Positions 1-64,000 of a DNA stretch of 64,000 nt are shown one piece after another. The stretch's first letter is position 1. Each line of letters begins with the position of its first letter. The notes under the pieces are model-generated. The model had not been told where the DNA came from and searched no databases. It saw only the letters and a program-made list of their open reading frames with translations. The stretch comes from Bdellovibrio svalbardensis (GTDB lineage Bacteria > Bdellovibrionota > Bdellovibrionia > Bdellovibrionales > Bdellovibrionaceae), in the NCBI RefSeq assembly GCF_029531655.1, contig NZ_JANRMI010000004.1:1-64000 (forward strand). Direction: 5' to 3'. Position numbers and translations under genes: made by a program.

Positions 1-311
1 TAATCTTTTAACTTTCTCAACATCGAAGTTACTCGTTGCTGAGAGGTAAGGTTTATATCGAAGCCTCATCAGCCTGTCAACAACCTAAATCATCTTTTTT
101 CAAAAAATCTTTTTAAAAGACTTCGTGAAAGAAGCTTCGTGTTTACTCGCTGGAGAAGCTTTCATATCTAACTTTTGAATACAAATCAAATAGTTAGACT
201 TTTAAAAGCCTGTTTGAAAACAAACATAACGCCGAAGTGAGACAGGGTTATAAGTTGGAAGAGCCCAAAGGCGCAAGCATTATTTTAAAAGAAAAAGAGT
301 TTCAAAAGAGA
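1..311. other. Gene-free stretch at window edge
   Basis: I see no convincing reading frame, tRNA or rRNA here. The sequence is AT-rich, with oligo-T and oligo-A runs near 95-120 and 285-300. It probably belongs to the intergenic region of a gene lying before the window. Confidence 0.5.
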
Positions 312-350
312 AAGGCCGTTTATGCGCACGAACTGGGCATAAACGGCCTT
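312..350 (-). terminator. Rho-independent terminator of the chemoreceptor gene
   Basis: A perfect 14-bp stem (312-325 pairing with 337-350, arm AAGGCCGTTTATGC) closes an 11-nt loop. It lies 20 bases past the stop of the minus-strand chemoreceptor gene. Read on the minus strand, it is followed by a T-rich tract. Confidence 0.75.
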
Positions 351-370
351 ATTTGCCTATAATTTAGGAA

Positions 371-2026
371 TTAAAAGCCTTCTGCGGTGCCGATTTTTCC
401 ACGCTGGTCATCGTCATCATCAAAAGGGATGGCTGCTTTTGCCACTTTTTTAGGATCAACAGCCTTTGAGGATGGCTTAATTGCCACGACTTTATTGTGA
501 GGTTTAGACGGTTTTGCCGCAAAAGCCTTCTTATCGCCGGTTTCCGCTACAAATGAATGAACCGCTGGCTCTGCTGCAACACCAATAACAGCTATATTGA
601 GCTCCGTAGTGAGGGCTCGCGACGTTTGTGCGAGATTGTTGATCTCACCACTTGTTGCGGCAATCTCCTCAGCAGAGGCGGCATTTGACTGCGATGATTG
701 ATCCAATTGATTCATTGCCTTGCTAATTTGCTGAATACCCGTTGTCTGTTCAGAGCTAGCAGCTGCAATCTCATTATTAAGATCGGCGACCTTTTTGATC
801 GAACTTACGATATTCCCTAGGACCACTCCGCTGGAGTCGGCAATTTTACTGCCTCTATCCACTTGCGAAACCGAATCCTTAATCAAAGAAGAGATGTCTT
901 TTGCTGATGAAGCACTTCTTTGCGCCAGCGCACGCACCGCCTCGGCGACGACCGCAAAGCCTTTACCCTGCTCGCCGGCACGTGCAGCCTCAACAGCGGC
1001 GTTCAACGCCAATAGATTTGTCTGGAAAGCAATATCATCAATCACAGAGATGATCTCTTCGATCTTTTTAGATGACTGAGAAATTTCACTCATAGACATA
1101 ATGAGAGATTTAATTTCAGACTCGCCTTTTTCTGCAGCATCACGAGAAGAGGCAGAAAGAGCGGCCGCTTGTTTTGCATTGTCTGAGTTCATTTGCACCA
1201 TCGAAGACATTTCTTCCAAAGCGGCAACCGTCTCTTCCAGAGAAGCTGCGGCCTGAGTTGAGTTCTGCGAAAGGGCATTTCCCGCCTCACTGAGCTGTCC
1301 GACGGATTCAACCACACGGGAACCTGCTCCACCAAGGCGCTCTGCTATGCCGCCCACTGAATTGGAAATTTTTGCGGCAGTTAACAACAACAACCCCATG
1401 ATCGCAAATCCCGCACAGACCGTCACGAGAACCATCAGATTTATAATTTGCGTACGGCTCTCTTTAAATTCTTTGCCTTCGGCGACAACTCTCTGGTCAT
1501 AGTGCGCGGTTACCTTTTCATTGAACTCTTCAAGCTTCGTTGAAGTATGATGAAGTTCCTCATCCAATATTCTCTTTGATTCCGCGAGGGACTCCTGTGT
1601 GTTTTTCTCCAGACCTGCAAGAATCTTCTCAGTCAATTCAATGTAAACTGGGAATAGAGACTTGGCCTCTTCATACATCTTTTGTTCTTCAGGGTCGAAG
1701 GAAGTCTTCGCATACTTTTCGTAGGACGCTTTAAACCGATCGATTGATTCGCGACACTCTTTTATAGAGCCTGGTCGGTCTTCTGCGCTATTAAGACCTT
1801 CCCACATACGGTAGCCAAAGCGATTTTGTGAGATTCGCATTTTATCAAGTGCCGAAGTATTTGGAATGATTTCTTCATGAGCACTCTGAACGAGCCCACT
1901 GATCTTGGTTAGACCTGTATAGGTGAAAGCGAAGATGATCGCAAAAGCGACAAAAGGGAAAATTGAAACGAAGAACAATCGACCTTTAATACCTTTAAAC
2001 CATAACCCTAACGAACTGTCTTTCAT
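371..2026 (-). CDS. Methyl-accepting chemotaxis protein
   Basis: A 551-residue inner-membrane chemoreceptor that would relay periplasmic signals to CheA/CheW. There is a membrane segment at about 17-38, a helical periplasmic domain of four-helix-bundle type to about 190, a second membrane segment at about 195-220, then a long methylation and signalling coiled coil. The hairpin tip [18 protein letters not shown] is canonical. No clear HAMP domain separates the second membrane segment from the signalling helices. The tail is Lys/Pro/Ala-rich and ends in a run of five Asp, without the NWETF-type CheR tether. AAGGA lies just upstream of the ATG. The ligand cannot be read from sequence. Confidence 0.93.
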
Positions 2027-2243
2027 AAGATCCTTTCAACGTCGCAATAAAAAATCTTTTACAATCCCTTTTCGGTTCGCCTTCAAAAGAAGCTTAGTCC
2101 AATTCATATCCCCACCCAAAGACCAGAGGCAAATCCTTACATTACAGGGGAAGCCTAAAACTAGTCTTAATATTGGTCGAGGCTTCCCGATAGGGACATG
2201 GCAAATTCAATTAAGAATCTGTCAAAGAACTACAGGAGTTACC

Positions 2244-3329
2244 TTGAAATTGAAATCCACCACCCTGGCTTTTGCGACCATTCTTTGCAGCCTCTCCGCT
2301 GCGGCCGCCGAATTCTCTGGCCTGAAGGTCTCAGGTGAGGCGAGCTTTGATTACAACTACCTCTCATCAGGGGACAATCGCTACCCTGCAGCAGGTGGTG
2401 CGACCAGCGACACATATCGCTTCAATCAAGCACAGCTGCTTTTGACAAAGGAAACAGATCAGATTTCTTTTCTTGCGCGCTTAAACTATGCCCCAACGGA
2501 TTACATGCAATCGAGCACCGCGTCTGCGAAGGCAAGCTTCGGAACTCTGGATCAACTTGAAATTTTTTATAAAATTCGCCCCGACTTTTCCATTGGTTTC
2601 GGCCGGCTCTCTACAACTCTCGGCTTAGAATCCTACATGAAATCGGAAAATGTGCTCTTTGGGAACACCATCTCCTATCAAGGAATTTTACCCGGATATG
2701 GTGAGGGCCTGCGCGCCAAATATACCCCTGGAGACTGGCTGAATTTAACACTATCCACTTACAATCGCATACCCAACGCACAGTTTGGGGACGACAATAC
2801 TCCGACGAAAACTACAGAACTCTCTGCCACCGGAACAACAAGTGACTTTACTTGGTTCGCGGGTGGTGTCATGGGAACCGATGGCGATGGATCTGTATCC
2901 AATCCAAAAATAGACCGAACTGCTTCAAGCATTTGGATGACCTATAGACCTTATGAAGAGCTAACATTTAGTGCCTTCTATGACACTCGTTCTCAAAAGC
3001 CACTGGGTGGCTCGAGTATTTATGCACAATCCCTCTCCGGCATTCTCTCCTACTCTAGAGCAAAGAATACCATTGCACTTCGTTATGAATCTGTTTTGGG
3101 GGCAGGAGAATTAGACACTATGAATGGGACCGTCTCTTCCAACTTCTATCCTGGCGCTGACAAAGTGCAGGTTTGGACGATTGGGGACAGCTATGCGGTT
3201 TCGGAGTTTATGAAGGTGTATCTAGAATACCGTCATGACGATGCAGACCAAGAAGTTCTTAGAAACAACAAAGGTGATGCGACGAAAGAACTTCATCTCA
3301 TCACCCTTGGTGCTGTTGCGCATTTCTAG
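2244..3329 (+). CDS. Outer-membrane beta-barrel (porin-like) protein
   Basis: The reading frame is open far upstream, but a TTG at 2244 preceded by CAGGAG gives a clean Sec signal peptide (about 22 residues ending AAAA before EFSG). I place the start there, giving 361 residues. The mature part is rich in alternating aromatic strands (for example FSIGFGRLSTTLGLESYM) and ends in Phe (VAHF), as outer-membrane barrels do. It resembles porin-like proteins of no assigned substrate. It is divergent from the chemoreceptor gene, with about 220 bases between the two starts. Confidence 0.75.
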   Translation: MKLKSTTLAFATILCSLSAAAAEFSGLKVSGEASFDYNYLSSGDNRYPAAGGATSDTYRFNQAQLLLTKETDQISFLARLNYAPTDYMQSSTASAKASFGTLDQLEIFYKIRPDFSIGFGRLSTTLGLESYMKSENVLFGNTISYQGILPGYGEGLRAKYTPGDWLNLTLSTYNRIPNAQFGDDNTPTKTTELSATGTTSDFTWFAGGVMGTDGDGSVSNPKIDRTASSIWMTYRPYEELTFSAFYDTRSQKPLGGSSIYAQSLSGILSYSRAKNTIALRYESVLGAGELDTMNGTVSSNFYPGADKVQVWTIGDSYAVSEFMKVYLEYRHDDADQEVLRNNKGDATKELHLITLGAVAHF

Positions 3330-3335
3330 TCGCAG

Positions 3336-3653
3336 CTATTCTTTTAGAATCATCAATCCTTCTTTAGCCTGAGCATTGCCTTCGATTTTAATTTCGGAGG
3401 CATCTTGAGTAATCACACGAGACACCACTCCCGTTCCCACCTTTTCATTATGGCAGAGACGCACTTTGGGGCCTTGGCAAACTTCCTTATAAAGTCCGAC
3501 CCTGTCGCCCTCTTTAAGAGAAACATTTTTCGTTGTTATTTGCGCATTTGCCGAGTCAATCTTGAGAGTGACGGTTCCCTGCATTGTTTTTGGGATTGCG
3601 GCAACAGCTGAAGCAGAAATAAACAAACTTAAAATCATCATTTTGGTTTTCAT
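3336..3653 (-). CDS. Small exported protein, unknown function
   Basis: 105 residues with an N-terminal signal peptide ending about residue 19 (SASAVAA). The mature part is mostly beta-prone, with two Cys (in KEVCQG and RLCHNE) that could form a disulfide, and a KEGDRVGLYKEVC segment reminiscent of SH3-like beta barrels. I do not recognise a family. It converges on the barrel gene with only 6 bases between stops. A GAGGAAGAG ribosome site precedes the ATG. Confidence 0.7.
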   Translation of the reverse strand: MKTKMMILSLFISASAVAAIPKTMQGTVTLKIDSANAQITTKNVSLKEGDRVGLYKEVCQGPKVRLCHNEKVGTGVVSRVITQDASEIKIEGNAQAKEGLMILKE

Positions 3654-3819
3654 ATACTCTTCCTCTTTAGACCTGGTTTTAGGATCGTCTCGTTAGAGGA
3701 AGTTGCAAGAGGATTGCCAAACCGGAGGGCTATTCTATGGGTTTTGACAGGGACTCAGTGAAGAACATTTCTACAGAGCCTTCCAAATAAGGCCCATCCG
3801 AATTGAGCTCATATTTGCC

Positions 3820-5778
3820 TTAGCCGGCCGCTAGGGCCTTCTGCTCCAGTCTCTTGAGATCTGGGTTGGTATTATAGAATACAAGATCTGTTGTTTTATA
3901 GTGTTCGGCAAGCTGACGCAGAACCCAGGCCCCACTGGCCTTGAAGAGTGGGTTCTTGGAATCCAGGAACTCGTCGAGTTTTCTGGCGAGTTCGCTGTCG
4001 AAATTTCGTTTTCCAGTCACTAAGATGGCATCCGCAGAGACCCGGTTGTTCTTCGAATACATAAAACGTCGGAGGAAAGCAATATCCTGGGCAAGGTCCC
4101 CTAAGACAATGATGGCGTTGGCGTTTACGCGAGCGTCTTTATGATCTAAGCATTTCTCCAGAGACTCAATGAGAGCCGTCTCTACCATCGCAGGTGGAAC
4201 AACATGGCTCGCTATTGAAATCATGGAGGCCATGACCTTATCGCTAACGACTCCCCTTTGATTGAGTTCTGTCGTCTGGATCAAAAGTTCTGAGTACGCT
4301 TGAGCTTGCTCACTGGAAGTTTGCTTGAGCTTATAGGATGCCAGAATTTTATAAGTTTCAAAGAACTCACTGTCTTTGCCGTCCTTCAACTCTTTTGCCA
4401 AAAAGGCGTAAATACTGATCAGATCTTTGTCCCCTCGGAAATAAGTGAGTAGATGGAGATCTTTCTTCCGCAACACTTCTTCGATCGAAGTGAATGTTTT
4501 AGCCCGACATAGCACGGAAGGCTTCGCAAAACCTTTTAAAAGAGTCTCTTTGGTCTGATCTATTGTGCAAAGTTTTTCGACCGATGAAGACGCCTCGGCA
4601 TAGAAGGTCACCGAGCTGGCGGACTTGTCGTCAACCTGACTGAGCAATCGGGCTGATTCGATAAGTGGCAGACCACTGAGCGAAAATCCCGTATCTTGAT
4701 TTACGAAACGAATCTTACCTAGAACAAAACTGCCTTTTACCTTGAAATGGTGATCGGCATTGGCTGCCAGAGACTGTTCAATCTCATCGGCCACCTCGAA
4801 TATACTTCTGAGGACAGCCAAGGCCAAAGCTTGGGAATCGACCGCATTTTCTTTAATGTGGAAGACAATCTCATCACCGACATATTGATAAATAAGACCC
4901 TGATAGCGTTCGATGATCTCACGCGATCTCACAAAGTAGATATTCATGATCTCGGTGACGTATTCATCTTTCTTATCGAGAAAGATCTGCGTGTAACCGT
5001 TGAGGTCCACACGGATCATCGTTGACTGGAAAGAATAAGGAGAGGGCCTGCCCGATTTCATTTCATGTAAAATGGCTGGGGTGAGACTTTCGGAGTAACT
5101 GCGATTTTCATGTTCAAGGTAACGTTTAGTATCATCAAAGCTGCGAGTCGCGTTGATAAGAGTTTGCCCCTCGCGTGAAATACTTTTGACTTTACTTAAG
5201 GCCGAGCGATCCCGGCTGGCCAAAATACGACTGAGATCCAGAATGTCTTTTAAGAAAAGATAGACAATCAAAGCTACAAAAAGAGTCACAACGAGAATAT
5301 CTCGAATGATGAGAGATTTCATTCCCAAGGCGGTATTCCAGATGATTTTATTTTTATTCTGAAAAACACCGACCGTGAACTTATAGTCCATGAGCTTCAC
5401 AGTTCGGAACGCGACATTGTCTGTGGTCAGGATTTGATTGAAGACTTGATAGTCGTAATCGATCCCTTTTAAATTGTCCTTATTGTTGTACCATGCAACA
5501 ACCTGCCCGTTGCGCTGGACAATGTAGAAATCGACAAGAAAGAGCTCCCTGGATTTTTCAAGGCGATCCTTGAGGAGCGAGATGTTTTCTGTAACCAAAA
5601 AAGGAATAACACTTTCCTGCACGTATTGCATAGAACGCTGACGCTCGCGAATTTCGGTTTCAGTCAAATTCTTTGCATTGAGATAGAACTGCACTATTGA
5701 GACTGCGATGTAGCCGATCCAAAAGACGGCTACTATTAGAAGTACGATCGACTTGTTCCATTTACTTTTGGCGAACAA
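3820..5778 (-). CDS. Membrane-anchored class III adenylate/guanylate cyclase with C-terminal HEAT-like repeats
   Basis: 652 residues from a TTG start that has GGGAG six bases upstream. Order: membrane segment about 10-33, extracytoplasmic sensor to about 155, second membrane segment about 158-178, linker, then a cyclase homology domain about 250-430, and alpha-helical HEAT-like repeats about 530-640. The cyclase domain keeps both metal Asp motifs (RVDLNGYT and YVGDEIVFH). It should make cAMP or cGMP; which one cannot be decided here. The start overlaps the end of the upstream secreted-protein gene by 17 bases, so the two are translated from one message. Confidence 0.85.
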   Translation of the reverse strand: MFAKSKWNKSIVLLIVAVFWIGYIAVSIVQFYLNAKNLTETEIRERQRSMQYVQESVIPFLVTENISLLKDRLEKSRELFLVDFYIVQRNGQVVAWYNNKDNLKGIDYDYQVFNQILTTDNVAFRTVKLMDYKFTVGVFQNKNKIIWNTALGMKSLIIRDILVVTLFVALIVYLFLKDILDLSRILASRDRSALSKVKSISREGQTLINATRSFDDTKRYLEHENRSYSESLTPAILHEMKSGRPSPYSFQSTMIRVDLNGYTQIFLDKKDEYVTEIMNIYFVRSREIIERYQGLIYQYVGDEIVFHIKENAVDSQALALAVLRSIFEVADEIEQSLAANADHHFKVKGSFVLGKIRFVNQDTGFSLSGLPLIESARLLSQVDDKSASSVTFYAEASSSVEKLCTIDQTKETLLKGFAKPSVLCRAKTFTSIEEVLRKKDLHLLTYFRGDKDLISIYAFLAKELKDGKDSEFFETYKILASYKLKQTSSEQAQAYSELLIQTTELNQRGVVSDKVMASMISIASHVVPPAMVETALIESLEKCLDHKDARVNANAIIVLGDLAQDIAFLRRFMYSKNNRVSADAILVTGKRNFDSELARKLDEFLDSKNPLFKASGAWVLRQLAEHYKTTDLVFYNTNPDLKRLEQKALAAG

Positions 5779-7945
5779 AGCGATCTCCCTGATCTAGGAA
5801 AATCACTTCACCTTTGGGTGCTCCATAGGAGTTTCCATAGAGATCAAGGATGGTGATTTTTTGAGTTTCAAGTTGTTTTGAAAATGTGGAATCTTTGAGT
5901 TTTGACTTTACCGTGCTGTAGCTGCCATTGGCCACGAAGGTGATTGTTTCCTCTTTGACGGCTGTATTCGCAGATGAGACTGAATTCTTCCCGCTGGCTG
6001 ATGCCGAGGCAGGACCTCGCTTGGGACCTTCACCCACTGTCGCTTCAAGATTGTTTTTGGGTGTGATTCCCGCTGGCGAATCAGAGTTAGAGCTTGCACC
6101 TAGAGCAGAACGACCGGAGGCTGATGGCAAGGCTCGTGAAGAGTCACTGGACGCCAACTCCGAAGCGGGGGATCGATTAGTTCGAGTTTCACCAGATTTG
6201 GATTTAGATGAAGCAGGATTGGCAGCTGACGCAGATCTTGAAACTGTGTCAGCGGAACCGCTTGACCCGTCCAATGTGATGCTTTCAACAACTCGTTCGT
6301 CGGATTTCACTGTTGATTTAACGGTGGATTTCGCCAAAGTAGCAAAATTATTGCTAACCTCTCTGGCCTTGAGTTCCTGACCTAATTCGGACCTTGAATT
6401 CTCTTTGCGGGCTGTTGGAGATTTTGATGGCTCAACTCGATCTGACTTCGCGAGAGAGTCACTCGCAATGGATGGAGTACTCAAGGCCCCCATCATATTA
6501 TTCGCCATTCTTAAAGTGCCACTGCTTTCAGAAGCTGATTGCGAAAGAGCGGCAACGGCGCCCTCTTCCGTTCGTGGTGGTGGATCTGAGATCATTCGAG
6601 AAAGCGTTGCTGGTTCCGGTGTCGCCACCTGGGCCAAAGCCATCTCTTCTTTCATATTTACTGACGACTCAGACGCAATCGTTCGCGAACCCGAAGCTGC
6701 CGGTTGCTTCGCTACTACTCGCGCATTGCCTTGCGGCTTATTGGCTTCGCTGGCAATTTCGGCAGAGCTTTCGGCTGCAGAGCTCTGAACTCCATCCAGG
6801 ACATTGCCTTTTAAAGTGACCGAAAATACGGAAGTATTATTGGCCAAATTAGCTATCACCATTTGCTTCTTGTTTTCTTTTGCAAAATTGCCGCAAGTTC
6901 CCTGAACTTTATCAACCAACTCTTCTTTTTCTATTCCCGACAAATGAAGAAGCTCATGGGTGATCATTTCGACAGAGAACTTTGCATCCTCAGAATCTTC
7001 TTTTAATTTATGGACGACAAACTTTCCATCTTCCGTCGCTTCCATAGGCTTGAAATTCTTTTTATCTTCATCAGTCTGGCAACGTATAAAGCCTTTCTTC
7101 TGCTCGGACGGCTTCATCAATGATTTTTTCTGCAACTGATAGCTGGCCTCGACTCCTTTGAATCCCAAGAGGTCCGCATCAGATTTTGTCAATTTTTCTT
7201 TAAACTGGGGATCCTGAAAGCATTTCTCCATCGAGTCCTGATCAAAAAGAATACGCGCGAGATTGTTCGTAATCTGCTGTTTCTCTCGTCTGGATAGAAT
7301 GGAATCACAGCTTGGGTCAAATCCCCCGTCGCTCATGAAGTCAGTAAATAAAGACTTCTGCATCTCGGCCAACTCCGCTTGCGCTTTACGGGTTGTCGGT
7401 TCTGCAGTGGAGCACAGAGCTGAGTCTTTGACCTTTTCCGGCAGGGCGCTTTTCACAAGCGCCGAGAGCTTCTCTAACATATTTGGCATATTTGCCTGAG
7501 GTTGAGTTTGTGGGTTCGCTCCACTAGATTCAGTTTCTTTACCCGACTCACTGCCAGATTCCTCACTGACTCCAACATCAAAAGCCCACTTTTGCAGAGG
7601 ACGAATTTTGGAGTAAGTCATTTTCAATTTATTACTAGAGTTTCTATAGAGAGCTTCATGGACCTGCGATCCCATTATTTTTTTCACATAAAAGGTTTGA
7701 ATGATTCCCTTTTTGTATGAAACTTCAACTTCCAGAGGACCTTTCTTTAAGCGCCAAAGATCAATGCTGCCATCCCAGTCCGAATCGATACGAATGTCTT
7801 CGTAATCCTTATATGCAATGACAAAGCGTCCGGGCTCATAGTTCGATGGATTGAAAATAATCTGCCCTACGACCAAAGGAGATCGTTTCGGAGCTTGCGC
7901 GAAGCTTGTTTGTATAAAAAGCAGTAGAGCAATGGTTACTTTCAT
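5762..7945 (-). CDS. Secreted Ser/Ala-rich protein with HExxH zinc motif
   Basis: 727 residues from ATG 7945 (a GTG one codon earlier is possible). A signal peptide ends near residue 16 (SFAQA). An EF-hand-like calcium loop DSDWDGSIDLW lies at about 54-64. A helical domain at about 150-360 carries HELLHLSG at 330-337, the zincin metalloprotease signature, followed by acidic residues that could supply the third ligand. Residues 385-640 are low-complexity Ser/Ala/Lys, probably disordered or a surface linker. A short globular C-terminus ends DQGDRFVRQK. Peptidase activity is inferred from one motif. It is the upstream partner of the overlapping cyclase gene. Confidence 0.75.
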   Translation of the reverse strand: MKVTIALLLFIQTSFAQAPKRSPLVVGQIIFNPSNYEPGRFVIAYKDYEDIRIDSDWDGSIDLWRLKKGPLEVEVSYKKGIIQTFYVKKIMGSQVHEALYRNSSNKLKMTYSKIRPLQKWAFDVGVSEESGSESGKETESSGANPQTQPQANMPNMLEKLSALVKSALPEKVKDSALCSTAEPTTRKAQAELAEMQKSLFTDFMSDGGFDPSCDSILSRREKQQITNNLARILFDQDSMEKCFQDPQFKEKLTKSDADLLGFKGVEASYQLQKKSLMKPSEQKKGFIRCQTDEDKKNFKPMEATEDGKFVVHKLKEDSEDAKFSVEMITHELLHLSGIEKEELVDKVQGTCGNFAKENKKQMVIANLANNTSVFSVTLKGNVLDGVQSSAAESSAEIASEANKPQGNARVVAKQPAASGSRTIASESSVNMKEEMALAQVATPEPATLSRMISDPPPRTEEGAVAALSQSASESSGTLRMANNMMGALSTPSIASDSLAKSDRVEPSKSPTARKENSRSELGQELKAREVSNNFATLAKSTVKSTVKSDERVVESITLDGSSGSADTVSRSASAANPASSKSKSGETRTNRSPASELASSDSSRALPSASGRSALGASSNSDSPAGITPKNNLEATVGEGPKRGPASASASGKNSVSSANTAVKEETITFVANGSYSTVKSKLKDSTFSKQLETQKITILDLYGNSYGAPKGEVIFLDQGDRFVRQK

Positions 7946-8097
7946 CACGTAGTTACTTCGGTCACATTTCCTTGTTTATTAACTCGACTTAGGTTTATCA
8001 ATTGACTCACCGGCCGCTTTTGAATCGCCAACTGGAGCTAGGTCTAGTTTTGGATCCCCCTCTTCCTTAGATTCGCGAGATTCTTCAAAATATAAAT

Positions 8098-8484
8098 ATG
8101 AAATTATTGATATATTTTTCTGTTTTTCTGGGATCGATCTCTAGCTTTGCTGCCACGACAGAACTCCGTATGTTCTCTGCTGATAAAAAGAAATACGACA
8201 CTGTCAGAGTCACAGAATATCAAGGTGTTAAAATTTCTGAAAGTTGTGTGAAAGCGGGAAAGGCAAATTGCCAGGCCTGGACGGCCGTTCAAAATAAAAT
8301 TCCACAAACTCCCCCGCCGACAGCCGTTCTTGGCAACCCCGCCGCTCATTACTGTCTTGATCAAAAAGCGAACAACCGCATTCTCATCGATGAAAAAAAA
8401 CGAGAATTCGACTTTTGTGTTTTTGCCGATGGCTCAGTGATTGATTCATGGAGCTTATTCAACAAACACTTTGGAGGCAAATAG
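8098..8484 (+). CDS. Exported DUF333-family protein
   Basis: 128 residues with a signal peptide ending near residue 18 (SISSFA). The C-terminal half (NPAAHYCLDQ, then FDFCVFADGSVIDSW) matches the DUF333 pattern of two Cys and a conserved Trp, a family loosely called putative hemolysin without biochemical support. Its stop shares one base with the GTG of the papain-like protease downstream (TAGTG). They are therefore translationally coupled, and this may be a partner or inhibitor of that enzyme. Confidence 0.8.
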   Translation: MKLLIYFSVFLGSISSFAATTELRMFSADKKKYDTVRVTEYQGVKISESCVKAGKANCQAWTAVQNKIPQTPPPTAVLGNPAAHYCLDQKANNRILIDEKKREFDFCVFADGSVIDSWSLFNKHFGGK

Positions 8485-9605
8485 TGCGTCACCAAGTTCT
8501 GGCTTCATTTGTGCTCAGTTTTTCTCTTTTAGGAAGTGTTACCAGCTTTGCCGCTTATGGTTTGAATCCTTTCGGCCCCGAGTTCAAACCTCAAGCTGAC
8601 ACTGTGATTGCAGTTACAAACATGCCGCGAGTGCGCTCCCAGGACACCTTTGGTATCTGTTACGCTTTTGTGGCTTCGACTTTGATTGACGAAGCCAACT
8701 GCGTGCAAAACAAAGTGTCGGACTGTTCTTCTGTTTCGGACAATGACAAGGTTTCACCTTTGGATATGTCTCGCTATTCTCAGAAACTTTCGGATGGTAC
8801 CGATGATACAGATCGCTTTAACTATGAAGGACTTACTGAAGGTGGCAGCGAATCGTTTGCGCTTTTCAATGCGGCTTTTCGTGCGCAATCCATAACTCGC
8901 GAATCTTGTGCTCCCTTTGATCAAGTCGTGGGCAAAGTCAAAGATCCCGCCGAGGCACAACAGCTTGAGATTGCAATGTGGACAAAGTTTAAAGATTCTT
9001 ATGATGCCTACAAGAAAAAGAAAGAAGGTTGCGCGCAATGTGCCTTGGAGTTTGCGACAGCCACTGCCAATGACATCAAACAAGACTACGGACTTAAAGC
9101 TTCAAATCAAGACATCTTGAAGGCCTTTAGCGAAGACAGCTATGGAAAATTTTTGGATAAGATTTTGATTCCAGACAACTGCTGGGATCTCAAGAATCAA
9201 ACAACCTTGAAGGGCGCTTGGACTCAGAATATTTATCCAGAGAAGGGGCAGAAATCAAATTATGCTTCGGCCATCTCGAAGATTAAAGAAGTCCTGACCC
9301 AGAAGCGTCCCCTGTCCTTGGGCTTTTGCACACAGACTCCATTGAAGGCCAAAACCATGGCCGATTGTGGTGTTAAGTCTAAGACTGGAAAACTGGAAAA
9401 AGGCGAATCACATGCAATCGTGATTAAGGGTTATCGCCGTGTCTGCAACAGCGCGAACAAATGCTATGATGCTCTTCAAATTCAAAACTCTTGGGGTGAG
9501 TCTTGGCAGAACTCCAATGACGATGGCTGGGTGGATGCGAAAGAGCTTCTCGACCGCTCGTTCTATGAGACACAAAGCATGACTTGGCTAACTCAACAGA
9601 AATAA
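8484..9605 (+). CDS. Secreted papain-like (C1A) cysteine peptidase
   Basis: I place the start at GTG 8484, with GGAGG six bases upstream and a good signal peptide (ends near SFAAYG), giving 373 residues. The earlier in-frame ATG at 8448 lies inside the DUF333 gene and spoils the signal. Catalytic residues fit family C1: Cys59 in QDTFGICYAF, His310 in GESHAIVIKG, Asn335 in QNSWGESW. A Cys-rich insert (EGCAQCALEF) is present. It likely degrades protein outside the cytoplasm, plausibly prey or scavenged protein. Confidence 0.88.
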   Translation: MRHQVLASFVLSFSLLGSVTSFAAYGLNPFGPEFKPQADTVIAVTNMPRVRSQDTFGICYAFVASTLIDEANCVQNKVSDCSSVSDNDKVSPLDMSRYSQKLSDGTDDTDRFNYEGLTEGGSESFALFNAAFRAQSITRESCAPFDQVVGKVKDPAEAQQLEIAMWTKFKDSYDAYKKKKEGCAQCALEFATATANDIKQDYGLKASNQDILKAFSEDSYGKFLDKILIPDNCWDLKNQTTLKGAWTQNIYPEKGQKSNYASAISKIKEVLTQKRPLSLGFCTQTPLKAKTMADCGVKSKTGKLEKGESHAIVIKGYRRVCNSANKCYDALQIQNSWGESWQNSNDDGWVDAKELLDRSFYETQSMTWLTQQK

Positions 9606-9609
9606 CAGA

Positions 9610-9625
9610 GGGAGCAGGTGCTCCC
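9610..9625. terminator. Hairpin between convergent genes
   Basis: GGGAGCA (9610-9616) and TGCTCCC (9619-9625) form a tight perfect stem just after the protease stop and just before the stop of the zinc-binding protein gene. There is no strong T tract on either strand, so terminator function is only probable. Confidence 0.4.
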
Positions 9626-9627
9626 CG

Positions 9628-10119
9628 TTAGCGATTGATCTTTTTAGGATCCAGATAAGCCGGAATTCCGGAACCACTGAACTTAACAGTTTGATAAGCT
9701 CCGTTTCGAACTTTTTCAGAGACTACTTCCACATCGACAAGGCCCTCAAAGCCCTTATTAAGAGCCATAAACGCCAATCTTAGGATTGTTTCAGCTCTGT
9801 CCGCGCATTCTTTCACTACAACTGGATTCTGATCGCGCTTGATTAGACGAGTTTGTTTACTGTCGTCTTTAAAATAGATTTGTACGGATTTGGCTTTTTC
9901 AATCTTTGCATTGTAGGCCGCAACCGCGGGGCTGACTTCAGTCAAATAGCAAGGATTGCAGTAGGTCGTATGAGCCAAATTTTCAGGGACTTTTCTTAGA
10001 AACGAGAAGGTGTCTTCATCTAAGAACATCGCACACTTCTTACAGATCGCTTCTTTGCAGCATCCGCATTCAAGAGTGGCTTTAGGCTTCTGGCACATAT
10101 AGCAGGTATTTTTTTCCAT
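9628..10119 (-). CDS. Small Cys-rich zinc-binding protein
   Basis: 163 residues, no signal peptide. The N-terminal 60 residues hold at least four CxxC-type pairs (CYMCQKP, CGCCKEAICKKC, CNPC) spaced like a B-box or FYVE-like double zinc site. The remaining part is an alpha/beta segment with no family I recognise. It is likely cytoplasmic and structural or regulatory. It stands alone between convergent and divergent neighbours. Confidence 0.7.
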   Translation of the reverse strand: MEKNTCYMCQKPKATLECGCCKEAICKKCAMFLDEDTFSFLRKVPENLAHTTYCNPCYLTEVSPAVAAYNAKIEKAKSVQIYFKDDSKQTRLIKRDQNPVVVKECADRAETILRLAFMALNKGFEGLVDVEVVSEKVRNGAYQTVKFSGSGIPAYLDPKKINR

Positions 10120-10222
10120 TCGGGAACCATATCACAAGAAGCCAATTTTCTCGACCGGTTTTGTGATTTAAGTGGACTCTGACGAAGTTGGGGCGCAAAA
10201 AGACCCTTAGAAGGAACTTTAC

Positions 10223-10441
10223 ATGACCAATAATGATATTTTCAAAAAACTTCGCGTGGCTCTTTCATTTAAAGATACTGACATCATTGAGTGCCTTGCT
10301 TTGGTGAACTACCAAATCTCTAAAACAGAGCTCTCTGCGATATTTAGAAATGAAGATCATCCCAACTACAAAGAATGCGGAGATCAGCTTTTACGTAATT
10401 TTTTGGACGGTTTAATTATCAAGAATCGCGGACCTAGATAA
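10223..10441 (+). CDS. Single-repeat DUF1456 (YehS-like) protein
   Basis: 72 residues. The start MTNNDIFKKLRVAL and the motif NYKECGDQLLRNFLDGLI match the repeat of the DUF1456/YehS family, whose function is unknown. Family members normally carry two copies of this repeat (about 150 residues). This one stops after a single copy and is followed at once by a strong terminator, so the short form looks real rather than a frameshift. GGAAC lies upstream of the ATG. Confidence 0.8.
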   Translation: MTNNDIFKKLRVALSFKDTDIIECLALVNYQISKTELSAIFRNEDHPNYKECGDQLLRNFLDGLIIKNRGPR

Positions 10442-10468
10442 AAAAAGGGAGCGAGGCTCCCTTTTTTC
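10441..10468. terminator. Bidirectional Rho-independent terminator
   Basis: GGGAGC (10447-10452), loop GAG, GCTCCC (10456-10461), flanked by six A on the left and six T on the right. It serves both the DUF1456 gene and the convergent L,D-transpeptidase gene. Confidence 0.9.
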
Positions 10469-10471
10469 TTA

Positions 10472-11134
10472 CTATTCTTGAACTGTGATCCAGACTTTGT
10501 AGATACCGTGCTGTCTTACCAGTCGGTTGAAGTATAAAGCATTGTCTGGGTGCACGCGCACACAGCCATGAGAAGCGCGGGTTCCAAGCTTTTTCCAGTT
10601 CGCAGTACCAGTTCCATGAATTGCAAATCCACCGCTGATGAAAACTGCGTAAGGCATGTTGCCAAGACCTTTATAGTCGCCCCCTGGATATTTCGTGGAA
10701 GAATACTTGTCATAGATGCGGCCGTTGGGATTTGTATCAAAGTTTGGAGTTCCATGACCAGGAGCCCCTGTTGAAACTGCCCAAGTCGCAGAGTGCACAC
10801 CATTCAAATACAAATACAATTCTTGGCGAGATTTAGAAACCTGCACCCATACTGGGCAACCATCACGGAAACAACCCGTTCCAAATGGACGAAGTAGATT
10901 TTCAATGAATGGAGAGATTCCAGTTTCTTCCTGATAAATCGTGTCTAAATTTTGTAAGGTCTCGTCAATGTTTGGGTCAAATGGATTGAGGTCATCCAAT
11001 GTGTTGTTCTCTGAATCAACTGTTTGTTCTTGCTCCTGTGCTAAATCTTGCCCTTGTTCTTGTAGAAGTTGAGCGTGTGCCGTAAGCGTCATTGTCGGAA
11101 GCAAGAAAAGCGCGATGAATAAAAGTCTGACCAT
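10472..11134 (-). CDS. L,D-transpeptidase (YkuD domain), exported
   Basis: 220 residues from ATG 11134, which has AAGGGG upstream and gives a proper signal peptide (ends TAHAQ). An upstream in-frame TTG at 11158 is less likely. A Gln/Glu-rich stretch follows the signal, then the YkuD catalytic domain about 95-218 with His in IHGTG and the SHGCVRVH active-site Cys motif. Enzymes of this family make 3-3 cross-links in murein or attach lipoproteins to it, in the periplasm. The substrate side is not predictable. Confidence 0.92.
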   Translation of the reverse strand: MVRLLFIALFLLPTMTLTAHAQLLQEQGQDLAQEQEQTVDSENNTLDDLNPFDPNIDETLQNLDTIYQEETGISPFIENLLRPFGTGCFRDGCPVWVQVSKSRQELYLYLNGVHSATWAVSTGAPGHGTPNFDTNPNGRIYDKYSSTKYPGGDYKGLGNMPYAVFISGGFAIHGTGTANWKKLGTRASHGCVRVHPDNALYFNRLVRQHGIYKVWITVQE

Positions 11135-11296
11135 GAGAGAACCCCTTTTTAAAATCAAAGGGGAGAATTATAGGCGACATTATGTTTTGGCAATGACGAA
11201 GTTGTAAGAAATGCTCTGCTCCAATAGCGATTGCATCCTTGTTGAATTCTAGCTTCTGGCGCAATACGACGCGTCAGTGAGGGATCTTAACACTCG

Positions 11297-12058
11297 TTAA
11301 GACGGCCCTACAGACAGAACCACACTTCCGCCCTTCAATAGGTTAATCACCAAGTTTTTATTGGCTTGCGAAAACGCGGGACAACCCCAGCTGCGTCCCT
11401 GAATAACGGAGCGATCTTGAACATAATCGGAACCATGAATGACGATGGCTCTGGATCTCGCATTTGAGTTTGTTGAAGAAAGACCATCGAGTCTTAAGGA
11501 GTAGCCATTTCCGCCTTGATAAGTCTCTGCCGTCATAAAGTACCCCAACGAGGTCGCATTGGATCCAGGAGTGTTACTAAATTTCTCCGCCATCCCGTCA
11601 TGATTGCTGTCAGAGCCTTTGCCGTGGGCCACGTGAAAGGCTTGCACCCCACCCGTTTTCATATCGATGATGAAGGCTCTCTTTTCTTTTGAAGATTTAC
11701 TGTAATCAATGATCGTTAAAACATTCTTGTTTTTGATTTGCGATAAATTCAAATCATAAAAGATGATGGCATTCTCCAAAGCTGTTTCAGCAATGATTTT
11801 ATTTGGATCAACATAATCATATCTTTGCAAAATCTTGGTGCGCTCTTCCGAGCCGGCTGGGGGATTTTCATAGTTCAAAGAAGACAAATTCACTGAGGAA
11901 GTTTTTTGCATGTTCCCACTGAAAACTTGCTCTGTCGAGGGATCGTCATTGAGGCGTTCGGAGTAAACGCTGTTCGCGGGACCACATGCCGCTAAAGAGA
12001 ATATAAATCCGAATGTGAAGAGTTGTTTTTTGAAGTTCCCTGATGCCATGCCGATCAC
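11297..12058 (-). CDS. Lipoprotein of the YkuD_2 murein L,D-transpeptidase-like family
   Basis: 253 residues with a lipobox (SLAAC, Cys25). The C-terminal domain contains HGSDYV and SWGCPAFS, the His and Cys motifs of the YkuD_2 branch (PF13645 type), which differs from the classic SHGC form next door. It probably acts on periplasmic murein while anchored in the outer membrane. It is on the same strand as the classic L,D-transpeptidase with 160 bases between them, so a joint transcript is possible but not certain. Confidence 0.88.
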   Translation of the reverse strand: MIGMASGNFKKQLFTFGFIFSLAACGPANSVYSERLNDDPSTEQVFSGNMQKTSSVNLSSLNYENPPAGSEERTKILQRYDYVDPNKIIAETALENAIIFYDLNLSQIKNKNVLTIIDYSKSSKEKRAFIIDMKTGGVQAFHVAHGKGSDSNHDGMAEKFSNTPGSNATSLGYFMTAETYQGGNGYSLRLDGLSSTNSNARSRAIVIHGSDYVQDRSVIQGRSWGCPAFSQANKNLVINLLKGGSVVLSVGPS

Positions 12059-12121
12059 CTCTGCTAGAGATGATCGGCAATAGGACTTTAAACTTTATGG
12101 AGTTGATAGGAGTTTCTAGTG

Positions 12122-12160
12122 AAGAGACTTCCGACCTACAAGATATAGGTCGAGTCTTTT
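12122..12160 (-). terminator. Long hairpin after small exported-protein gene
   Basis: Nested stem: AAGAGACT (12122-12129) pairs with one mismatch to AGTCTTTT (12153-12160), and inside it GACCTA pairs with TAGGTC around a 7-nt loop. It follows the stop of the gene at 12173 on the minus strand. The T-rich side is on the plus strand, so the direction is uncertain. Confidence 0.45.
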
Positions 12161-12172
12161 GTTGACGTTACC

Positions 12173-12601
12173 TTATCGAGTCCCCTGAGAAGAGCTGGAT
12201 TTGCTTGTTTTATTGTCTTTATAATAAAAATCATACTTTTCTGCGGCCTGTTCAAAGAGCTCACGCACTTTGTTGTACTGAGCCCAATCCGCCTTACCAT
12301 AGCGCCCTTGCAAATAACCAGGATGGCGCATCTCATAGTTCAAAAGTGTCATGGCTGCCGCAAGTTGATTCTTACAACTCACCTCATAGCTTTTAAAGGG
12401 AGTTCCGTTTGCGGGCTTGTTCAGCAAAATACGCAGATTGTTCTCGGCAATATCAAGCCCCATCCCCAGTTCATTCATGATTTTTCTAGTGTTGGCGTCG
12501 TTACCTATGCCTGCGGAGCTCCCGGAGGAAGACTCCACCGCAAATGCCGAGAGAGAAGAAATTGTGATCAACACTGCAGCCACTGTTTTTAAAAGACTCA
12601 C
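12173..12601 (-). CDS. Small exported protein, unknown function
   Basis: 142 residues with a signal peptide ending near residue 21 (LSAFAVES). The mature part is helical, with a single Cys (EVSCKNQ) and a Ser-rich tail (SKSSSSQGTR). No family recognised. A GAGGTTTC ribosome site is present. It lies upstream of the YkuD_2 lipoprotein gene on the same strand but is separated from it by a hairpin. Confidence 0.65.
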   Translation of the reverse strand: MSLLKTVAAVLITISSLSAFAVESSSGSSAGIGNDANTRKIMNELGMGLDIAENNLRILLNKPANGTPFKSYEVSCKNQLAAAMTLLNYEMRHPGYLQGRYGKADWAQYNKVRELFEQAAEKYDFYYKDNKTSKSSSSQGTR

Positions 12602-12881
12602 TGAAACCTCCAGAATTGGGCATTTATGAATATCAAAGTGTACGACTAAAAATCCGGAGGTCGGTGATTCAGTTTCCGGGCAAAATCAGAATAAACTCTT
12701 GGTGGGCTTCTTATGAAGTGAATTTCAACACGCTCACGACCTTTGACTTACAAAATTCCCCAGAGAACGCCATGCTGACGCTGACAAATTCTCACCTTGC
12801 GCTAGTCGGCGAAATTCCTCCCCAACTCCAAGATTCACTAACAAATTGACTAAGCATCCAGTCCTACCTAGATTTCTAACA

Positions 12882-13259
12882 ATGAAGATTCAAAAAGCAT
12901 CGCAACTAAAGCATCGCCAACTGAAATCACAAAGAACTGGGGAAGAGTTTTCTCTTTCCCACGTAATATCAGAGGCTCTTCTTTCGAAGGATTTCTTTCT
13001 CTCTCATGAGATTCTTAGACCCAGTTCAAGGTCGTCATCACCACACTTTCACACTGTGACTGAAGAAATCATTTATGTTCTTAAGGGTGAAGTCACAGCG
13101 ACTGAGGGTGATACTGAAGTATTTATGGGCGAAGGTGATTCGATTTTATTTGAACGAAACTCTGAGAAATATCATTTTCTAAGAAACAATTCTCACTCGG
13201 ACTGCCATCTGCTGGTCATTCGGAAAAAGACAGAAACACCGGATGTGGTGTTTCCCTAG
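12882..13259 (+). CDS. Cupin-domain protein
   Basis: 125 residues from ATG 12882 (a TTG at 12846 would add 12). It is a single conserved-barrel cupin: motif 1 HFHTVTEEIIYVLKGEV supplies His and Glu ligands, and motif 2 follows around GEGDSILFERNSEKYHFLRN. Small cupins of this kind bind a metal and act as dioxygenases, isomerases or sensors. The substrate cannot be told. No partner gene is adjacent. The stretch before it (12602-12881) shows no convincing gene. Confidence 0.8.
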   Translation: MKIQKASQLKHRQLKSQRTGEEFSLSHVISEALLSKDFFLSHEILRPSSRSSSPHFHTVTEEIIYVLKGEVTATEGDTEVFMGEGDSILFERNSEKYHFLRNNSHSDCHLLVIRKKTETPDVVFP

Positions 13260-13263
13260 AAAA

Positions 13264-13292
13264 CCGGGATATAAATAGGCCTGATATCCCGG
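13264..13292 (-). terminator. Terminator of the 13.3-14.8 kb pair
   Basis: CCGGGATAT (13264-13272) pairs perfectly with ATATCCCGG (13284-13292). On the minus strand the stem is followed by TTTTCT. It sits between the convergent cupin gene and the gene at 13314. Confidence 0.7.
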
Positions 13293-13313
13293 CTCTTAAT
13301 TTGGTACTATATT

Positions 13314-13907
13314 TTATTTCAACCCTTCAGCCTGGATCTGATACTCAGTTGCATCTTTTGCGCGCACCAAGGCTATCATAAGATCATCGGCAATCTGCCT
13401 CATGTGCGTGACCTCGTCATCGTCAGTGGCCATCATGTAACCCAGACCACCAATACTCGAAGCTGTGACGGCCACACCGATCCATCTCAAAGGACTTGGC
13501 TTAGCTGCATCTTCATGGATAAACATCATGGCCGACAGACAACCTGCGATCACAGAAAAGACCACTAAGGCTCCGCCTTTTGTTGATTCACCGGAAGATT
13601 TCAACTCGATGCCATATCTGATCTGGTGCAATCTATAAATGACCGCGTCCAGCACTTCAAGCCGCTGTTCCGCCGACAGGCCCGCCGTGACCGCCGAAAG
13701 GGCTTGCAGATCCTGCGCAGAAACTTCGGATTTTCCGGAAGAGATAATACTCTCTGTTTGGTTTTCGATAGCGACCAAAGCATCCCGCGCAGCACTGCTC
13801 ATCTGTCCTTGAGAAGCAACACCTCGGTTGGGATGATGTCCAACTTGTGCATGTACTGATTGAGCCATCATCGCGCCTGCCAAAATCATCAAAATAATCT
13901 TTCTCAT
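13314..13907 (-). CDS. Exported membrane protein, unknown function
   Basis: 197 residues. A signal peptide ends near residue 20 (SVHAQ), a helical region follows, and then two hydrophobic segments at about 110-130 and 140-160 separated by a short charged turn (HEDAAKPSP). The tail is acidic then helical. No family recognised. It lies 8 bases downstream of the gene at 13916 and is probably co-transcribed with it. Confidence 0.65.
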   Translation of the reverse strand: MRKIILMILAGAMMAQSVHAQVGHHPNRGVASQGQMSSAARDALVAIENQTESIISSGKSEVSAQDLQALSAVTAGLSAEQRLEVLDAVIYRLHQIRYGIELKSSGESTKGGALVVFSVIAGCLSAMMFIHEDAAKPSPLRWIGVAVTASSIGGLGYMMATDDDEVTHMRQIADDLMIALVRAKDATEYQIQAEGLK

Positions 13908-13915
13908 AATCTCTC

Positions 13916-14800
13916 CTAATTTGTTCCCATTGCGGGGTTTAAAATTTCTGAATTCTGTTTTTTTATATTTTCGATAAGGTTCGTGGCTTTTTGGGCCTTT
14001 TCGGTCTGGCCAGTTCTTTCGAACTCCTGCAATTTCACTTCAAGTCCGGCAATAGTCTTCAGATTGATTTCATAAGCGGATTGGGTCACGGCGGATACAG
14101 AAGTCAAAGCCTGCTTTTCCATATACGCCACTGGGTCAGTCACGATTTGATGATGAAAAACAGCCAGCCAGGACAAGATGCCAACAAAGACAAAGTTATT
14201 CAGGTTCTTGATCACCACATCAGCACCATGACGTACACGAGCGTTGACGTAGGCCTTGGTCAAAGGCCCGCCCTCAGGTTTGGTCAGAAGCTCCATCAGA
14301 ACCTCGTCGGGAATTTTATCGGGCCGGAAGAACTTAAATTGCGGAGCAGAGACCAGAAATCCGGCAGTGCCCAAATACCTATAACTAAGATAGTTGAGCC
14401 CTGCATTGGCACCCAAAGAGAACATCAATCGGAAGTAGTGAGCATTCTTGCGCAGAGCAAACATAGGATCAACTTTGACTTGCACACCCATTTTTTCCAA
14501 GGCGGCCTTATAATCGCGTCGCTGAATTTCAATGGAGATCTCGCGTCGATAGTCCTTGTTCATTTGAAAGACATTGAAGAATTCCACAATGGAATCCTTC
14601 GCAAGAACTGAGATGTTTCGATCTCCCAAAATATCGGACTGGGCAGCCTTCAGGATCTGGGATTCACTGACACTCCACTGTTTAGTGAGCGTCTCAAAGT
14701 GAGACCTAGGAGCTTCTAAGAATGCGCCCCCGCAGGCAACTTGCGCTACCGCCGGCAATGCTAAAATGAACGTTATGGCTAAAGCCAGTACCGCTCGCAT
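13916..14800 (-). CDS. Exported protein, unknown function
   Basis: 294 residues with a signal peptide ending near residue 19 (LPAVAQ). Helical throughout, with a moderately hydrophobic segment at about 200-216 (FVFVGILSWLAVF) and a Lys/Glu-rich coiled-coil-like tail. No family recognised. AGGAGG precedes the ATG. First gene of a two-gene unit with 13314, ended by the hairpin at 13264. Confidence 0.65.
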   Translation of the reverse strand: MRAVLALAITFILALPAVAQVACGGAFLEAPRSHFETLTKQWSVSESQILKAAQSDILGDRNISVLAKDSIVEFFNVFQMNKDYRREISIEIQRRDYKAALEKMGVQVKVDPMFALRKNAHYFRLMFSLGANAGLNYLSYRYLGTAGFLVSAPQFKFFRPDKIPDEVLMELLTKPEGGPLTKAYVNARVRHGADVVIKNLNNFVFVGILSWLAVFHHQIVTDPVAYMEKQALTSVSAVTQSAYEINLKTIAGLEVKLQEFERTGQTEKAQKATNLIENIKKQNSEILNPAMGTN

Positions 14801-14999
14801 GGGGACACCTCCTTAAGAGGTTTACCAGTGCAAGCCATCGACCAGCTAAGGTCCCCGTAAAATCGACGTGATTTCAGAGGACAACGGGCTGAGCGTTAAT
14901 CGTCATGGGGCTGTCGAAACTCTCTGCGTGGCTTAGAGCGCGGGACACGCTTAAAGTATGACTGTGACAGCTAACTAAAACTTGTGTTGGGATTGTTAA

Positions 15000-15416
15000 T
15001 TACTTTCTGGGGACTGATAGGCAGGAAACTTCAGACTTCACCTGGGCCATCCCTCTTCTTGATGAGAAAAGAAACTTTTCACCTCGGTACTCGATCTCCA
15101 CAGTGTCGCTGCTTTTTCCGTAATGAGAGGTATAGGTGAATTCAGCGTTCCCTTGATTGTCTGTCATCGCCTCGCCTGAAGCAAAGTCCCCAATTTTCCA
15201 CTTAAAGGTTTTCCCTTTAACGGGAAGCACCACAAAGCTGTTTGAACCTTGCTGACATTGGATTTTGACTTGATAGCGATAATTTAAAGATCTGGTCGTC
15301 GAAGAAAACACTCGCTCCAAAGTGATCATCTCTGAATCTCCACTAGCTGAAACTGCGCCGATGATAGGAAGTGCTATCAACAAGACAACTAGGATCTTTG
15401 ATATGCTATTATTCAT
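15000..15416 (-). CDS. Small exported protein, unknown function
   Basis: 138 residues when started at the ATG 15416, where a good signal peptide (ILVVLLIALPIIGAVSAS) begins. The longest frame adds 14 residues ahead of it and hides the signal. The mature part is beta-rich with two Cys that could pair (KIQCQQG and VSCLSV). It resembles an Ig-like or lipocalin-sized fold but no family is recognised. It stands alone. Confidence 0.6.
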   Translation of the reverse strand: MNNSISKILVVLLIALPIIGAVSASGDSEMITLERVFSSTTRSLNYRYQVKIQCQQGSNSFVVLPVKGKTFKWKIGDFASGEAMTDNQGNAEFTYTSHYGKSSDTVEIEYRGEKFLFSSRRGMAQVKSEVSCLSVPRK

Positions 15417-15512
15417 TATTAGGTTCGTAGCATGGAATGGTTCGCCGACCAATAGCATTGCCTAAAAAACATGGTTGATGAAAATGTTCACTCTGCTTGT
15501 CCAATACAAACT

Positions 15513-15539
15513 AAAAAGCCTGCACATTTCTGCGCAGGC
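15513..15539 (-). terminator. Terminator of the MFS transporter gene
   Basis: GCCTGC (15518-15523) pairs with GCAGGC (15534-15539). Read on the minus strand the stem is followed by TTTTTAG. It lies about 30 bases past the transporter stop. Confidence 0.75.
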
Positions 15540-15566
15540 ATAGATCATAAGATTAGTGATTTAAAT

Positions 15567-16895
15567 CTACTCCTGTAATGGCTGAGTGCCTTGAGAAGAA
15601 AGATCTCCGGAAGAGCCAAAAGCTTCAGGGTAATACTCGAGCAAAAATTGATCGGCCTTTTCAGGTGGGGCCGACATAAATTTTGCAAAATTCGGAATCA
15701 GCAGCATTAAGGGAGTGAGAAGAAGACCAATTCCACCCATCGCGACCAGAGCATTTGTAAGACCAAAACTTGAAATGATCACTCCCGCTGCAGCAAGCCC
15801 TAGAGGTGAAATTCCTTGGCATAAAAATCCCATAATGGAGCCTACTCGTGCACGATACGCATCGGGAATTGCCAAGGCAATCTGCGTATTCATTGGAATA
15901 TTGGCCCATGTGCCGCCAATACCAATCCAAAAAAGAACTGTTAACGGTAGCGCAACATTGGGAACCCAGGGAAGCACCATGGTTCCAACACACATCATTG
16001 CAATTGCCATGACCGTCAAGAGATCAGCACGGATTCTTTTGTTTACATAGCCAATCGTCACAGCACCTACGATCGCACCCAAGCTGATGCTACTTTCAAG
16101 AGCGCCTAAAAACCATGGAGGCATGTTGCGCCCCTCTTTGGCGAGTACGGGAAGAATGACTCCCAACGGGGCAAACGCGAGATTTAAAAACATCGCGACA
16201 ATGCATATCCAGAAAATCACAGGAATTTTGAAGAGCAGCTTAAAGCCTTCGCCGAAATCTTGAGTCCACTGATGAAAAGCGGCTTTCATCTGCGGAACTT
16301 CTTTACGAACTGGAACGGTGTTAGATTGAATACGATTCGTGCTCCATGCGGCAAGGACATAGCTTAAAGCATCAATCAAGAAGGCACCAAAGACACCCAA
16401 TGTTGACACGACGATGCCACCTGCAACACCACCGAGAATTCCAGCAAAAGAGTTAATTGCTTGAGTTTGCTGAGCCGCGATTTGCAATTTTTCGCGGGGA
16501 ACTATTTGCGGAACGATACCACCAGCAGCCGCTTGAAAAAGAGCTGAGCCTATGGAATTTAGAATAAACAGCGCAATAACCACATAGGTGTCATAGTAAT
16601 TACTAAAAACCATAGCCGCTAAGGCCCCTGTAAAAACAAATCTCCAAAGATCGGCGATAATGATAATTGCCTTGCGAGAATATTTATCCGCAAGCGGTCC
16701 AAAGAGCGGCATCAGAAAAATACGAACCACCATCGCGGGTGCAAGTACTGATGACATTTCCACAGCTGAGCCTGTTTTATCCAGGATCCACCACGCCAAA
16801 GCAATGTGACTGCAAGAATCTCCCAAGAGAGAAACCACTTGCCCCAATCGGTAGTTCCAAAAGTCTTTACCTAGATCAGAAGAAAAAATCGGCAT
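15567..16895 (-). CDS. MFS transporter (EntS / DUF894-like exporter)
   Basis: 442 residues, about 12 membrane segments. Signature loop 2-3 GPLADKYSRKAIIIIADLWR is present (motif A form). Overall it is like the transmembrane secretion effector / enterobactin exporter group of the major facilitator superfamily. It would export a small hydrophobic molecule by proton antiport across the inner membrane. The substrate is unknown and no siderophore genes lie near. GGAGGA precedes the ATG. The C-terminal tail is cytoplasmic and Ser/Gln-rich. Confidence 0.88.
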   Translation of the reverse strand: MPIFSSDLGKDFWNYRLGQVVSLLGDSCSHIALAWWILDKTGSAVEMSSVLAPAMVVRIFLMPLFGPLADKYSRKAIIIIADLWRFVFTGALAAMVFSNYYDTYVVIALFILNSIGSALFQAAAGGIVPQIVPREKLQIAAQQTQAINSFAGILGGVAGGIVVSTLGVFGAFLIDALSYVLAAWSTNRIQSNTVPVRKEVPQMKAAFHQWTQDFGEGFKLLFKIPVIFWICIVAMFLNLAFAPLGVILPVLAKEGRNMPPWFLGALESSISLGAIVGAVTIGYVNKRIRADLLTVMAIAMMCVGTMVLPWVPNVALPLTVLFWIGIGGTWANIPMNTQIALAIPDAYRARVGSIMGFLCQGISPLGLAAAGVIISSFGLTNALVAMGGIGLLLTPLMLLIPNFAKFMSAPPEKADQFLLEYYPEAFGSSGDLSSQGTQPLQE

Positions 16896-17146
16896 GGCTC
16901 CTCCACGAGCACATGAGGCTGCGAGAAAGGCTCGATTTTGTCATCTGCAAAATTTAAAAGAACATTTTTCGATACCGAATTTTATAAAAAGGCTAAAAGT
17001 ATGTCCTAAAAGGAATACGGATTGAGGATAAAAAAACAGTTGGCGGTCGTTTCTTGCTTCGCAGCTTGCTTTCATACTGATGAGATCTTAGCGTTATTCT
17101 GCACCCTTGAGTCTTCGTGTTGTAGTTGCAGAAATTTTGGAAGTTT

Positions 17147-17389
17147 ATGTCAGATATCTGGTTTAAAAGAAAGAAATACGGCTGGGGCTGGACACCGGCG
17201 AATCTTAAGGGATGGCTAGCAAGTCTTCTCTATGTTGTGCTAGCAGCAACAATCACATTGCTTGCTCCTATTTCAATGCCAGCCTTTTTAATTGGGATTT
17301 TTATTCTAACCTCTTCCTTCATTTTTATTTGCTACAAAAAAGGCGAAACTCCTAAATGGAGTTGGGGCCCTGAGAAAAAGGATCACTGA
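17147..17389 (+). CDS. Small two-helix membrane protein
   Basis: 80 residues from ATG 17147 (GGAAG just upstream; a TTG at 17126 would add 7). Two adjacent hydrophobic segments at about 22-40 and 42-60 are flanked by Trp-rich charged ends (KKYGWGWTP and KWSWGPEKK). Family unknown. Its TGA overlaps the ATG of the YciI-like gene by one base, so the two are translationally coupled. Confidence 0.65.
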   Translation: MSDIWFKRKKYGWGWTPANLKGWLASLLYVVLAATITLLAPISMPAFLIGIFILTSSFIFICYKKGETPKWSWGPEKKDH

Positions 17390-17673
17390 TGTTCGTCATT
17401 ACACTGACCTATTTAAAACCACTCTCCGAAGTCGAAAAACAACTCCCCGCTCACCGCGAGTTTTTAAAGCAAGGATACAGTGCAGGTATGTTATTGGCTT
17501 CAGGACCAATGATTCCAAGAACTGGTGGGATTATTTTAGCTCGTGGCAATGATAAGAACGCCATTTTGAATTTCTTAGAGAGTGATCCTTTTAAGAAAAA
17601 TGACATCGCCGCCTATGAAGTCGTTGAGTTTGATCCAGTGCTGTTCTCAGACGACTTTGCTAAATCTATCTGA
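17389..17673 (+). CDS. YciI-like (YCII) family protein
   Basis: 94 residues matching the YCII fold: MFVITLTYLKPL start, conserved His (AHREFL), GMLLASGPM, and a C-terminal EVVEFDPV strand. YciI-related proteins are small dimeric alpha/beta barrels with a His-Asp pair. Some act in chlorinated-aromatic or other small-molecule turnover, but most have no known role. Coupled to the upstream two-helix membrane protein by an ATGA overlap. Confidence 0.85.
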   Translation: MFVITLTYLKPLSEVEKQLPAHREFLKQGYSAGMLLASGPMIPRTGGIILARGNDKNAILNFLESDPFKKNDIAAYEVVEFDPVLFSDDFAKSI

Positions 17674-17813
17674 AGTTTGAACTGAAACGCTATTGGAGGC
17701 GGAACGCAATGCAACACCGGCGCCGCAAGTGAACATTTATTTTTTGGGGTTTTGCTTTTTAAGAAATCCGGGATTTAAAGAGCAGACTTTTGCAATTTCC
17801 GCGGGAAGGAAAT

Positions 17814-17890
17814 TGGGGTGACTGACGGGGCTTGAACCCGCGACACTCGGAATCACAATCCGATGCTCTACCAACTGAGCTACAGCCACC
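17814..17890 (-). tRNA. tRNA-His (anticodon GTG)
   Basis: On the minus strand a full cloverleaf starts GGTGGCTGTAGCTCAG and has anticodon loop TTGTGAT, giving anticodon GTG. The extra 5-prime G that marks tRNA-His (G-1 opposite C73) is present, the acceptor stem pairs with one G-U, and CCA is encoded (TGG at 17814-17816 on the plus strand). Confidence 0.97.
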
Positions 17891-17904
17891 ACAAAGGAGT
17901 GACT

Positions 17905-17933
17905 GTTATAGGGTGTCCTCAGAAAAAGTGCAA
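17905..17933 (-). promoter_or_regulatory. Sigma-70 promoter of tRNA-His
   Basis: On the minus strand: minus-35 TTGCAC, exactly 17 bases, minus-10 TATAAC, then about 14 bases to the mature tRNA 5-prime end. Both hexamers match the consensus in five of six positions or nearly so. Confidence 0.75.
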
Positions 17934-17972
17934 GATCAAAAAATTAGCAAACTGGGGGTTTTTAAAAGAAAT

Positions 17973-18959
17973 TTAGTAATCACAAGGGGCTACGACGGGT
18001 TGAGCCTTGCAAGTAATGCTGCTTTTTTGCGCATCAACGGCACTTTCCTCCGCCCATTGACCATTTGCGTTGCAACGGCGACGGACGCAAGACACCCCTT
18101 CTTTAGCGAGCAAACAGTCTTTCTTCTCTTTCTTGGGATTGTTCAGACAGATCCAAACACACTGATTGAATTTTGCAGCAGGCGCCGAGCAGATCGCCCC
18201 AGATCTTTTCGCCTCTTCGTGGGCCTTCTTCTCCTGGGCTTTTCGTCTCTCGGCATTCTTTTGCAGCTTTTGGGCTTCATCCGAGAATGCCGCAAGTTCC
18301 TTTTTACTGATTGCCGTGACCGGAGTCAGGTGGCCGCGCGGGATTTTCTTACCCTTTAAAAGGATATCGTAAGCGATCTCCTTGCCTTCAAGTATTCCTT
18401 GAAAGCCCGCTTCTTGACCTTCTTTAACCGGCGCAACCTCTTCGCCGTTTAGGGCCGAAAACTCCATGTAACCCTTGAAGACTTTAACGCCTGCAAATGC
18501 TTTTTCAGAGTTCATGCTAAAGACGAAGTCGCCTTTAGGAGCCAAGAACTCAAACAAATCCGAACGAAGAGCGACATTGTAAGCAGGCTTTTCTTCGGTC
18601 AACTGCTGCCAGCGCAAGCTCCCCTTTTCAAGAATGATAACGGGAGCCTCGCCCCCTTCGAAACTGATGGTGGGAAGAAGAACTTCGGAATTCTCCAAAA
18701 CGGTGAAACTGCGATAAGCATCAAGATTTACTTTAACTGTTCCTGCCTCGGAAGTTTCAATCACGGCACGCTCAACCAAGGGTGATTTCAGGCTTAAAGT
18801 TTGTTTTTTGTTGTCCTTGCCACTGAGCCACGCCTGCCCATGAACTTCCTGGATGGAGGGATATTTAGAGGCCGCGCTCGCCGATGCTCCGGCAACAACA
18901 AGACTACCAAACACCATTAAGGTCGCAGAGAAAATACTAGGAAGACTTTTTACGAACAC
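17973..18959 (-). CDS. Exported FecR-domain protein with Cys-rich tail
   Basis: 328 residues from GTG 18959, which has GGGAG seven bases upstream and opens a signal peptide ending ASASAA. The longer frame runs inside the glycosyltransferase gene. A FecR-like beta domain lies at about 35-190, a Lys/Glu/Ala coiled segment at about 225-260, and the last 75 residues hold eight Cys (for example VWICLNNP, SCVRRRCN), likely a disulfide knot. FecR domains also occur in envelope proteins not tied to iron. The start overlaps the upstream glycosyltransferase by 23 bases. Confidence 0.7.
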   Translation of the reverse strand: MFVKSLPSIFSATLMVFGSLVVAGASASAASKYPSIQEVHGQAWLSGKDNKKQTLSLKSPLVERAVIETSEAGTVKVNLDAYRSFTVLENSEVLLPTISFEGGEAPVIILEKGSLRWQQLTEEKPAYNVALRSDLFEFLAPKGDFVFSMNSEKAFAGVKVFKGYMEFSALNGEEVAPVKEGQEAGFQGILEGKEIAYDILLKGKKIPRGHLTPVTAISKKELAAFSDEAQKLQKNAERRKAQEKKAHEEAKRSGAICSAPAAKFNQCVWICLNNPKKEKKDCLLAKEGVSCVRRRCNANGQWAEESAVDAQKSSITCKAQPVVAPCDY

Positions 18960-19758
18960 GTTGCAGCTCCCAAAGTTTGGCAAAACGTAAGAAGATGGAA
19001 TAGGCAGCACCGACTGAGATAATAAATCCCGCCGTTCCGTCCATGAAACCTCTTTTAAAAAAATAAGTCTCGATGAACTTAGACATCGGCTTGGTAACCA
19101 GCTTGAAGTAAGAAAACTTCTTCCCCGCCTCATGAAGCTGTTGCGCCCCCAAAGTGGAATAGCGGTCGTTCGTGATGACTTGATCGCTTAAGTCATCAAA
19201 CACCCAATGGAGCAAAGGAGCCTTCATCGCAACCCTCGCCTTCACTTCCACTTTTTCATGCAAAGCTGCGGAATTCCACTGAGATTTATCCTTATTAAAC
19301 AACCTGAGCTGATAGTCAGGATACCAGCCACCATGGCCAATCCAGCGCCCCAGATGATAGGACTTACGCGGGAACAAATAGCCCGTTTCAGGATCGAGAC
19401 TTGTGAAGACCTCTATAATTTCGGCGGCCAACTCAGGGCTGAGAGCTTCATCGGCATCCAAAGAGATCACCCAGGAGTTCTTCGCCTGGCTGGTCGCAAA
19501 GGCCTTTTGAGGGCCAAAACCTTTCCATTTCTCTTGAAAAACCCGGGCGCCACACTGTTTTGAGATCTCAACGGTGCGATCCGTCGAAAAGCTATCGACA
19601 ACCACGATATCGTCGGCAAAAGGTGCGGAACGAATGCAGCGCTCGATATGAGCTTCTTCATTCAGGGCAATGATCACGAGGGAGATGGGAAGTTTCGTCA
19701 CCCTTTTAGGGTCTCTTTGGATCAAGGTCTTGTCAAATGATTCGCGAGTCGCTAACAT
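18937..19758 (-). CDS. Glycosyltransferase family 2, WaaE/LgtF-like (LPS core)
   Basis: 273 residues. N-terminal GT-A fold: ISLVIIALNEEAHIERCI, then VVDSFSTDRT, and the DxD-like SLDADEAL. This is the arrangement of LPS core beta-1,4-glucosyltransferases of the WaaE/KdtX group. The C-terminal part has an amphipathic helix and a hydrophobic segment near 250. It likely adds a hexose to inner-core heptose at the cytoplasmic face. The acceptor is inferred from the family only. It overlaps the FecR-like gene and diverges from the barrel-mreB pair. Confidence 0.85.
   Translation of the reverse strand: MLATRESFDKTLIQRDPKRVTKLPISLVIIALNEEAHIERCIRSAPFADDIVVVDSFSTDRTVEISKQCGARVFQEKWKGFGPQKAFATSQAKNSWVISLDADEALSPELAAEIIEVFTSLDPETGYLFPRKSYHLGRWIGHGGWYPDYQLRLFNKDKSQWNSAALHEKVEVKARVAMKAPLLHWVFDDLSDQVITNDRYSTLGAQQLHEAGKKFSYFKLVTKPMSKFIETYFFKRGFMDGTAGFIISVGAAYSIFLRFAKLWELQRVRKKSS
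19730..19758 (+). promoter_or_regulatory. Sigma-70 promoter for barrel gene and mreB
   Basis: TTGTCA (19730-19735), a 17-base spacer, then TAACAT (19753-19758). The predicted start of transcription is about 20 bases before the ATG at 19785. The minus-10 box coincides with the start codon of the divergent glycosyltransferase. Confidence 0.5.
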
Positions 19759-19784
19759 TTTTGAAGTTTGAAAGGTTTTACCCG

Positions 19785-20411
19785 ATGAATTTTGCCAAAT
19801 ACGTTACCAGCTCCTTTGTTCTAGGTCTTTTTTTGAGCTCCACTGCTAATGCCTACCTGAGCATTGCGGAATCCGGAGAATTGCTTCCTCAAGGTTCTTA
19901 TCAAGTGGGCTTTGAGCCACAACTTCTTACCAGCAAAAACAGCGGTGGGAATTTTGATTTGTTCTTTGATACAACTGTGAATGAATCAACAAGTGCGCGT
20001 ATCTTGTTGGGCGGAGGCACGATTGACTTCAATGCTTTTGGTAGCGTCAAATGGGTTCCTTTCCCAGATGTCGACAAACAACCTGCAATGGGACTTCGCT
20101 TCGGCGCCGGCATCGCTCGTGACGAAGATGAAAATATCATTCAATTGCAGTTCGCACCTCTTGTGAGCAAGAAGTATGACACAGAGTATGGCTTGGCGGT
20201 CCCTTACCTCTCCGTACCGTTTACATTTCTTAATACAAAAAAAGAAAATTATGTGGCAACTAACCTCGCAGTGGGTTCAGAATTTCATTATCACGAATGG
20301 AACAATATGACCTTGGGTGGAGAGATCGGATTGGATCTTAACAAATCTTGGTCTTACATCTCTGTCTTCGCGACCTTCCCATTCGAAAGCAGCAAAGGAT
20401 TCGGTAAATAA
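19785..20411 (+). CDS. Small outer-membrane beta-barrel protein
   Basis: 208 residues from ATG 19785 (AAAGG upstream). The longer frame begins inside the divergent glycosyltransferase gene and masks the signal peptide, which ends SSTANA. The mature protein is alternating beta strands with aromatic belts (YLSVPFTFLN, MTLGGEIGLDL). It is probably an 8- to 10-strand barrel, although the last residues (ESSKGFGK) are not the usual terminal Phe. It is one base upstream of mreB, an unusual partner. Confidence 0.7.
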   Translation: MNFAKYVTSSFVLGLFLSSTANAYLSIAESGELLPQGSYQVGFEPQLLTSKNSGGNFDLFFDTTVNESTSARILLGGGTIDFNAFGSVKWVPFPDVDKQPAMGLRFGAGIARDEDENIIQLQFAPLVSKKYDTEYGLAVPYLSVPFTFLNTKKENYVATNLAVGSEFHYHEWNNMTLGGEIGLDLNKSWSYISVFATFPFESSKGFGK

Positions 20412-20412
20412 T

Positions 20413-21456
20413 ATGTTTTCTTGGTTCTTTAAAGACGAGGCTGGTACAGCCGCCGACCTGTATGTTGATTTAGGCACTGCGAACACTTTGATCGCAGCGC
20501 GCGGCAAAGGCATCATTTTGAATGAACCTTCTTTGATCGCTTACCAGCAAACCAGCCCTGGAAAAAAACGCGTGATCGCGGTGGGCACGGATGCCAAAGA
20601 AAAACTGGCGAACAATCCTGGAAATATCTTTGCGCAGAAACCAATTCGTGACGGAGTGATCGCGGACTTTGAAACGACTGAAGTGATGTTGAAACACTTC
20701 TTGAGTCAGCCTGGAGTGAAATCTGCGTTCTCTCGCCCTCGCGTGGTTGTGTCTTTGCCTTACGGCGTGACTGAGGTAGAGAAAAAAGCGGTTATTGAAT
20801 CTTGTAAAGCCGCTGGCGCTAAAGAAGTCTTCTTGATCGACGAACCCATGGCGGCGGCTATCGGTTCTGGCCTTAATGTGAAGGCGGCGGAAGGCTGCAT
20901 GATCATCGATATGGGTGGTGGCACGACAGAAGTGGCGGTCATTGCTCTAGCTGACATCGTTTATTGCCAAGCCGCTCGCGTGGGTGGCCACCGACTTGAC
21001 GATGCGATCATCGATTACTTCAAAAAATACAAAAAGTTTATCATCAACGAAAGCACGGCAGAATATCTGAAGGTCACTATCGGAACTGCCGTTCCTAAAA
21101 AAGACATTCGCGTTGCCAGCGTTACGGGCCGCGATGCTGACACAGGCATGAACAAAACTATTGAAGTGAGCTCTGAAGATGTGGGTCTTGCGATGAATAG
21201 CTGCCTTCAGGAAGTCATCAATGCAGTTCACAGAGCCTTGGAACACACTCCCCCGGAGCTTGTTTCTGATATTATTGAAACTGGAGTTGTTCTTGCCGGC
21301 GGTGGTGCTTTGATTCGCGATTTTGATTTGCGCATTCAAAACGAAGTGCGCCTTCCTGTGCGTGTGGCTGAGAATCCATTGGTTGCAATTGCTAAAGGCG
21401 GCGAGGCTGTCTTGAGTGATCCTGAGTTGCTCGATAAGATTCAACTCGAAGTATAA
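20413..21456 (+). CDS. mreB: Rod-shape actin MreB
   Basis: 347 residues starting at ATG 20413 right after the barrel gene. The longer frame is an artefact. Actin-fold nucleotide motifs are clear: phosphate-1 DLGTANTLIA, phosphate-2 DMGGGTTEVAV, adenosine GVVLAGGGALIRD. The length is normal for MreB. It polymerises on the inner membrane and guides side-wall murein synthesis. mreC, mreD and rodA are not adjacent, so this may be a stand-alone or second copy. Bdellovibrio is known to carry two MreB genes; which one this is cannot be told. Confidence 0.95.
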   Translation: MFSWFFKDEAGTAADLYVDLGTANTLIAARGKGIILNEPSLIAYQQTSPGKKRVIAVGTDAKEKLANNPGNIFAQKPIRDGVIADFETTEVMLKHFLSQPGVKSAFSRPRVVVSLPYGVTEVEKKAVIESCKAAGAKEVFLIDEPMAAAIGSGLNVKAAEGCMIIDMGGGTTEVAVIALADIVYCQAARVGGHRLDDAIIDYFKKYKKFIINESTAEYLKVTIGTAVPKKDIRVASVTGRDADTGMNKTIEVSSEDVGLAMNSCLQEVINAVHRALEHTPPELVSDIIETGVVLAGGGALIRDFDLRIQNEVRLPVRVAENPLVAIAKGGEAVLSDPELLDKIQLEV

Positions 21457-21466
21457 TTTCTTTAAG

Positions 21467-21494
21467 GCCGGAAGTAGACTCCTCTGCTTCCGGC
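21467..21494. terminator. Hairpin terminator between mreB and the aminotransferase
   Basis: GCCGGAAG (21467-21474) pairs perfectly with CTTCCGGC (21487-21494) between two convergent genes. Only weak T or A tracts flank it, so it may work in both directions with moderate strength. Confidence 0.65.
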
Positions 21495-21517
21495 AAATCT
21501 CATCTTAAACTGACGCA

Positions 21518-22486
21518 TTAAACAGGCGTCGCCTTAGGTCCGCTCTTGATATCTTCCCGAAGAAGCGCCAAAAGTTTTTTAGCCACAGGCCCCTGACGTC
21601 CCTCACCGATTTTCATTCCTTCAAAACTTGATACCGGTAACACATCCAAGGTCGTTCCGATCATCATGACCTCTTTGGCAGAGCGAATATCTTCTTCACT
21701 CAAATCTCTTTCCTGGATTGAAGCGATGGTTTTATCCTCGACAAGTTTTTTTGCGAGCTCAAAGGTGCGCATCATGGTCGTCCCTTTAAGAATTTGGCCA
21801 AGCTTAGGTCGCACAAGATTGTTGTTCTTATCCAGAAGGACAATGTTTTCTGTACTGGATTCGGTCAAAATATTTTGTGCATCGAAGCCTACGGTAAAAT
21901 CAATCTTGCGATCGACACTTTCTTTTTTCATCAAAACATTTTGCAAATAGTTGCAGCTTTTAATTCGTGCAAACCAAGGATCTTTCGGTGGAATGGCGCT
22001 CTTGCCGACACTCACCCCACTCACATATTTTTCCTCTGCCATAGGCTTAAGGGCAGTCACGACCAGATACATCTGCGAAGACAAGGATTCGTAAGGATTG
22101 GTCGTAAATCCACCTGGACCCCGAGAAATATAAAGTCGCAAAATTGCCGATGACTGCTTCGTGATTGCCGTCGTTTCTAAAATGACTTTTCTCATTTCTG
22201 AAAGTTCCATCGGCAGCGGCAAAGAGATCTGCTCGGCTGAAGAAGCTAGACGTTGTAAGTGCTCATCGAGAAGAAAAACTTTTCCATCTACGACCTTAAT
22301 GGCCTCAAATACACCGTCGCCGCGATGAACGATATGATCATCAATCGGAACCATCATCATCGAGGGATTTTCAATCACTCCGCCCCACCAAGTGCTGTAC
22401 ATAGCATAGTACTGCTCTTGTGCTGGATAGGATCTTTCGAGCAGTTTTTTCTGAACTTGTTCTGGACTGAGCACGACGATGGACAT
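21518..22486 (-). CDS. PLP aminotransferase class IV (branched-chain / D-amino-acid type)
   Basis: 322 residues of fold-type IV. HRGDGVFEAIKV, then the PLP-lysine region IKSCNYLQNVLMKKE, then LTESSTENIVLL and the GTTLDVLPV phosphate loop. This is the family of IlvE, D-alanine aminotransferase and aminodeoxychorismate lyase. Sequence alone does not settle the substrate; IlvE-like branched-chain transamination is the first guess. It stands alone, convergent to mreB. Confidence 0.88.
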   Translation of the reverse strand: MSIVVLSPEQVQKKLLERSYPAQEQYYAMYSTWWGGVIENPSMMMVPIDDHIVHRGDGVFEAIKVVDGKVFLLDEHLQRLASSAEQISLPLPMELSEMRKVILETTAITKQSSAILRLYISRGPGGFTTNPYESLSSQMYLVVTALKPMAEEKYVSGVSVGKSAIPPKDPWFARIKSCNYLQNVLMKKESVDRKIDFTVGFDAQNILTESSTENIVLLDKNNNLVRPKLGQILKGTTMMRTFELAKKLVEDKTIASIQERDLSEEDIRSAKEVMMIGTTLDVLPVSSFEGMKIGEGRQGPVAKKLLALLREDIKSGPKATPV

Positions 22487-22651
22487 GCAGAAACTCCTTT
22501 GGGCCTTCGAGATTAGTCTATTTCCCTATCATCCAGCAGGAAAGATTTTTTGCTTTTTAATTTGACCTGACGCAATGGAAATCCGGAAAATAGAGTCTGT
22601 TAAAAAAACACTCCGGCATCGTCGGAGCCGGCCACATCAGGAGGATGTCCC

Positions 22652-23530
22652 ATGCTTTTTCGTGTGTTACTCGTTCTATCACTCGTAAATCTTTCAGCTT
22701 GTTCATATTTCACAAAACGTCGCAATCCATCACAAGAAACAAAAGTGATGCTGAAAGATGACCAAGGGAATGCCAAAGAAGCACCCGCACAGGCTTCATC
22801 AACTGGCGCAAAGGAATTAACTCCGATCAATCCGAATGAAGCCGAAGCTGCAGCGCAAGCGCAGGAAATGAAAGAGGCCGTCGCAGAAGCCGCGGCCCAT
22901 GTTCAAGCATCTCATGGCAAAGCTGAACGCGAAGCCGGACCGGTTTCTGCGGAAAAAGCTTTGGGCTGGTTGCGCAATGGCAATACGCGCTTTATGAAGG
23001 GGTCTGTCCGCAAAGACGGAGCTTCTACCAAGGACCGCGTTCGTTTGGCGCAAGGTCAGAAACCTCACTCTATCATCTTGTCATGCAGTGACTCTCGCGT
23101 TCCACCTGAAGTCGTTTTTGACCAAAAATTGGGCGAAGTGTTTGTGATCCGCACCGCTGGTGAGTCCGTGGATAACAATGTGATCGGAAGCATCGAATAC
23201 GCGGTCTCCCACTTGGGTTCAAATCTGATTGTTGTCATGGGTCATGAGTCTTGCGGCGGCGTGCGTGCCACTTTGGATGCCATTTCAGGTGCACAAATGC
23301 CAAGCCCAGCATTGACAGGCCTTGTAAACGACCTCAAGCCTCGTCTATTGAAATTCAAAGGTGTTCCTCAATCGCCAGGCCTTTTCGAAGAAGGTTGGTC
23401 AAATGTAGATGGGATAGCGCGCGATCTTGTTCTGCGTTCAGAAATCCTGCGTGACGCTGTCACCTCTGGTGAGGTAAAGATTGTCAGAGCTATGTACCAT
23501 CTTGAATCTGGAAATGTGGAGTTTAAGTAG
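22652..23530 (+). CDS. Lipoprotein beta-carbonic anhydrase
   Basis: 292 residues. A lipobox LSAC at 14-17 shows export and lipidation, with Ser at +2 favouring the outer membrane. An Ala/Glu-rich linker runs to about 95, then the beta-carbonic anhydrase domain: Cys145, Asp147, Arg149 in CSDSR, and His198/Cys201 in GHESCGG, complete zinc and dyad residues. It interconverts CO2 and bicarbonate, here outside the cytoplasm. Its stop is 3 bases before metG. A weak promoter candidate (TTGACC at 22562 and AAAATA at 22587) lies upstream. Confidence 0.92.
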   Translation: MLFRVLLVLSLVNLSACSYFTKRRNPSQETKVMLKDDQGNAKEAPAQASSTGAKELTPINPNEAEAAAQAQEMKEAVAEAAAHVQASHGKAEREAGPVSAEKALGWLRNGNTRFMKGSVRKDGASTKDRVRLAQGQKPHSIILSCSDSRVPPEVVFDQKLGEVFVIRTAGESVDNNVIGSIEYAVSHLGSNLIVVMGHESCGGVRATLDAISGAQMPSPALTGLVNDLKPRLLKFKGVPQSPGLFEEGWSNVDGIARDLVLRSEILRDAVTSGEVKIVRAMYHLESGNVEFK

Positions 23531-23533
23531 TTT

Positions 23534-25636
23534 ATGTCCCACGGTGTACCCCAAAATCTGCAGCAACGTAAAATTCTAATCACAACGGCCTTGCCTTACG
23601 CCAACGGTTATATTCACCTTGGTCACTTGGTAGAGTACCTCCAGGCAGACTTCTGGACGAGATTCCAGAACATGCGTGGCAATGAATGTGTTTATATTTG
23701 CGCAGATGATACTCACGGCACACCGATCATGGTGAAAGCCCGTGAATTGGGCATCACTCCAGAGGCTTTGATTGCACAAAGCTATAAAGAGCACACTCAG
23801 GATTTTGCGGACTTCCAAATTGAGTTCTCGCACTACGGTTCGACGAACTCTCCGGAAAACAAAGCCCTTTGTGAATTTTTCTATGAAAAAATGGTTGCGG
23901 GTGGCCACACTCGCAAGCAAGGCATTAAACAGCTTTATTGTGAACACGATAAAATGTTTTTGCCAGATCGCTTTGTAAAAGGGACTTGCCCTAAATGTGG
24001 AGCGCAAGAACAGTATGGCGATTCCTGTGATGTTTGCGGATCGACTTACTCCCCGAGCGACATGAAGAACGTGCACTGTTCTTTATGCGGAACAGCTCCT
24101 GTTTTGAAAGACAGCGAAAGCATATTCTTTAAATTGAATGATTTTAAAGCCTACCTGGAAGAATGGATTCCAAAACATTCTTCGCCTGAGATTTCTAAAA
24201 AAATGCTCGAGTGGTTCAACGAAGATCTTCATGATTTGGATATCTCTCGTGATGAACCTTACTTTGGCTTTGCCATCCCGGGGACGAACAATAAAAAGTT
24301 CTTCTACGTCTGGGTGGATGCTCCGATGGGCTATATGTCTTCGACTGAGCAATGGGCGAAGGCTCGTGGTAAATCTCTGAAAGACATCTGGCAGGATCCA
24401 AGCCGTGAAATCTATCATTTCATCGGCAAAGACATTGCCCGTTTCCATACGATCTTCTGGCCCGCTTTCTTGAAGGCCGCTGATCTTCGTTCCCCGAATC
24501 AAGTTTTTGTTCATGGTCACTTGATGGTCAATGGCGAGAAGATGTCGAAGTCCAAAGGGACTTTCATTGCCGCTCGTACTTATTTGAATCATATGAATCC
24601 TGAACACTTGCGCTATTACTATGCGACGAAACTTTCTAGCTCTGTCGATGATATCGATTTGAATTTGGAAGATTTCATCAACCGTGTGAATTCAGAGCTT
24701 GTGGGTAAAATCACAAACCTAGGATCTCGCGGTGGTCAAATGTTGAAAAAGAAAATGGATGGCAAGATGAGCACTCCGGATGCGGAAGGTGCGAAGCTTA
24801 TCACCCATGCTCAGGAAAAAGGCGAAGTGATTGCCGGTCACTTTGAAGCTCGTGATTTTGCCAAAGCCATCCATGAGATTCGTTCATTGGCAGATGAAGC
24901 CAATAAATACTTTGATGAAAAAGCTCCCTGGAAGACTTTGGAAGCAGATCCTGAGGGAACAAAACAAGTCATCACGACGACTTTGAATATGTTCCGTTTG
25001 TTGGCAATTTACTTGAAGCCAATTCTTCCGTTCTACACTGCAAAAGTTGCAAAACTTTTGGGTGAGGCGGATTACAAATGGTCTGATATCAAAACGGTTC
25101 TAACGAATCGTGAGATCAACGATTACGAGCATCTTGCTGTTCGCATCGAGACTGACAAAGTTAAGGCGATGGTTGAAGAAAGCCGTAAGATCAATGAAGA
25201 AATCCAGGCGGCGAAGAAAGCAAGCTCGACGGCAGTCGCAACTCCTGCTCCTGCGGCAAAACCTGGTAAAGCGGCATCTGCAGAAGATCGCAATGCTGAA
25301 AAGCCAGCGGAAATTGAATTTGCTGACTTTGAAAAAGTTGATCTTCGCATTGGTCAGATTATTGAGGCTGAAGAAATCAAAGAGGCTGACAAGCTTCTTC
25401 GTTTGAAAGTTGATATTGGTGGCGGCGAAACTCGTCAGATTATTGCGGGCATCAAGTCCGCTTACAAAGCCGAACAACTTTTGGGCCGTAAGGTCTTAGT
25501 CTGTGTAAATTTAAAGCCTCGTAAGATGAAGTTTGGCATGTCTGAAGGCATGGTTCTGGCTGCGGGAAGCGGCGGATCTGATCTGTTCGTTCTTTCAGCG
25601 GACGATGGAGCCCAAGTCGGCCAACGAGTTAAATAA
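23534..25636 (+). CDS. metG: Methionyl-tRNA synthetase
   Basis: 700 residues. Class I signature HLGH at 28-31 and KMSKS at 336-340. A two-knuckle zinc insert has Cys pairs (CPKCG, CDVCG, CSLCG). An anticodon-binding helical domain follows, and a C-terminal OB-fold tRNA-binding domain (about 590-700, KVDLRIGQI) sits after an Ala/Lys linker. It is the long MetG form that dimerises through the OB domain. It follows the carbonic anhydrase gene without space and overlaps the SpoU gene by one base (TAATG). Confidence 0.97.
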   Translation: MSHGVPQNLQQRKILITTALPYANGYIHLGHLVEYLQADFWTRFQNMRGNECVYICADDTHGTPIMVKARELGITPEALIAQSYKEHTQDFADFQIEFSHYGSTNSPENKALCEFFYEKMVAGGHTRKQGIKQLYCEHDKMFLPDRFVKGTCPKCGAQEQYGDSCDVCGSTYSPSDMKNVHCSLCGTAPVLKDSESIFFKLNDFKAYLEEWIPKHSSPEISKKMLEWFNEDLHDLDISRDEPYFGFAIPGTNNKKFFYVWVDAPMGYMSSTEQWAKARGKSLKDIWQDPSREIYHFIGKDIARFHTIFWPAFLKAADLRSPNQVFVHGHLMVNGEKMSKSKGTFIAARTYLNHMNPEHLRYYYATKLSSSVDDIDLNLEDFINRVNSELVGKITNLGSRGGQMLKKKMDGKMSTPDAEGAKLITHAQEKGEVIAGHFEARDFAKAIHEIRSLADEANKYFDEKAPWKTLEADPEGTKQVITTTLNMFRLLAIYLKPILPFYTAKVAKLLGEADYKWSDIKTVLTNREINDYEHLAVRIETDKVKAMVEESRKINEEIQAAKKASSTAVATPAPAAKPGKAASAEDRNAEKPAEIEFADFEKVDLRIGQIIEAEEIKEADKLLRLKVDIGGGETRQIIAGIKSAYKAEQLLGRKVLVCVNLKPRKMKFGMSEGMVLAAGSGGSDLFVLSADDGAQVGQRVK

Positions 25637-26412
25637 TGAGTCCTCAAGACAAGAAATCCCTCGAAGAAATTCATAAGCTTTTTTTAGAGCTTGAGAAGAC
25701 CTCGGGGGATTCTTCGTTTGATACCGTCAAACTTAAGGACCTCAAAGAACGCATCCAAGCTCTTTCCCTCTCCGAAATCATTGATGTCAGCAGACTGTCT
25801 TCCCTCGAGAAGCATCTTGTGGCAGATATGACCTTAAAGCACTTTGTGAGCTTTGCGATTCCTTTTGAGCGCGCTCTTCATAAAACTTTGCAAGATGACG
25901 AGTTCTTGATTGTTGAGAATGACAAGCTTGCCGGCGAACAGGAAAAGCTTCCCCTCGTTTTTGTTTTGGATAATATTCGTTCAGCCTTCAATGTGGGCTC
26001 GATCTTTCGGACCGCGGAATGCCTCGGTGCCGAGAAGGTTTATCTTTGCGGCTATACGCCCCTGCCGACGCAATGGAAGGTCGAAAAGACCGCGATGGGA
26101 ACGCACGAGTATATGGATTGGCAAGAAGGCGGAAAGCTTTTTGAATGCCTCGAAACTTTGAAAGAAGAAGGCTACCAACTGGTCGCCCTTGAGACGGCAG
26201 CCAGTGCTGTGGATTTGTACGAAGAATTCCCCTCGGAGCCGACTGCTTTTATTTTAGGTAACGAGCGCTTTGGCCTGGATCCGGAAATTTTAAAACTTAT
26301 TGATGAAGTTCGCATTGTTCCTTTGCGTGGCCGAAAGAACTCCCTCAATGTGGGAGTCACTGCGGCGGTGGCTGGTTTTGAATGGATGAGACAATGGCGA
26401 GCGAGAAAATAG
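25636..26412 (+). CDS. SpoU (TrmH-type) 2-prime-O RNA methyltransferase
   Basis: 258 residues. A helical N-terminal part of about 90 residues precedes the SPOUT domain with its three motifs: NIRSAFNVGSIFRTAE, then LGNERFGL, then SLNVGVTAAVAGFEW. It methylates ribose in tRNA or rRNA using S-adenosylmethionine. The target is not deducible. The start overlaps the metG stop, and its end overlaps trmO by 31 bases, so the three form a translation-related operon. Confidence 0.92.
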   Translation: MSPQDKKSLEEIHKLFLELEKTSGDSSFDTVKLKDLKERIQALSLSEIIDVSRLSSLEKHLVADMTLKHFVSFAIPFERALHKTLQDDEFLIVENDKLAGEQEKLPLVFVLDNIRSAFNVGSIFRTAECLGAEKVYLCGYTPLPTQWKVEKTAMGTHEYMDWQEGGKLFECLETLKEEGYQLVALETAASAVDLYEEFPSEPTAFILGNERFGLDPEILKLIDEVRIVPLRGRKNSLNVGVTAAVAGFEWMRQWRARK

Positions 26413-27164
26413 AATTCACCCCGATCGGATACTTTCGCAGTTCACAGGTTCACCCCTACGAAGCGGGTCGACAACCCGATGCCCATCATGCGGAAGGTGT
26501 GATCGAACTTTCAAGTGGCAGCAATTTTGAACAGGCTCTGACAGGCCTTGAAGGCTGCGAGCGCATTTGGATTATTTTTCTTTTTCATCACAACAACCAT
26601 TGGAATCCGATGGTGCTTCCTCCGCGAGGGGTCGATTCCAAAATAGGTGTCTTCGCGACCAGATCCCCTTACCGACCAAATCCCGTCGGCATGAGCTGTG
26701 TGAAGGTTCTTAAGATTGATAAACTGAAGATCACCGTAGAAGGTGCGGATCTTTTAGATGGCTCCCCGATCTTGGATATTAAGCCTTATGTGGCGTATGC
26801 GGACTCTTTCCCTGGTAGCGAGCCGGAGTGGCTTAAATCGGCGGAAAAATTCGAAATTGGCTTTTCAGAACTGGTACTTCAACAACTTGAAGAGCTTGAA
26901 CGACAAGGACTGACTCAACTTCGCTCCTTCTTATTGCATCAGCTCGAGTACGAGCCTGCGAACTCAAAAAAGAAACGTGTGAAGGAAGAGGGCTCGGGAT
27001 ATGTTATCGCCTATCGCACTTGGCGGGCTTTTTTCAGATTAAATGGACTGAGTTTGAAAGTGGAAAGAATCTATTCTGGATACTCCCAGGATGATTTGCA
27101 AAAAGATGAAGACCCCTATTCAGACAAAGAACTACATCGAAAGTTTATTCTCAAATTTACCTAG
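26382..27164 (+). CDS. trmO: tRNA t6A37 N6-methyltransferase TrmO (TsaA family)
   Basis: 260 residues. The N-terminal TsaA/UPF0066 domain is clear: FTPIGYFRSS, then GVFATRSPYRPNPVGMS, then LDGSPILDIKPYV. The C-terminal part about 160-260 is the usual smaller domain. TrmO methylates t6A37 of some threonine tRNAs using S-adenosylmethionine. An in-frame ATG 12 bases later is an alternative start. Last gene of the metG operon. Confidence 0.9.
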   Translation: MDETMASEKIEFTPIGYFRSSQVHPYEAGRQPDAHHAEGVIELSSGSNFEQALTGLEGCERIWIIFLFHHNNHWNPMVLPPRGVDSKIGVFATRSPYRPNPVGMSCVKVLKIDKLKITVEGADLLDGSPILDIKPYVAYADSFPGSEPEWLKSAEKFEIGFSELVLQQLEELERQGLTQLRSFLLHQLEYEPANSKKKRVKEEGSGYVIAYRTWRAFFRLNGLSLKVERIYSGYSQDDLQKDEDPYSDKELHRKFILKFT

Positions 27165-27245
27165 AAAGCAAAAAGCAGTTCATGACATTGGTTTTGCCGC
27201 TGGCTTTACCGTATCGCGAACTGCCTTTACATCAGCGAATAGAAA

Positions 27246-27620
27246 CTAAGCGCCTTTTTTGCCTTTTTTGTGTTTCATTTTATTCATTTCGTCTTTGCAT
27301 GCTTGAGACATTTCGTCTTTGTGCTCCTTCATGCATTTCATTACGCGACCTTTACCAGGCTTTTCTTCACTGCAAAACTTTTCATAATCATCATGACAAG
27401 CTTCTTTAACGTGCTTCATCTCTTTTTTCATTTTTTCGATATGGGATTTACAAGCCGGAGAAAGCTTTGATTCATTCTCTTTCATACACTTCATCACACG
27501 GCCTTCACCTGGCTCAACAGTGCCGCAGAAAGTGGCCATATCCTGTTCACAAGGCTTCTCTGCAAACGCTGGTACTGCAAATCCAAGACTGATTAAACTC
27601 ATCACTAGCCATTTAGTCAT
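27246..27620 (-). CDS. Exported Cys-rich protein with two GLG1-type repeats
   Basis: 124 residues with a signal peptide ending PAFA. Two tandem repeats of about 45 residues each follow the pattern CxxDxxxFC, PGxGRVMKCMKE, then SxACK, i.e. four Cys per repeat, as in the Cys-rich GLG1 repeat. The tail is Lys-rich (KMKHKKGKKGA). It is probably a periplasmic disulfide-stabilised helical protein, possibly metal-binding. AGGAGG precedes the ATG. Confidence 0.75.
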   Translation of the reverse strand: MTKWLVMSLISLGFAVPAFAEKPCEQDMATFCGTVEPGEGRVMKCMKENESKLSPACKSHIEKMKKEMKHVKEACHDDYEKFCSEEKPGKGRVMKCMKEHKDEMSQACKDEMNKMKHKKGKKGA

Positions 27621-27741
27621 ACTGACCTCCTATATTGAAAATACTAGAAGGAAAAAACATCAGAGACAAAGACAATGAGGTCCTGTGTCGGATCTTACGG
27701 ATAAATTGACCACAGCACCTTTAAGCCTCAAGCCCAAAGGA

Positions 27742-28353
27742 CTACATAAAATGCTTTGCACCCATGGCAATTGAAATAAAGAAGCTAGCGACAACCACGG
27801 TCCATACATAGCTTAAGAAAATAAACACTCCATCTTTCTCAACATGTCCTAAAGCACAAAGGACAATGGCAATTCCAGGGATGCTATTCGTGAATGGAAT
27901 CGGCAATGGCAAAGCCAACAGCAAGGCATTCACTGCGAAAACGCCAAAATTAATAGCTCGGAAAAACGGCAAATCATGAAAGAAGACCCATCGTTCTTTG
28001 ACTAAATGGGAAATCTTTCGCCAAACTTTTTCAGCAGTTTCAGAAACTTTTAAAACGGTCTTCGCAGAGATATGCAAATTCTCATAACGCTTGGGAATCC
28101 AGGGAGGACGTTGCAAATAAAGCAAAGTCGCCACAATACAAATCAGAATACCACCTGGAGTTGAAAGTCCCGGCAGAGGAATGGGAATCATATACGGCAA
28201 AGAAATAAAAAGAAGGAAAACGGCATGACCTTCCTCACCAAGTATGTCGACAACTCGACGCAAAGTGATTCCCTTGTTCTCGTCATGACCGTGACCATTC
28301 TTCTGCACTTCTTCCTGCAAAAGATCCATCGCCTCAATAAACTGGCTTTTCAA
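27742..28353 (-). CDS. ExoD-family membrane protein
   Basis: 203 residues, four to five membrane segments after a charged N-terminus. LLFISLPYMIPIPLPGLST and the later LPLPIPFTNSIPGIAI are the repeated Pro-rich elements of the exopolysaccharide synthesis ExoD family. The biochemical role in the family is unsettled. The name comes from a Rhizobium mutant with altered polysaccharide and alkali sensitivity. Confidence 0.85.
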   Translation of the reverse strand: MKSQFIEAMDLLQEEVQKNGHGHDENKGITLRRVVDILGEEGHAVFLLFISLPYMIPIPLPGLSTPGGILICIVATLLYLQRPPWIPKRYENLHISAKTVLKVSETAEKVWRKISHLVKERWVFFHDLPFFRAINFGVFAVNALLLALPLPIPFTNSIPGIAIVLCALGHVEKDGVFIFLSYVWTVVVASFFISIAMGAKHFM

Positions 28354-28579
28354 CCGGGCCTTCTTTCTTGGCTTCTTTTTACAAAAACTCAGTGAGTTTC
28401 CATCTCTGTGATTCTAAAGGACCGGGCCGGGATTGGAAGATTTTTACGAGAAATTTTGTAACTATTTTGGGTCGGGTCAGAATTTTAACAGCTGAAAATT
28501 AACTCTTGTGAGCTAACACTTCTGCTTCAATACACGCCCACTTGGCATTTTTAGTTCTATACTCATCCTAGAGGCCCGT

Positions 28580-28861
28580 ATGAAATTCTCTATATCGATC
28601 ATTATCATTTTAATTGGGACGACCGTATTGGCACAGACTCAAACCAAAGAGCAATGCATTGTGACGACCAAAGCCCGCGCCGCAATGACGTTAAGCTCGG
28701 CCCAAGTGGAAAGACTTTGCGAAGAGAATCCTATGGAGGTTGTGAACTGCGCCGTCACTCAGCTACAGGGCGCGCGATTTACGACAACCTTAGATAAATC
28801 AATAAGACAATGTCGTCTCGAATGGACGACGACGACCGTGAATGGTCAGGGAATTTTCTAA
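28580..28861 (+). CDS. Small exported protein, unknown function
   Basis: 93 residues: signal peptide ending VLAQ, then a compact sequence with four Cys (EQCIV, RLCEE, VNCAV, RQCRL) that could form two disulfides. GAGG sits 5 bases before the ATG. No family recognised. It converges on the hppA terminator. Confidence 0.65.
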   Translation: MKFSISIIIILIGTTVLAQTQTKEQCIVTTKARAAMTLSSAQVERLCEENPMEVVNCAVTQLQGARFTTTLDKSIRQCRLEWTTTTVNGQGIF

Positions 28862-28901
28862 CTTCCCAGCTTCTAGAGATAACAAGTCGTCTACAAACAA
28901 A

Positions 28902-28927
28902 AACACCCCGCTTTTCAGCGAGGTGTT
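28902..28927 (-). terminator. Rho-independent terminator of hppA
   Basis: On the minus strand an 11-bp stem (AACACCTCGCT pairing with AGCGGGGTGTT, one G-U) closes a 4-nt loop and is followed by TTTGTTTG. Confidence 0.85.
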
Positions 28928-28956
28928 CTGTGAATCGAATCATTCCAAAAGGATGA

Positions 28957-31038
28957 TTAACCGATTGTAGCGATAAGCTGAGCGATCAACAAAGATACGA
29001 CAGACATAACTTTGATCAAGATCGCAACGCCCGGACCAGAAGTATCTTTGAACGGGTCACCAACAGTGTCACCGATAACTGCCGCTTTGTGAGCGTCAGA
29101 ACCTTTTGGATGACCTGGCAATCCACCTTTTTCGATGAATTTCTTAGCGTTGTCCCATGCTCCACCAGCGTTCGCCATGAAGAGTGACATAGTCGCGCCC
29201 ACTGCCAAAGAACCAGCCAACATACCCGCAAGAGCTTGTGGTCCAAGGATGAAACCGATTGCCACTGGAGCAAGGATCGCAATCATACCTGGCAAGATCA
29301 TTTCGAAAAGAGCTGCTTTAGTTGCGATATCTACGATTTTCGCAGGTTGAGGCTCAGCCTTACCTTCACGAAGACCTGGGATCTCAGCAAACTGACGAGC
29401 GATCTCTTTAACGATTTTTTGAGCTGCTTTACCTACCGCAGTCATTGTTGTTGAACCAACAAGGAACGGAAGGATTGAACCGATCAAGATACCGATCAAT
29501 ACGCCAGAAGTTGTTAGCTCCAAAGACATTGCTGCCATGCCTGCTTTGATACGAACATGGTTAACTTCCATGTTGAATGCAGAGAATAGAGCGACAACTG
29601 TCAAGATCGCAGAACCGATAGCGAAACCCTTACCGATAGCTGCTGTTGTGTTACCAACTGCATCCAATTCGTCAGTGATGTCGCGAACGTTTTTACCAAG
29701 ACCAGACATTTCAGAGATACCACCCGCGTTGTCCGCGATAGGACCGTAAGCATCTACAGTCATTACAACTGCAGTACCCGCAAGCATACCCACTGCAGAG
29801 ATAGCGATACCGTATAGACCCAACGCTTGGTCAGCAACGTAAGCTGCAATAACAACGATCAACATTGGGATCGCAGTTGATTCCATACCTACTGCCAAAC
29901 CACGGATCACGCCAGTTCCTGCACCAGTCAAAGCTGCTTCAGCAACCAAACGGATAGGACGAGCTGCTGTGTAGTACTCAGTGATCAAACCGATGAAAGC
30001 ACCACCGAAAGCACCCGCTGCCAAAGCAACAGTTACTGATTGGTTAATACCGAACATTGGCAACACGATGTAAGCCGCGATAGTCAAAATGATTGGTGGT
30101 ACGATCAAAGCATTACGAAGAACCGTTGCTGGTTTTCCGTTCTTAAAGATACGTGCCGCGAAGATCACGATGATAGAAATCGCAAGACCCAAAGTTGAAA
30201 GCAACAAAGGAAGAACAACACCCGTCATGCGAGTTGCTGCTGCATCTGCGCCTGACATAAGTTTAGACAAACCTTCTACTGGAATAGTCAAAGCGATCGC
30301 CATTGCTGAAACGATAGCAGCAACCATGGACTCATAGATGTCTGCGCCCATACCTGCTACGTCGCCGACGTTGTCACCAACGTTGTCAGCGATAACGCCC
30401 GGATTACGAGGGTCATCTTCAGGAATGTTTTCAACAACTTTACCAGCGATGTCTGCACCCACGTCAGCGGCTTTAGTGTAGATACCACCACCGATACGAG
30501 CGAACAAAGCGATAGATGAAGCACCTACTGCGAATGAGTGAAGAATAGTGCCGATAACTGGAGCGCCGTTAGCGTCAACAGATGTACCGAAGAAGTGCCA
30601 AAGAACTCCCAAACCGATCAAACCAAGACCAGCTACTGAAAGACCCATCACCGCGCCGCCGTCTAGGGCAACAAGCAATGAAGCTGCTTTAGAACCAGTT
30701 GCTGCAGCTTGAGTTGTACGAACGTTGGCATAAGTTGCCGCCTTCATACCGAAGAAGCCCGCAAGCAAAGACAAGAATGCACCCAGGATGAATGATCCCG
30801 CTGCAATTCCGCCCAAGGCGAACCAAAGAGCCGCGCCTACGACGATTGCGTAGACAAAAAGAACCTTGTACTCACGCACAAGGAAAGCCATTGCGCCTTC
30901 ACGGATATAACCCGCGATGCGATTCATAGTCTCATTGCCTGTAGGTTGTGCCTTCACGCGAAGGTACAAAATTACAGCCAGGACCAAACCAACTACTCCG
31001 GCGATAATTGGAGAAATTAGCAAAGATTCACTAAACAT
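28957..31038 (-). CDS. hppA: Membrane-bound ion-translocating pyrophosphatase
   Basis: 693 residues, about 16 membrane segments. Substrate motifs [20 protein letters not shown] and, near the end, [14 protein letters not shown] bind Mg-pyrophosphate. It couples PPi hydrolysis to H+ or Na+ export across the inner membrane. The sequence [10 protein letters not shown] has Ala and Gly at the two sites that distinguish K+-dependent enzymes (K+-independent ones have Lys and Thr). Which ion is pumped is not settled. GGAG precedes the ATG. Codon choice is noticeably biased to optimal codons, fitting strong expression. Confidence 0.96.
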
Positions 31039-31066
31039 TGTTGCACTCCATTTTGATTTCTCGTTT

Positions 31067-31094
31067 AAATTACGAAGACTTAGGATTAATTCAA
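31067..31094 (-). promoter_or_regulatory. Candidate hppA promoter
   Basis: On the minus strand: TTGAAT, a 16-base spacer, TAATTT, about 30 bases before the hppA ATG. A reasonable sigma-70 match without further proof. Confidence 0.4.
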
Positions 31095-31119
31095 AACATT
31101 GCGTCTAGTCAATGAGGGG

Positions 31120-31205
31120 AAGAGGTACGCCGTACCTTTTTGAGGCTCAGTGCGTCGTTAGAGCAACGCGCTGAGTGAAGCAAAAGGTGCCTGGCACCTT
31201 TTGCG
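31120..31205. repeat. Cluster of three consecutive palindromes
   Basis: Three hairpins in 86 bases between the divergent hppA and sigma-factor genes. The first is AGGTAC / GTACCT around GCC (31123-31137). The second is CTCAGTGCGT / ACGCGCTGAG around a 10-nt loop (31146-31175). The third is GCAAAAGGTGCC / GGCACCTTTTGC around one T (31180-31204). The outer two share an AAGGT-nn-ACCTTTT look, as in REP-type intergenic repeats. No second copy was seen in this window. Confidence 0.6.
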
Positions 31206-31367
31206 GGGATGTAGATGAGGTTTCGGAGATTTTTGCCCGAAATGCAGGCAATTTCGAATTGTGGGCACTCGGGCATGGAGTGCTTCCGAAGTAGAAGTTT
31301 GCGAAAGCCGCTCTAATATTTATTGGCTTGCGAGACTTCTTTTATTTAGAAATGGCTGCTAGGCTTG

Positions 31368-31913
31368 ATGACTATGAACAAAAAGCTTTCTGACTCGAAC
31401 GATGAAGATCTTCTTCTCGCCCTGGCTGAGGGTGAAGAGAAAGCTTTGGATATTCTCTACCTGAGACATTCAGGCCGAGTCCTCACCTACGCCCTCAAAC
31501 GTGGAATGACGCGTGAACAAGCAGACGATGTGTTGCAAATCGTTTTCCTGCAGATCTTCCGCAAGAAGCATCTCTATGATCCTAAACATAAGGCTTTGGC
31601 CTGGCTTTACGTGATCACACGCAGCGAGCTTAAAGACTACAGAAATCGCGAAATTAAAGACTTTGTCGAATGGGACGATTCTTTGTCACAAAGCGCCCCG
31701 ATGGATCCTAGTCTAGAGAATAAGGATGAATCCGAATCCTTATTGAAAGAGCTCAAACCTCGCGAACAAGAGGTGATGAAGCTGCGCTACCTGGATGAGC
31801 TTGAGTACGACGAAATCGCCGCGAGACTTCAGGAATCCGCAAGCAACATCAGGCAAATAGTCAGTCGCAGTTTGAAGTTTTTGAAGACCCAAAAAAGCAA
31901 CCAGAAGAATTAG
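31368..31913 (+). CDS. ECF-type RNA polymerase sigma factor
   Basis: 181 residues from ATG 31368 (an ATG two codons later is possible). Region 2 runs about 10-85, with DDVLQIVFLQIFRK and ALAWLYVITRSELKDYRN. Region 4 lies about 120-172, with REQEVMKLRYLDELEYDEIA and a helix-turn-helix ending NIRQIVSRSLKFLK. No region 3, no extra domain. The next gene starts 8 bases downstream and is a likely membrane anti-sigma partner. Confidence 0.92.
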   Translation: MTMNKKLSDSNDEDLLLALAEGEEKALDILYLRHSGRVLTYALKRGMTREQADDVLQIVFLQIFRKKHLYDPKHKALAWLYVITRSELKDYRNREIKDFVEWDDSLSQSAPMDPSLENKDESESLLKELKPREQEVMKLRYLDELEYDEIAARLQESASNIRQIVSRSLKFLKTQKSNQKN

Positions 31914-31921
31914 GAGGAAAC

Positions 31922-32464
31922 ATGAAAGACATAAAAAAAGATTTTGAGTCTTTTACTGATGAATCTGGTTCTTCTGCGAACACCAGCGCGGGATCTTCTT
32001 TTGTTTTACAGAAGATTCAAAATGAAATCGCGAAAACGGCGCCCAAAAGGACCAGCGTCGCAGCGAAGCTGGGAGCTGTTCACCTGGTGAGTTCTGTAAT
32101 TACTTTAACAGCCTGTCCTCAGTTTGGTTTACGTCTGTTCTTCCAGGGCGAAGGCATGATGCATTACTTTATGAAGATCAGTCCGACCTTCTGTCAGTCC
32201 TTCTGCGGAGCTTTATATTTATCAGTCACATTCTTGCTAGCTCGTTTTGTTTTGAAATACGATGAGTGGCTTGTGGTTCTTCGCTCTCGCGCTTTAAGCA
32301 TTGCGACTTTGGCTTTGTTGTCACTGGGTACTTTTGCGATGATCAATCGCCAGATGTCTTTTGAAACTGGTGTCTTTTGGATCTTTGGAGCGACGTTGGG
32401 TGCGGAGGCAGTTTCTGCTTCGAAGCAAACTCTGCGAAAGATCTTCTCCTTCTCGAGAGCTTAG
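31922..32464 (+). CDS. Membrane protein, probable anti-sigma partner
   Basis: 180 residues. A short hydrophilic cytoplasmic N-terminus (about 1-45) precedes about four membrane segments. TTLTACP-like and CQSFCGAL Cys sites lie in or near the membrane. AGGAGG is just upstream and the gene follows the ECF sigma gene by 8 bases. Operon position and topology are those of an anti-sigma factor, but no ZAS zinc motif or known anti-sigma domain is visible, so the role is inferred. Confidence 0.7.
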   Translation: MKDIKKDFESFTDESGSSANTSAGSSFVLQKIQNEIAKTAPKRTSVAAKLGAVHLVSSVITLTACPQFGLRLFFQGEGMMHYFMKISPTFCQSFCGALYLSVTFLLARFVLKYDEWLVVLRSRALSIATLALLSLGTFAMINRQMSFETGVFWIFGATLGAEAVSASKQTLRKIFSFSRA

Positions 32465-32478
32465 TTCTTAACAAGGAC

Positions 32479-33228
32479 CTAAATCTTTAATTTAATTTCT
32501 AACGGAAAATGATCGGAGCCCGTCACTTTGTGATGGACCTCCGCCTTCAGTACTTCAAAACCCCGCACAAAAACGTGGTCGAGCTTCAAAAGCCGTCCGT
32601 CGTTTTCCAAATCCAAATGATCCAGGTGAAGATCTCTAAAAATGCTTTTCATAATCATATAACGTTTAACGTTCCAGGTGTTGAAGTCCCCGGCCAAAAC
32701 CACGGGGCCATCGAAGTGCGAAATCTTTTCGGCGATCTCATAGAGGGATTCAGAAAAAGCGGCCGTCGTCACGAAGTTCAAGACATGTGTGCAAACGAGC
32801 AGAACTTTTTTACCTTGAAAGTCGTACTCACTAAAAAGAGTTAACTTCGGCGTGAGCCAAAAGAACTCCCTCGCTCGAGAGCGGATGAAGTCCACCGCTG
32901 TGGGCGTGAACTTCGAACCAATCGCTACACCTGTGCTGCTAAGATCTTTTTTGTAGTGAAAGCTTTGAGCGAGATGCCACTCATAAGCAGAAAAATCCTG
33001 TTTCCATAGCAAAGGCATCTTGTTATCGACAAGGGCCTCTTGCAGCAAAATAAAATCCTTGCCGCTTCCGTGTTTTTTAAAGTCATTTTCAAACAGATGC
33101 GCCTTTTGGCCCTTATAAACATTCCAGACAAAGATATTCAAATCCGTCTGATCGGGATGAGGAGTGTCTCCCCCCTCACCGATTTTCATCAGAACTTTGT
33201 CTTTAGCTGGAACGATAAAAGGGACCAT
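32479..33228 (-). CDS. Endonuclease/exonuclease/phosphatase family protein
   Basis: 249 residues, no signal peptide. EEP-fold motifs in order: VWNVYKG (Asn), LLQEAL (catalytic Glu), CTHVLNF, AGDFNTWN (Asp, Asn), LDHVFVRG and GSDHFPLEI (catalytic His). It is an Mg-dependent phosphodiesterase. DNA, phospholipid or inositol phosphate substrates are all found in the family. The N-terminal 25 residues may be an over-long start. Confidence 0.87.
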   Translation of the reverse strand: MVPFIVPAKDKVLMKIGEGGDTPHPDQTDLNIFVWNVYKGQKAHLFENDFKKHGSGKDFILLQEALVDNKMPLLWKQDFSAYEWHLAQSFHYKKDLSSTGVAIGSKFTPTAVDFIRSRAREFFWLTPKLTLFSEYDFQGKKVLLVCTHVLNFVTTAAFSESLYEIAEKISHFDGPVVLAGDFNTWNVKRYMIMKSIFRDLHLDHLDLENDGRLLKLDHVFVRGFEVLKAEVHHKVTGSDHFPLEIKLKI

Positions 33229-33250
33229 GTCTTCCTGTTCTCTACTGAGC

Positions 33251-34240
33251 TTATTTTACTTTACTCAAGTAATCTTGATTCACTTCAACGACCTGCAGTG
33301 CCTGCGCCTCGGCGCGCTCATGTTCTGCCAATAAGGTCGAAAGATATCTTTCTGTATAGCTTGGAACAATCACAACGATATTTTTACCACGATTTTCTTC
33401 GCGAGCCGCCTGGCGAAGCCCAGCCGCAATAGAAGCCCCCGAAGAGATGCCCACAGGAATACCTTCAGTTTTAATAACTTCACGAGCGACCTTCAAAGAC
33501 TCTTCTGATGACACCTGTTCGATTCCGTCGACCACTTTACGATCCATCACGGAAGGCACGAAGCCCGCGCCCAGACCTTGAATTTTGTGGGGACCTGGTT
33601 TTCCACCGGAAAGCACCGGGCTTTCCGCAGGCTCCACGGCAATCATTTTTATGGATGGCTTTTTGGATTTTAAAACATGACCCACACCGGTGATTGTGCC
33701 TGACGTGCCCACGCCACTGACTACCACGTCGACTTGTCCATCGGTGTCGCGCCAAATTTCAAGCGCCGTGGTCTCTTCATGAATTTTCGGATTGGCTGGA
33801 TTGTCAAACTGAGCTGGCATCCAGGCATTCGGAGTGGTGTCGATCATCTCCATGGCTTTTGCAATCGCACCCTTCATACCCAGCGGCCCCGGAGTCAGAA
33901 CAATCTTGGCCCCCAAAAGAAGCAACAAAGTTCTTCGCTCTTGCGACATTGTCTCTGACATCACCAGCGTGATGGGATAACCCTTTGCTGCCGCCACGAA
34001 GGCCAAGGCAATACCGGTGTTCCCACTTGTCGGCTCAATGATTTCAACTCCTGGCTTAAGCTTGCCGTCAAGCTCCGCTTGTTCGATCATCGCCAAACCA
34101 ATACGGTCCTTGACTGAACCCAGAGGATTAAAAAATTCAAGCTTAAGCAAAAGTTTTCCTGGCAGTCCTTTTCCGATTCTTTGCATTTGCACGAGGGGCG
34201 TTTGACCGATGGTCTTTGTGATATCAGAGTATATTTTCAT
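33251..34240 (-). CDS. cysK: Cysteine synthase (O-acetylserine sulfhydrylase)
   Basis: 329 residues of PLP fold-type II. Lys in GSVKDRIGLAMI binds PLP. PTSGNTGIALA is the substrate loop, GVGTSGTITGVG the phosphate cup, and GISSGASIAAGL the C-terminal signature. It makes cysteine from O-acetylserine and sulfide. It lacks the heme or CBS domains of cystathionine beta-synthase. The gene stands alone. The upstream region shows no riboswitch I can recognise. Confidence 0.95.
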   Translation of the reverse strand: MKIYSDITKTIGQTPLVQMQRIGKGLPGKLLLKLEFFNPLGSVKDRIGLAMIEQAELDGKLKPGVEIIEPTSGNTGIALAFVAAAKGYPITLVMSETMSQERRTLLLLLGAKIVLTPGPLGMKGAIAKAMEMIDTTPNAWMPAQFDNPANPKIHEETTALEIWRDTDGQVDVVVSGVGTSGTITGVGHVLKSKKPSIKMIAVEPAESPVLSGGKPGPHKIQGLGAGFVPSVMDRKVVDGIEQVSSEESLKVAREVIKTEGIPVGISSGASIAAGLRQAAREENRGKNIVVIVPSYTERYLSTLLAEHERAEAQALQVVEVNQDYLSKVK

Positions 34241-34390
34241 GTGACGTCCTTTTGCCTTAATTCTTTTGCGCTTGACTGGCCTACACCAAGATTACTATCC
34301 AAGTAGGCGTAGATGTGTTTAGACTTTTAGTGTACTCCTAAGATCGAGGTCTTTAAAGGCCTCAAAACGAAAAAACAGGGGCCTTTTCCT

Positions 34391-34816
34391 ATGATACCTC
34401 AAGTACTCACCAGCCGTTTGACAAGTTTCTGTTTCCGTTTGAGACCCGGCCAAGATCTTAAAAAGGAGCTTCTGCTCTATGCAGAGACACATCAACTAAA
34501 GGCCGCAGCCATACTAAGTGCGGTAGGCAGCCTTAAAGTCGCCTGCCTAAGGCTGTCGGATCGCAAAGAAACTAGTGAGTTCACAGGTCCCTTTGAGATC
34601 GTCTCCCTGATGGGCACTGTGAGTGCTTCAGGGATTCATATGCACATGTCTATTTCCGATGGCGACGGCAAGGTGCTTGGCGGACATTTGATGGATGGTT
34701 GCTTGGTATACACGACGGCCGAAATTATTTTGCTTGAGAGTACGGACTTGGTTTTCGATCGTCAGATGGATGAAGGGACTGGGTATAAGGAGTTGGTGGT
34801 TAAGGCGAGGGAGTAA
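34391..34816 (+). CDS. PPC/DUF296-domain DNA-binding-like protein
   Basis: 141 residues: FRLRPGQDLKKELLLYAE, SAVGSLKVACLRL, GTVSASGIHMHMSISDGDGKVLGGHL. This is the PCC/PPC fold, with the GxHxHxS motif in which His residues bind metal. Bacterial members trimerise and their function is unclear. A possible stem (34355-34361 with 34380-34386) ends four bases before the ATG and would enclose the ribosome-site region. Confidence 0.87.
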   Translation: MIPQVLTSRLTSFCFRLRPGQDLKKELLLYAETHQLKAAAILSAVGSLKVACLRLSDRKETSEFTGPFEIVSLMGTVSASGIHMHMSISDGDGKVLGGHLMDGCLVYTTAEIILLESTDLVFDRQMDEGTGYKELVVKARE

Positions 34817-34830
34817 TCACCAACTGGGAC

Positions 34831-35133
34831 TTAGCTAACCAACAGCTGAACTTTGGGGTTGAGCTTCTGGTAAATTGAGATCAACCGATCCGTAGAAAAT
34901 TCCTCAACACGGTGATGCAAGATCTTGCTCATTTTTGACTCATCAATACCGGCTATTTCTGACATCTGCTTCTGGGTGCACTTATGCTTGCGCTTATATG
35001 CCAAAAAATGTTGGCAAATATCCCACCGAAATTTCTCAAGAGCTGTTGGCTTTTCACTCAACGCCAAGGTGCCTTCTGCATTTTCCAAGTTTTTTAGAAC
35101 CTTGCGAACTTTTGTTTTATTTGGGAATGCCAT
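34831..35133 (-). CDS. HTH (XRE / HigA-like) antitoxin-type regulator
   Basis: 100 residues from ATG 35133 with GGAG six bases upstream (a TTG at 35148 is less likely). The helix-turn-helix lies at about 50-85: CTQKQMSEIAGIDESKMSKI. The shape is that of antitoxin-class XRE regulators. No toxin gene is adjacent in the usual position, so it may be an orphan antitoxin or a chromosomal regulator. A perfect palindrome 29 bases upstream is a likely autoregulatory operator. Confidence 0.8.
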   Translation of the reverse strand: MAFPNKTKVRKVLKNLENAEGTLALSEKPTALEKFRWDICQHFLAYKRKHKCTQKQMSEIAGIDESKMSKILHHRVEEFSTDRLISIYQKLNPKVQLLVS

Positions 35134-35161
35134 TTTTATCTCCGACAAGCGCTAATCACAT

Positions 35162-35183
35162 ATCTTGCCATATTTGGCAAGAT
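35162..35183. promoter_or_regulatory. Perfect palindrome, probable operator of the HTH gene
   Basis: ATCTTGCCA (35162-35170), spacer TATT, TGGCAAGAT (35175-35183). Nine-base perfect arms with a 4-base centre suit a dimeric HTH repressor. It lies 29-50 bases upstream of the HTH start codon, where the promoter should be. Confidence 0.65.
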
Positions 35184-35262
35184 TGATCCACTTCTTTTAA
35201 CAACTTCATTGCCACTTACTTTCGACGCCGGTGCCGCCTTGCAGAAGAAGCCGGCGCGGATT

Positions 35263-35565
35263 CTAAACAGCCTTCTTAAGAATGTCGTTGATAAGACTTT
35301 GATATGCCACGCCCTGCTTCTTCGCGCGGGTCTTTAGCTTTTTTAAGACGCCTTCTTCAATTCTAATTGAGACGGCCTTTCTTGGAGTTTCCCCTAGAAT
35401 AGGCCGTCCAGGCCGCTTAAATTTAGCCAACTGCTTGGGAGAAAACTTGGGAATTTCCGAATAGTCAATTTCACTATCTTTCCTGGTGGTTTTTGTAGGC
35501 TTTTCTTTCGCCTTTGTTTGCAAATCTCGCACTGATAATTCGATAGTATTCGACTTCCTCTTCAT
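35263..35565 (-). CDS. brnA: BrnA-family antitoxin
   Basis: 100 residues from ATG 35565. A basic, hydrophilic first half contains DYSEIPKFSPKQLAKFKRPGRP. The C-terminal ribbon-helix-helix-like part (RKAVSIRIEEGVLKKLKTRAKKQG, then YQSLINDILKKAV; longer runs omitted) is BrnA-like and would bind DNA and BrnT. It follows the toxin gene and overlaps it by 92 bases, more than usual. GTG or TTG codons at 35532 and 35523 would shorten this. Confidence 0.82.
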   Translation of the reverse strand: MKRKSNTIELSVRDLQTKAKEKPTKTTRKDSEIDYSEIPKFSPKQLAKFKRPGRPILGETPRKAVSIRIEEGVLKKLKTRAKKQGVAYQSLINDILKKAV

Positions 35566-35782
35566 ACTTAGATCTCCGATGTGTGTACGCCACAAAGAGA
35601 ACGCGCCCAAAAGATGACTGGCCTAAAACAATATACCTATCTTCAACTACCGAATGATCTTCGTCATAGAGACTCAGATAACTCTGGTCAAAAAAGACTG
35701 TCGCCGCCTCATCAAATGCAATTCCGTGTTTCTCCATGTTCTTATTGCTTTTAACACTATCCCATTGAATAAAAGCTCTCAT
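35474..35782 (-). CDS. brnT: BrnT-family toxin (type II, RelE-like RNase)
   Basis: 102 residues from ATG 35782. The longer frame adds 24 unlikely residues. Typical BrnT features: FIQWDSVKSNKNMEKHGIAF, DEAATVFFDQ, DHSVVEDRYIVLGQS, and IISARFANKGERKAY. BrnT folds like RelE and cuts RNA or stops translation. BrnA neutralises it and represses the operon. No Shine-Dalgarno site is evident; the AT-rich stretch just before the ATG could hold the promoter, giving a very short leader. Confidence 0.88.
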   Translation of the reverse strand: MRAFIQWDSVKSNKNMEKHGIAFDEAATVFFDQSYLSLYDEDHSVVEDRYIVLGQSSFGRVLFVAYTHRRSKYEEEVEYYRIISARFANKGERKAYKNHQER

Positions 35783-36038
35783 ATTATGTATATACTTAAT
35801 GCAATACTCTGCAAGGAAAAATGTTGAACACCCCAAACCTGACAGCTCGGGCATTCAATCTACATGCCTTTACTCAAATCAAAGATCCCCAGACACAAAC
35901 CCACTGCAAGGCCAGATCCCGGCTTTCTGTTTGGGATTTTTCGACTAAGGTCTTTACACCCTAGCTCATCTTGAATCATTTGGTCGGTATCTATGGAAAT
36001 CTATTCCGCAGCGGGTATTCTTTCCAGCGGAGGACTTC

Positions 36039-36521
36039 ATGAAGAAGACACTTTTAATTGCAAGCAGCGTAGTACTTTCTTTTTTTATCATAGAATTTTT
36101 CGCAGCAGAAAAAGCACACGCGGACAGCGCCTTGGGCATAGTCATCGGCGATCCCACTGGCGTATCCGGGCGCACAAGCTTAAATGGAGCTCACTCTCTC
36201 GAGGGGGCTATCGCATATTCTTTTGGACATTATGACGGAACCGAAATCCACGGAACTTACCTGTGGGATCGCGCTCGGTCTTTCGCAACCAAAGAGGGTC
36301 CGATTGAGATGTACTATGGATTGGGTGCCAGAGTGATTTTCATTAATAGCGGAAAGCATGATGGCGAAGTCGCAGTGGGACCTCGCGCTCCTCTCGGGGT
36401 TCTTTATAATTTCCATAATCCAAATATTGAAGTCTTCGGCGAAATCGCCGCGACTCTGGATATTGTCCCGGCTACGGATGTTGATTTGGATTTGGGGATT
36501 GGGTTTCGGGTGAGGTTCTAA
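36039..36521 (+). CDS. Small outer-membrane beta-barrel-like protein
   Basis: 160 residues with a signal peptide ending AHAD and a C-terminus of GIGFRVRF, ending in Phe as outer-membrane barrels do. Glycine-rich strands (GIVIGDPTGVSGRT, EMYYGLGARVIF) suggest an eight-strand barrel. GGAGG lies 5 bases before the ATG. Family not identified. Confidence 0.72.
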   Translation: MKKTLLIASSVVLSFFIIEFFAAEKAHADSALGIVIGDPTGVSGRTSLNGAHSLEGAIAYSFGHYDGTEIHGTYLWDRARSFATKEGPIEMYYGLGARVIFINSGKHDGEVAVGPRAPLGVLYNFHNPNIEVFGEIAATLDIVPATDVDLDLGIGFRVRF

Positions 36522-36527
36522 ATACAC

Positions 36528-36836
36528 CTACGAAACTTGAACTTTATATTTAAAACCTGCCTGAGTTAACTGATCTTGAAGGGCTAGCTGAATAAAGCGA
36601 TCTTCAGCGAAGCCCAAGATCTTCGCAAACCGTGCCGCTCTTTCTGGGCTCACTGATTTACGACCTTTTTCTATGTCGTTAAGGTGCTGCTTAGAAATAC
36701 TCAACCTTTTCGCAAATATCTCTAAGGTCTGCCCTTCAGATTGACGTAAGGAGTTTAGCCTCAAACCAAAGCTAAGCGACTCGCCGAGGACTTTCTCAAG
36801 TTGCTTTACCGCAGTAGTTTTCTTTTTAGTATTCAT
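36528..36836 (-). CDS. XRE-family HTH regulator
   Basis: 102 residues from ATG 36836. The helix-turn-helix at about 35-60 (LEIFAKRLSISKQHLNDIE) is followed by KGRKSVSPERAARFAKIL, typical of XRE proteins of the phage-repressor or antitoxin kind. No toxin partner beside it. It is convergent with the barrel gene, 6 bases apart. Confidence 0.82.
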   Translation of the reverse strand: MNTKKKTTAVKQLEKVLGESLSFGLRLNSLRQSEGQTLEIFAKRLSISKQHLNDIEKGRKSVSPERAARFAKILGFAEDRFIQLALQDQLTQAGFKYKVQVS

Positions 36837-36995
36837 TCTTATCTCGGTACACCTATTTGGTTTACTTAACAACCGCAAAAAAATGTCAGCATAAGAAAGC
36901 CAGGGCTCAAGTTTTATTCACTATCTAATAAAAAGGGCTAATCAGGTAGGTATTCCATCGATCCTATAGGTTCGAAGCCATACCTAATCAAAAGG

Positions 36996-37523
36996 TTATT
37001 TTCTAACTCTCAACCATGTATGAATGTTGCGAGCTGGGTAACGAAACGCATAGTAGCGCTCGTAGGTCTCAATCCCAAAGAGCTTTACGATCAAGCGAGG
37101 ATACCAGCTGCGAACTGACTTATTGAACTCGATGACTGTCTTGACGTGCTCGAAGTGGCCAACAATCGCACCTAAGTATTCGCCCTTTTGTAGAGGCCCA
37201 TACCAACCAGCAGAAAAATGCCAGCGATGAGTTGGGTCACTCCATGAATCGACCCATGAGAAATGTGGAGTTTCGATATAAACTTCTGCACCATCTTTAC
37301 AGATGCGATGGATTTCTTTAAAAAAGTTTTTTGTGTCGGATATATGCTCGATGACGTGAATGCTACGTGCTGAGTCGAATGAACTGTCCTCAATTGGCCA
37401 CGCGCCCGCATCGAAGTCAAAAACAAGATCCACCCCAGGAAACTGGAACAAATCGACTCCAAAATGATTTTCTGCTTTTTTAGGGCCACAACCGATGTCA
37501 ATTTGCTTCATGGCGGAAAACAT
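36996..37523 (-). CDS. Class I SAM methyltransferase
   Basis: 175 residues from ATG 37523 with GGGAAAG upstream. SAM motif I IDIGCGPKK, acidic VDLVFDFD, then IHVIEHISDTKNFFKEIHR, a Methyltransf_11-type fold. It lies at the left border of the polysaccharide region, and may methylate a sugar or lipid, but no substrate is indicated. Confidence 0.82.
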   Translation of the reverse strand: MFSAMKQIDIGCGPKKAENHFGVDLFQFPGVDLVFDFDAGAWPIEDSSFDSARSIHVIEHISDTKNFFKEIHRICKDGAEVYIETPHFSWVDSWSDPTHRWHFSAGWYGPLQKGEYLGAIVGHFEHVKTVIEFNKSVRSWYPRLIVKLFGIETYERYYAFRYPARNIHTWLRVRK

Positions 37524-37608
37524 ATTCTTATACTTTCCCGAGAGCAAGAAAATATGAGGGTTTTGAATAATCTCAAACCCAATTGATTAGGCAATAGGAC
37601 TTGAGACC

Positions 37609-39486
37609 CTACAATTCCTTTACTCCATCGGCCACAGCGCGGCTTTTAGGCCAAATACGATCCTGCACCATGAGGTCATAGTTGAACCAAACTTTGCCTA
37701 CCTCCTTACGGAAGCCCTCAAGAGATGCCTCATCGTCCCAGTCATCAATCAGATTATTCTCTTCGTGAGGATCTTTGGAAAGGTCGTAGAGATATTCATC
37801 CCCGGTTCGGTCATATAAAACATATTTCATGGGGTACTTTACAATTGCAAAGTAAACGCCCCCATAAGGCTGAAGCAAGGGGATATACTTTGGCGGCGGA
37901 GCCAATAAGGAATCCCCAATAAAGTGAACTTGAGTGGAAATACCCACCATATCCAGCACTGCCGGAGCCAAGTTAAGTTGCGAATAGGCTTCCTTCACCC
38001 TTCCTGGTTGAATCTTCCGTTCATCCCTGAAATCTAAAATCAGCAAGGGTGTTTTGAAGTTCTCTTCGTAAGCAAAACTCTCGCTAGCAAAGTTCTTATG
38101 CTCCCCCATCGGGAAGCTGTGATCGCCGGTAACGATGACGATTGAATTCTTATAATAGGGACTTTTTTTCAACTCACTGAAGAAAGTCTTTAAATACTCA
38201 TCAGACACCCGAATTGCGTTACTGTATTTTTCCAAACGCTTTTTTGGTTCGGGATAAATATATCGTTCTGCCGCAGGTACTTCGTTAAAGGGCATATGCG
38301 AAGAAATCGTGGCCAAGGTCCCAAAAACCGGCCCTTTTTTGTGATTCGCTTCTAGGTATTCAAAGAAGCGTTTATAGAAAATATCGTCATGAATGCCCCA
38401 GCCCCAACATGCGCCAGATTTTTCCTTTTCACAACCCTTGCCCATCGAATTCATCACGCGATAGCCGTGAGATGTTGTGAAGTTAAAAGTATTGTCGAAA
38501 TGAACGTCTTCATTTGCCTTAGAGAAAACCGTGTCATATCCATTTTCTTTAAGGATTTGGGGCAAACAATGAAATCTATTACCTACGAATTCAGAAAACT
38601 CTTTTCCGAAGACACTCGAAGTTAAACCACAAAGGGCTGCGAAGTGCGCTCTCCCCGTCTGAATAGACTGGCCGTAAAAGTTTTCAAAATACAGACCCTG
38701 CGGAATAAGTGAATTATAGAACGGTGTGAATTCCTTTCCGTTCGGTGATTTTGATTCCACAAAGTTGGCATTGAATGATTCAACGAAAACGATAAACACA
38801 TGGGGGCGCTCTTTCGCACCATGTGTGGCAGTAAATTCCCTAACCAAGGGGTATTCGCGAGTGTCCTTGGGTTTATATTTTGCTTGAAATGCCGTCTTAA
38901 ACGGGAAGATTCGGAATACAGCTGTCTTTGCAAAACTGGTTACTTCATCCTGAGGAAATGGCACGACAAAAAGTAAAATCACTAGCGTCCCAATAAATAC
39001 AGGAATACTCCACTTGGCCCCCTGCCTAGCCTTATCTTTGTCATAACCAACTATGAACCACGTAGCGATTACAAACACACAAGTCCAAAAAATTTGCGGG
39101 CCTTTGAAGGTATTATTGATTACAGAGGCTGATTGACTAAAGGTCCCAGGGTGCAACAAGAACTTCCAATGGTCTGCGATGATAGAGAAATCAAAAACGC
39201 TGTCTGTTCTAAAATGATAGAATCCCAATGCTGAATAAATGAAAATGAAAAGAGACAGTGCCACTTGTAACGACGTTCGGTTGCGAAAAATGAAGAAACC
39301 ACCCTCTGCGATCGCTACCATCAACAATAAGGAAGCAAAAACGATTGCGATGCTTTCTGTGGTTACATAAAATGGATTGCTGTTATCTTTGCTAAGTACT
39401 TCGAAGAAGAAATACATAAATATGAACCCAAACCAAGCCGTGGTCCATTTACATTTCACTATAAAAATACTCTTAATATCCTTCAA
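37609..39486 (-). CDS. LTA-synthase-like membrane sulfatase (phosphoglycerol transferase family)
   Basis: 625 residues from a TTG with GGAAG six bases upstream. Five N-terminal membrane segments (about 17-31, 43-62, 72-92, 131-147, 160-177), then an extracytoplasmic sulfatase-fold domain. Glu236 (FVESFN) and Thr277 (SIQTGRAH) are the metal and nucleophile positions, and TGDHSFPMGEH supplies further metal ligands. In Gram-negatives such enzymes transfer phosphoglycerol or phosphoethanolamine to glucans, LPS or other glycans. The target is unknown. Confidence 0.87.
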   Translation of the reverse strand: MKDIKSIFIVKCKWTTAWFGFIFMYFFFEVLSKDNSNPFYVTTESIAIVFASLLLMVAIAEGGFFIFRNRTSLQVALSLFIFIYSALGFYHFRTDSVFDFSIIADHWKFLLHPGTFSQSASVINNTFKGPQIFWTCVFVIATWFIVGYDKDKARQGAKWSIPVFIGTLVILLFVVPFPQDEVTSFAKTAVFRIFPFKTAFQAKYKPKDTREYPLVREFTATHGAKERPHVFIVFVESFNANFVESKSPNGKEFTPFYNSLIPQGLYFENFYGQSIQTGRAHFAALCGLTSSVFGKEFSEFVGNRFHCLPQILKENGYDTVFSKANEDVHFDNTFNFTTSHGYRVMNSMGKGCEKEKSGACWGWGIHDDIFYKRFFEYLEANHKKGPVFGTLATISSHMPFNEVPAAERYIYPEPKKRLEKYSNAIRVSDEYLKTFFSELKKSPYYKNSIVIVTGDHSFPMGEHKNFASESFAYEENFKTPLLILDFRDERKIQPGRVKEAYSQLNLAPAVLDMVGISTQVHFIGDSLLAPPPKYIPLLQPYGGVYFAIVKYPMKYVLYDRTGDEYLYDLSKDPHEENNLIDDWDDEASLEGFRKEVGKVWFNYDLMVQDRIWPKSRAVADGVKEL

Positions 39487-39825
39487 GCTTATCTTCCCTA
39501 TTGAAATACCAGTATAGATCTTCCCAATAGTGATCTGAAAGACTTTTCTAGAAACATTTCAAAATTAGAACTAAGTCCATCTGAATAAGTGAAAATATTT
39601 AAATCGAGACAACTCACATTTTCCACACAAACATGATAGTGTTTTCCTATACATACAGAGGTGACACAGCTGAAAAACTTGGCACTAAGTAATTTTATGA
39701 CAAAAACAAAATCCTTCGCGAATACCTATCAAGAAGAACAAGGCAGAGTGAGAACCTGCCTTTAGCGGCATTCCAGTCCCAGCCCATACCCCTACATCTG
39801 GCAGGGCTCATACAAGAGCAATCTT
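39487..39825. other. AT-rich gene-free stretch
   Basis: No coding region seen. It lies between the sulfatase gene start and the decayed transposase, and probably holds the sulfatase promoter and the degenerate end of the insertion element. I could not identify terminal inverted repeats. Confidence 0.4.
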
Positions 39826-40361
39826 CTAGAGAAATGCTTCTTGGTTTTTGTCGAGCCTGCTGCTCTTCAAGATTTCCGTGACCTTGGTTTTTCCAATGAC
39901 ACTCTGTCCCTTTTTCTCAAGATGATAAGCAATTCTGCGGCAAACCCTGTAAAGGTTTTTCTTTGCGAGTCTCAGTACGCTTTTCTTCTGGTGGTGTAAT
40001 TTATTTCTCTCCGCCGCTACCGCCGAGGTAGTTCTGACTCTTGCGCCAGAGAAGAGCCAGTCCAACAACCGCTTTTTTTAGGCTAGAAGCTATGGGCGTT
40101 TCTATGAGGGCTCATTCGAGGCATTCTGTTTCCGCTTTGAGTTTTTCTACTGCAAGTTCTGATTTCTATTTTGAATCGCGCTTTAGATCTTTGAGGCCTA
40201 CGATGCCCGATTGCAAAAACTTCTTTTCCACCCGAGAGTTGGGCCCATGCAAAGCCATCTCGCCGACAGACAAGACCTGCGCCTACACTCGCTTCCAATA
40301 CCAGTTCTATCATTTTTTCTGGCGATCTTCTTTTTCTCTTTTTCTTTTCCAACTGACTCAT
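39826..40361 (-). pseudogene. Decayed IS3-type transposase remnant
   Basis: Reading the minus strand, the first frame opens MSQLEKKKRKRRSPEKMIE and soon loses homology. A second frame then gives KKFLQSGIVGLKDLKRDSK, a stop, SELAVEKLKAE, another stop, and ALIE. These pieces in order look like an IS3-group OrfA broken by frameshifts and stops. A further frame to 39826 (RIAYHLEKKGQSVIGKTK) looks like the helix-turn-helix part of an OrfB or related DDE transposase. No intact DDE domain remains. Assignment is by pattern memory, not alignment. Confidence 0.6.
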
Positions 40362-40524
40362 GATGCCCCACCCTATAACATAATCTGTTCTCCGAAGAGA
40401 ACAGGGCGCATCTTTCAGATTTCAGCTGCTTAGGTAAAAATCGACACCCTTTGCTAGCTTAAATCACCCTCAAGACCGTGTCGAACGAGCCCAGCCAGTA
40501 CACCTAGAAAGCTAGACTCCTAAT

Positions 40525-41337
40525 TTAAACTTTCTTTTTTTTAGCAATTACAACGATAGATCCGCCAAAAGGAATAGCGATTCCACGAGAAATGCACCAA
40601 ATTTCCCATTTCAACATGGCTCGTATGATCTTTTGAAAGAAACCGACATGAGCCGATTCCGTTGACAATAGTCGCGCTCCGATTTTTTTATCAAAAGCTT
40701 TTTTTAACTGGTAAGGAAAACTTCTGAATAAAGCAATTGGCAAAATTAGCAAACTAAAAAAATAGCTGCAAAAAAGGATCTCGTAACCATTTCTATTAAG
40801 TTCATCCTTCAAGCGCGTTTTCGTATAACGCGTAAAATGACCAGCAATATCATCTTCTTCAGACCAAAGCCATTTGTATGCAGGAACCGTCATCATTAGG
40901 ATCGAAGCGCCAGGAATATTTTCTGAAATTTTACTAAATAGCACTTGAGAGTTCGAAAAATGTTCGACTACATCAAAAAGTCCGACACACACTTCACTTT
41001 CTGAAGATTGATAATCAAGAAGATTGACGCAATAAAGATTATCGATGCCTCGCCTCTTCGCATTGTAAACTCCACCGCCGGCTTCAACGAGGGTTACTGG
41101 ATATCCCATAGATTTAATCTTTTGGGCCACAAATCCGTTGCCTCCACCAAGATCTATTACTTGGCACTTTCTGTCCTGATACTTCTTCAAAACTTCTGCT
41201 ATGATCAAATTTCTGTGCTGAAACCAAAAACTCTTATCTTCAAAACCAAAATATTCATCATTTGCGGCGGCGGGATATGACACCTTTTCTTTTTGCACAG
41301 AAAAGTTAATGCCATCTTTATAGTGAAAATCAGTCAT
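40525..41337 (-). CDS. Class I SAM methyltransferase of a polysaccharide cluster
   Basis: 270 residues. SAM motif VIDLGGGNGF, then GLFDVVEHFSNSQVLF, then GHFTRYTKTRLKDELNRNG, the layout common for methyltransferases in glycan clusters. A hydrophobic segment at about 195-215 suggests membrane contact. It is 15 bases downstream of the formyltransferase gene and probably in one operon with it and the family 2 glycosyltransferase. Confidence 0.85.
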   Translation of the reverse strand: MTDFHYKDGINFSVQKEKVSYPAAANDEYFGFEDKSFWFQHRNLIIAEVLKKYQDRKCQVIDLGGGNGFVAQKIKSMGYPVTLVEAGGGVYNAKRRGIDNLYCVNLLDYQSSESEVCVGLFDVVEHFSNSQVLFSKISENIPGASILMMTVPAYKWLWSEEDDIAGHFTRYTKTRLKDELNRNGYEILFCSYFFSLLILPIALFRSFPYQLKKAFDKKIGARLLSTESAHVGFFQKIIRAMLKWEIWCISRGIAIPFGGSIVVIAKKKKV

Positions 41338-41352
41338 TCTAAATCCTTAGCT

Positions 41353-42255
41353 TTATTCCGAAGCAAAGCGTTGTTTAAGCTTCTTCAACGGAAGAAGCTC
41401 CTGTCCTTCTTCATTCGTTAAACCCGTTATCTTTAATAGACCCTTGCCACACAGAACAATCGGACAACCATTCTCAAGCTCAAATATCTTGCCCGGAGAA
41501 TTATTTTCAATGCAAATTTCCGGCAAAATCTCCGCTCCGGTTATTCTGACCACTTTCCCTGCCATATAAGAGCAGGCGCCTTTATACGGAAAACCAACTG
41601 AATCGACGAAACGCTTTATATAGGAGGAATCTTGGACCCAATCCACCCAATAATCATTTTCATCCCGCCAGATACTATAAGTTGCTCGTGCATCATCTTG
41701 ATCAACTCCAGCCGTAAGGTTACCACTAATCATATCGCGAATGATCTCGACGCTCATTTCTTCATAAAGCGAACAGATCCTTTGGATTGCGGACTGTACA
41801 GTAATTGGATAATCAATGGCGCTACTTTTCTGAGTAATGACTTTCCCACGATCATATTTATCACAAGCCCAAAGAGCCGTTGCACCAATCTCGCGATCAC
41901 CGTTCAAAAGGGCTGTAACAAGAGGATTGAATCCTCGATATCTTGGCAACAAGGAATCATGAAAGACAATTAACTTTCGACCGTCTGTGATTGAAATGAG
42001 TGTTCTCCAAGAAACAGCAATACAGATTACGTTGTCATTAGTCTTTGGAATCTCATCAGAGCAACGAATATAATTCTTCTGACAAAGTGCAACTATTTCA
42101 TCCACAAAGTCATTCTGAACAGCCCTGTCTCTAGCGACTACAACTTCGGATATTATATGCAGAGGAAACTCCTCTATAATTCTCCTAAGTACGTGCAATC
42201 CCTTCTCAGTCATTAGGAATAGCGCGACTTTTTTATTCAAAATTAATCCTTTCAT
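41353..42255 (-). CDS. Formyltransferase-family protein (sugar N-formyltransferase-like)
   Basis: 300 residues with the Fmt-like fold. HDSLLPRYRGFNP carries catalytic His99 and KYDRGKVI supplies Asp135; the 36-residue spacing equals that in E. coli methionyl-tRNA formyltransferase. The Asn normally two residues before the His is Val97 here. A C-terminal OB-like domain about 215-295 follows, as in Fmt and ArnA. Context (glycan operon) favours formylation of an amino sugar from N10-formyl-THF. The missing Asn makes activity uncertain. It overlaps the upstream glycosyltransferase by 23 bases. Confidence 0.82.
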   Translation of the reverse strand: MKGLILNKKVALFLMTEKGLHVLRRIIEEFPLHIISEVVVARDRAVQNDFVDEIVALCQKNYIRCSDEIPKTNDNVICIAVSWRTLISITDGRKLIVFHDSLLPRYRGFNPLVTALLNGDREIGATALWACDKYDRGKVITQKSSAIDYPITVQSAIQRICSLYEEMSVEIIRDMISGNLTAGVDQDDARATYSIWRDENDYWVDWVQDSSYIKRFVDSVGFPYKGACSYMAGKVVRITGAEILPEICIENNSPGKIFELENGCPIVLCGKGLLKITGLTNEEGQELLPLKKLKQRFASE

Positions 42256-43183
42256 CTACCAGATAAATTGGTCTTTGCTTGGTCGACTCGAAAATTTTTC
42301 CTATATACAAACCTACAACTCCCAGAATGAACACAATCAACCCCGTACAAAAAAGTACCAAACAAACCAAACTCGCGTAACCCAATACCTGAAATCCATG
42401 CGTCAACGCCCTCTCAACAACCAAAATAGTCATAAAAATGGAAATTAAGGACATCGTAACTCCCAATGCTGCAACCATTCTCAATGGCTTATCGGAATAT
42501 GCTAAAACAATATCCAATCCCAAGTTGCAAAGCTTCATAATACTGTAAGAAGATTTCCCTTCGAGTCGACTATCATGACTTACGGGGATAGAGACTGCCT
42601 TAAACCCACACCACTTCACCATTACAGGAAAAAATCGAATGGGTTCATTCATTCCGTTAATTGCTTTAATTACTTTCTTTCCGTAAATTCCAAAATTAGC
42701 AATGGTCGCGTCAAATTCGGTACCTGTTAGCCACGACAAAGTCTTATAAAAACATTTAGAAAAAAGTTTTTTAAAGAAGCCATCCTGCCTCTCTACCCGT
42801 TGCCCGAGAACAATATCAAAACCTTCTAATGCCTTTCGGTATAGGCCCTCAATTTCCTCAGGGCGATCCTGCAGGTCGCAATCCATTACGACAAACCATT
42901 CTCCTCGCCCCTCCTTTAGTCCGGCGGTAATAGCTTTATGCTGTCCAAAATTTCTACTTAGCTTAAGGCCCTTAACTCGAGGGTTGCCAGTAGAAACTTC
43001 TAAAATTGCTTCCCAACTTTTATCAGGACTCCCATCCTCAACAAGAATAATTTCATAAGTGCACTCCCAACGGGCCATCTCGACATCTATGGCTTCAACT
43101 AAAGGAGCCACCAACTTCTCAGCCATATACACAGGACTAATAATACTTAAAAGAACTTCGGAACTCTGTGGCTCTCTGGGCAT
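42233..43183 (-). CDS. Family 2 glycosyltransferase, GtrB/ArnC (DPM1)-like
   Basis: 316 residues. GT-A domain: SIISPVYMAEKLV, ILVEDGSPDKSW, KLSRNFGQHKAI, and DCDLQDRPEEI with the metal Asp. Two C-terminal membrane segments at about 225-250 and 265-290. Such enzymes move a sugar from a nucleotide to undecaprenyl phosphate for later flipping. It is the first gene of a three-gene minus-strand operon (glycosyltransferase, formyltransferase, methyltransferase), so the sugar it loads could be the formylated or methylated one. Confidence 0.9.
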   Translation of the reverse strand: MPREPQSSEVLLSIISPVYMAEKLVAPLVEAIDVEMARWECTYEIILVEDGSPDKSWEAILEVSTGNPRVKGLKLSRNFGQHKAITAGLKEGRGEWFVVMDCDLQDRPEEIEGLYRKALEGFDIVLGQRVERQDGFFKKLFSKCFYKTLSWLTGTEFDATIANFGIYGKKVIKAINGMNEPIRFFPVMVKWCGFKAVSIPVSHDSRLEGKSSYSIMKLCNLGLDIVLAYSDKPLRMVAALGVTMSLISIFMTILVVERALTHGFQVLGYASLVCLVLFCTGLIVFILGVVGLYIGKIFESTKQRPIYLVDERINFE

Positions 43184-43592
43184 CGTTTTTGTATACTCTC
43201 AATGGTTTAAAAAAAAGAATCGCGACCTGGTCTTTGTCATTGCTATTGCTATTGCTACTGCTGTTTCAAGCGCCAATCTCTGACCGATTTTCCTCAGCTA
43301 CTTTAATCTTGTACATTCAATTTAACCTTATTTGATACTCGGATATTGAAACAAACTCAAAATTAATTTCACTCCACCCAATCTAAGAGTGGTCATAAAT
43401 TTAAAATTTCCATCAGACATCTTTAATGCAGAATGTCATTCGCCTCAGTATACACGATACTCACTTACTCTAAGACCTATTTTTATGGACTTCGCAAGGC
43501 GACTTATAAATACTAAAACCTTTGTTATTGGAATTTAGGACATTGGAATATTCCTAATTATTCTTCTTGAACAGTCTCTTAAAGGGAATGCC
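43184..43592. other. Divergent AT-rich promoter region with a short hexamer repeat
   Basis: 409 bases between two divergent glycan operons, with no gene seen. It should hold both promoters. At about 43240-43260 the hexamer TTGCTA occurs about three times in tandem, 57-77 bases before the glycosyltransferase start. Otherwise featureless. Confidence 0.5.
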
Positions 43593-45440
43593 GTGTTTAT
43601 TTGGATAACCTTGAAGTATTTTTTTGCAATTTCTAGCATCTGTTTGTTCCCAGTTCGCGCGCTTTCTTTTGCCAGAAAACGAGAAAACCCGTTGCTATAC
43701 GACTTTTGTGCAGGACTGTTTTTATTCTTTTGCGCCCTCATTTTTCTTCCAAATATTGTTCTGCTTTCCCTTATGGGACCGTCTTGCATTGCTTATATAT
43801 TTTTTCTAAAGAGACGCGGAGCCCTTTTACGAGAACTCAAAGTCTTTTCATCATCACTCATTTTATCTGCAATATTATTGACGATCTATTTTCTCCGAGT
43901 GGGACACTTTTACGACCTAACTGAACAACCAATGGGACTAAATCAAGATATCCCATGGCATATCGCTCTCGCGATTCCATTTAAGCTCAATGGTCCATAT
44001 CAATTTAAGGATCCCCGAATTTTTGACTATTCATTTAGCTATCATTTTTTCATTCACAATCTATGGGCAAAGTTTACGTCTCTATTTAAGGACAATCTCT
44101 TCGAAAATGTACTGGGAGGAATCAGACCGGCTCTTACGATTTTAAATTCTTGGCTACTACTTGATTTTTTTACTAGAGAACTCAAATCCTTTTCTCGCGC
44201 ACTTATATCGAGCTTCGGGGTTTTCTTTTGTTTTAGTTATTTCTTTCCATTCTTAACATTCAACGATCCTGTTTTAAATGTTTTCCCAATTCATCTCTTA
44301 GATCACGTCAACGGGATCGAGTTAGTAACGGGCGTCTTTCTTGCTGGCCTTATTGCAATCTACAAGATCGAAACAAGCGATGACAGAAATCTCGCCGCCT
44401 ATTTTACCTATTTTATATGCGTCTGTTTATGTCTAGGAATAAAGGCTCCTTTTGCCGTCGTATTACTGGGAACTGTTTTTCTATCTTTTGTTTGGAAGAT
44501 CTTTTCAAAGCAAAAAATCAATAAAATAGAACTAATAACCTGGGTGACATCTTCAATAGTCTTCGTAACAACCTATTTGATCTATTTCGCAAAAATTTCT
44601 GCATCCACAATGAGCATCGCTTTTGCTGAGGTTCTCACCCAGACTCCTCTATTTCTAAACTTTGCTACAGAATATTCTAACATTGTGAAGGCCTTGCTGG
44701 TAATTCCGTTTATTATTCTCTTCTTTGGCCCCACCTTACTTCCATTCATCTTCAATCACAGAATTTGCAAAGCAAAACCTTATAGCAACAATGCATCTGT
44801 AGAACTAGGCACACTGACTGTTATATCTGGATGCTTTATTTTTATGATTATCCATCAAAGAGGACTCTCTGAACTCTATTTTGCGTTTGGTGCAATTCTG
44901 GGATGCAACTTGTTTGCGTGGATAAATCTATTTACATACCAAAGCAGTTCTAGAATACTTCAAAAATTCTATCGACCATTCATGTTAACATTTCTAATTT
45001 TTTCTATTGTCGCAGCTTTATGGTCAAGTGCGCGTGATTTTAAAAACCGATATTCTCAACAAGACAGTTTCCAAAGTGCCTGCCGCTGGATCAAAAATAA
45101 TACCCCCACAACAGCACTCATTGCGATAAATAAACAAAAATTAAACAATACAAGCCCTCGTTTTTTTTACTGTTCCCCTATAGCTGAACGGCAATTTTTT
45201 CTTGAAGGATATGATTTTTCCGACACATCCCTAAAAACCTCCTTGAAAATCGCCAATTTGAATAAAGTGAATTACGACTTTTTTTCAACAGGAAAATGGA
45301 GCTTCATAGCTTCACCCAAACCCAACTATTTGGTTTACTTCAAGGATGGCTATGGAAATCTCAGAAATATTTTAGAAAATTACGTGATTACTTTTGAGTC
45401 TCGAGATGCAATAGTACTTAAACTAAAGGTAGATCTTTAA
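43593..45440 (+). CDS. Polytopic membrane protein, putative glycan-related
   Basis: 615 residues from a GTG with AAAGGGA upstream. About 12 or more membrane segments, then a soluble extracytoplasmic C-terminal part from about 500. Topology and position next to the Wzy-like gene suggest a GT-C type glycosyltransferase or another glycan polymerisation factor. The segment around residues 110-125 (MGLNQDIPWHIALAIP) has acidic/His residues in an outer loop, as GT-C enzymes do. No family can be named with confidence. Confidence 0.7.
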   Translation: MFIWITLKYFFAISSICLFPVRALSFARKRENPLLYDFCAGLFLFFCALIFLPNIVLLSLMGPSCIAYIFFLKRRGALLRELKVFSSSLILSAILLTIYFLRVGHFYDLTEQPMGLNQDIPWHIALAIPFKLNGPYQFKDPRIFDYSFSYHFFIHNLWAKFTSLFKDNLFENVLGGIRPALTILNSWLLLDFFTRELKSFSRALISSFGVFFCFSYFFPFLTFNDPVLNVFPIHLLDHVNGIELVTGVFLAGLIAIYKIETSDDRNLAAYFTYFICVCLCLGIKAPFAVVLLGTVFLSFVWKIFSKQKINKIELITWVTSSIVFVTTYLIYFAKISASTMSIAFAEVLTQTPLFLNFATEYSNIVKALLVIPFIILFFGPTLLPFIFNHRICKAKPYSNNASVELGTLTVISGCFIFMIIHQRGLSELYFAFGAILGCNLFAWINLFTYQSSSRILQKFYRPFMLTFLIFSIVAALWSSARDFKNRYSQQDSFQSACRWIKNNTPTTALIAINKQKLNNTSPRFFYCSPIAERQFFLEGYDFSDTSLKTSLKIANLNKVNYDFFSTGKWSFIASPKPNYLVYFKDGYGNLRNILENYVITFESRDAIVLKLKVDL

Positions 45441-45477
45441 ATAATAGACCGACGATTTACTTTCACAAAAGGTGTCC

Positions 45478-46749
45478 ATGATCAGCTCCCCCGGCCTCCG
45501 AAAGGCGTTTCCATCTCTTAATCTGCCAAAATCTATCGTAACCACTCTCAACTCTCCAATTTTAGGAATTGTTCTTTGGTTAAGTACGATCTTCATGGTT
45601 TCACAAATATTCATCTGGTCTTTATTCCTATTTATCGCTCTTAGCAGATATGTAGTTAATAAACGCACATTCGACATCCGTCAGAAATGGGGGCTCTATA
45701 CACTGCTAACGATTGCACTAGCCAACCTCGGAAATCAGCTTCTAGGCGGCACGTTCATACTACAAGTATCGAAACCACCTTTCTATATTATGTATATTTT
45801 TACCTTCATTGCGGCACTTCAATTAAATAAAAATGACCTTAGATTTTTTCTTTGGCTCGTTTGTGGGGAATGCCTGCTAGCGATTGTTCAATTTCTTTTA
45901 GGAATCAATTCTTTCTTTTTTCAAGATCCAAATTTTCGATCAATGCTTTGGGAGATTAATTTGTATTCTGGACGAGTCATCGGACTCTCTGACGGTATTC
46001 CCTCTATGGGCTATAAATTGTTCGTTGGAATTATCTTAATCAGCTTTCTGAAACATAAAGAAAATAGCGCAAAGCAAAACCTTTTAGGGGCAGCATTATT
46101 GATGACGGTTCTGTTATTGAACTTCCACAGAAGTTCAATTTTGGGAACGATACTTTTTTTAATACTCTTTTCTGTTAACAATAAATCTAAAATGTGGATA
46201 CGTCCAACTCTTGTGTCATTAGCAAGTTATGTCGGATTGCTCTTGCTTCGTCCGCTTATAGGCCCTTGGATTATATCTCAAATTGGGCCTCTGGGGCCAA
46301 TCGAGTCAATACAACATGGCAATAACGTGCTCGTGGCTCACAGCATGTACTCAGTTGCGTACCGAGACGAAATATTCTCGAACGCTACTAATTTCATAAA
46401 AGACAACCTTCTCTTTGGAAATCATTCGGTTAAATACTCGTCTTACATTCAGTCACAGGAACTTGTTCAACATGCGCACAATTCATTCTTACAAATTTTT
46501 GCAACCAGCGGCGTGGTCATTGGCTTGATGTATTTATTCTTTATAGGAATAGGTTTCAAGCTTAAAAGATACACCCTGTTGCTTCCTTTCTTGGTGATTT
46601 CAATGACCCAATATGGAATTTTCTGGGGAATATCTTTCTTGGATATTTTCTTTTTAGCCTTTGTTTACTCTGATGTCTTAGATACCAACAGCAGCGGGCG
46701 ATTTTTTAATTCCCAAGCAGGTGCTTCCGCTCAAACCCAAGAAATTTAA
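45478..46749 (+). CDS. O-antigen ligase/polymerase-like (Wzy_C) membrane protein
   Basis: 423 residues from ATG 45478 (AAAGG 5 bases upstream). About 11 membrane segments, with the long periplasmic loop ending in QHAHNSFLQIFATSGVVIG, the His/Asn signature of the Wzy_C family. It would polymerise O-units or ligate them to lipid A-core in the periplasm; the two activities cannot be told apart by sequence. It follows the GT-C-like gene by 37 bases. Its 3-prime end overlaps the convergent deacetylase gene by 44 bases. Confidence 0.82.
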   Translation: MISSPGLRKAFPSLNLPKSIVTTLNSPILGIVLWLSTIFMVSQIFIWSLFLFIALSRYVVNKRTFDIRQKWGLYTLLTIALANLGNQLLGGTFILQVSKPPFYIMYIFTFIAALQLNKNDLRFFLWLVCGECLLAIVQFLLGINSFFFQDPNFRSMLWEINLYSGRVIGLSDGIPSMGYKLFVGIILISFLKHKENSAKQNLLGAALLMTVLLLNFHRSSILGTILFLILFSVNNKSKMWIRPTLVSLASYVGLLLLRPLIGPWIISQIGPLGPIESIQHGNNVLVAHSMYSVAYRDEIFSNATNFIKDNLLFGNHSVKYSSYIQSQELVQHAHNSFLQIFATSGVVIGLMYLFFIGIGFKLKRYTLLLPFLVISMTQYGIFWGISFLDIFFLAFVYSDVLDTNSSGRFFNSQAGASAQTQEI

Positions 46750-47701
46750 TGTTTCTACTATCCTCGATGAACTTTTCCAAACAAAGCAAAGAGTATTCGC
46801 TAAGAGCTTTCGGATGCCCGATGACCACGAGTTTATCTAAACCTTTGCTGAAAAGACTTCTAGCCTGACCGTTAAGAAGAGCCGCTCTGAAACCATCCAC
46901 AGACACAGGAGCCACACCACCAATCAAAAGCATCTTGATTTTATCAACTGCTGATGACCCAATTGCTCTGCCATCACCAAATATTTTAAACTCGGCTTTT
47001 TTCGTAAGGCGGCTGAATAAAAATCTCCAATAGAAAATAGGCGAAACCCACAACGAGGAAATCGGCATTTCAATAAAATCCCCAGATTTGTCTTCAACAA
47101 TTGGATTATTTCGAAAACGCCACGTGGAGCGAAATGGAGCTCCTCTAAAATCAAAAAAATGTGTCGGTGTTTTCAGAAGGCCATCTTTGAAAACTGAGCT
47201 ATCGAGTACCACTCCTGCCGCTTTCAATCCTTCCTGAATTTTATCAAAAGGCTGTAGGCACCAGCCCCCCGCACGATACGCAAAGACGGCGTTGTTAAAT
47301 GGCAAAAGCACATTTCGATACTGCTGCGCGATATTGTAAATCTGTTCCTGCGAAAAGTCATGCAAGCGATAGCGCTTGCTAACATTGACCCACTTTTGAC
47401 CATCGTAATAGCTATCTTCCCAATGCGGATGAATATGAAGCTGGATAGAGTGTCCGAGACAACTAAGCTGTGTGAGCTGTGCTGAAACAGCTTCGAAATC
47501 CTTCCGAAGATGGGGAAACTTGTCGATTTCATTTTTCATTTTTATTAAAAAACCAGCATCAACAAAAAACGTAAACTTAGCTCCCGTTCTCTCTCCTATC
47601 GAGATCAGCCTTTCTGTTGGCTTGATAAGACAATTTTCAACTGTCCCTGAGTCCTCACCAAAGAATAGTTCATAATCAAATGTAAAATAAACTTCATTCA
47701 T
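46706..47701 (-). CDS. Polysaccharide deacetylase-fold (WalW/NodB-like) protein
   Basis: 331 residues, no signal peptide. The metal-site residues of the NodB fold are placed as FTFDYELFF, QLHIHPHWED and YRAGGWCLQP. The WalW-like branch occurs in polysaccharide clusters and probably removes N-acetyl groups from a sugar or lipid-linked glycan in the cytoplasm. Last gene of the eight-gene minus-strand operon, overlapping the one before by an ATGA. Confidence 0.83.
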   Translation of the reverse strand: MNEVYFTFDYELFFGEDSGTVENCLIKPTERLISIGERTGAKFTFFVDAGFLIKMKNEIDKFPHLRKDFEAVSAQLTQLSCLGHSIQLHIHPHWEDSYYDGQKWVNVSKRYRLHDFSQEQIYNIAQQYRNVLLPFNNAVFAYRAGGWCLQPFDKIQEGLKAAGVVLDSSVFKDGLLKTPTHFFDFRGAPFRSTWRFRNNPIVEDKSGDFIEMPISSLWVSPIFYWRFLFSRLTKKAEFKIFGDGRAIGSSAVDKIKMLLIGGVAPVSVDGFRAALLNGQARSLFSKGLDKLVVIGHPKALSEYSLLCLEKFIEDSRNIKFLGFERKHLLGN

Positions 47702-48669
47702 TGCATTTCTCTTCTAATCTGATCAATGGGGTCCACATACTTCGTTCCTTTAAGAGCCAAAAAGACTTTAGCGCTTAAATTAAAAAGCTTGTACCGAATA
47801 GGATTGAATACATATCGAAATGCAATACCTGTTCTCATCTCCGCACCGAAACGAATTTTAAAGTTCTGAATACCCTCTTGTTTACTACCAGGAACTACTT
47901 TTACACGTGCTCCGACCAGGTCATAAACAAGAACCCCTTTATCTCTTAAAATTTTCATCGTTTCATAATGAAGAAGATTCAAACTTCCCGTATATGGCTT
48001 CGCTACACTACCACCGTACATATAGTAGGCCCTATACGAGTCGAATACGACAACCGCACAACCTTGAATTTTACCTTCAAACTCAGCAATGACAAAAAGA
48101 ACATTATTTGGCAGCTCTTCTCTCAGACAAGTTAAATAACTTTGTGAGGGAAAATAGGGTAAATTCTGGCGCAGCATTGTCTCATGGATATGTTGATAAA
48201 TAACCTCTGGATTTGACTCCAAACGAACCTTCACTCCATCTTTAATCGCTTTGCGAATTACATTCCGATGTTTGCCATGGCATGCTTCTAAAATCTCTTC
48301 ATCAGATCTATGAATATTAACCTCAAGAGTTCCCCACGGTACAGATACGGAATCTTGAGGACCACATGTTAAAACAACATTGGATTGCGCCTTAAAAATA
48401 AAATCAGCCAGTTTCAATTTCTTAAGTTCAAGAATCGCCTCTTGCCAAAAAAAATTCAAATCAGCCCCTTCTGGACTGTGTATAACGGGTTCAAAGGTAA
48501 AAACCATTCTTTTGAAAATCAATTTCTTATCAATAAAAAATGGCACGATAAAATTCTTGGAAACAATCCACCCATAGTGCGCACTTTTACAGCGAAGATA
48601 GGCCTCGCGAGCCAAGATTGGCAATTCAACCCCCAAATTTTGCGGTTCACTTCTAAGTACTTGGATCAT
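47698..48669 (-). CDS. FemAB-like acyl/aminoacyl transferase
   Basis: 323 residues of two GNAT-like halves, as in FemX/FemAB. HRNVIRKAIKDGV is the N-terminal signature, GGSVAK and LLHYETMKILRDKG lie in the second half, and YDLVGARV then NFKIRFGAE close it. FemAB proteins use aminoacyl-tRNA to add amino acids to muropeptides. Homologues in glycan clusters are thought to acylate sugars. Coupled by 4-base overlaps to genes on both sides. Confidence 0.82.
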   Translation of the reverse strand: MIQVLRSEPQNLGVELPILAREAYLRCKSAHYGWIVSKNFIVPFFIDKKLIFKRMVFTFEPVIHSPEGADLNFFWQEAILELKKLKLADFIFKAQSNVVLTCGPQDSVSVPWGTLEVNIHRSDEEILEACHGKHRNVIRKAIKDGVKVRLESNPEVIYQHIHETMLRQNLPYFPSQSYLTCLREELPNNVLFVIAEFEGKIQGCAVVVFDSYRAYYMYGGSVAKPYTGSLNLLHYETMKILRDKGVLVYDLVGARVKVVPGSKQEGIQNFKIRFGAEMRTGIAFRYVFNPIRYKLFNLSAKVFLALKGTKYVDPIDQIRREMQ

Positions 48670-49331
48670 TTTAAACCAACCCCAGAGTCAATAAACTTCC
48701 TGACGGAAGTCATCTGTTCAGGCGACTTTAGCAAAGTCTTAAGATCCATGTCCCACCACTTACTTTTTAGCAGCTGAACAATTTCATCCTCAGCAAAACG
48801 GAACTTAATAAGTTTAGCTGGATTGCCACCTACAACTGCATAAGGAGGAACATCTTTTATAACAACACTGCTAGCTGTAACAACGGCGCCGTGCCCGATC
48901 TTTACTCCGGCTAAAACTACAGCATTGCAGGCAATGAAAACATCATTGCCAATTTCAGTATATCCTTTGTCAGCATATTCATCATAAAGGTCAGCACCTA
49001 CAAAGCCTCGGGCCTTTGAGTAAAACACCGGGCTTGTCGAAACAAAAGCCAAGGGATGAGGACCCATGCCAATTTTCACGTCATGAGAAATGGAACAAAA
49101 CTTACCGATGCTCTTTGTATTTGGATCTATTCTAGTATTCTCATTAATAAATGTATAATCGCCAATCATAACATTTCGATACACTTTACATCGATTTTCG
49201 ATAATCACATGGCGTCCCAGCTTCACTCCGGGAAGGATAAAGTTCGTCTGTAAGATGCAAGTTGGATACTTAAATCTTTTAGTGATCGCGAAATAACAGA
49301 AATAAATTTTCTTAAGAAGAGTTTTGAACAT
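48666..49331 (-). CDS. Hexapeptide-repeat acetyltransferase (CatB/WbbJ type)
   Basis: 221 residues with a left-handed beta-helix: GRHVIIENRCKVYRNVMIGD, then IGKFCSISHDVKIGMGPHP with the catalytic His, then VVTASSVVIKDVPPYAVVGG. It O- or N-acetylates a sugar with acetyl-CoA. It is one candidate for the missing LegH N-acetylation step, though the classic LegH is a shorter PglD-like protein. Confidence 0.87.
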   Translation of the reverse strand: MFKTLLKKIYFCYFAITKRFKYPTCILQTNFILPGVKLGRHVIIENRCKVYRNVMIGDYTFINENTRIDPNTKSIGKFCSISHDVKIGMGPHPLAFVSTSPVFYSKARGFVGADLYDEYADKGYTEIGNDVFIACNAVVLAGVKIGHGAVVTASSVVIKDVPPYAVVGGNPAKLIKFRFAEDEIVQLLKSKWWDMDLKTLLKSPEQMTSVRKFIDSGVGLK

Positions 49332-49334
49332 TCT

Positions 49335-50645
49335 CTATATCATCCTTATTACTTCATCAATTTTTGAAATCTTAAGATACTGATCTGGGTACTCTAGACA
49401 GTACGGATTTAAAAAATTATCTTTCATAACATCTAAAATGAAGGTCTTATTTAAGAAGTGGATTGCATCAAAATGGCAAGACGAAAATATCGAAATATGC
49501 GCCAACGAGTTCTTTATTAAGAATTCTGTCCCATGCTCGCCTTGATAAATTGAAACATTACTCAAGCCAGCAATCGCCTTTGCCAAATTCGCCAGGTCCT
49601 CCGATGTTTCTCTGGGATGAGCTTTGTATATCAGCTGAATATTGCGAGCCCCTAACTCTGCATCAGACTCTTTAAAAAATTGAGAGATTTCATTGTAAAA
49701 AGCGCCTTGCCCTGTGAAAACAATAATTGATGCCTCGAGCTGACCCGCCTTTTTCTCAACCAAGTCATATTTCAGTCGCCCGGTAATCTTAATCTGGGCA
49801 GGCTGATAATAGCCTGCCCGAGCAAGCTCGTCTTTCCAAAACTCGTTATAAACAAATACCTCATCTGGTGTCGGCAATACCCCTTGAGGGAGATTGTAAT
49901 TGTAGCCTGGATGACTTCTTCCCACAAAACCGTGCTGAATCTCAGTGACATGAACACCCTTTCTTTTAAGAGCACTCACCAGATCAGACTTTGTGTACGC
50001 ACTGACTACATAGGCATTATTCATTCTCAGCGGAGCAAAAAATATCCGAAAAGCCCAATTCCCAGCGATAAATTTATAGTGAGCTAGATACAAAGCCTTC
50101 TTACTTAGCCTAAACTCACGGGACATGGTTTCATAAGCTGCGTCCAGCTGCTTATTCGAACTAAACCAAGCTGCTTCTGCCCAAAGTCTTCCAAGAATAA
50201 CTTTAATCGGACCTACTAAAAAGTTCTCCATCACAATCTTGTGGTTTCGAAAATAAGACTTCATCTTTGTAAGGTGATCAAAATCAGCGCAATTTAACAT
50301 GTAAAAAACGCTCTTTGGATCTACTTCGGAATAAGGAAAATATGAATCCAAAATTTGACCGTTATTGAAAAACAGGCCCGAGCTTGCACCTAAAAATATA
50401 CTCTTTTTCTGAAACTTAAAGATCTTCAGAAAATAGTAAATACTCGAACGAAGAATTAACATTAACCCTCGCAAAGAGGCTAGTTGCCTCTTATGCGGAT
50501 ACTCCTCTTTTACTTCAATCATTTCAGTTTGTAAAAGAAGGTTCTTTATCGCAATCCATGAAGACGACTCCACACAGCTAAACCGTTCGATAAATCCCGC
50601 ATCGGATTCCAATTTTTTTAGTCTTGCAACAATATCAGAGGCCAT
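49335..50645 (-). CDS. Putative GT-B glycosyltransferase of the nonulosonate cluster
   Basis: 436 residues, not confidently assigned. The second half has VTEIQHGFVGRSHPGYNY, VFVYNEFWKDEL, KITGRLKYD and LIYKAHPRE, a pattern seen in capsule-type and sialyltransferase-like GT-B enzymes (EIQHG, then a G-R/K-Y-D strand). Its position among legF, wzx and a FemAB-like gene makes it the best candidate for the transferase that attaches the CMP-nonulosonate. Eleven bases overlap the wzx-like gene. Confidence 0.65.
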   Translation of the reverse strand: MASDIVARLKKLESDAGFIERFSCVESSSWIAIKNLLLQTEMIEVKEEYPHKRQLASLRGLMLILRSSIYYFLKIFKFQKKSIFLGASSGLFFNNGQILDSYFPYSEVDPKSVFYMLNCADFDHLTKMKSYFRNHKIVMENFLVGPIKVILGRLWAEAAWFSSNKQLDAAYETMSREFRLSKKALYLAHYKFIAGNWAFRIFFAPLRMNNAYVVSAYTKSDLVSALKRKGVHVTEIQHGFVGRSHPGYNYNLPQGVLPTPDEVFVYNEFWKDELARAGYYQPAQIKITGRLKYDLVEKKAGQLEASIIVFTGQGAFYNEISQFFKESDAELGARNIQLIYKAHPRETSEDLANLAKAIAGLSNVSIYQGEHGTEFLIKNSLAHISIFSSCHFDAIHFLNKTFILDVMKDNFLNPYCLEYPDQYLKISKIDEVIRMI

Positions 50646-51873
50646 ACTGTCTCTTCTGAAGCTTCATAGCAGTTACAGCTACAAAAATAAAATAGCAGCA
50701 CCAAGTAATTGCTGTTGAATAAGCAACACCGACAGTGCCATACTTTTGAATCAAGACGTAGTTCAAAATCAAATTGAGAACAGCTCCGCCAAATGTGATC
50801 ACGGCTAAAATGCGGGTCTTGTTATAAAAAAACAAATAGTTTGTGAATAAGAAATAAAGGCTTTGAAATAAAAAACCTAACAACAAATAGCCAAAGAATA
50901 CCTGAGCCCTTAAATATTTTTCAGCAATTAAATATTTAAAAATCAAATCTGACAATGCAAAGACAACTCCCGCAAAAATAACAAAACCAACACCAACCGC
51001 CAACGTTAGTTCTTTTATCGTCTTCCAATCTTCTTTCTTCTTCAACAACTTGAAAAGAGTCGGCCCCCAAGCTTGATTCACAGACGTACCCAGCAAAAGC
51101 ATCACGGCGCCAGCTTGATAAGCCACACTATAGAATCCAACCTCCTCAGTTCCCAAATAATGAGAAATAAAAAGCCTATCAGCCATCGCCAAAATGACGC
51201 CCCCGATAGAATGAGGAATAAGGTTCAATCCAAAATCCAAGATATTCTTAGTAAACTTCAAAGTTTTTGGCTTAGAAAAAATATCCATTTTATAAAGGAC
51301 AACAAGCCCAACCACTGAGGATGCCGCAAATGCACCGTAAATGCCTGCAATTCGACCCAAATACCCTTTCCCCAGAATAACTACAAAAACATAAGACAGA
51401 CCAAAATCTACAAGAGTTTGAAAGATTGAAAATATCCCGAATTTTAACGGTTTCTCTGATGCTTGATAAATGACTAGAACAATGCTGCTGATAACTCGAA
51501 GAAAGGTAAACAACGGTAAAAGTAAGACCAATGAAGAAGGAATACCGATCAGTCCCGATAAAGTATCTTTAACGACGAAAAGGACCACACAAAATAGTAA
51601 GAACGAAATCAATGTCACGAGTAAAGCATTTAAAACATAAGCTTTAAAATCTTCCCCCGACAACTTAAAATACTCGACGCTGATTGCCCCGTTTACGTTC
51701 AGCAATAGCAATGGCGACAAAAATAGAATACATGTGTCCGTCAAATTTAGGACTCCATACTCGGCTGGCAAAATATAGCGAGTCAGTATCGGTAGCATAA
51801 TAAATGGCACCAAAGATTTCAGCCCATTTACAAAACCATAAATAAAAACATTTCCAGCAATCTTTCGAATCAT
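50635..51873 (-). CDS. Wzx-type oligosaccharide flippase (MATE-like)
   Basis: 412 residues, about 12 membrane segments. The N-terminal IAGNVFIYGFVNGLKSLVPF, then RYILPAEYGVLNL, is the polysaccharide-biosynthesis (Wzx/RfbX) start. It moves undecaprenyl-linked O-units across the inner membrane for Wzy. Overlaps legF by 4 bases. Confidence 0.9.
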   Translation of the reverse strand: MIRKIAGNVFIYGFVNGLKSLVPFIMLPILTRYILPAEYGVLNLTDTCILFLSPLLLLNVNGAISVEYFKLSGEDFKAYVLNALLVTLISFLLFCVVLFVVKDTLSGLIGIPSSLVLLLPLFTFLRVISSIVLVIYQASEKPLKFGIFSIFQTLVDFGLSYVFVVILGKGYLGRIAGIYGAFAASSVVGLVVLYKMDIFSKPKTLKFTKNILDFGLNLIPHSIGGVILAMADRLFISHYLGTEEVGFYSVAYQAGAVMLLLGTSVNQAWGPTLFKLLKKKEDWKTIKELTLAVGVGFVIFAGVVFALSDLIFKYLIAEKYLRAQVFFGYLLLGFLFQSLYFLFTNYLFFYNKTRILAVITFGGAVLNLILNYVLIQKYGTVGVAYSTAITWCCYFIFVAVTAMKLQKRQYGL

Positions 51874-52589
51874 TCGGTACGGCTCTTAGAAATCAGAACC
51901 TCTGCCAGAGCAAAGTCTGTAAGTGTGTCAATGTCTACCGACTTCTCCGAACTCATTACAAACGCAAAAATATTCTCTTTCAAAAACAAAGTCTTCTCAG
52001 AGGTAAATCTTTTCATATCGCAAATATAGATAGCTCCATTTATGCGATAATAAGTTGGCAAGTCCTGACTTCGTACTCCCTGCACTTCACTTCTAAGGAA
52101 ATTCCCTAAACTGAGATCTTCCGGTAAAATATTGGACCAAAGCGGCGAATGTTCCATAGGGCAAACCGAAATAACCGCATCCGCTTTTTTCTGGCTCAAT
52201 AATTCTATGGCAGAATCAATATCCTCGGCTGTTCGCAAGGGCGAAGTAGGCTGCAGTAAAATCACGTAGTCAAAGATCTTTCCTTGTTCATTGCGATAAA
52301 AATCAAGAGCATGTTGAATCACATCAGAGCTTGAAGCCGTATCACTACTCAACTCAACCGGCCGTACAAATGGAACTGAAACTCCGACGGCTCGGGCAGC
52401 CTCAACCACCTCAGTGCTGTCGGTCGAAACTAACACCTCATCGACATACTTGGAACTTAAAGCCGCCTCTACGGACCAGTTCACTAGGGGCTTTCCAGCA
52501 AGCAAGCGCACGTTTTTACCAGGAAGTCTTTTACTTCCTCCGCGCGCGGGAATAATAGCTAGAAAACTCTTTCCCTTGAACATTCTCAT
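51870..52589 (-). CDS. legF: Acylneuraminate (nonulosonate) cytidylyltransferase, LegF/NeuA-like
   Basis: 239 residues. FLAIIPARGGSKRLPGKN binds CTP. ILLQPTSPLRTAEDID and VDIDTLTDF are the acid motifs of CMP-NeuNAc synthetases. It activates a nonulosonic acid as its CMP sugar. Given legB and legC in the locus, CMP-legionaminic acid or a relative is likelier than CMP-NeuNAc. Overlaps ptmE by 4 bases. Confidence 0.9.
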   Translation of the reverse strand: MRMFKGKSFLAIIPARGGSKRLPGKNVRLLAGKPLVNWSVEAALSSKYVDEVLVSTDSTEVVEAARAVGVSVPFVRPVELSSDTASSSDVIQHALDFYRNEQGKIFDYVILLQPTSPLRTAEDIDSAIELLSQKKADAVISVCPMEHSPLWSNILPEDLSLGNFLRSEVQGVRSQDLPTYYRINGAIYICDMKRFTSEKTLFLKENIFAFVMSSEKSVDIDTLTDFALAEVLISKSRTE

Positions 52590-53659
52590 TTACCTTTATT
52601 CGAATTTCTTGATGTTACGTCATCAACATATTCAGCTTGAGCGCGCTCATAATCGCTCATTCTACCGATATCAAGCCAGTACTCTTTAATAATATACGAA
52701 CCTGTCTTAGCGTTACTATTGGAAAGGGCGTTAAACAATGACGGCATGTCATAATATTCATCTTTCGGGATATGTTGCAAAACCTTAGGAGACAACACAT
52801 ACATTCCCGCGCTAACAAAAAACCGATGTACTGGCTTCTCTTCAATAGAAGTAATTTGTCCATCGCGAAGATTCACCACACCATATGGAACTTGAAAGTC
52901 GTATTCACGCACTCCCATCGTTCCAACAACATTGGAAGAAAGATGTGTTTGAAAAAAAGCATCGAAGTCGACATTAGTTAAAAGATCTCCATTCATTACA
53001 ATGAATGGTTCAGTTAATTTTTCAGTTAAAAGACTCAAGGGGCCTGCCGTACCCATCTTTTTTTTCTCATGAAGGTATTCGATGTGTGCGCCAAACCTAC
53101 TGCCATCACCAAAATGCTCTTCGATAATATGAGACTTGTAACTTACGCAAAAAATGAAGTCATTAAAGCCATAGCGCTGAAAACCTTCAACAATAGTTTC
53201 AAGAATGGGCTTGTTGCCAACTTTTAACATCGGCTTTGGAACCGTTTCTGTCAAAGGACGAAGCCTTGTACCTAAACCTCCAGCCATCAGAACAACTTTA
53301 TTAGGTTTTAACTTTGGCTTTAGCAAATCCTCAATCACATCAAGACGAACAATACGCCCACCTTCATCAAGAATAGGAATTTGCTGAACCCTTTTCTTCA
53401 TACCAATATCGATAATCTTATCTTTGCTATCAGACCAAAGGCATGAAATCGGAGACTTATTAACGACAACCCAAACCGGTGAATCAATTTGCAAACCAGC
53501 TAACAAACCTCTTCGAATATCACCATCACTGACAACTCCCAAAAGGACACGCTGGTCATCAACAACCAATGCAATTTTCTGCCCCCCCTCATCAATAACC
53601 TGAAGAGCTTCGCGAATCGTTGAAGTCATTTTCAAAAAAAGTTTTTCAAATTTTATCAT
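52586..53659 (-). CDS. ptmE: CBS-domain sugar nucleotidyltransferase, PtmE-like
   Basis: 357 residues: a pair of CBS domains (about 1-118) followed by a nucleotidyltransferase domain with VVLMAGGLGTRLRPLTETVP, PMLKVGNKPILE and VMNGDLLTNVDF. This fusion is the Campylobacter PtmE architecture, which makes GDP-glucosamine for legionaminic acid. The CBS pair probably senses a nucleotide. PtmF and PtmA homologues are not in this window. Confidence 0.87.
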   Translation of the reverse strand: MIKFEKLFLKMTSTIREALQVIDEGGQKIALVVDDQRVLLGVVSDGDIRRGLLAGLQIDSPVWVVVNKSPISCLWSDSKDKIIDIGMKKRVQQIPILDEGGRIVRLDVIEDLLKPKLKPNKVVLMAGGLGTRLRPLTETVPKPMLKVGNKPILETIVEGFQRYGFNDFIFCVSYKSHIIEEHFGDGSRFGAHIEYLHEKKKMGTAGPLSLLTEKLTEPFIVMNGDLLTNVDFDAFFQTHLSSNVVGTMGVREYDFQVPYGVVNLRDGQITSIEEKPVHRFFVSAGMYVLSPKVLQHIPKDEYYDMPSLFNALSNSNAKTGSYIIKEYWLDIGRMSDYERAQAEYVDDVTSRNSNKGK

Positions 53660-54623
53660 TTAAAAATTCCTGAATCAGCTTTCCAACAAGTTCCATATCC
53701 TGCACAGAATAATAAGAAAAAAGTGGTACTGAAATAATTTCATTATAGAGAATATTATCGACACCAAAATGTGGCCAATGAATCGGTAAAAAAATATTCT
53801 TTTTTCTCAAATAACTTCTCAACTCATCTCGATTCTTGGTCTTAATAACGAAAAAACTCGGGTCTTGGACGTTGTTAATCAAAGACCACTCACCAAGAAA
53901 TGATTGAAGTGCATCGCGATTGCGCAATCGAGCAACAAGATCATTGTTAAGATGCGCCATCTTATCAATCAAAATTGACCGGCTTCTTTGAGACATGTCA
54001 TAGATCTGCGTTTGTCGGTCTAAAGCTTCCTCTGTTTTCCTAAAAAGCTCCAGATAAGCAGCCTCGCTGCCTTCGCCATTCTTTACAAAAAAACTCTTCA
54101 GCTCTTTTGCATGGTAGCGCTCTTTAACAAAGGGAGCTTCCCCCGCATGCCAGTCTTTTGAAATTTCTAGATTGGTCTTTACCAAGCTACCATCAGCCAT
54201 CTCAGTAATCTTGCGATAGCTGTTAAATCCGTACCACTGCTTAGCATCCAACCTGTTTTCGAAGTTCAGTTGAAAGACACAGTCTTCTAGAAGAATTTTG
54301 CCATCCAAAAATTGGCTTTTCTTAATGGGAGTTTGATCAAAGTAGTTAATCAGATAAAAGATATCAAACTTTTGCCTGTCAATATCACCTACCTTGAAGG
54401 AAAGATTTTGATCAATGTGGTAAAACTCGAAGTCTACCTTTTCATCTTTCAAAATATCCAAGATCACCTTACAAAGAAAGTCCGGAATCAAAAACTTTTT
54501 ATCGCGAAAATTTCTGACAAATAGACGCAACGAAGACCGACCCGAGTCCGTGAAAAAGACATCTAGCGATGGCTCAACTGGAAGATCTCCTCCAAAAACT
54601 TTCTGCACCTGGATTTTCCTCAA
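53646..54623 (-). CDS. Divergent DegT/DnrJ-like PLP-fold protein
   Basis: 325 residues. The order of elements follows the DegT/DnrJ/EryC1 aminotransferases: FFTDSGRSSLRLFVRN near the start, FLIPDFLC, ILLEDCVFQL where the PLP Asp sits, and NSYRKITEMADGSLV where the PLP Lys would be. Overall similarity is low and the protein is shorter than usual (about 380). It may aminate a keto sugar, or be a catalytically altered relative. The TTG start is uncertain; GTG 15 bases later is possible. First gene of the eight-gene operon. Confidence 0.6.
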   Translation of the reverse strand: MRKIQVQKVFGGDLPVEPSLDVFFTDSGRSSLRLFVRNFRDKKFLIPDFLCKVILDILKDEKVDFEFYHIDQNLSFKVGDIDRQKFDIFYLINYFDQTPIKKSQFLDGKILLEDCVFQLNFENRLDAKQWYGFNSYRKITEMADGSLVKTNLEISKDWHAGEAPFVKERYHAKELKSFFVKNGEGSEAAYLELFRKTEEALDRQTQIYDMSQRSRSILIDKMAHLNNDLVARLRNRDALQSFLGEWSLINNVQDPSFFVIKTKNRDELRSYLRKKNIFLPIHWPHFGVDNILYNEIISVPLFSYYSVQDMELVGKLIQEFLNDKI

Positions 54624-54779
54624 TCTTCAATGAAAATGGACAAATATCTGAGACAGTTTATCGGCACTGGGACCTTTTTTCCATCAAAGAGACACGATTT
54701 GACGCGTCACTATAAAGCTCATGATGACCACGAGAGAAGAGCCCGTTATTTTAGAAACTCAAACAACATTGAGGTCCCG

Positions 54780-55961
54780 ATGTCACACAAAAAAAGAATC
54801 TTAGCCATGACTGCAACTCGCTCGGACTATGATCTCCTGAGCTATCTCTATAAGCTCCTAGCCGCAGACCCTGACATTGACTTTCGCTTGCTTGTTTCCG
54901 GAACTCACCTCTCCAAAACTTATGGCTATTCAGTTAAAGAAATTGAACACGATATGATCCCTATTTTAACGAAAATAGAAACTTTGTTTGATAGCGATAG
55001 CAAGGCTGCCCGCCTAAAATCAGCTGCCCTACTTATGGAAAACTCCCTGCACTCTATCAATGATTTTTCTCCTGAAGTCGTTATCTTTTGCGCCGATCGA
55101 GAAGACGCTATTGCAGGAGCGCTCATTGCAACATATCTGCAAATTCCTGGAGTTCATTTTTTTGGCGGAGACCATGCCTCTGATGGCCACATTGATCACT
55201 CTGTTCGCCATGCGACGTCAAAGCTGTCGACCGCTCACTTTGTTTCTACACTTGAGCATAAAGAGCGCCTCCTAAAGATGGGCGAACCCCCGTCACGAAT
55301 TTTCCAAATCGGCAGCCCAGCCATTGATAAGCTGATTGCTGAAAAACACATGAGTAAAGACGACCTAAAAATCGCGCTGGGATTGAAAGGATCATGGCCT
55401 CAAAAATATGCTCTCTTAACCTATCATCCAATGTCCAACGAAGAAGCCCAAAGTGGGCAACACATGGAAGACATCATCACATCCTTGAAGACAGAAGGAT
55501 ACGCGATCTTCTGCAATTCTCCGAATGTTGACTCTGGAAGCAAAGAGATTCTGTCCATCATCAACAAATATCAACACACAGAGAATTTCTATAAATTCCA
55601 AAACTTGCCTCGTGAGACTTTTGTTAATCTTATGAGAAATGCCGACCTTATGATTGGAAACTCAAGTGCTGGAGTTGTCGAAGCAGCTTCTTGCAAAATT
55701 AAGGTTATCAATGTGGGACAACGCCAACGAGGACGTTACAGTGCGGGCAATGTCATTTTCTGCGATAATAACAAAACAAGTATCTTACAAGCTTTTGAGC
55801 AAATAAAATCTCCTGCTTATTTACAGCTGATTCAGTCCCTCGAAAATCCCTACGGTGATGGTCAGTCCTCGCAACGTGCCTATGAAATAATCAAAACGCA
55901 CAATTTTAAGGACATTCTCGCAAAAAAAGAGGACCCACTATCCTTTAGTGTTCAAAAATAG
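54780..55961 (+). CDS. legG: Hydrolysing UDP/GDP-sugar 2-epimerase, LegG/NeuC-like
   Basis: 393 residues from ATG 54780 with GAGG five bases before. The frame is open 50 codons further up but without a site. NeuC fold: TATRSDYDLLSYLYKLL, ADREDAIAGALIAT, FFGGDHASDGHIDHSVRHA, and the C-terminal GNSSAGVVEAAS. It releases the NDP and epimerises C2, the step before LegI. It is the only pathway gene on the plus strand, lying between two minus-strand operons, and its end overlaps legI by 17 bases. Confidence 0.9.
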   Translation: MSHKKRILAMTATRSDYDLLSYLYKLLAADPDIDFRLLVSGTHLSKTYGYSVKEIEHDMIPILTKIETLFDSDSKAARLKSAALLMENSLHSINDFSPEVVIFCADREDAIAGALIATYLQIPGVHFFGGDHASDGHIDHSVRHATSKLSTAHFVSTLEHKERLLKMGEPPSRIFQIGSPAIDKLIAEKHMSKDDLKIALGLKGSWPQKYALLTYHPMSNEEAQSGQHMEDIITSLKTEGYAIFCNSPNVDSGSKEILSIINKYQHTENFYKFQNLPRETFVNLMRNADLMIGNSSAGVVEAASCKIKVINVGQRQRGRYSAGNVIFCDNNKTSILQAFEQIKSPAYLQLIQSLENPYGDGQSSQRAYEIIKTHNFKDILAKKEDPLSFSVQK

Positions 55962-56958
55962 ATTCATCTTCTTCATAGTTTTTTGAAGCTTTCTTTCCAA
56001 TAACTAGATCCCACTGATTGGCAGAAATGCCAGTCGGTGCTCTTTTTGTTGTTAGATTCTCGTCGGAAAGGATTTCTCCTTTTTGAATCGGCCTGCTTGC
56101 AACAATCAACCTGCGAGTGATCGCTTTATTTTTTTCCTCCGAAGGACTGGCTTTCTTTACATCCGATCCAAGGCAAATTTCAACATCACGAACAGCTTGA
56201 ACTAAGTCTTTCAATTGTTGAGGTGTCAATGACGCCTGATGATCAGGACCTTCCATAGATGTATCGATAGTGAAATGCTTCTCAAGAACGGTCGCTCCAA
56301 GAGCCGCTGCCGCCGTGCAAACGGTTAATCCTAAAGTGTGATCAGAATAGCCAATTTCTGTTTTGAGATGTTCTTTCATCGTCAACATCGCTCGCAAATT
56401 CACGTCTCTCATTGGAGTTGGGTATTCGGTATTACAATGAAGGAAAGTTAGTTGTTCCGCCTTTGCTCCCGCCTTAACCAAAGTCTCTTTGGCAGCCAGA
56501 ACTTCAATCAAATCCGCCATTCCGGAAGAAACAATGAGAGGCAAGCCTGTCTTAGCAAACTTACGCAAGAACGGCACATTAGTAATCTCGGCCGACCCAA
56601 TTTTCAGACGGCGAATTCCTAAATTCACCAAAAATTCGAGACTATCATCATCATCAGGAGTAGACATAAACTCTATGCCGATTTTTTCACAATGCTCTTT
56701 AATCGCACCGAACTGGTCATAGCTGAGCTCCAGCTTCTTGATCATATCAAACTGTCCATCGGAAGTTTCTCCAAGTGCGTTTTTTTGATACTCAGCCAAT
56801 TTAGCTTTTTTTGTAAGAAGCTTTTCAGTTTTAAAAGTTTGAAACTTCACCGCGTCTGCCCCAGCTTCTTTAGCAATATCACAAAGCCTAATCGCTAAAT
56901 CAAAACTTCCATTATGATTTACGCCCGCCTCTGCAATAATAAACACTTTATTTTTCAT
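55945..56958 (-). CDS. legI: Nonulosonic acid synthase, LegI/NeuB-like
   Basis: 337 residues from ATG 56958. NeuB barrel: IIAEAGVNHNGSFDLA, DAVKFQTFKTE, GYSDHTLGLTVC, LEKHFTID, then a SAF/antifreeze-like C-terminal domain (RRLIVASRPIQKGEILS). It condenses phosphoenolpyruvate with the 6-carbon diamino sugar. The stop of the upstream FemAB-like gene and this ATG share one base (TGATG). Confidence 0.92.
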   Translation of the reverse strand: MKNKVFIIAEAGVNHNGSFDLAIRLCDIAKEAGADAVKFQTFKTEKLLTKKAKLAEYQKNALGETSDGQFDMIKKLELSYDQFGAIKEHCEKIGIEFMSTPDDDDSLEFLVNLGIRRLKIGSAEITNVPFLRKFAKTGLPLIVSSGMADLIEVLAAKETLVKAGAKAEQLTFLHCNTEYPTPMRDVNLRAMLTMKEHLKTEIGYSDHTLGLTVCTAAAALGATVLEKHFTIDTSMEGPDHQASLTPQQLKDLVQAVRDVEICLGSDVKKASPSEEKNKAITRRLIVASRPIQKGEILSDENLTTKRAPTGISANQWDLVIGKKASKNYEEDESIFEH

Positions 56959-57941
56959 CAAACCGCTCCGCGATATTTTAAGAACATTTTAAGATTAACT
57001 TTTTCTGGAAACTGCTCATTGAAAACCTGCATATATTCTGCAAAGACTTCATGATTATAAATCTTCCCACCAATCCAAAATGGTTGCAGGCAGTCAGAAA
57101 ACTTGGACTTAAATTTAAATAGACTATCATTAACTTCCGGAGTTCTACCACCGCCTAGAAAAAAAACTTTCTTCCCCTCCTTGCGCACAATCTCCGAAAC
57201 TTCATCCAGCATATAGTAATTGGCGTTTAAAGAGTAAAACTCTTCGTGATTTGCCGAAAGATGATAGTAAGCAATTTCTTCGCCAAAAATAATGAAAGCC
57301 ATAGAAACTATGGCACCCTCATGTTTAATAGCGAAAAGTTTAACCTCATCTAGAGCAAGCAAACTCTCAAAATAACTTCTCCCAAAATAATAGAAGCCTG
57401 CTGCCGCATTCTTATCCATCGTTCGATAGTACAGTTCAATAAACCTCTCAATATCATTGGACTCTTGCACCTCTAAGGATCCAGCACACTTTCGTAAAAT
57501 ATTTCTAGTCGTTTGCCCGTAGCGAGTCCAACGATCTTCTTTACTATTTTGCAAATCAATAAAAACAGTCGAGCGGTCAAACCTGGCAAAATCCAAATTA
57601 TCTGCAAAATTCTGCGGGAATTCATTGAAGGGATGAAAGCGTAGAAATTCTGCGATAATATTCTCGCTCTTGCACCTTGCTTGATATGCCTGCATCGCAC
57701 GACCTAAAAAATCACGGTCTGAATTATTTGTGCAAAAACCACCGAAACCGTAAGCAGTTTCAAGATCAAAGTAAAGCTCTGCCAGTTTCCTGGTTCCAAT
57801 AGAGTAAATGGGTCGCTTTATAGAGATATTCTTAAAAACAAAGCTAGCTTCTTGATACTTGAACTCGAATACACTCTCCCCCTTGTTCAAATAGAGTTCG
57901 GAGTATTTCTTTTGAAAATAGAGATCAGCAAAGAAATTCAT
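56958..57941 (-). CDS. GNAT/FemAB-like transferase, candidate LegH replacement
   Basis: 327 residues from ATG 57941, directly after the legC stop (TAGTGATG; a GTG three bases earlier is an alternative start). The C-terminal GNAT-type half includes KHEGAIVSMAFIIFGEE and FLGGGRTPEVNDSLFKFKSK. It lies between legC and legI, exactly where the N-acetyl transferase LegH step is needed. It could be the N-acyltransferase of this pathway, perhaps adding something other than acetyl. Inferred from context and fold only. Confidence 0.72.
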   Translation of the reverse strand: MNFFADLYFQKKYSELYLNKGESVFEFKYQEASFVFKNISIKRPIYSIGTRKLAELYFDLETAYGFGGFCTNNSDRDFLGRAMQAYQARCKSENIIAEFLRFHPFNEFPQNFADNLDFARFDRSTVFIDLQNSKEDRWTRYGQTTRNILRKCAGSLEVQESNDIERFIELYYRTMDKNAAAGFYYFGRSYFESLLALDEVKLFAIKHEGAIVSMAFIIFGEEIAYYHLSANHEEFYSLNANYYMLDEVSEIVRKEGKKVFFLGGGRTPEVNDSLFKFKSKFSDCLQPFWIGGKIYNHEVFAEYMQVFNEQFPEKVNLKMFLKYRGAV

Positions 57942-57943
57942 CA

Positions 57944-59092
57944 CTAAGAACTCTGAAAAAAACAACTAGAAGGAATGTTCACGAGACGCTCTTCAATCCA
58001 TTCAGAATTCACCAGAGGCATGCAGAAGCAGTCTTTATACATTTCGAGTCTATTCATCAACTTCCAAACTGGACGTGTCATAACCTTGTGAGAATTCGTT
58101 TCCTCTAAAAATGAATTTCTCTGCGTTTCGTCAGCTAGCAAAATAGCATTCAACCAGAAATTAGATTGTGCATTTGATGGTTCACTCACAAATTTAATCT
58201 CATGTTTTAAGAAAAACACTTGATACTTTTTAGCTAACTCACGTTTATTCTGCAAAATTAACGGCAAAGACTCTAACTGAGCACATCCTAAGGCCGCATT
58301 GATGTTGGGAAGGCGATAGTTATAGCCAACCTCATCATGAACATACTCGTAGGGATGAGGGCGCTTCGAAGTTGTCGTCATGTGCTTTGCCCGCTTCGCC
58401 AGAACCGGATCATCGGTAATAACAATACCGCCTCCACCAGTTGTGATGGTCTTATTACCATTAAAGCTCATCACACCTACCTTTCCGAAACGTCCCGTGT
58501 GTACTCCCTTATAGTAGCTGCCCAGGCTTTCGGCAGAATCCTCTACCAACGGAATTTTATATTCTTCACAGAGCGCCGCGATTTCATCAATACGACAAGG
58601 GTGACCAAAAGTATGCATCGGCAAAACAGCAGAGATCTTTTTACCACTAATTCTATTCCAACATGCTCCATCCCTCAAAACTGCATGCTGATGCAAAAAA
58701 TCCTTTAAACTTTGTGCACTCATCCCTAAAGTATCGCGATCAACGTCGACAAAAACAGGCTTCGCCCCCACATAGGCAATCGCATTACAAGTTGCAACGA
58801 AGGTTAACGGCTGAGTAATAACCTCATCTTCGCGACCAACACCAACAAGCATCAGCGCAACATGTAAAGCAGCCGTACCGTTCATAGTCGCGATGGCATA
58901 TTTTGCTCCCGTAAAATCCGCCATCATCTGCTCGAAGCGATCTACATATTTACCAACACTGGAAACATAGGTCGAATCGATACAATCTAAGACATATTTT
59001 TTTTCATTACCGGCGAAGTACGGCTCATGAAGAGCGATGAAGTCTTTTTCAGGATAAAGATTGCGAATGAATGCTCGTACATCATCAAACAT
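57944..59092 (-). CDS. legC: LegC-family DegT/DnrJ aminotransferase
   Basis: 382 residues. FIALHEPYFAGNEKKYVLDC and DSTYVSSVGKYVDRFE are LegC hallmarks. PLVEDSAESLGSYYKG holds the PLP-pyridine Asp, and SFNGNKTITTGGGGIV the PLP Lys. It transaminates the 4-keto sugar made by LegB, using glutamate. Overlaps legB by 8 bases. Confidence 0.92.
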   Translation of the reverse strand: MFDDVRAFIRNLYPEKDFIALHEPYFAGNEKKYVLDCIDSTYVSSVGKYVDRFEQMMADFTGAKYAIATMNGTAALHVALMLVGVGREDEVITQPLTFVATCNAIAYVGAKPVFVDVDRDTLGMSAQSLKDFLHQHAVLRDGACWNRISGKKISAVLPMHTFGHPCRIDEIAALCEEYKIPLVEDSAESLGSYYKGVHTGRFGKVGVMSFNGNKTITTGGGGIVITDDPVLAKRAKHMTTTSKRPHPYEYVHDEVGYNYRLPNINAALGCAQLESLPLILQNKRELAKKYQVFFLKHEIKFVSEPSNAQSNFWLNAILLADETQRNSFLEETNSHKVMTRPVWKLMNRLEMYKDCFCMPLVNSEWIEERLVNIPSSCFFQSS

Positions 59093-60077
59093 TATAGATA
59101 TCTACTTTATATTTAGAGAGATTGCGCGGATCTTTGAACCACTCGATTGTTCTTTCCAAACCTGACTTTATTGTGTATTTCGGTTTGAAGCCCGTTAAGG
59201 CTTCGATCTTGCTGTTGTCGCACCAAAGTCGAAACACTTCAGATTTTTCCGGTCGGAATCTACTTTCATCGACCAACAACTCAACGTCACTTTTCATAAT
59301 CTCTTTGATCATTTTGATCGTATCGAAAACGCTGATTTCAAAGTTCGATCCGATATTAATAGTCTTTCCTGCCGCCTCATCACTCTCTGCGAGTGCAATG
59401 AAGCCACTGCACGTGTCTTCAACATAGTTAAAGTCCCTAGTTGGAGCCACATCCCCTAATTTAATTTGTTTTTTTCCTGCGGCGATCTGAGTAATAATTG
59501 TCGGAATTACCGCACGTGCAGACTGACGTGGTCCATAGGTATTAAAAGGACGAGCAATCACTAATGGCAAATTGAACGAGTTATAAAAGCTCATTGCCAT
59601 CGCATCCGCACCAATTTTAGAAGCACTATAAGGACTTTGTGGACTGAGCGGATGTTCCTCGTTGATCGGAACATACTGAGCTGTCCCATAGACTTCACTG
59701 GTCGATGTATGAATAACCTTCGAACACCCATTATCAAGAGCCGCTTGGCAAATGTTCAAAGTTCCTTTGATATTCGTATCAACATAGCTATCAGGAGCCA
59801 GGTAAGAATATGGAATAGCAATCAATGCAGCCAAGTGGAAAACAACATCGATATCTTTAGTCACTTTTTTGCAAAAATGTGGATCACGAACATCACCAGA
59901 AATAACTTCGATATCTTTAAGACAGCCGATATCTTCAAGCCATCCCCAATAGTTAAATGAGTTGTAGAGGCTTAGCGCCCTGACCTTTGCACCTGCAGCA
60001 ACTAACATTTCAGTCAGGTGCGACCCAATAAAGCCATCCGCCCCTGTCACTAGAACTCTTTTACCTTTAAGATTCAT
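59085..60077 (-). CDS. legB: NAD-dependent sugar 4,6-dehydratase, LegB-like
   Basis: 330 residues, extended SDR. GADGFIGSHLTE binds NAD, followed by YNSFNYWGWLEDI, a LegB hallmark. The catalytic Tyr and Lys are in SPYSASKIGADA. It makes a 4-keto-6-deoxy sugar from GDP- or UDP-GlcNAc. ATG overlaps the wecC-like stop by one base. Confidence 0.93.
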   Translation of the reverse strand: MNLKGKRVLVTGADGFIGSHLTEMLVAAGAKVRALSLYNSFNYWGWLEDIGCLKDIEVISGDVRDPHFCKKVTKDIDVVFHLAALIAIPYSYLAPDSYVDTNIKGTLNICQAALDNGCSKVIHTSTSEVYGTAQYVPINEEHPLSPQSPYSASKIGADAMAMSFYNSFNLPLVIARPFNTYGPRQSARAVIPTIITQIAAGKKQIKLGDVAPTRDFNYVEDTCSGFIALAESDEAAGKTINIGSNFEISVFDTIKMIKEIMKSDVELLVDESRFRPEKSEVFRLWCDNSKIEALTGFKPKYTIKSGLERTIEWFKDPRNLSKYKVDIYNV

Positions 60078-61303
60078 TACTTCAATCCCTCACGAAAAAT
60101 ACCGCAGAAATCCAGAACTTGAGAACGCTGAACTTCCAGCGTCTTAAATTCTTTATGCCCAACCAAGAATACCAAAAGATCGCAACTGTTTGCAGCCGTT
60201 TGATAGTCCATCAATTCAATTCTAATATGTTTTCCGATATTTGGTTCAACTCCAAACACTTGCAAGCCTTCTCTAAGCAGAGTCGTGGTAATATACAGGG
60301 CCGGAGACTCGCGAAGATCATCAATATCTGGTTTGAATGCTAGCCCCATGCACGCAATTTTCGGCTTGCGTCCATTTTTCATCTCAAAACTCATCGCCGC
60401 ATTTTTTACCTTTTCAATAACCCATTCACTTTTGAAATCGTTCTGACGACGCGCGGTCTCGATCAACTTCGCTGCACCAGCCCCTGCATCAACAATGAAC
60501 CAAGGGTCGACTGCGATACAATGCCCGCCCACCCCGCAACCTGGATTCAGAATATTTACGCGAGGATGACGATTCGCTAAGCCAATCAACTCCCACACAT
60601 TGATTTCAAACTTATCGCAAAGAACAGAAAGCTCATTGGCAAATGCAATGTTAACATCGCGGTAGCTATTTTCAGTTAATTTGGCCATCTCTGCAGTGCG
60701 AGCGTTGGTCTCTAAGACCTCGCCCGTAACAAAAGTACGGTAGAACTCTGCCACGAGATGAGTAGATTCAGGACGGACCCCACCAACGATGCGATCATTC
60801 TCGACGAGCTCTTTCATGATATGCCCGGGCAAAACACGCTCCGGGCAATGCGCTAAATGAATTTGCGATATATCAACGCCCATTTCAGCATACATTTTAG
60901 AAATCATATCAGTTGTGCCTACTGGAGACGTTGACTCAAGAACAACCAGGCATCCTGGCTTCAAATAAGGAACAATTGATCTAGCCGACGCAAAGACATA
61001 GTCTAAATTTGGCTTAGGCGCCTCGTTCTCTGCTAACGAAGGATGAAAGGGTGTCGGAACCGCTAAAATAAAGATATCTGCCTCTGTTGGCAGTGTGGCG
61101 GCTTTAAGATTTCCACTATTAACTGCCGCGCGCACAAACGTGTCCAATTCGGGCTCAACGATATGAATACGCCCTTGATTAATTATATCGACAACCTCTT
61201 GAACTATATCAACCCCAAAAACATTATAGCCACGGTTCGCAAGTAACGCAGCAGTGGGCAATCCGATATACCCCAAGCCAACAATACAAATCTTCTTTTT
61301 CAC
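60077..61303 (-). CDS. UDP-HexNAc dehydrogenase, WecC-like
   Basis: 408 residues of the UDP-glucose/GDP-mannose dehydrogenase family. GLGYIGLPTAALLANRGYN binds NAD; CPERVLPG, then GCGVGGHCIAVDPWFI with the catalytic Cys. This is the WecC pattern, oxidising UDP-ManNAc (or UDP-GlcNAc) at C6 to a uronic acid. It opens the operon wecC, legB, legC, GNAT, legI, and indicates an acidic HexNAcA sugar in the glycan. Confidence 0.9.
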   Translation of the reverse strand: MKKKICIVGLGYIGLPTAALLANRGYNVFGVDIVQEVVDIINQGRIHIVEPELDTFVRAAVNSGNLKAATLPTEADIFILAVPTPFHPSLAENEAPKPNLDYVFASARSIVPYLKPGCLVVLESTSPVGTTDMISKMYAEMGVDISQIHLAHCPERVLPGHIMKELVENDRIVGGVRPESTHLVAEFYRTFVTGEVLETNARTAEMAKLTENSYRDVNIAFANELSVLCDKFEINVWELIGLANRHPRVNILNPGCGVGGHCIAVDPWFIVDAGAGAAKLIETARRQNDFKSEWVIEKVKNAAMSFEMKNGRKPKIACMGLAFKPDIDDLRESPALYITTTLLREGLQVFGVEPNIGKHIRIELMDYQTAANSCDLLVFLVGHKEFKTLEVQRSQVLDFCGIFREGLK

Positions 61304-61487
61304 TGGGACCCTTCATAAGAATATTCTGTTTTTAAGAAACAGACGATAACGCCAAAATTTGCATTTAGCCAAGTGAAGAATATCTGCAAGGCTTTGTTTT
61401 GACAGCACTTTGATGCAACGTAACCAGATCGAAACCTTGCCTTGAGCGATTGACTTCGCTTTAATATTATTTTGAAAATTTTAGCGC

Positions 61488-61492
61488 AAGGA
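61488..61492 (+). promoter_or_regulatory. Ribosome-binding site preceding an ATT start
   Basis: AAGGA with a 7-base spacer to the ATT at 61500, which begins a family-typical glycosyltransferase N-terminus. This decides the start of the next gene. Confidence 0.6.
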
Positions 61493-61499
61493 CTACCGT

Positions 61500-62705
61500 A
61501 TTAAGCTGCTCTTTCTGACCGACAATTTCCCGCCAGAGGTAAACGCACCTGCCACTAGAACATTTGAACACTGTCGTTTTTGGGCTAAAAATGGGATTGA
61601 AGTCACTGTTATCACCTGCTTCCCCAATTTCCCCTCAGGAAAAGTATTCCCAGGATATACAAATAGATTATATCAATCCGAGTACATTGATGGGGTTCGC
61701 GTTGTCCGCGTCTGGTCTTATATGACCGCCAACGAGGGGTTCCTCAAGCGGGTTTTAGACTACCTCAGCTTTGCTTTGTTATCATTTATTGCGGGCCTTT
61801 TCATAAAAACAGACCTTATTGTTGCTACATCTCCACAATTTTTCACAACATGGAGCGGCTATCTACTCTCTAAGTTAAAAAGAAAACCTTGGATTTTTGA
61901 ACTCCGTGATATTTGGCCCGAGTCGATCAAAAGCGTAGGCGCCGTCGGTTCTGATAGAATCATCGGTCTCTTAGAAAAAATAGAACTCTTTTTATACCGT
62001 GATGCCGATAAAATCGTTGCGGTAACTGATTCCTTCAAAGAAAATCTCACTCGCAGAGGAATTACCTCTCAAAAGATCGAAATCATAACCAATGGCGTCG
62101 ATTTAAGTCATTTTCAACCTCAACCCAAACCCCAGAATCTTCTGAACAGCCTCGAACTTAACGGTAAATGGATTGTCGGATATATCGGTACTCACGGAAT
62201 GGCTCATAATTTAGATTTTATTCTGAATTCCATATCAGAGCTCAAAGATTCCAGTATTCACTTTCTCTTTATCGGCGACGGAGCAATGAAAGCTTCCCTG
62301 AAACAACAAGCACAGGATTTAAAGCTTAAAAATGTTACATTTTTGGATGCCGTCCCAAAAGATCAGATCCCGCACTATATCTCTTTGATTGATGTCGCCC
62401 TCGTTTCTCTGCGAAAATCAGAAACATTCAAAGGAGTTTTGCCATCTAAGATCTTTGAAAATGCCGCGATGAGAAAACCTATTCTCCTAGGTGTTGATGG
62501 AGAAGCTCGAAATCTCATAGAAAAATATCAAAGTGGTTTGTTTTATGAGCCAGAAAACAGGCAACAATTTATTTCAACACTGGCCCAGATCAAGCAGCCA
62601 GAAATTTACGAACAACTTGCAAATGGGGCTAGCAAATTGGCTCAGAATTACGATCGAAATCAACTCGCCCTGAGAATGATGAATATATTTAAAGAACTGA
62701 GTTAA
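61500..62705 (+). CDS. Family 4 glycosyltransferase (WbuB-like), apparent ATT start
   Basis: About 401 residues. The protein should begin IKLLFLTDNFPPEVNAPATR, exactly the family N-terminus, but the codon there is ATT and there is no ATG, GTG or TTG between the upstream in-frame TAG (61482) and 61722. The ATG at 61722 would cut off the first 74 residues including the nucleotide-fold start. The C-terminal GT-B half has VGYIGTHGMAHNLDF and EGVLPSKIFENAAM-like elements (FKGVLPSKIFENAA). It is probably the second glycosyltransferase after WecA-type priming. Confidence 0.88.
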   Translation: MKLLFLTDNFPPEVNAPATRTFEHCRFWAKNGIEVTVITCFPNFPSGKVFPGYTNRLYQSEYIDGVRVVRVWSYMTANEGFLKRVLDYLSFALLSFIAGLFIKTDLIVATSPQFFTTWSGYLLSKLKRKPWIFELRDIWPESIKSVGAVGSDRIIGLLEKIELFLYRDADKIVAVTDSFKENLTRRGITSQKIEIITNGVDLSHFQPQPKPQNLLNSLELNGKWIVGYIGTHGMAHNLDFILNSISELKDSSIHFLFIGDGAMKASLKQQAQDLKLKNVTFLDAVPKDQIPHYISLIDVALVSLRKSETFKGVLPSKIFENAAMRKPILLGVDGEARNLIEKYQSGLFYEPENRQQFISTLAQIKQPEIYEQLANGASKLAQNYDRNQLALRMMNIFKELS

Positions 62706-62787
62706 AACCTCCTGATGCCCAACGTCAGAACAAACTGAAGAACCCGAAATAAATTGCTAGCTGATGTTAACAAACTTATAAATTATT

Positions 62788-63867
62788 ATGATTTTCTATA
62801 CAGTCTTACCATTTTTAACCTCGCTTGCTATCGCGGTATTTTCAATTCCAATTATCATCCGCGTTGCTGATCTCAAGCATCTTATGGATGAGCCAGATTC
62901 CGAGAGAAAAATTCATAGCAAAAAAACACCAACACTTGGTGGAATTGCTATTTTTGCAGGAACCACTTTTGCTTTCTCGTCTTTCTCAGATTTCTTAAGA
63001 ACTGATGAAATTCACTTCATGATTCCGGCCTTGGTTTTGCTGTTTTTTGCTGGCGTTAAAGATGATATCCTTCTTTTAGCCCCTTGGAAGAAGCTCTCCG
63101 TACAAATTGGATGTGCGGCTTTATTAACAGTTTTGGGAAATCTGCGCCTAACAAACCTTTGGGGAATGTTTGAAATTGGGGCGATCTCAGAGCCAACTGG
63201 AATTGTTCTAACCATTATTATCATCGTTTCGCTTATAAATGCATTTAACCTCATTGATGGCGCCAATGGGCTTGCCGGCGGTCTCGGCCTGATATCAAGT
63301 ATCTTTTTTGGAGTTTGGTTCGCGCTTACAAATTCATTTTCGCTTTCAACCCTGGCTTTCTCATTAGCTGGCGCACTACTTGGCTTCCTTTTCTTTAACT
63401 TCAATCACGCGAAGATCTTCATGGGCGATACCGGCTCCATGATCATTGGGTTTATCATATCTATCCTGGCAATTAAATTTATTGAGGGAAATCGCATGCC
63501 CGGAGTTGAAAACTCAGCACTTTATATCAAGGCAGCGCCTGGAGTTGCCATCGCGGCTGTTTTGATTCCACTGCTTGATATGACGCGTGTTTTCATTTAT
63601 CGCCTATTTAAGAAGCGCAATCCTTTCTCTGCCGATAGAAACCACATTCATCATTTACTTATTGACATGGGACTCTCTCATGTCAAAGTCTCAGTGACTC
63701 TCTACGCAGCATCTCTTTTTTTCTTGGGCGTCGCCCTCTATTTAAGAAATTTGCGCTCTATGGACTTAGTCATTATCCTCGTGCTCCTTTCATCTTTTTT
63801 AAAACTCTCTGTCATTGCATCCAGAAGATACTGCTGCTCTTCTCATAAGAACCAGCTTGTTCGATAA
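62788..63867 (+). CDS. Undecaprenyl-phosphate sugar-1-phosphate transferase, WecA/MraY family
   Basis: 359 residues, about 11 membrane segments. KIHSKKTPTLGGIAIF, then AGVKDDI, NAFNLIDGANGLAGG, FMGDTGSM and DRNHIHHLL are the five cytoplasmic motifs of the PNPT family. It moves a HexNAc-1-phosphate from UDP onto undecaprenyl phosphate and so starts the repeat unit. It follows the GT4 gene by 82 bases on the plus strand. Confidence 0.9.
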   Translation: MIFYTVLPFLTSLAIAVFSIPIIIRVADLKHLMDEPDSERKIHSKKTPTLGGIAIFAGTTFAFSSFSDFLRTDEIHFMIPALVLLFFAGVKDDILLLAPWKKLSVQIGCAALLTVLGNLRLTNLWGMFEIGAISEPTGIVLTIIIIVSLINAFNLIDGANGLAGGLGLISSIFFGVWFALTNSFSLSTLAFSLAGALLGFLFFNFNHAKIFMGDTGSMIIGFIISILAIKFIEGNRMPGVENSALYIKAAPGVAIAAVLIPLLDMTRVFIYRLFKKRNPFSADRNHIHHLLIDMGLSHVKVSVTLYAASLFFLGVALYLRNLRSMDLVIILVLLSSFLKLSVIASRRYCCSSHKNQLVR

Positions 63868-63900
63868 AATCAAGCTGCTGCAGCGAAAGGTCCGCATCTC

Positions 63901-64000
63901 ATGAACTCTCGACCCGCAAATAGTACTTCAGGCATATACAAAGCAAAAATCGGGATGCTAGCTTCCATTTTATTTTTTAGTGGCCTCTATTTAAATTTAA
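63901..64000 (+). CDS. Partial gene, membrane protein start, cut by window end
   Basis: ATG 63901 preceded by AAAGG; 33 codons are visible. A short charged N-terminus leads into a hydrophobic segment (MLASILFFSGLYLNL). It runs off the window. Product unknown; it is likely a further glycan-cluster membrane protein. Confidence 0.5.
   Translation, partial: MNSRPANSTSGIYKAKIGMLASILFFSGLYLNL

Follow-up and report, generated by a model that had tools for sequence, protein, structure and literature searches.

In Bdellovibrio svalbardensis, the gene of a membrane class III nucleotidyl cyclase begins inside that of a zincin-like partner protein with predicted export, and comparison across relatives supports the two as a conserved unit in the order Bdellovibrionales and slightly beyond. 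In the stretch of DNA analyzed here (the window, 64,000 nucleotides) both genes lie on the minus strand: the partner gene (5762..7945, 727 aa) starts at an ATG, and the cyclase gene (3820..5778, 652 aa) at a TTG within the 3' end of the partner gene, with positions 5762-5778 shared by the two ORFs. A putative ribosome binding site for the cyclase, AGGGAG (5785..5790, minus strand), is located within the partner gene, 6 nt 5' of the TTG. The two ORFs, their overlap and the TTG start are as an earlier reading of the DNA (the sequence-only reading) had described them. New here are the proximity of a peptidase gene, RxPAS motifs in the partner and a C-terminal partner domain preceding the cyclase, and we tentatively interpret the locus as a signalling module of peptidase, zincin-like ligand and receptor cyclase with the two genes as its core, a reading to which we assign somewhat less than an even chance.

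Of 51 distinct family cyclases, 47 have the partner gene directly upstream, and the same holds at 10 of 11 assessable loci beyond these; the genes are thus kept together, rather than separated, in most relatives. The first count derives from 49 cyclases with an upstream ORF, from which L084 (a subtilase upstream) and L106 (an 811-aa ORF, presumably resembling Tex) were removed; at L081 and L111 no ORF of 300 aa precedes the cyclase. The L084 cyclase lacks the second metal Asp as well as a partner. Duplicate cyclases, identical over their last 300 aa (mostly L113-L137), entered the count a single time, L079, L080, L101, L102 and L105 were left out because the stretch examined held no cyclase, and cyclase matches that were weak or whose loci were not retrieved were excluded. 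The eleven further loci exclude L146 and L148 (contig ends), L152 (identical to L135) and three distant cyclase-HEAT proteins (L147, L154 and L155), which have no such upstream partner; at L142 the upstream ORF is merely 201 aa. Both cyclases are paired with a partner of their own in five (G102, G084, G075, G080, G092) of the seven two-cyclase genomes examined, and just one of the two is paired in G035 and G042. In 38 of 47 pairs the genes overlap or lie no more than 31 nt apart, some overlaps being overstated because the earliest in-frame start was taken for each gene, and this spacing suggests the co-translation that the sequence-only reading had proposed. Promoter-like sites (10, against 6.0 with sd 2.3 in shuffles) and terminator-like sites (5, against 5.5) were not informative.

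The partner begins with a hydrophobic N-terminus, a likely signal peptide (residues 1-18, MKVTIALLLFIQTSFAQA; 7892..7945, minus strand, as are all partner and cyclase features below) whose cleavage site was placed by eye, and has no internal transmembrane segment; the protein, called secreted by the sequence-only reading, is predicted to be exported. An N-terminal beta domain (residues 20-117; 7595..7888) was modeled by AlphaFold2, with mean pLDDT of 84-96 in blocks over residues 40-119 and 61 over residues 20-39. It carries the expected EF-hand-like loop, DSDWDGSIDLW (residues 54-64; 7754..7786), the strict pattern of which is present in 27 of 47 partners. There follow a zincin-like helical domain (6863..7480) with conserved C178, C213, C242, C289 and C351, a Ser/Ala-rich linker (5945..6823; about 290 low-complexity residues, where some 250 had been estimated) and a small C-terminal domain (residues 668-727; 5765..5944).

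The HELLH motif (6944..6958) occupies residues 330-334 counted from the ATG, in agreement with the earlier numbering of Glu331, with E341 (6923-6925) as a candidate for the third zinc ligand in the pattern HExxHxxGxxxE. HExxH occurs in all 22 partner sequences of the genus and in 40 of 47 partners overall, far beyond chance (mean 0.26, maximum 3 in 300 shuffles). In an alignment of 19 partners chosen for HExxH, H330, E331 and H334 are invariant and E341 is found in at least 90%; a Glu at exactly +11 from the first His (HExxHxx....E) is present in 28 of 47 partners. The window partner therefore carries the zincin signature of HExxH plus third ligand, which the seven partners without HExxH lack. 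Because these seven retain the linker, the C-terminal domain and a paired cyclase, the partnership cannot depend on the zinc site, and HExxH was rejected as the constant core of the unit.

The window partner alone matched no Pfam or NCBIfam family at E<=1; 19 partner domains returned zincin-like Pfam names (SprT-like, M91, M76, Zincin_1) from one or two members each, with best E of 0.027-0.15, along with EF-hand and unrelated names. The partner profile gave four weak, unrelated matches among PDB sequences (best E 0.16), and Foldseek returned no match to the partner model at E<=0.001, its match list being dominated by the beta domain. VIA-align superposed residues 179-336 of the model on the zinc endopeptidase AsaP1 (Z 6.3, rmsd 3.8, 135 residues aligned). 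The partner resembles aspzincin or deuterolysin (M35) peptidases such as AsaP1 in having an HExxH domain that is predicted to be exported, but the M35 third ligand is an Asp, whereas the conserved residue in partners is the Glu at +11; neither the window partner at E<=1 nor the 19 family domains matched Pfam M35. Pra1 of Candida has an M35-like fold.

By fold, as judged by profile and model, the membrane protein belongs to the class III cyclases, and it is predicted to make a cyclic nucleotide. Its cyclase domain (residues 248-429; 4492..5037) went largely unseen by Pfam: the window cyclase had no Guanylate_cyc match at E<=1, and just 3 of 34 family cyclases had one at E<=0.1. The family profile nevertheless matches structurally characterized adenylyl cyclases, CyaB (3r5g, E=9.7e-11) and OaPAC (about 5e-10, over profile positions 215-426), and the model aligns to 3r5g_B with a TM score of 0.81 of target (Foldseek E=4.7e-9). 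Of the metal Asps, D258 is invariant in 34 family cyclases and D302 is present in at least 90%, both being invariant in a set of 26. R377 and K415, also in at least 90% of the 34, were assigned by motif and are taken to be the transition-state Arg and Lys of class III cyclases. Going by spacing, I373/E374 occupy the column expected for the transition-state Asn, a position that varies in some class III cyclases; judged by class III landmarks, Gln presumably replaces the usual Lys and Ile the usual Asn. Two predicted transmembrane segments (residues 11-29 and 156-174) flank an extracytoplasmic sensor region (about 66-152; together 5257..5748), upholding the membrane cyclase with an outside domain of the sequence-only reading, and at least two Kyte-Doolittle hydrophobic segments were found in the first 320 aa of 49 of 49 cyclases tested. 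In the model the sensor, a candidate for a Cache/PAS-like fold, consists of a long helix and five strands, and its profile weakly matches ResE (4zr7, E=0.0084). A helical, HEAT-like C-terminal domain (residues 432-651; 3826..4485) follows, with Pfam HEAT_2 detected in 16 of 34 family cyclases at E<=0.1.

The window partner has two copies of the motif RxPAS, RSPAS (residues 591-595; 6161..6175) and RGPAS (residues 643-647; 6005..6019), and these are the only copies in the 464 kb of its own genome covered (136,871 aa of ORFs); a habit of this genome's low-complexity proteins was discarded as the explanation, none of 11 other such ORFs in the 464 kb having the motif. Across the family, 36 copies lie in 22 of 47 partners (34,751 aa), compared with five in 448 other ORFs (153,424 aa), and linkers alone hold 32 copies in 20 of 47 against 0.95 in shuffles; exact RxPAS is absent from 25 of 47 partners. 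Four of the five non-partner copies sit in cyclases, at residues 84, 128, 128 and 161. Three of these four cyclases belong to one genus; a complementary occurrence in either partner or cyclase was considered and is not claimed. The C-terminal domain (Y..L..F..L..I.D..G...G) was found by a profile built from family members at 36 places in 59 genomes, and among the loci retrieved a family cyclase follows at 31 of the 36. Its conservation is not a mere by-product of gene overlap, as L066-L069 keep the domain despite gaps of 111-119 nt.

Upstream of the partner gene, a peptidase is encoded no more than two genes away in 36 of 47 pairs: a papain-like (C1) enzyme in 23 and a trypsin-like (S1) enzyme in 13. 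In the window, the C1 peptidase gene (8448..9605, plus strand), whose product is probably exported, was recognized by the Pfam C1 profile (23.0 bits, cutoff 20.7), by Cys-His-Asn motifs (QDTFGICYAF, SHAIVIKG, NSWG) and by recurrence in relatives. Profiles made from these C1 and S1 peptidases match one and two of 400 ORFs of this genome, respectively, the C1 match being the window's own. Between peptidase and partner, and divergent from the latter, is the gene of a small DUF333 protein (8098..8484, plus strand; Pfam E=4.3e-13), which recurs in relatives and occupies this position in 10 C1 loci; one other gene intervenes at L087, L088 and L092. No recognized peptidase is encoded upstream in 10 of 47 pairs, where Pfam identified other genes in seven, and L094 could not be scored. 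Since RxPAS also occurs at trypsin-like or peptidase-less loci, a tie between the motif and the C1 peptidase was ruled out. Three orphan partners without a cyclase retain both C1 peptidase and DUF333, and the peptidase may therefore serve the partner independently of signalling; transcribed divergently, the Bdellovibrio peptidase gene could be its own unit.

The sequence-only reading had cast the two products as a ligand or processing factor and its receptor. The conserved pairing and the class III cyclase agree with this, and neither of the outcomes named beforehand as refuting it, genes apart in most relatives or an unconserved HELLH, was observed. Two amendments are needed: the pairing can persist without the zinc site, and a peptidase-linked module, in place of a plain ligand/receptor pair, is suggested by features that the sequence-only reading had not picked up, namely the nearby peptidase, the DUF333 gene, RxPAS and the C-terminal domain. 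In such a module, we infer, the peptidase encoded close by and probably exported, a papain-like enzyme in Bdellovibrio and a trypsin-like one in many relatives, would act on, or be held by, the zincin-like partner with its long flexible linker, often bearing RxPAS, and small C-terminal domain. The linker or C-terminal part would engage the extracytoplasmic sensor of the downstream-encoded cyclase, the class III domain would then make a cyclic nucleotide, most likely cAMP, and the cytoplasmic HEAT-like region would perhaps regulate the cyclase. A more specific version, possible but doubtful, is a receptor cyclase gated by proteolysis: an exported peptidase, whose catalytic class can be exchanged, would cut or release the partner at or near RxPAS, and the C-terminal domain thus set free would be the ligand of the co-encoded cyclase. 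Bdellovibrionales would in this way translate extracellular proteolysis, for instance that inside prey, into a cyclic nucleotide signal, much as protease-activated receptors do elsewhere.

Persistence of the pair and the C-terminal domain in partners that have lost HExxH, together with the ten pairs without a recognized nearby peptidase, would suit a partner that is a constitutive accessory on the sensor, either co-receptor or inhibitor, with its zincin-like domain a mere scaffold and the peptidase unrelated to signalling. We consider this unlikely, as two unrelated peptidase folds are repeatedly encoded close to the partner gene, the C1 enzyme stays with orphan partners and most lineages keep HExxH. 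Alternatively, the partner may be an active exoprotease, serving for instance prey digestion, with a cyclase that is merely co-expressed or controls its production without contact. The HExxHxxGxxxE motif, the conserved cysteines and the superposition on AsaP1 would suit a secreted zinc peptidase, but the retention of the pair where HExxH is lost, the presence of RxPAS in four cyclases and the separate partner for each cyclase in most two-cyclase genomes make this improbable. Still further from our expectation, and very unlikely, is a zinc- or calcium-binding partner through which the cyclase would be informed of metal supply: the EF-hand-like loop and the HExxHxx....E pattern are each found in over half of the partners, and Pra1 (PMC3386192) is a known zinc scavenger, but some lineages do without the metal motifs and peptidase proximity is left unexplained.

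Compared with the class III adenylyl cyclases CyaB, CyaC and OaPAC, the window cyclase shares the catalytic fold, D258, D302, R377 and K415, but differs in its two transmembrane segments, extracytoplasmic sensor and C-terminal HEAT-like domain, and most of its family is missed by Pfam. The membrane cyclases CyaD1, CyaD2 and CyaK of Sinorhizobium meliloti resemble the proposed receptor in receiving input through an extracytoplasmic protein, the outer-membrane NsrA, and a protein signal; they rely on CHASE2 sensors and a beta-barrel, however, and the passages of PMC13001267 covered describe no zincin-like protein or peptidase. The titles and abstract openings covered, with subscription literature mostly outside their scope, contained no description of the partner-cyclase pair, and the literature passages covered offered no explanation of the cue that raises cAMP in Bdellovibrio. 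The pairing and nearby peptidase suggest a new way of turning protein cutting outside into a signal inside, and provide a concrete candidate input to Bdellovibrio cAMP: a paired partner, a nearby peptidase that switches class between lineages, a short linear motif and a diagnostic C-terminal domain. If true, this would explain how predatory bacteria link proteolysis outside the cell to signalling within it. In B. bacteriovorus HD100, the probable orthologue of the window cyclase is Bd0081, listed among the annotated adenylate cyclases (PMC6717892) and, in stator mutants, one of the deregulated cAMP/CRP-related proteins (PMC11323537); the parts of these two papers covered describe no partner, peptidase or mechanism for it. 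The relative G006 encodes a family cyclase at 74.8-76.7 kb of its contig, and the best segments to G006 indicate faster divergence of the partner (37% identity) than of the cyclase (66%); within its own genome the partner gene gave one match at E<=1.

The partner gene (window 5762-7945, minus strand) encodes 727 residues with a likely signal peptide, and its 3' end overlaps the gene for the cyclase P0001, a 652-residue membrane protein (window 3820-5778, minus strand). As the sequence-only reading had claimed, the cyclase start is a TTG within the end of the secreted-protein gene; the TTG lies 17 bases inside that end and is preceded at 6 nt by AGGGAG. Whether the two genes are separated in most relatives had been proposed as a check, and they are not. 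Of 51 distinct family cyclases inspected with their flanks, 49 are preceded, at an upstream distance of -200 to +700 nt, by an ORF on the same strand that is 300 aa or longer, and 47 are left after removal of L084 (upstream subtilase, Pfam E=1e-49) and L106 (housekeeping-looking ORF). The genes overlap or lie within 31 nt of each other in 38 of these 47 pairs. At locus L081 only a short Ser-rich remnant occupies the partner's place, and L111 starts at a contig end. A later set of 17 more loci added a partner at 10 of 11 assessable full-length family cyclases (L140, L141, L143, L144, L145, L149, L150, L151, L153, L156); at L140, L141 and L149 a contig end truncates the locus, and the partner was identified by eye from its C-terminus. 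The ORF upstream of the L142 cyclase is just 201 aa long, and L146 and L148, at contig ends, are outside the 11. At L150 (5095-10879), one cyclase follows two HExxH partners arranged in tandem (938 and 934 aa).

Two family cyclases were retrieved for each of seven genomes: both have a partner of their own in G102, G084, G075, G080 and G092, and only one of the two is paired in G035 (L084, L107) and G042 (L081, L108). In alignment A1 of 34 family cyclases, L084 is the sole member with Ser for the metal Asp D302; it also lacks a partner and has the subtilase upstream, so that joint decay of metal site and partner is possible.

Searched in Pfam as a single sequence, P0001 gave weak HEAT repeats only, and 3 of 34 family members reached Guanylate_cyc at E <= 0.1. 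The reading as a cyclase was nevertheless borne out by the family profile, whose matches among solved structures include CyaB of P. aeruginosa (E=9.7e-11) and OaPAC, a light-activated enzyme (about 5e-10, profile 215-426), and by an AlphaFold2 model (mean pLDDT 86.2) resembling CyaB 3r5g_B (TM 0.81 of target, Foldseek E=4.7e-9). Profile and model identify P0001 as a class III cyclase, with putative activity and product. R256, D258, N260, G301, K348, R550 and R579 are invariant in A1, and D302, E303, R377 and K415 are conserved at 90% or more; Gln and Ile occupy what we take to be the usual Lys and Asn positions, which makes any substrate assignment tentative. TM1 (residues 11-29) and TM2 (156-174) enclose a predicted extracytoplasmic region, modelled as five strands and a single long helix, in agreement with the proposed sensor domain, and are followed by the cyclase domain (248-429) and a helical HEAT-like domain (432-651). 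Relatives of the HEAT-like domain also occur as separate frames of about 230-270 aa, in L082 directly downstream of the cyclase. Among the later loci, proteins of about 1000 aa from other families of the phylum (L147, L154, L155) combine a distant cyclase with a HEAT-like region and have no partner.

Pfam assigned the window partner to no family. Its model (residues 20-395, mean pLDDT 73.0, pTM 0.51) combines a beta domain predicted with confidence (residues 40-119, pLDDT 84-96) with a helical domain that includes a small sheet; the model gives no structure around 120-154 or at the end of the linker. Foldseek with this model returned no reliable match, and VIA-align superposed the helical domain on the zinc endopeptidase AsaP1 (Z 6.3, 135 aligned, rmsd 3.8), a middling value that may reflect merely a common arrangement. 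The zinc motif reads HExxHxxGxxxE, and across 19 partners chosen for having HExxH, H330, E331, H334, C178, C213 and C289 are invariant and E341, C242 and C351 are conserved at 90% or more. Conservation of HELLH, a further check put forward earlier, stood within the genus, where 22 of 22 partners have HExxH and five cysteines, and in part beyond it: 40 of 47 partners carry HExxH (300 shuffle rounds: mean 0.26, maximum 3), and L082, L085, L087, L088, L090, L091 and L092 do not, L090 having LLKEMLRASG where the window partner has ITHELLHLSG (aligned by eye). Since these seven retain the linker, the C-terminal domain and the cyclase, catalysis is unlikely to be the partner's constant job.

Common to most of the 47 partners is a pattern in the last 60 residues, Y..L..F..L..I.D..G...G, with L693 in 43, G705 in 42 and G709 in 41 (residue numbers exceed those counted from the ATG by one). 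Pairs without gene overlap (L066-L069) retain this C-terminal domain. Searched for with a profile built from 15 members (14 paired, one orphan), it occurs at 36 places in 59 genomes, 31 of them partners ahead of a family cyclase in the fetched loci; as the family itself supplied the profile, the informative point is how few other places there are. The remaining five are second copies in G011, G012 and G022, a copy at a contig end in G008 and a 106-aa ORF in G013. This last frame (G013:C1:2255170-2255373) holds the C-terminal domain alone.

The linkers contain the motif R.PAS (RxPAS) 32 times in 20 of 47 sequences (200 shuffles: average 0.95, at most 5), copies that are not independent because many of the partners are related. 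Whole partners have 36 copies per 34,751 aa, spread over 22 of 47, the exact motif being absent from 25; 36 of 50 PAS occurrences have Arg two positions ahead of them. These loci contain 448 other ORFs, with 5 copies per 153,424 aa, one in the L081 remnant and four in cyclases (residues 84, 128, 128 and 161; three of the four from one genus), and those of L096 and L106 fall between the TM segments in A1. Across 400 ORFs (136,871 aa) from the window and a further 400 kb of its genome, RxPAS occurs twice, both times in the window partner, and in none of 11 other low-complexity ORFs. A role in docking, cleavage or modification is possible.

In the 22 genus loci a divergent papain-like (C1) peptidase gene lies directly upstream of the partner gene, with a small DUF333 gene between or beside the two in 18; in three of these 18, L103, L104 and L109, it is downstream of the partner, ahead of the cyclase. 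Within a distance of two genes, 23 of 47 partners have C1 nearby: these 22, L109 being represented by a fragment of 75 aa where its contig ends, and L090. An upstream neighbour in 13 further pairs matches Pfam Trypsin or Trypsin_2 (S1; E <= 0.0013, part of the matches falling under the curated cutoff), with one other gene intervening in L087, L088 and L092. In all, 36 of 47 pairs, including all seven without HExxH, have a C1 or S1 peptidase nearby, and L094 is not assessable. Pfam on upstream genes, with second neighbours scanned in part, recognised no peptidase in the other ten: the upstream gene encodes a fumarylacetoacetate hydrolase in L095, L096, L097, L112, L134 and L135, thiamine phosphate synthase in L099, ankyrin repeats in L100, a weak propeller match in L110 and no known family in L098. 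In the lineage of those six loci and L150, the hydrolase gene precedes the partner in place of a peptidase. Of the later ten pairs, four have a Pfam-supported peptidase (C1 in L143, just under cutoff; S1 in L144, L151 and L153), L145 and L156 a candidate lacking Pfam support, and L150 none seen upstream; L140, L141 and L149 are not assessable. As a rough base rate, profiles built from the C1 and S1 proteins of the pairs were run against 464 kb of the own genome: of its 400 ORFs they matched one (the window's own gene) and two, respectively. C1 and DUF333 also adjoin the orphan partners L080, L101 and L102, second copies with no cyclase and no RxPAS, so the peptidase follows the partner.

With a constant receptor and C-terminal domain, a variable linker bearing a recurring motif, a losable zinc site and a peptidase that changes class, the pattern would fit a ligand that is linked to a peptidase and serves a receptor cyclase, a tentative reading of which we infer each functional step. 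A family cyclase lies at 74.8-76.7 kb in genome G006, and the HD100 orthologue of the window cyclase is probably Bd0081, an annotated adenylate cyclase (PMC6717892) listed among the proteins deregulated in stator mutants (PMC11323537). Among the papers listed for bd0080-bd0083, those on Bdellovibrio are these two reports, and the others have unrelated titles; PMC12034629 deals with other proteins.

Elsewhere in the window, two L,D-transpeptidase genes (YkuD, YkuD_2) lie near each other at 10472-12058. The segment 38000-64000, of lower G+C and negative GC skew, includes a DegT-type aminotransferase and, at the edge, a sulfatase, and is perhaps a surface polysaccharide cluster.
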